The notes under the pieces: generated by a model
Databases searched by the model: none
What the model saw: only the letters and a program-made list of their open reading frames with translations
Told to the model about the DNA's origin: nothing
Part shown: piece by piece, positions 1 to 11,471 of the stretch
Layout: the number at the start of each line of letters is the position of its first letter
Numbering within the stretch: the stretch's first letter is position 1
Program-made: the position numbers and the translations under genes
Assembly: GCA_003445035.1 (NCBI GenBank)
Contig: DLVV01000388.1
Span: forward strand, 45,094-56,564
Direction of reading: 5' to 3'
DNA: 11,471 bases
From: Planctomycetaceae bacterium
GTDB lineage: Bacteria > Planctomycetota > Planctomycetia > Planctomycetales > Planctomycetaceae

Positions 1-660
1 GACGACGTGAAGTTGGCGGTCAAGGCGGGGGCTGACGTGGTGGTGATCGACGGCATGCAGGGTGGCACGGCGGCCACGCAGCAGGTCTTCATCGAACACA
101 CCGGCATTCCCACGCTGGCGGCCTTGCCCCAGGCGGTCGAGGCACTCGAGGAGATGGACATGGCCGGGGAGGTCGGGCTGATCATTTCCGGTGGTATTCG
201 TACCGGTGCCGACGTCGCCAAGGCCCTGGCCCTCGGGGCCGACGCGGTGTCAATCGGCCAGGCCGCGTTGATCGCGCTGGGGTGCAACAACCGTTGCCAC
301 CACGATGGCGAGGGCTGGGTGGATGTGTCTGACGACTACCAGCAGTTGGGTACGGCACCCGGGTTCTGTCACCACTGTCAGACCGGTCGCTGCCCGGTCG
401 GTATCACCACTCAGGATGAACTTCTCGAACAACGACTCTTGCCGGAAAAGGCCGCCGAGTGGGTCCGCAATTACCTGCAGGTGGTCAACATGGAGGTCAC
501 GACACTTGCCCGGGCCTGTGGCAAGTCCGACGTGCATCACCTGGAGCGTGAGGACCTGGCCGCCCTGACGGTCGAAGCCGCCGCCATGGCCCGGATTCCC
601 CTGGCCGGCACCTCCTGGATCCCCGGTTGCAGCACGTCGAACACCGATCCAGGGAGTTGA
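1..660 (+). CDS. mgsC: FMN-binding glutamate synthase-like protein, probable NMG synthase subunit C (5' partial)
   Basis: This is the C-terminal 219 residues of a glutamate synthase large-subunit-type FMN domain; the reading frame is open from base 1 and the true start lies upstream. GADVVVIDGMQGGTAATQ (codons 10-27) and SGGIRTGADVAKALALGADA (codons 64-83) are the substrate and FMN-phosphate loops of this family. Five cysteines follow, at codons 95, 99, 123, 126 and 131, ending in CPVGITTQD; glutamate synthases carry a [3Fe-4S] cluster here. The C-terminal stretch AAAMARIPLAGTSWIPG matches, from memory, GlxD/MgsC proteins of rhizobia and methylotrophs. In the NMG pathway this cytosolic enzyme turns gamma-glutamylmethylamide into N-methylglutamate together with MgsA and MgsB. 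The adjacent gmaS supports MgsC over ordinary GltB. An archaeal-type glutamate synthase large subunit is the main alternative. Confidence 0.8.
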   Translation, partial: DDVKLAVKAGADVVVIDGMQGGTAATQQVFIEHTGIPTLAALPQAVEALEEMDMAGEVGLIISGGIRTGADVAKALALGADAVSIGQAALIALGCNNRCHHDGEGWVDVSDDYQQLGTAPGFCHHCQTGRCPVGITTQDELLEQRLLPEKAAEWVRNYLQVVNMEVTTLARACGKSDVHHLEREDLAALTVEAAAMARIPLAGTSWIPGCSTSNTDPGS

Positions 661-728
661 CCGGTCGCGTGGCACGCGGCCGCAGACGCCTGTAGTATGG
701 GCGGCATCTGGCAGTTTCTATCGGGGCC

Positions 729-733
729 GGGAG
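729..733 (+). promoter_or_regulatory. Ribosome binding site of gmaS
   Basis: GGGAG lies 7 bases before the ATG at 741, which supports that codon as the gmaS start. Confidence 0.5.
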
Positions 734-740
734 ACCCGCG

Positions 741-2099
741 ATGACGACAAGGGACGAAATCAAGGCGAGGATCGAGCAGGACGGAATCGAATTCCTGCTG
801 GTGCAGTTCGTCGACCTCAACGGTACCGCCAAGGTCAAGATGGTGCCGGCCAGTGAACTCGACGCCTGCATCGACAGTGGGGCCGGGTTTGCCGGGGCCG
901 CTCTCTGGGGACTGGGCCAGGGACCTCACGACCACGACATGCTGGCCCGGGTCGACCTGGACAGCTACACCCCGCTGCCGTGGAAACCCAACACCGCCCG
1001 GTTGGCGGGCAACCTCTACGTCGACGACGAGCCCCATCCGTTCTGTGCGCGGACCAACATGGTGAGGGTGCTTGATGCCGCCCGCGAGCAGGGATACCTG
1101 TTCAACATCGGGATGGAGCCCGAACATTTTCTGGTCACCCGCAACGAAGACGGATCGATTTCTCCATGGGACCCGGGCGGTGTCGATCACCTCGAGAAGC
1201 CCTGCTACGACTTTCGCTCGATGGCTCCGGCGATGGACTACCTGCAGGAACTGACCAGTTCACTCAATGCACTGGATTGGGGGGTCTACCAGACCGACCA
1301 CGAGGACGGCAACGGGCAGTACGAGGTCAATTTCGACTACCAGGACGCGCTGACCACCGCGGACAGGGTCACGTTCTTCAAGATGGCGACCTCACAGATT
1401 GCCGCCAAGTACGGTGCGATCGCCACGCACATGCCCAAGCCGTTTGCCGATCGCACGGGCAGCGGGCTGCACGTGCACTTCCATGTCGCCGATGCCGAGA
1501 CGGGTGGGAACCTCTTCCTGGACGAATCGGATGCCCGGGGGCTGGGACTCTCGCAGTTCGCCTACCACTTCCTGGGTGGCGTGCTGGCCCACGCTCCGGC
1601 CCTGGTGGCCGTCACCTGCCCGACGGTCAATTGCTACAAGCGTTTGAAGCTGGGTTCGGGACTGCAGGGAAGCCGCTCGGGATTCACCTGGACGCCAGCC
1701 TTCATCAGCTACGGAGACAACAATCGCACCCAGATGATCCGCACCGCCGGACCGGGCCACGTTGAGGACCGAACGGTCTCGGCCGGTTGCAATCCGTATC
1801 TCGGCCTGGCCGCCTACCTGGCGGCCGGACTTGACGGAGTCGAGAATCAGATCGATCCCGGGGAACCCAACCTCGGGAACCTTTATGAGAAAACGCTCGA
1901 AGAGATCAGCGAGGCGGGAATCAGCATTCTCCCGCAATCACTCGGGGAATCCCTGGCCGCGTTGAAGAACGATGCGGTGGTCCAGGGGGGACTGGGCGTG
2001 ATTGCCGACGAATTCATCGATGTCAAGACCCGCGAACTCGAGACCAGCGAACAGCAAGTCACGTCGTGGGAGATCGACCGCTACTTGACGTTGTTCTAG
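741..2099 (+). CDS. gmaS: Type III glutamine synthetase family, probable gamma-glutamylmethylamide synthetase
   Basis: The 452-residue protein has the length and motifs of the GlnT/GmaS branch of the glutamine synthetase superfamily. GmaS ligates methylamine to the gamma-carboxyl of glutamate using ATP, the entry step of the NMG pathway. Likely metal and nucleotide ligands are visible: E126 and E128 in GMEPEHF, E188 and E195 in HEDGNGQYEVNF, H244 in GSGLHVHFHV, NNRTQMIR at 327-334, and E342 and R344 before CNPYL. The N-terminal beta-grasp half runs from about 15 to 100 (IEFLLVQFVDLNG, GAGFAGAALWG, PLPWKP). After NCYKR (297-301), the YEAP segment that holds the ammonium-shielding glutamate of classical GS is replaced by a Gly/Ser-rich stretch before FTWTPAF. 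This fits a larger amine substrate (inference). Flanking mgsC and mgd genes make GmaS more likely than a plain glutamine synthetase, but sequence alone cannot exclude ammonia or another amine. Confidence 0.82.
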   Translation: MTTRDEIKARIEQDGIEFLLVQFVDLNGTAKVKMVPASELDACIDSGAGFAGAALWGLGQGPHDHDMLARVDLDSYTPLPWKPNTARLAGNLYVDDEPHPFCARTNMVRVLDAAREQGYLFNIGMEPEHFLVTRNEDGSISPWDPGGVDHLEKPCYDFRSMAPAMDYLQELTSSLNALDWGVYQTDHEDGNGQYEVNFDYQDALTTADRVTFFKMATSQIAAKYGAIATHMPKPFADRTGSGLHVHFHVADAETGGNLFLDESDARGLGLSQFAYHFLGGVLAHAPALVAVTCPTVNCYKRLKLGSGLQGSRSGFTWTPAFISYGDNNRTQMIRTAGPGHVEDRTVSAGCNPYLGLAAYLAAGLDGVENQIDPGEPNLGNLYEKTLEEISEAGISILPQSLGESLAALKNDAVVQGGLGVIADEFIDVKTRELETSEQQVTSWEIDRYLTLF

Positions 2100-2166
2100 C
2101 GCGGAATCGGAGACGAGGCACACAGGGATGGACCGGTGTCCGTGGATGACCGGGGCCAGCAGGGAA

Positions 2167-2170
2167 GGGA
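2167..2170 (+). promoter_or_regulatory. Ribosome binding site deciding the mgdB start
   Basis: GGGA, within a purine-rich stretch AGGGAAGGGAAG from 2161, lies 7 bases before the GTG at 2178. It favours that GTG over an in-frame GTG at 2136, which would add 14 residues not expected in the family. Confidence 0.45.
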
Positions 2171-2177
2171 AGACGGC

Positions 2178-2471
2178 GTGTCGGTAATGATTCCGTGTCC
2201 GCACTGCGAGCGGCGTCCAGCGGGCGAATTTCACTTCGGTGGCCCGTTGCGTGACCGGCCCGGGCCGGAAGCACCGACCGGGGAGTGGATCGCCTACACC
2301 TACGACCAGCCCAATCTTCGGTCAGTCCAGTGGGAGTGGTGGTTCCACCGTGCGGCCTGCCGGCAGTGGTTCCTGGTCCGCCGCGACACCCGGACCAACC
2401 AGGTGTTGGAATCAGCGATGCCCGGCGAGGTGGCAACCGGAATGCCCGAAGGTGAGGCCGGCGATGAGTAG
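2178..2471 (+). CDS. mgdB: Sarcosine oxidase delta-type subunit, probable NMG dehydrogenase subunit B
   Basis: This small zinc-binding subunit (97 residues from GTG 2178) belongs to heterotetrameric sarcosine oxidase/NMG dehydrogenase complexes. Delta subunits bind one zinc ion through two N-terminal cysteines plus a later His and Cys. All four are visible: C7 and C10 in IPCPHC, and H57 and C61 in WWFHRAACRQWF. The family normally opens with a few residues before IPCPHC, which is why the GTG at 2178 is chosen; GTG 2136 and ATG 2187 are in-frame alternatives. Length is in the usual range of about 85 to 110 residues. Its stop overlaps the start of mgdC by 8 bases, indicating coupled translation. 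The C-terminal tail after about residue 80 is acidic and probably disordered. Confidence 0.85.
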   Translation: MSVMIPCPHCERRPAGEFHFGGPLRDRPGPEAPTGEWIAYTYDQPNLRSVQWEWWFHRAACRQWFLVRRDTRTNQVLESAMPGEVATGMPEGEAGDE

Positions 2472-5250
2472 CCAGGAGGGCCCTTGCACGTTCACCTTTG
2501 ACGGCCGGTCGATCACCGCTGCTCCTGGCCAGACGATTGCCGGCGCGCTGCACCAGGCCGGTGTGCACGTGGTGTCACGGAGCTTCAAGTACCACCGGGC
2601 CCGCGGCCTGTTCTGCGCGACGGGCCGTTGTCCCAACTGTCTGTGTACGGTTGACGGTGATCCCAACGTGAGGACGTGCGTCACGCCGGCCAGGCCGGAC
2701 ATGGCCGTTCGCAGCCAGAATGCGTGGCCGGGACTGAAGTGGGACGTGTTGTCGATTTTCGACCGCCTGCACCGGTTCATGCCCGTCGGTTTCTATTACC
2801 GGGTCATGCACAAGCCGCGGTTCCTCTGGCCCGTGTTTGAGGCAATCGTCCGCCGGATCGCCGGACTGGGACGTGTCGACCGTCAGTCTGGCGGCCGACG
2901 ACGTTACGACCGCCAGACGTTGCACAGTGACGTGGTCGTGATCGGCGGAGGCTGGGCGGGAATGCACGCCGCGATTGAGGCCTCGCGTGGTGGTTGCGAT
3001 GTGACGCTGGTGGATGACCGTGAGGAACTGGGCGGGCACGCATTGTTTGACCCGGTTTCGTGGGTGGAACGCGAGCCCGAATTTCTGTCCACGGTCCAGG
3101 CGGTTGTGGATGATCCCCGGATCCGGGTGTTGAAGAGGGCGACGGCGTTTGGCTGTTACGAGGACCGGCTGGTGGCTGTCCAGGCCGGAGATCGGATGAT
3201 CCGATTGCGAGCCGGCCAGGTTGTTGTTGCCACCGGCGGGTGGGAGAAACCGCTGGTCTTCCCGGGCAATGATCGTCCTGGCGTGATGTTGGCCAGCGGC
3301 GTCCAGCAGATGTTGTGGCGGGACGGATGCGAGTTTCCCGGTGACGTGGTCGTCGTGACCGACAATCCGAGTGGCTACCACGCGGCCCATGCCCTGAGGG
3401 CCAGGGGCACGCGGGTCGTGGCTGTCGTGGACCACAACGAGACCCCGGCAGCCGATCCCGGTGACCTGCCGGTCCGGACGGGACAGACCATCCATTCTGT
3501 GAGTGGCAGACGTCATGTCACGTCCGCGGTTGTCGGGCCGCTGGATGCCGCGGCGGCTTCAAGCGAATCGATACGCTGTCGCTGGGTTGTCCAGGCCGTC
3601 GGATTCACGACAGCTTCCGGGTTGCTGGCTCAGGCCGGTTGCCGATTGGTCCACGACGAGTCGCGTGACCTGTTCCGCGTTGATCGCTTTGCGGACGGCT
3701 TCCGTGCCGCGGGTGCGGTGAACGGAACCTTCGACATCGACGCGTGTGCCCGTGAGGGGCGGCTGGCTGGAGAAGTGGCGGCGGCCGGGGAGGGGGGCGG
3801 GTCCATTGACATAACGCCTTCGGAGACTTCGCCACCGGTGCGGCGGCCCCCACAGGGAAAGAAGGCGTTTGTCTGCTTGTGCGAGGACGTGACCGAAAAG
3901 GACCTGTTTGATGCGGTTGCCGAGGGGTTCTCGAACATTGAAACGCTGAAGCGATACTCCACCGTCTGCATGGGGCCCTGCCAGGGCAAGATGTGCCAGT
4001 CCGGTTCCATTGACGCGTGTGCCCGGGCCAATGGGAAGACTGTTGCCGAGACCGGTCGGACGACAGCCCGTCCGCCCGATCAGCCGGTGCCATTGGGAGT
4101 GTTGGCCGGACGAGCTCCACATCGGCACCTGGTACGACGAACGGCATTGCACGACTGGCACACCGAAGCCGGTGCGGTGTTCCTTGATTCGGGAGCCTGG
4201 AAACGGCCCGAGTCGTACGGCGATCCGTCAGCCGAATACCAGGTGGTACGCGAGGGGGTTGGCCTGATCGACGTGTCGACTCTCGGCAAGCTCGAGTTGC
4301 GGGGCCGCGACGTGGCCGAGTTTCTCGAGTTCGTCTACCCGAACCGTTTCGCGAAGTTGAAGGTCGGCCGGGTGAGATATGGAGTGGTCTGTGACGAAGC
4401 GGGGATCATTCTTGATGACGGCACGATCGCTCGCCTGGAAGAAGACCGCTGGTTTCTGACGACCACCACCGGTAACGCCGATGGAGTGGATAGCTGGTTT
4501 CGCTGGTGGCTGGCCACCCGTCCCGACTGGGACGTTCGGCTGACGAATGTCAGTGGAGCGACGGCGGCGATGAACCTGGCGGGGCCGATGAGCCGGCAGG
4601 TGCTGTCGGCGGTGTGCGACGGCGACCTGTCGACCGAAGCGGTGCCGTATCTTGCGGCATCGCAGCTGACCGTTGCCGGCGTGCCGGCGATCGTGTTACG
4701 GATCGGGTTCGTGGGAGAACTGGGATACGAGATCCATGTGCCCAGCCACCTGGCCGAGCACGTCTGGCGTGAGCTGATGGCCGCCGGTGCCGAGTCCGGG
4801 ATCCGTCCGTTCGGTATCGAAGCCCAGAGACGTCTGAGGCTCGACAAGCAGCATCTGCTGGCCGGACAGGACACCGACGCACTGTCGAATCCCTTTGACG
4901 CCGGGTTGCCCTGGATCGTCAAGCTCGACAAGCCCGACTTCGTTGGCCGGAGTGCATTGCAGAGGGCCCAGGGACGTGAACGGGGCCAGCAACTGGTCGG
5001 TTTTCGGCTCGAGGGGGACCGGGTGCCGCCGGAGCCGTCCCTGGTGCTCGTTGACGGGCGGCTCGAAGGTCGTGTCACCAGTGCCCGTTATTCTCCGGTG
5101 GCCGGGGCAACCGTCGGGCTAGCGTGGGTGCCGGCCGAGTCGGCCGGGAACGGCCAGCAGATCACCATCCAGTTGGACGGACAACTGGTCAATGCCGTGG
5201 TTCAACGTGAACCGTTTTACGATCCCGAGGGCACCCGGCTGAAAAGCTGA
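2464..5250 (+). CDS. mgdC: Sarcosine oxidase alpha-type subunit with two predicted Fe-S sites, probable NMG dehydrogenase subunit C
   Basis: The 928-residue subunit starts at ATG 2464, preceded by AGGTGAGG at 2450-2457. Domains in order: (1) residues about 5-80, a Fer2_4-type ferredoxin domain with SFKYHRARG then C51, C56, C59 and C72 (C-x4-C-x2-C-x12-C); (2) about 155-460, an FAD/NAD Rossmann flavoprotein domain with GGGWAG at 161-166 and ATGGWEKP; (3) about 468-525, a BFD-like [2Fe-2S] domain with C471, C473, C506 and C511 (CLCEDVT, CMGPCQGKMC); (4) about 555-925, a GcvT-like folate-binding domain with DVSTLGKLEL, RFAKLKVGRVRYG and FGIEAQRRLRLDK. The GcvT half is expected to transfer the released carbon to tetrahydrofolate. 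The alpha subunit of classical tetrameric sarcosine oxidase lacks these cysteine sets, as I recall, so this one may pass electrons on as a dehydrogenase. Subunit assignment is firm; substrate is inferred from neighbours. Confidence 0.87.
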   Translation: MSSQEGPCTFTFDGRSITAAPGQTIAGALHQAGVHVVSRSFKYHRARGLFCATGRCPNCLCTVDGDPNVRTCVTPARPDMAVRSQNAWPGLKWDVLSIFDRLHRFMPVGFYYRVMHKPRFLWPVFEAIVRRIAGLGRVDRQSGGRRRYDRQTLHSDVVVIGGGWAGMHAAIEASRGGCDVTLVDDREELGGHALFDPVSWVEREPEFLSTVQAVVDDPRIRVLKRATAFGCYEDRLVAVQAGDRMIRLRAGQVVVATGGWEKPLVFPGNDRPGVMLASGVQQMLWRDGCEFPGDVVVVTDNPSGYHAAHALRARGTRVVAVVDHNETPAADPGDLPVRTGQTIHSVSGRRHVTSAVVGPLDAAAASSESIRCRWVVQAVGFTTASGLLAQAGCRLVHDESRDLFRVDRFADGFRAAGAVNGTFDIDACAREGRLAGEVAAAGEGGGSIDITPSETSPPVRRPPQGKKAFVCLCEDVTEKDLFDAVAEGFSNIETLKRYSTVCMGPCQGKMCQSGSIDACARANGKTVAETGRTTARPPDQPVPLGVLAGRAPHRHLVRRTALHDWHTEAGAVFLDSGAWKRPESYGDPSAEYQVVREGVGLIDVSTLGKLELRGRDVAEFLEFVYPNRFAKLKVGRVRYGVVCDEAGIILDDGTIARLEEDRWFLTTTTGNADGVDSWFRWWLATRPDWDVRLTNVSGATAAMNLAGPMSRQVLSAVCDGDLSTEAVPYLAASQLTVAGVPAIVLRIGFVGELGYEIHVPSHLAEHVWRELMAAGAESGIRPFGIEAQRRLRLDKQHLLAGQDTDALSNPFDAGLPWIVKLDKPDFVGRSALQRAQGRERGQQLVGFRLEGDRVPPEPSLVLVDGRLEGRVTSARYSPVAGATVGLAWVPAESAGNGQQITIQLDGQLVNAVVQREPFYDPEGTRLKS

Positions 5251-5258
5251 GCGATAAC

Positions 5259-5262
5259 AGGA
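5259..5262 (+). promoter_or_regulatory. Weak ribosome binding site of mgdD
   Basis: AGGA lies 10 bases before ATG 5273, a longer spacing than for the other genes of the operon. The 22-base gap after mgdC contains nothing else recognisable. Confidence 0.35.
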
Positions 5263-5272
5263 CCACACCGAG

Positions 5273-5941
5273 ATGATCTCACCCAAATCAGTTCCGACGG
5301 CCCGCGGCCCACTGGTCGCCTGGCACCGTCGCGCCGGCGGGCGGATGGAGACGGTCGGGGGCTGGGAAATCTGTGTGAGTCATCCGGCCGAAGATGGCCC
5401 GTCCGCTGACACCGGCAACCTGCTGCTCGACTGGTCTCATCGGTCGGTGACCGAACTCGGAGGGCCGAGGGTCGGCGAGTTGGTCCGGGGCCTGGTCGGC
5501 ACCGATGTGGCGGTTCGTCGAATGGCGGCCGGTCGCGCGGGGATCATCTGCCGGTTGACACCGGCCCGGGCGATCATTTTCGGCGACCCCGGTCCCGAGG
5601 TGCTCGGCGATCCAGCGGTGGTCGATGTGACCGGCGGCTGGGCGACGATCGTGCTGTCCGGCCCGGATGCGGTCAACATTCTCTCGCTGCTCACCACGGC
5701 GGATCTCCGCACTCGCGCGATGCCGGTGGCTGCCGTCCGGCAAGGTCCGATCGCCGGCATCAACACGCTGCTGTGCCATTTTGCCGGACATTGGGAACTG
5801 CACGGCTGTCCCGATTCGATTGTGTCGCTCTGGGAAGCCCTGCTCGATGAGGGCCAGGCTTATGGGCTCCAGGTCGCCGGTGCGGAACGTCTGGGCGATG
5901 TGGTGACGGTTGGCGGTGGTGGCGAGGAGGGCCAGTCGTGA
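5273..5941 (+). CDS. mgdD: Sarcosine oxidase gamma-type subunit, probable NMG dehydrogenase subunit D
   Basis: The 222-residue protein sits in the position and has the size of the gamma subunit of heterotetrameric sarcosine oxidases, a small protein with a truncated GcvT/YgfZ-like fold. The clearest match is DVTGGWATIVLSGPDAVNI (codons about 118-136), resembling the family's segment in which an aromatic residue precedes LSGPDA, followed by a loop and VRQGPIAGINTLL. No cofactor ligands are expected. The gamma subunit is poorly conserved, so the call leans on position between the alpha and beta genes. Its TGA overlaps the GTG start of mgdA (GTGA, 5938-5941). The Gly-rich C-terminal tail encodes part of the mgdA ribosome binding site. 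No signal peptide or membrane segment is seen. Confidence 0.75.
   Translation: MISPKSVPTARGPLVAWHRRAGGRMETVGGWEICVSHPAEDGPSADTGNLLLDWSHRSVTELGGPRVGELVRGLVGTDVAVRRMAAGRAGIICRLTPARAIIFGDPGPEVLGDPAVVDVTGGWATIVLSGPDAVNILSLLTTADLRTRAMPVAAVRQGPIAGINTLLCHFAGHWELHGCPDSIVSLWEALLDEGQAYGLQVAGAERLGDVVTVGGGGEEGQS
5924..5931 (+). promoter_or_regulatory. Ribosome binding site deciding the mgdA start
   Basis: GAGGAGGG lies 6 bases before GTG 5938 and is the strongest Shine-Dalgarno match in the window. It supports the GTG start over ATG 5950, four codons in. Confidence 0.6.
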
Positions 5942-7134
5942 CGGATCGGATGTGGCGAGATCACGACCTGAAGGACGCCTACGATGTCGTCATCATCGGA
6001 GGCGGCGTTCACGGACTGGCAACGGCCTATTACCTGGCCCAGCAGGGCGTGACCAACGTCGCGGTGCTCGAGGCCCGCTACGTGGGGTTTGGAGGGTCTG
6101 GCCGCAACACCGCCATCGTTCGTTCCAACTACCGTACACCCGAGGGCATCGCCTTCTATGATCACTCGGTCAAGCTCTACGAGAAGCTGGCCGGTGAACT
6201 CGACTACAACATCATGTTTTCTCAGCGGGGACACCTGACGCTGGCACACACCGAACGGGGTGTCAGTGGTCTTCGTGAACGGGCCCTGACCAACCAGCTC
6301 TGTGGGGTCAATTCGCGGCTGATCTTCCCTGACGAAATCCGCCAGCACGTTCCCGACATGCAACTGGAAGGGTCGCTGCGATATCCGGTGATGGCCGCAC
6401 TGTACCACCCGTCCGGTGGAATCATCCGGCACGATGCGGTCGTGTGGGCCTACGCCCGAGGTGCCGATGCGGGAGGAGTGCACGTGCACCAGTTGACCGA
6501 GGTGACCGACCTGGAGGTGACTGACGGGGCGATCAGCGGCGTGATGACCAACCGGGGGCGGGTCAAGGCCGGTGCGGTGGTCAACGCAACGGCCGGTTAC
6601 GCCAGCACGATCGCCGCGATGGCCGGTCGGCAGATCCCGCTCGAGACACACCCGCTGCAGGCGTTGGTCACCGAGCCGCTCAAACCGTGGCTGCATTCGG
6701 TGATTGTCAGCTCGACGCTCCACGTCTACGTCTCGCAGACGGATCGGGGCGAGCTGGTGATCGGAGCGGAGGTCGACGACTACGCGAGTTACTCGTTGCG
6801 AGGCACACTGCCATTCGCAGAGAGTGCGGCGACACACCTGCTGGAGCTGTTTCCGTTCCTGGCCAATGTCCGGATGCTCCGGCAGTGGGCCGGGCTGTGT
6901 GACATGACCCCCGATTACTCGCCGATCATCGGTGAGGATCCGTTAGTCAAGGGGCTGTTCATGACGGTCGGTTGGGGAACCTACGGCTTCAAGGCCGGGC
7001 CGGCTTCGGGGCACCTTTTGGCCGAGATGATCGCCAGCGGCCGCACGCCGGAACGGCTGGAGCCGTTTTCTCCAGGCCGGTTTGCCGAGGATCGTCTTGT
7101 GGGCGAGAAGGCGGCGGCCAGCGTGTCGCACTAG
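5938..7134 (+). CDS. mgdA: Sarcosine oxidase beta-type subunit, probable NMG dehydrogenase subunit A
   Basis: The 398-residue protein is a DAO-family flavoprotein and the catalytic beta subunit, which oxidises the N-methyl amine. GGGVHG at 21-26 is the dinucleotide-binding loop for FAD. GGSGRNTAIVRSNY (residues about 52-65) is the conserved beta-subunit stretch after the ADP-binding fold. H165, in RHDAVVWAYARGAD, corresponds to the histidine that carries covalent FMN in tetrameric sarcosine oxidases. The C-terminal TPDYSPIIGEDP and GWGTYGFKAGPASGHLLAE complete the family signature. Length matches the usual 390 to 410 residues. It starts at GTG overlapping the mgdD stop. In described NMG operons the beta gene usually comes first; here it is last. 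Ordinary sarcosine oxidase or dimethylglycine oxidase is the alternative, and the gmaS/mgsC neighbours favour N-methylglutamate as substrate. Confidence 0.85.
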   Translation: MTDRMWRDHDLKDAYDVVIIGGGVHGLATAYYLAQQGVTNVAVLEARYVGFGGSGRNTAIVRSNYRTPEGIAFYDHSVKLYEKLAGELDYNIMFSQRGHLTLAHTERGVSGLRERALTNQLCGVNSRLIFPDEIRQHVPDMQLEGSLRYPVMAALYHPSGGIIRHDAVVWAYARGADAGGVHVHQLTEVTDLEVTDGAISGVMTNRGRVKAGAVVNATAGYASTIAAMAGRQIPLETHPLQALVTEPLKPWLHSVIVSSTLHVYVSQTDRGELVIGAEVDDYASYSLRGTLPFAESAATHLLELFPFLANVRMLRQWAGLCDMTPDYSPIIGEDPLVKGLFMTVGWGTYGFKAGPASGHLLAEMIASGRTPERLEPFSPGRFAEDRLVGEKAAASVSH

Positions 7135-7139
7135 CGGGC

Positions 7140-8453
7140 CTACAGCGTCCATCCCTTGCGGTATTCCCGCTTGACGATGGCAGCGGCTTCGGGGCAGTCG
7201 ACAGCCTGTGCGGCGGCGGCATCCCAGGTGATCTTCTTTTGGCCGAGCCGGTACGAGAGGTTGCCCAGGTGACCACATTCGGACAGCAGGGCCCCGTAAC
7301 GGAAGTTGCAGGTGGTGTTGGTGTTGCCGCTGCGGATCGCCTGCAGGAACTCGTTGTGGTGTCCCACCGAGTCGGCGATCGTTGGCTTGACCGGCTTGGC
7401 ATCTTTTCCGGCAGCCATGAACAGCTTGCGGGTCGTGTAGTCGGCCAGGACACGGCCATCGGACCCCTCGAAGAGCACAGCTGAGCCCTTGCCGTACGAT
7501 TCGGCCCCCTTGGGCTTCAATCCACCGTGGTACCACGTGATGTGGACGGCCGGCCGGTCTTCGGTTGCATCGAAGTGGTAATCGACCTTCATCTTGTTCG
7601 GGCACTGGTTGTCGCCGTTGTGGCCCTTCTGGCCGGTGGCGTGAACGCGGCTGGGGTACTTCAGTCCCAGGGACCAGTACGGCAGGTCCATGTAGTGGCA
7701 GACGAAGTCGGCGAGTTGTCCGCCACCGAAGTCCCACCAGTAGCGCCAGTTGAAGTGGAAGTGCGAGGTGTGGAAGGGGCGGGCTGGTGCGGGGCCGAGC
7801 CACCGGTCGTAGTTGACGTGCTTGGGCGGAGTGCCCTGCTTGACGCGTTGTCCGACGCGGACACCGCCACCCTGCCAGACGTGCACCCGCCGGACTTCTC
7901 CGATCACACCACCCTGGACCATCTCGACCACGCGACGATAGTTGTTCTGCGGATGGTTGTGGATCTGGTTGCCCATCTGTGTGACCGCCTTCCGCTCGGC
8001 GGTCAACCGCGAGATCACGCGGGCTTCGTGGATCGAGTGTGTCAACGGCTTTTCGCAGTAGACGGCCAGGCCGCGTTTCAGTGCTGCGACAACCGGGATG
8101 GCGTGCATGTGGTCGGGCGTGCTCACGACGACCCCGTCGAGATCCTTGACGTCAAAGACGCGTCGGAAGTCGTCGGTGGTCTTGGCCTTGGGATGTTTGG
8201 CGGCGGCGGCGGCAAGTCGCTGGGCGTCTATGTCGCACAGCACGACGATGTTCTCTCCGCTGACGCCCGACAGGTTGGCGCCTCCACGTCCCGCCACTCC
8301 GATGACGGCCAGGTTGAGCTTTTCGTTGGCACTTCGCTTCTCGGCGGCTTCGGCCGCGGTCCAGTTGCCGGCCAGCGGCAGGGTTGTGCCTGCGGCAACG
8401 GCGGCCTGGAGGAAGTCACGGCGGGAGTGGTTGTGCTTGTGGCGAGAGGTCAT
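7140..8453 (-). CDS. Tat-exported Gfo/Idh/MocA family oxidoreductase
   Basis: The 437-residue protein starts at ATG 8453, with GGAG 6 bases upstream. A twin-arginine signal, HSRRDFLQAAVAAG (R11, R12), with a short hydrophobic stretch and a likely cleavage near AEAAEK (residues about 33-39), predicts export in folded form with NAD(P) bound. LAVIGVAGRGG (48-58) is the Rossmann loop, CEKPLTHS (133-140) holds the lysine of the family EKP motif, and WWDFGGGQLADFVCHYMDLP (239-258) is the conserved C-terminal substrate-side region with H253. Family members oxidise or epimerise sugars, inositols and related polyols; the substrate here is unknown. This Tat-exported architecture is very abundant in planctomycetes and is the best taxonomic hint in the window. 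It converges on mgdA with 4 to 5 bases between stops and has no evident functional tie to it. Confidence 0.87.
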   Translation of the reverse strand: MTSRHKHNHSRRDFLQAAVAAGTTLPLAGNWTAAEAAEKRSANEKLNLAVIGVAGRGGANLSGVSGENIVVLCDIDAQRLAAAAAKHPKAKTTDDFRRVFDVKDLDGVVVSTPDHMHAIPVVAALKRGLAVYCEKPLTHSIHEARVISRLTAERKAVTQMGNQIHNHPQNNYRRVVEMVQGGVIGEVRRVHVWQGGGVRVGQRVKQGTPPKHVNYDRWLGPAPARPFHTSHFHFNWRYWWDFGGGQLADFVCHYMDLPYWSLGLKYPSRVHATGQKGHNGDNQCPNKMKVDYHFDATEDRPAVHITWYHGGLKPKGAESYGKGSAVLFEGSDGRVLADYTTRKLFMAAGKDAKPVKPTIADSVGHHNEFLQAIRSGNTNTTCNFRYGALLSECGHLGNLSYRLGQKKITWDAAAAQAVDCPEAAAIVKREYRKGWTL

Positions 8454-8459
8454 GGGGAA

Positions 8460-8463
8460 CTCC
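8460..8463 (-). promoter_or_regulatory. Ribosome binding site of the Gfo/Idh/MocA gene
   Basis: GGAG (minus strand) lies 6 bases upstream of ATG 8453. It supports that start over an in-frame TTG at 8471, which would put non-family residues before the Tat signal. Confidence 0.5.
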
Positions 8464-8524
8464 GAGTGCAAAAGAAGGCTGGAGCCATTCGACCCGATTG
8501 CGTTCCGAGATGCAATGGCCCGCC

Positions 8525-10042
8525 TCAGGCCGGTTCACCCAGGGCGGCTTCCAGTTCGCTCAGCAACTGATCGAGACGGAAGGGCTTGTAGAGCACGGCC
8601 TCCAGGCTGCCCGACTGGCGGGCCTGGACGATCGAGTGCGACGGATCGTAGCCGAAGCCCGTCATCAGGATCACAGGCACCGAGTCGTTGATCTCGCGGA
8701 GCTGGCAAAAGCACTCGTAGCCGGACATGTCCGCAAGCCGGATGTCGGCCACGACGGTGTCGTAGTGGAACTGTCGAAGCATCAGGCAGGCCGACTCGCC
8801 GTTGTGAGCCGTTTCGACCTCGCAGCCGAATCGCTCGAGCAGTTCGTGGGCGGCACGGCGAATCGTGTCGTCTCCATCAACAAACAGCACCCGCTTGTCT
8901 CGAAGACGTGGCCGTTGCTGGCGTCCGGGTGGCGGAAGATGACTGCGTCGTGGAGCAATCGACTCGCCCACCTCGTGCACCAGTTGCTTGATCTCTCGGG
9001 TGTGTTCCAGGATCTGGTTGAGTCGTTCACAGACGTCGGGTTCGTGGCCGATGTAGCGTTCGAGCACCCAGGCGGCGTCGTTGAGGATCACGTCGACGGG
9101 TCCGGCCACTTCCCGAAGGATCCTCTCGGTGCTTTCCGAGACCGTCGTCGCCTTTTCGGCCACGAGCAGTTCCAGCGTGTTGAGGGCGACAGAGAGTTCA
9201 CGGCTGAAGAGTTCCAGAAACTGCAGGTCGTCTTCTGAGAACGCGCCGGGTTTGGGACTCTCGACATTGAACGTGCCGAGGATCTCGTCGTGCAGCATCA
9301 GTGGCACGGTCAGTGAACTGCGAGCATCGGGCGCTCCGGCCAGGTACAGGGGATCACTCTCGGTGTCCTCACACAGGTAGCTCTTTCCCGTGGCCGCGAC
9401 GAAACCGGTCACACCGTTTCCATCGGGACGTGCAAACAGCTTGCGATTGGCCGCGTCGTCTCTCATGCCGATCGCCAGCAACGGCAGCAGTTCCAGCGTC
9501 TCCCGTTCGGTCAACCGGATCTCGAGGTTCTCGTATTCGAGCAGGTCGCGGGTGAAGTGCGAGATCTTGGCCTTGAGCAGTTCGATGCGATCTTCGACGC
9601 TCATCTCGAGGATCTCTTGCGGCATCAGGTCTCCGAGTTCGAGCCCGGCCTGGTGGATCGCGTTGAGCTTCTCCTGCTGTTGGACCTGTGAGGAGACATC
9701 ACGAACAAGGGCGATCAGGGAACCAACCTCGCCGTCGTCAGAATTGGTCTCACCGTCCAACAGCGGCGTGACATGCACGTCGTAGAACCGCTTTTCGTCG
9801 AGCTTCAATGTGCTGCGTGCCGGTTGGGCTCGGCCGATGGCGGTGTGGAACGGACAGAGGTCCGGCCCGAGGATCTCCGGCGATCCAAACAGGTCGTAGA
9901 AGCCGAGACCGATGGGCAGCTCGTCGCTCTGCGCCAGCTCGCGCAGTCGATCGTTGCACCACGTGATTTCGAGAGAGGGGTCGAGGACGGCCACACCGGC
10001 CGGCAACTGTTCCAGCACCTCGCTCAGTGCCATTTGCGACAC
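8525..10042 (-). CDS. PAS-GAF-receiver signalling protein with degenerate histidine kinase core
   Basis: This 505-residue cytosolic protein has no membrane segment. Domains: PAS at about 5-120 (GVAVLDPSLEITWCNDRLRE, ending ALVRDVSSQVQQQEKL); GAF at about 127-295 (GVTGFVAATGKSYLCED, then LGTFNVESPKPGAFSEDD); a helical segment at about 300-365; and a receiver domain at about 384-502. The receiver looks functional: acidic pocket D389/D391/D392, phosphoacceptor D433 in VADIRL, T461 in MTGFG and K486 in YKPF. The helical segment resembles a DHp dimerisation domain: ILREVAGPV at 308-316 aligns with the usual H-box but has R310 where the phosphorylated His belongs, and no ATPase domain follows. It therefore probably receives phosphate from a separate kinase, while PAS and GAF sense a small ligand or redox state. 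Target and output are unknown. GTG 10042 is preferred over ATG 10033 because of ribosome-site spacing. Confidence 0.8.
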   Translation of the reverse strand: MSQMALSEVLEQLPAGVAVLDPSLEITWCNDRLRELAQSDELPIGLGFYDLFGSPEILGPDLCPFHTAIGRAQPARSTLKLDEKRFYDVHVTPLLDGETNSDDGEVGSLIALVRDVSSQVQQQEKLNAIHQAGLELGDLMPQEILEMSVEDRIELLKAKISHFTRDLLEYENLEIRLTERETLELLPLLAIGMRDDAANRKLFARPDGNGVTGFVAATGKSYLCEDTESDPLYLAGAPDARSSLTVPLMLHDEILGTFNVESPKPGAFSEDDLQFLELFSRELSVALNTLELLVAEKATTVSESTERILREVAGPVDVILNDAAWVLERYIGHEPDVCERLNQILEHTREIKQLVHEVGESIAPRRSHLPPPGRQQRPRLRDKRVLFVDGDDTIRRAAHELLERFGCEVETAHNGESACLMLRQFHYDTVVADIRLADMSGYECFCQLREINDSVPVILMTGFGYDPSHSIVQARQSGSLEAVLYKPFRLDQLLSELEAALGEPA

Positions 10043-10051
10043 GGCACTCTG

Positions 10052-10056
10052 CTCCG
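10052..10056 (-). promoter_or_regulatory. Ribosome binding site of the PAS-GAF-receiver gene
   Basis: CGGAG on the minus strand lies 9 bases before GTG 10042 and 18 bases before ATG 10033, favouring the GTG as start. Confidence 0.4.
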
Positions 10057-10077
10057 CCTGATCCGAAGAATCGCGGG

Positions 10078-10107
10078 ATTATAGGAGCGTCCCTCGCGGT
10101 GCGGCAA
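10078..10107 (-). promoter_or_regulatory. Sigma-70-like promoter of the PAS-GAF-receiver gene
   Basis: On the minus strand a perfect TATAAT (10078-10083) is preceded after 18 bases by TTGCCG (10102-10107, four of six matches to TTGACA). Transcription would begin near 10071, leaving a leader of about 29 bases that contains the ribosome site. It lies between the YchF-like gene stop and this gene's start, so the signalling gene probably has its own transcript. Confidence 0.6.
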
Positions 10108-10160
10108 CAGGATCTGCCACGGAATTTTCTGTGGGGTTCGTTTTGCCGAGGAACCGTTGT

Positions 10161-11198
10161 CTAGACACCGGACCGGATGAACAACTCGTCGCCATCCTGG
10201 ACGACATAGTCTTTCCCCTCGATGTGCCACAGCCCGGCCGCCTTGACCTCCTTCTCGCCACCCAGTTCCAGCAGCTTGTCACACGGAGTCACCTCCGCAC
10301 GGATGAATCCCCGGGCGAGGTCCGAGTGGATCGAGTCGGCGGCATCGACGGCGGTCAAGCCGCGACGGAGCAGCCAGGCGTGGACCTCTTTCTCGGCACA
10401 GGTGTAGAAGGTGATCAGGTCGGCGGTTTGCAGGATCGCCTGCATCAGTTCCTGGCGACAGCTGCCGGTGAGTCCAAGTTCCGAGGCCATCTCGGCGCGG
10501 TCGGTCTCGTCGAGTGCTTCGAGTTCGAGTTCGAGTCCGACGGCGGCGACCATCACCTTGTGGCCGGCCGTCTCCAGGGCGGCAACGATGTCGGAGTTTG
10601 GATCGGGTTCGGCGGTGTTGATCAGGACCAGGCGTTGCTTGAGTGTCAGTAGAGAGAACGAGCGGGTGATCCGTTCCTGGGTTTCGTTCAGTTCGACACC
10701 GTCCAGGTTGAGGTCACGTTCCAGGGCTTCGGACAGGGGCCTCAACGCCTCGAGCTCGGCCTGCAATTCGTCCCGATCGGGACGTGGCTTGGTGGCATCG
10801 ACTTCGAGCCGGCTGACCCGGTTGGAGACGATCTGCAGGTCCGCCAGGGCCAGCTCTTCCGAGAAACGATCGACTTCCTCGATCGCCTCGGCACCGCTGA
10901 AGGCACCGACTACCTGCACCAGCGCCTGGGCCTCGCGGATCACTCCCAGGCGTTGCGTGTTGACATCCTGCTGTCGCGGATCGAGGCCCGGAGTGTCGAA
11001 CAGTTCGATCCGGGCAGGAACCTCCTTGCCGGGCCGATAGTGCTTGACCAGGGCGTCGAAACGGGCGTCGGCGACGGTGGCCAGCCCGACTTGTCCGCTG
11101 TGTGCCTTGGATGGATCAGGGGCGGTTCCGGTCAGCAATTCGAAGACGGTGCTCTTGCCGCCGCCCTGGAATCCGACGAGTCCGGTTTTCATGGGCAT
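10161..11198 (-). CDS. YchF-like P-loop GTPase/ATPase with TGS domain (divergent)
   Basis: The 345-residue protein belongs to the Obg-related YchF (DUF933) group. GFQGGGKST at 9-17 is the Walker A loop, DTPGL at 68-72 the DxxG motif, and NTAE at 194-197 replaces the GTPase NKxD, as in YchF/OLA1 proteins that prefer ATP. A helical region (about 112-185) is inserted, and the C-terminal TGS domain (about 260-345) is very well conserved: EKEVHAWLLRRG, GFIRAEV and GKDYVVQDGDELF. YchF proteins bind nucleotide and interact with ribosomes, and some act in stress or redox responses. Oddities: DTPGL instead of the usual DIAGL, loss of the GEGLGN segment that normally follows, and GGG in Walker A instead of an NVG-type loop. 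It is therefore probably a paralogue rather than standard YchF. ATG 11192 is an alternative start with a better-spaced GGG. Confidence 0.82.
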   Translation of the reverse strand: MPMKTGLVGFQGGGKSTVFELLTGTAPDPSKAHSGQVGLATVADARFDALVKHYRPGKEVPARIELFDTPGLDPRQQDVNTQRLGVIREAQALVQVVGAFSGAEAIEEVDRFSEELALADLQIVSNRVSRLEVDATKPRPDRDELQAELEALRPLSEALERDLNLDGVELNETQERITRSFSLLTLKQRLVLINTAEPDPNSDIVAALETAGHKVMVAAVGLELELEALDETDRAEMASELGLTGSCRQELMQAILQTADLITFYTCAEKEVHAWLLRRGLTAVDAADSIHSDLARGFIRAEVTPCDKLLELGGEKEVKAAGLWHIEGKDYVVQDGDELFIRSGV

Positions 11199-11225
11199 GT
11201 CCCGGTCACGGGTCTGATCGAGGGA

Positions 11226-11471
11226 TCAAAAAAAGGACTCGCCGCCGATTGCGGGGAAGGCGTCACGATAGTGGTCGATGCGAGGTGTTTCGGAGTCGTC
11301 TTCGAAAAGAATGCCGACGATGTCGAAGCGGGCCGGGCAATCGAGAAGGTCGTGTTGCTTGAGGTAACTGAGGGCCAGGCGTGTGAGTTGCCGTTGTTTG
11401 GCTGGCGTGATCGATTCGAACGGGGATCCCGCTCGCTCGTTGCTTCGGGTCTTGACCTCGACAAAGACCAG
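11226..11471 (-). CDS. YraN/UPF0102 family endonuclease-like protein (5' partial)
   Basis: The C-terminal 81 residues are present; the start lies beyond the right edge. The frame opens with LVFVEVKTRSNERAGSP, the characteristic (V/E)FVEVKTR motif of the UPF0102/YraN family, whose PD-(D/E)xK nuclease-like fold uses the Glu and Lys of EVK. It is followed by the family's SITPAKQRQLTRLALSYL helix and a RFDIVGI strand near the end. Family members are about 120 residues long, so roughly 40 residues are missing, including the preceding catalytic Asp. The cellular role is poorly known; a nuclease activity is inferred from the fold. It ends 27 bases before the YchF-like start on the same strand, so the two are probably co-transcribed. 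The tail GGESFF after the last strand ends in a run of T bases in the coding strand. Confidence 0.85.
   Translation of the reverse strand: MVFVEVKTRSNERAGSPFESITPAKQRQLTRLALSYLKQHDLLDCPARFDIVGILFEDDSETPRIDHYRDAFPAIGGESFF

Follow-up and report, generated by a model that had tools for sequence, protein, structure and literature searches.

The gmaS gene serves as a marker for methylamine use, and methylamine is a marine nitrogen and C1 source (PMC7948447, excerpt). In Methyloversatilis universalis FAM5, the N-methylglutamate (NMG) pathway is encoded by a gmas-mgsABC-mgdABCD cluster (PMC5023235, excerpt), and the known dehydrogenase genes have the soxBDAG-type order, beta-delta-alpha-gamma (PMC3160333, excerpt). 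The initial annotation had given this order correctly, and the Paracoccus locus L092 agrees with it. The locus described here lies in, and just upstream of, a window of 11,471 nucleotides (the whole stretch of DNA that was analysed) from a Planctomycetaceae bacterium. It has the same eight genes in one run as FAM5 and the same inferred steps, while its dehydrogenase genes have the order delta-alpha-gamma-beta.

Two other known enzymes resemble the dehydrogenase. The heterotetrameric sarcosine oxidase of Corynebacterium (1vrq, 2gag) has homologous alpha and beta subunits, with the alpha fold matched over the whole length and an FMN-type His shared in beta; the likeness of delta and gamma comes from family models. 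This enzyme is an oxidase with the usual order beta-delta-alpha-gamma. Unlike the window alpha, its alpha subunit has no cysteines at either of the iron-sulfur positions described below. The L-proline dehydrogenase alpha subunit PH1363 (1y56_A) shares the FAD and BFD-like region with CxC and CQGxxC, but it is shorter (493 residues), aligns only with model residues 1-549, has no GcvT half, and acts, by its name, on another substrate.

Layout of the operon and identity of GmaS

The 3' part of mgsC opens positions 1-7134 of the window, followed by gmaS and the four sarcosine-oxidase-type genes. The features are as follows.

1..660, + strand: 3' part of mgsC (N-methylglutamate synthase subunit C, FMN glutamate-synthase domain; PF01645 Glu_synthase, 148 bits)
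741..2099, + strand: gmaS, predicted gamma-glutamylmethylamide synthetase (TIGR03105, 531.8 bits against a cut-off of 469.6)
2136..2471, + strand: ORF of the delta subunit (SoxD/MgdB type; PF04267, 77 bits), the likely start being the ATG at 2187
2464..5250, + strand: alpha subunit (SoxA/MgdC type) with ferredoxin-like, FAD, BFD-like and GcvT domains; the start was placed here and not at the ORF start, 2239
2614..2679, + strand: N-terminal [2Fe-2S]-type cysteine set of alpha, C51, C56, C59 and C72 (C-x4-C-x2-C-x12-C)
3874..3996, + strand: BFD-like [2Fe-2S]-type cysteine set of alpha, C471, C473, C506 and C511
5273..5941, + strand: gamma subunit (SoxG/MgdD type), divergent (SoxG model 34.4 bits, under the cut-off; weak partial GCV_T)
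5938..7134, + strand: beta subunit (SoxB/MgdA type), a flavoprotein (DAO 243 bits; sarcosine oxidase beta 1vrq_B 350 bits)
6430..6432, + strand: codon of beta His165, aligned with the His that presumably carries FMN in sarcosine oxidase beta

The whole operon, mgsABC-gmaS-delta-alpha-gamma-beta, runs in one direction. The junctions are tight: delta overlaps alpha, gamma overlaps beta, and the gap between alpha and gamma is 22 bases. The genes mgsA and mgsB and the 5' part of mgsC were found just upstream of the window (L004:15390-17757; the mgsC part at L004:17023-17757). In this assembly an N run (L004:17763-18094) splits mgsC directly before the window, and the two halves were searched separately. 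The nearest named relatives of the locus, L008-L010, belong to marine Planctomycetaceae MAGs and have the same arrangement with a contiguous mgsC; their GmaS is 94-99% identical, and their gamma genes are 80-97% identical at the same position. The 3' part of mgsC is 60-74% identical to mgsC of the proteobacterial NMG clusters L088, L091, L092 and L096, and 58% to that of L097. A promoter and terminator scan upstream of mgsA found nothing. Judged from its sequence, the NMG gene set, with the four dehydrogenase genes linked, is complete. The initial annotation, which saw mgsC, gmaS and four subunit genes in a tight operon of this order in planctomycete-like DNA and proposed a search for mgsA and mgsB upstream, is borne out by family-model matches and gene calls.

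The annotation had also named a GmaS homologue of the type III glutamine synthetase family, and the product of gmaS is supported by its predicted residues as GmaS rather than glutamine synthetase. The best PDB sequence match was 9qur, 'Glutamate--methylamine ligase' (426 bits), followed by RhGmaS 7cql (322 bits), while glutamine synthetases scored 228 bits or less. All 18 RhGmaS residues that were checked, taken from an excerpt of PMC7948447, are kept. Among them are the GmaS-specific K30', A48', Y147, Q175, D177, N188, H237 and W300, at which two solved glutamine synthetases differ in 8 of 8 positions. The ammonia-binding Asp50' and the Glu-flap Glu of glutamine synthetase are replaced by Ala and Trp, as in RhGmaS (PMC7948447, excerpt). 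The GmaS tree was rooted on glutamine synthetase and is by itself no test between the two enzymes.

A dehydrogenase lineage with cysteines of iron-sulfur type

Among 80 named loci, the first dehydrogenase gene seen was delta in 34 (delta-alpha in 33), beta in 31, and absent in 15, a count limited to the stretch examined and including loci at contig ends. The delta-alpha-first lineage is present in MAGs of Planctomycetota, Chloroflexota (SAR202), SAR324, Latescibacterota and Verrucomicrobiota. Over 73 aligned alpha rows, two cysteine sets track the gene order without exception. The N-terminal [2Fe-2S]-type set is present in 33 of 33 delta-alpha-first rows and in 0 of 40 other rows. The bacterioferritin-ferredoxin-type set is present in all 31 delta-alpha-first rows that reach the site and in none of the 38 others that do. 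Of the 120 database sequences most similar to alpha, 116 have both sets; the remaining four lack the first set, being shorter (852-877 amino acids) and starting within or after it. The initial annotation had not noticed the cysteine sets.

The N-terminal domain profile matches subunits of complex I (75 kDa), formate dehydrogenase and hydrogenase. The BFD-like site, the weaker of the two, has weak matches to the bacterioferritin-associated ferredoxins 6e6r and 6e6s. Each domain has four conserved cysteines with the known spacing, and alpha probably binds two [2Fe-2S] clusters, the clusters themselves being predicted. The proteobacterial relatives L088, L091, L092, L094, L096 and L097 have neither set in alpha, and the other lineage has MGPSQGKLS or MATDQGKTS where the iron-sulfur lineage has MGPCQGKMC. 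An alpha without iron-sulfur ligands, as in sarcosine oxidase, is not what the window encodes. Two sarcosine oxidase features are present. The His of beta, at the position that I take to carry FMN in sarcosine oxidase, was found in 24 of 24 iron-sulfur-lineage rows and 43 of 43 other rows (L089, L095 and L098 left out). In delta, C21, C24, H71 and C75 are conserved across the iron-sulfur lineage; this C-C-H-C set is presumably the zinc-type set of heterotetrameric sarcosine oxidase. All NCBIfam sox models scored below their curated cut-offs (alpha 755 against 1164 bits, beta 467.9 against 529.5, delta 64.5 against 116.5, gamma 34.4 against 144).

The trees, all quick searches with long-branch warnings, separate the same groups. 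The iron-sulfur alpha rows form one side of a branch with an SH-aLRT of 100, so placed that the window alpha does not group with the proteobacterial MgdABCD lineage, whose order beta-delta-alpha-gamma is also missing at the window. The iron-sulfur beta rows form one side of a branch with an SH-aLRT of 92, obtained after four long rows were dropped. When distant single-chain relatives were included, the other lineage and sarcosine oxidase came together (94) and the iron-sulfur rows were unresolved at the base; this fits an iron-sulfur ancestor, resting on very long branches. By these sequence comparisons, the order delta-alpha-gamma-beta is the mark of a second dehydrogenase lineage.

The beta-delta-alpha NMG clusters of other Planctomycetota, Latescibacterota and Gemmatimonadota have gmaS, mostly with mgsABC. 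Their GmaS is 69-77% identical to that of the window, while beta is only 52-56% and alpha 36-41% identical (tblastn), and Ser, Asp and other residues stand at the cysteine places of alpha. The trees indicate that the dehydrogenase module has been exchanged relative to gmaS. The initial annotation had regarded the order as rearranged. A private rearrangement of the known dehydrogenase was rejected, since the same order marks a distinct lineage in five groups, and other planctomycetes have a closely similar gmaS next to dehydrogenase genes in the usual order, beta-delta-alpha.

Proposed pathway and competing explanations

It is quite probable that the operon encodes an NMG route with a distinct, putative iron-sulfur N-methylglutamate dehydrogenase, the C1 unit being oxidised via Fae/H4MPT. 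GmaS, by its residues and kinship, would join methylamine to glutamate with ATP, and MgsABC would make N-methylglutamate. By homology, the heterotetrameric flavoenzyme would oxidise N-methylglutamate to glutamate, the methyl group leaving as formaldehyde or methylene-tetrahydrofolate. The two alpha clusters would likely pass electrons on from the flavins to an acceptor outside the enzyme, and thus the enzyme would act as a dehydrogenase and not as an oxidase that forms H2O2. Such a route would supply the cell with nitrogen, and the C1 unit would be oxidised by way of Fae and the H4MPT branch. For the dehydrogenase, I infer the substrate, the clusters and the electron acceptor; a different N-methyl amino acid may be the substrate instead. 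Among the 30 largest neighbour clusters of the iron-sulfur lineage, none was recognised as an electron-transfer partner. Compared with Methylobacterium bullatum (L091), gmaS is 40%, alpha 35%, and the mgsC halves 77% and 60% identical. These values are at or under published screening cut-offs (gmaS >40%, alpha >35%, mgsC >81%; PMC5023228, excerpt), which counts against the NMG reading, though the cut-offs apply to proteobacteria and are based on a different Methylobacterium query.

The loci had been chosen by gmaS, so that its co-location with the dehydrogenase there is by construction; alpha was used as the query instead in 392 genomes of the phylum. Seven had an alpha at E<=1e-100, five of the iron-sulfur type. 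In this small independent sample, all five iron-sulfur alphas have mgs genes in the same run and four also gmaS; in the fifth genome, gmaS is found on another contig, next to a soxB. In the same family, the two near-complete genomes G218 and G302 have mgsABC-gmaS with no adjoining dehydrogenase and no alpha at E<=1e-100 genome-wide; thus, the modules are separable.

It is unlikely that the NMG pathway here is an ordinary one, with a dehydrogenase that functions just as proteobacterial MgdABCD does, the cysteines being structural leftovers and the gene order neutral. The four subunit types and the neighbours are the same, the FMN-type His is in all 67 beta rows compared, and the alpha model can be aligned over its entire length with its counterpart in sarcosine oxidase. 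However, the eight cysteines are kept in every complete member examined, in five groups, and in none of the other lineage, while leftovers would be expected to decay as they have in that lineage. Still less likely is a role of the tetramer in betaine breakdown, as a dehydrogenase of sarcosine or dimethylglycine whose genes lie beside gmaS by chance. Many database entries do name alpha 'sarcosine oxidase subunit alpha', and SAR202 genomes were interpreted as carrying sarcosine oxidase (PMC5395668, excerpt), but the five alphas found independently of gmaS all sit with mgs genes, and the genome itself has only partial matches to a second alpha, none full-length. In addition, beta separates from the solved sarcosine oxidase in the tree.

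It seems very improbable that GmaS is a relaxed gamma-glutamylamide synthetase and that the route handles a different small amine, for instance ethylamine. Ethylamine has reportedly been used with GmaS in an engineering study (PMC7677707), and the genome has no DmmD-type methylated-amine oxygenase; yet every listed methylamine-site residue is kept, and a C1 product would suit both the Fae branch and alpha with its GcvT/folate half.

Beyond the NMG route with a putative iron-sulfur dehydrogenase, a wider proposal can be made only tentatively. The enzyme may be an undescribed class of N-methylglutamate dehydrogenase with two alpha [2Fe-2S] clusters and no need of oxygen, standard in uncultured Chloroflexota (SAR202) and many Planctomycetota, and may represent the ancestral state, the clusters having been lost later in the known N-methylglutamate dehydrogenase and sarcosine oxidase.

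C1 metabolism and meaning for methylamine use

In the same genome, a Fae gene adjoins a gene with a methylene-H4MPT dehydrogenase N-terminal domain. No formate-tetrahydrofolate ligase (FTHFS) was found in the genome, and no DmmD-type monooxygenase for upstream use of dimethylamine. The initial annotation had suggested growth on methylated amines or nitrogen gain from them. Growth on methylamine as a carbon source is unsupported because no FTHFS was found, while nitrogen gain and C1 oxidation via Fae/H4MPT are possible. Its remark that the lineage is not usually credited with such use is not quite right, as C1 metabolism in planctomycetes was suggested before (PMC9874027, excerpt). Neither an iron-sulfur N-methylglutamate dehydrogenase nor NMG in Planctomycetota or Chloroflexi was among the matches listed from openly licensed PMC papers, and methylamine was not found in the planctomycete papers checked for it.

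The NMG operons in Planctomycetota, Chloroflexota, SAR324, Latescibacterota and Gemmatimonadota widen the range of likely methylamine users well beyond proteobacteria. An iron-sulfur dehydrogenase, if true, would give no H2O2 as a by-product and would alter the electron route. Some of the SAR202 genes that were reported as 'sarcosine oxidase' may in fact belong to methylamine use, and the descent of sarcosine oxidase from an iron-sulfur dehydrogenase becomes a testable question.

The N-methylglutamate operon and its GmaS

As listed below, the N-methylglutamate (NMG) pathway genes of the window, which is the terminal part of its contig (56564 bases long; G000:C417:45094-56564, G000 being the MAG's own genome), are continued upstream.

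Upstream of the window, same contig: mgsA, class II amidotransferase
Upstream of the window, same contig: mgsB, GXGXG domain
Upstream of the window, same contig: mgsC, 5′ part
1-7134, + strand: mgsC 3′ part, gmaS, delta, alpha, gamma, beta (sarcosine-oxidase-type complex genes)
7140-8471, - strand: GFO/IDH/MocA oxidoreductase (Pfam)
8525-10042, - strand: protein with PAS, GAF and receiver domains (Pfam)
10161-11198, - strand: YchF-type GTPase (187 bits, below the curated cut-off of 279)
11226-11471, - strand: YraN-family end piece

The initial annotation had proposed an NMG gene set in a planctomycete, to be checked by looking upstream for mgsA and mgsB, and both were found there together with the 5′ part of mgsC. 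The mgsC gene is broken by a 332-base N run immediately before the window; its halves are contiguous, in an identical gene run, in loci L008, L009, and L010, which come from MAGs titled Planctomycetaceae bacterium (the L008 title includes TaraRedSea) and whose gmaS genes are 94-99% identical to that of the window. The mgsA reading frame runs MCGIVG, so that the usual Cys is preceded by Met. The alpha gene starts at 2464, overlapping delta, and the gamma and beta genes overlap as well. That a marine planctomycete carries a complete NMG operon is well supported. The oxidoreductase, GTPase, and YraN-family genes are not related to it; the PAS-GAF-receiver protein has no kinase or DNA-binding domain by Pfam.

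Is the synthetase a GmaS or a glutamine synthetase? Among solved structures, the closest match in sequence is 9qur, which bears the name Glutamate--methylamine ligase (426 bits), followed by RhGmaS 7cql (322 bits), while glutamine synthetases reach at most 228 bits. The RhGmaS residue is kept at 18 of the 18 positions compared, which are those named in passages of PMC7948447; at K30′, A48′, Y147, Q175, D177, N188, H237, and W300, the two glutamine synthetases used for comparison each show a different residue or a gap. In the gmaS tree (like all trees here, a quick search without bootstrap), the window lies inside an 81-row clade of non-proteobacterial sequences (support 99), whose neighbours are the clades with the two solved GmaS proteins. 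With two glutamine synthetases as its root, this tree is no independent evidence that they fall outside GmaS, and the assignment is carried by the scores and residues, which favour GmaS. The genome has two further synthetase-like genes, at contigs C28 and C200. The glutamine-synthetase-like G000:C200:7139-8239 (L003, L007) shares with GmaS the Lys, Tyr, Asn, His, and Trp of five special positions, but A48 is replaced by Glu, Q175 by Asn, and D177 by Lys.

Two dehydrogenase orders and their lineages

The initial annotation took the delta-first order for a rearrangement. The order is real, but it marks a conserved iron-sulfur-type dehydrogenase lineage. I compared 80 named loci chosen by gmaS similarity. 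Delta comes first in 34 (33 as delta-alpha, L057 as delta only) and beta in 31, four of these visible only as gmaS-beta; the other 15 have no dehydrogenase gene within the stretch examined.

Dehydrogenase order by phylum among the 80 loci
Delta first: Chloroflexota 17, Planctomycetota 14, SAR324 1, Latescibacterota 1, Verrucomicrobiota 1
Beta first: Planctomycetota 23, Latescibacterota 4, Gemmatimonadota 2, Verrucomicrobiota 1, Spirochaetota 1

In the Chloroflexota loci, gamma is visible only as a GcvT-like match between alpha and beta. Among proteobacterial plasmid records with the tetramer near gmaS, e.g., Acidithiobacillus L088, Paracoccus L092, and Rhizobium L097, the order is beta-delta-alpha(-gamma), and gmaS either belongs to the same run or is divergently oriented.

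Iron-sulfur alphas, so called for two [2Fe-2S]-type cysteine sets (the clusters themselves, like the substrate and the electron route, are predicted), are set apart from the other rows by a single branch (28 of 64 rows, SH-aLRT 100). The corresponding betas are likewise set apart (24 of 66 rows, support 92) with L089, L095, L098, and L109 dropped; two changes are needed when these long rows are kept. For gmaS, a single group of all 37 beta-first rows was rejected (AU p 1.4e-51, in a test that presumes a group defined in advance), and therefore beta-first planctomycete gmaS groups with iron-sulfur-type gmaS. Their beta subunit falls with the one from Acidithiobacillus L088 (support 99), on the sarcosine oxidase side. 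Because the two groupings differ, the trees indicate that the dehydrogenase module was exchanged relative to gmaS. The window's four-row gmaS clade lies near beta-first rows, in a placement that is not firm.

Several local features were also seen. In delta (2136-2471), the zinc-type C21, C24, H71, and C75 are kept in 34-35 of 35 iron-sulfur-lineage rows, and other rows mostly have Asn at the second and Ser at the fourth place. The database alphas P0230 and P0240 (1225 and 1214 residues) have a SoxG domain match and are perhaps alpha-gamma fusions, consistent with the adjacent gene order. Latescibacterota L065 has mgsABC between delta and alpha. Divergent mgs genes, 32-60% identical, lie on the strand opposite to gmaS in L044, L045, L085, and L087 (only mgsA visible in the last). 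The MAG of L051 bears the title Candidatus Kuenenia stuttgartiensis, which is probably wrong, as the cluster is placed close to records titled Planctomyces.

Patchy distribution within the phylum

With alpha as the query (E<=1e-100), 7 of 392 genomes of the phylum were positive. By their motifs, G000, G373, G161, G120, and G057 (the last with both motifs in the wider stretch L126) belong to the iron-sulfur type; these motifs were not found in G166 and G239. In each of the five iron-sulfur genomes, mgs genes share the run of alpha, and four have gmaS there too, located after beta in G057 and G161; in G120, gmaS lies with soxB on a separate contig. A GmaS search at the same threshold was positive in 11 of the 392 genomes, so the trait has a patchy distribution. 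G218 and G302 (loci L120 and L121), near-complete genomes of the window's family, have mgsABC-gmaS with no adjoining dehydrogenase gene and no alpha at E<=1e-100 genome-wide.

Literature and probable use of methylamine

The NMG pathway has been reported beyond proteobacteria before: passages of PMC8262859 report NMG genes in Binatota and cite signs of methylotrophy, including methylamine oxidation, in Gemmatimonadetes, Chloroflexi, and others. Nor is the lineage as uncredited as had been annotated, since methylotrophy in Planctomycetota was suggested earlier (PMC9874027, in part). Among the matches listed from openly licensed PMC articles, there was no report of the iron-sulfur variant, or of the NMG pathway in Planctomycetota or Chloroflexi. 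A passage of PMC5395668 assigns the multimeric sarcosine oxidase of SAR202 genomes to choline breakdown; in the SAR202-titled L077 and L086 of the present set, sarcosine-oxidase-type genes adjoin gmaS, and L086 also has mgsABC.

In Methyloversatilis universalis FAM5, growth on methylamine is abolished when mgsC or mgdD is lost and is likewise absent in a fae1 mutant, with revertants discussed (PMC5023235). The planctomycete genome (97% complete) has Fae (230 bits), followed by a gene with a methylene-H4MPT dehydrogenase N-terminal domain; neither FTHFS nor a HODM_asu-like (DmmD) gene was found in it. As for the growth on, or nitrogen from, methylamine that had been proposed, carbon assimilation is not supported, as FTHFS was not found, and the predicted physiology would likely amount to nitrogen gain together with C1 oxidation.
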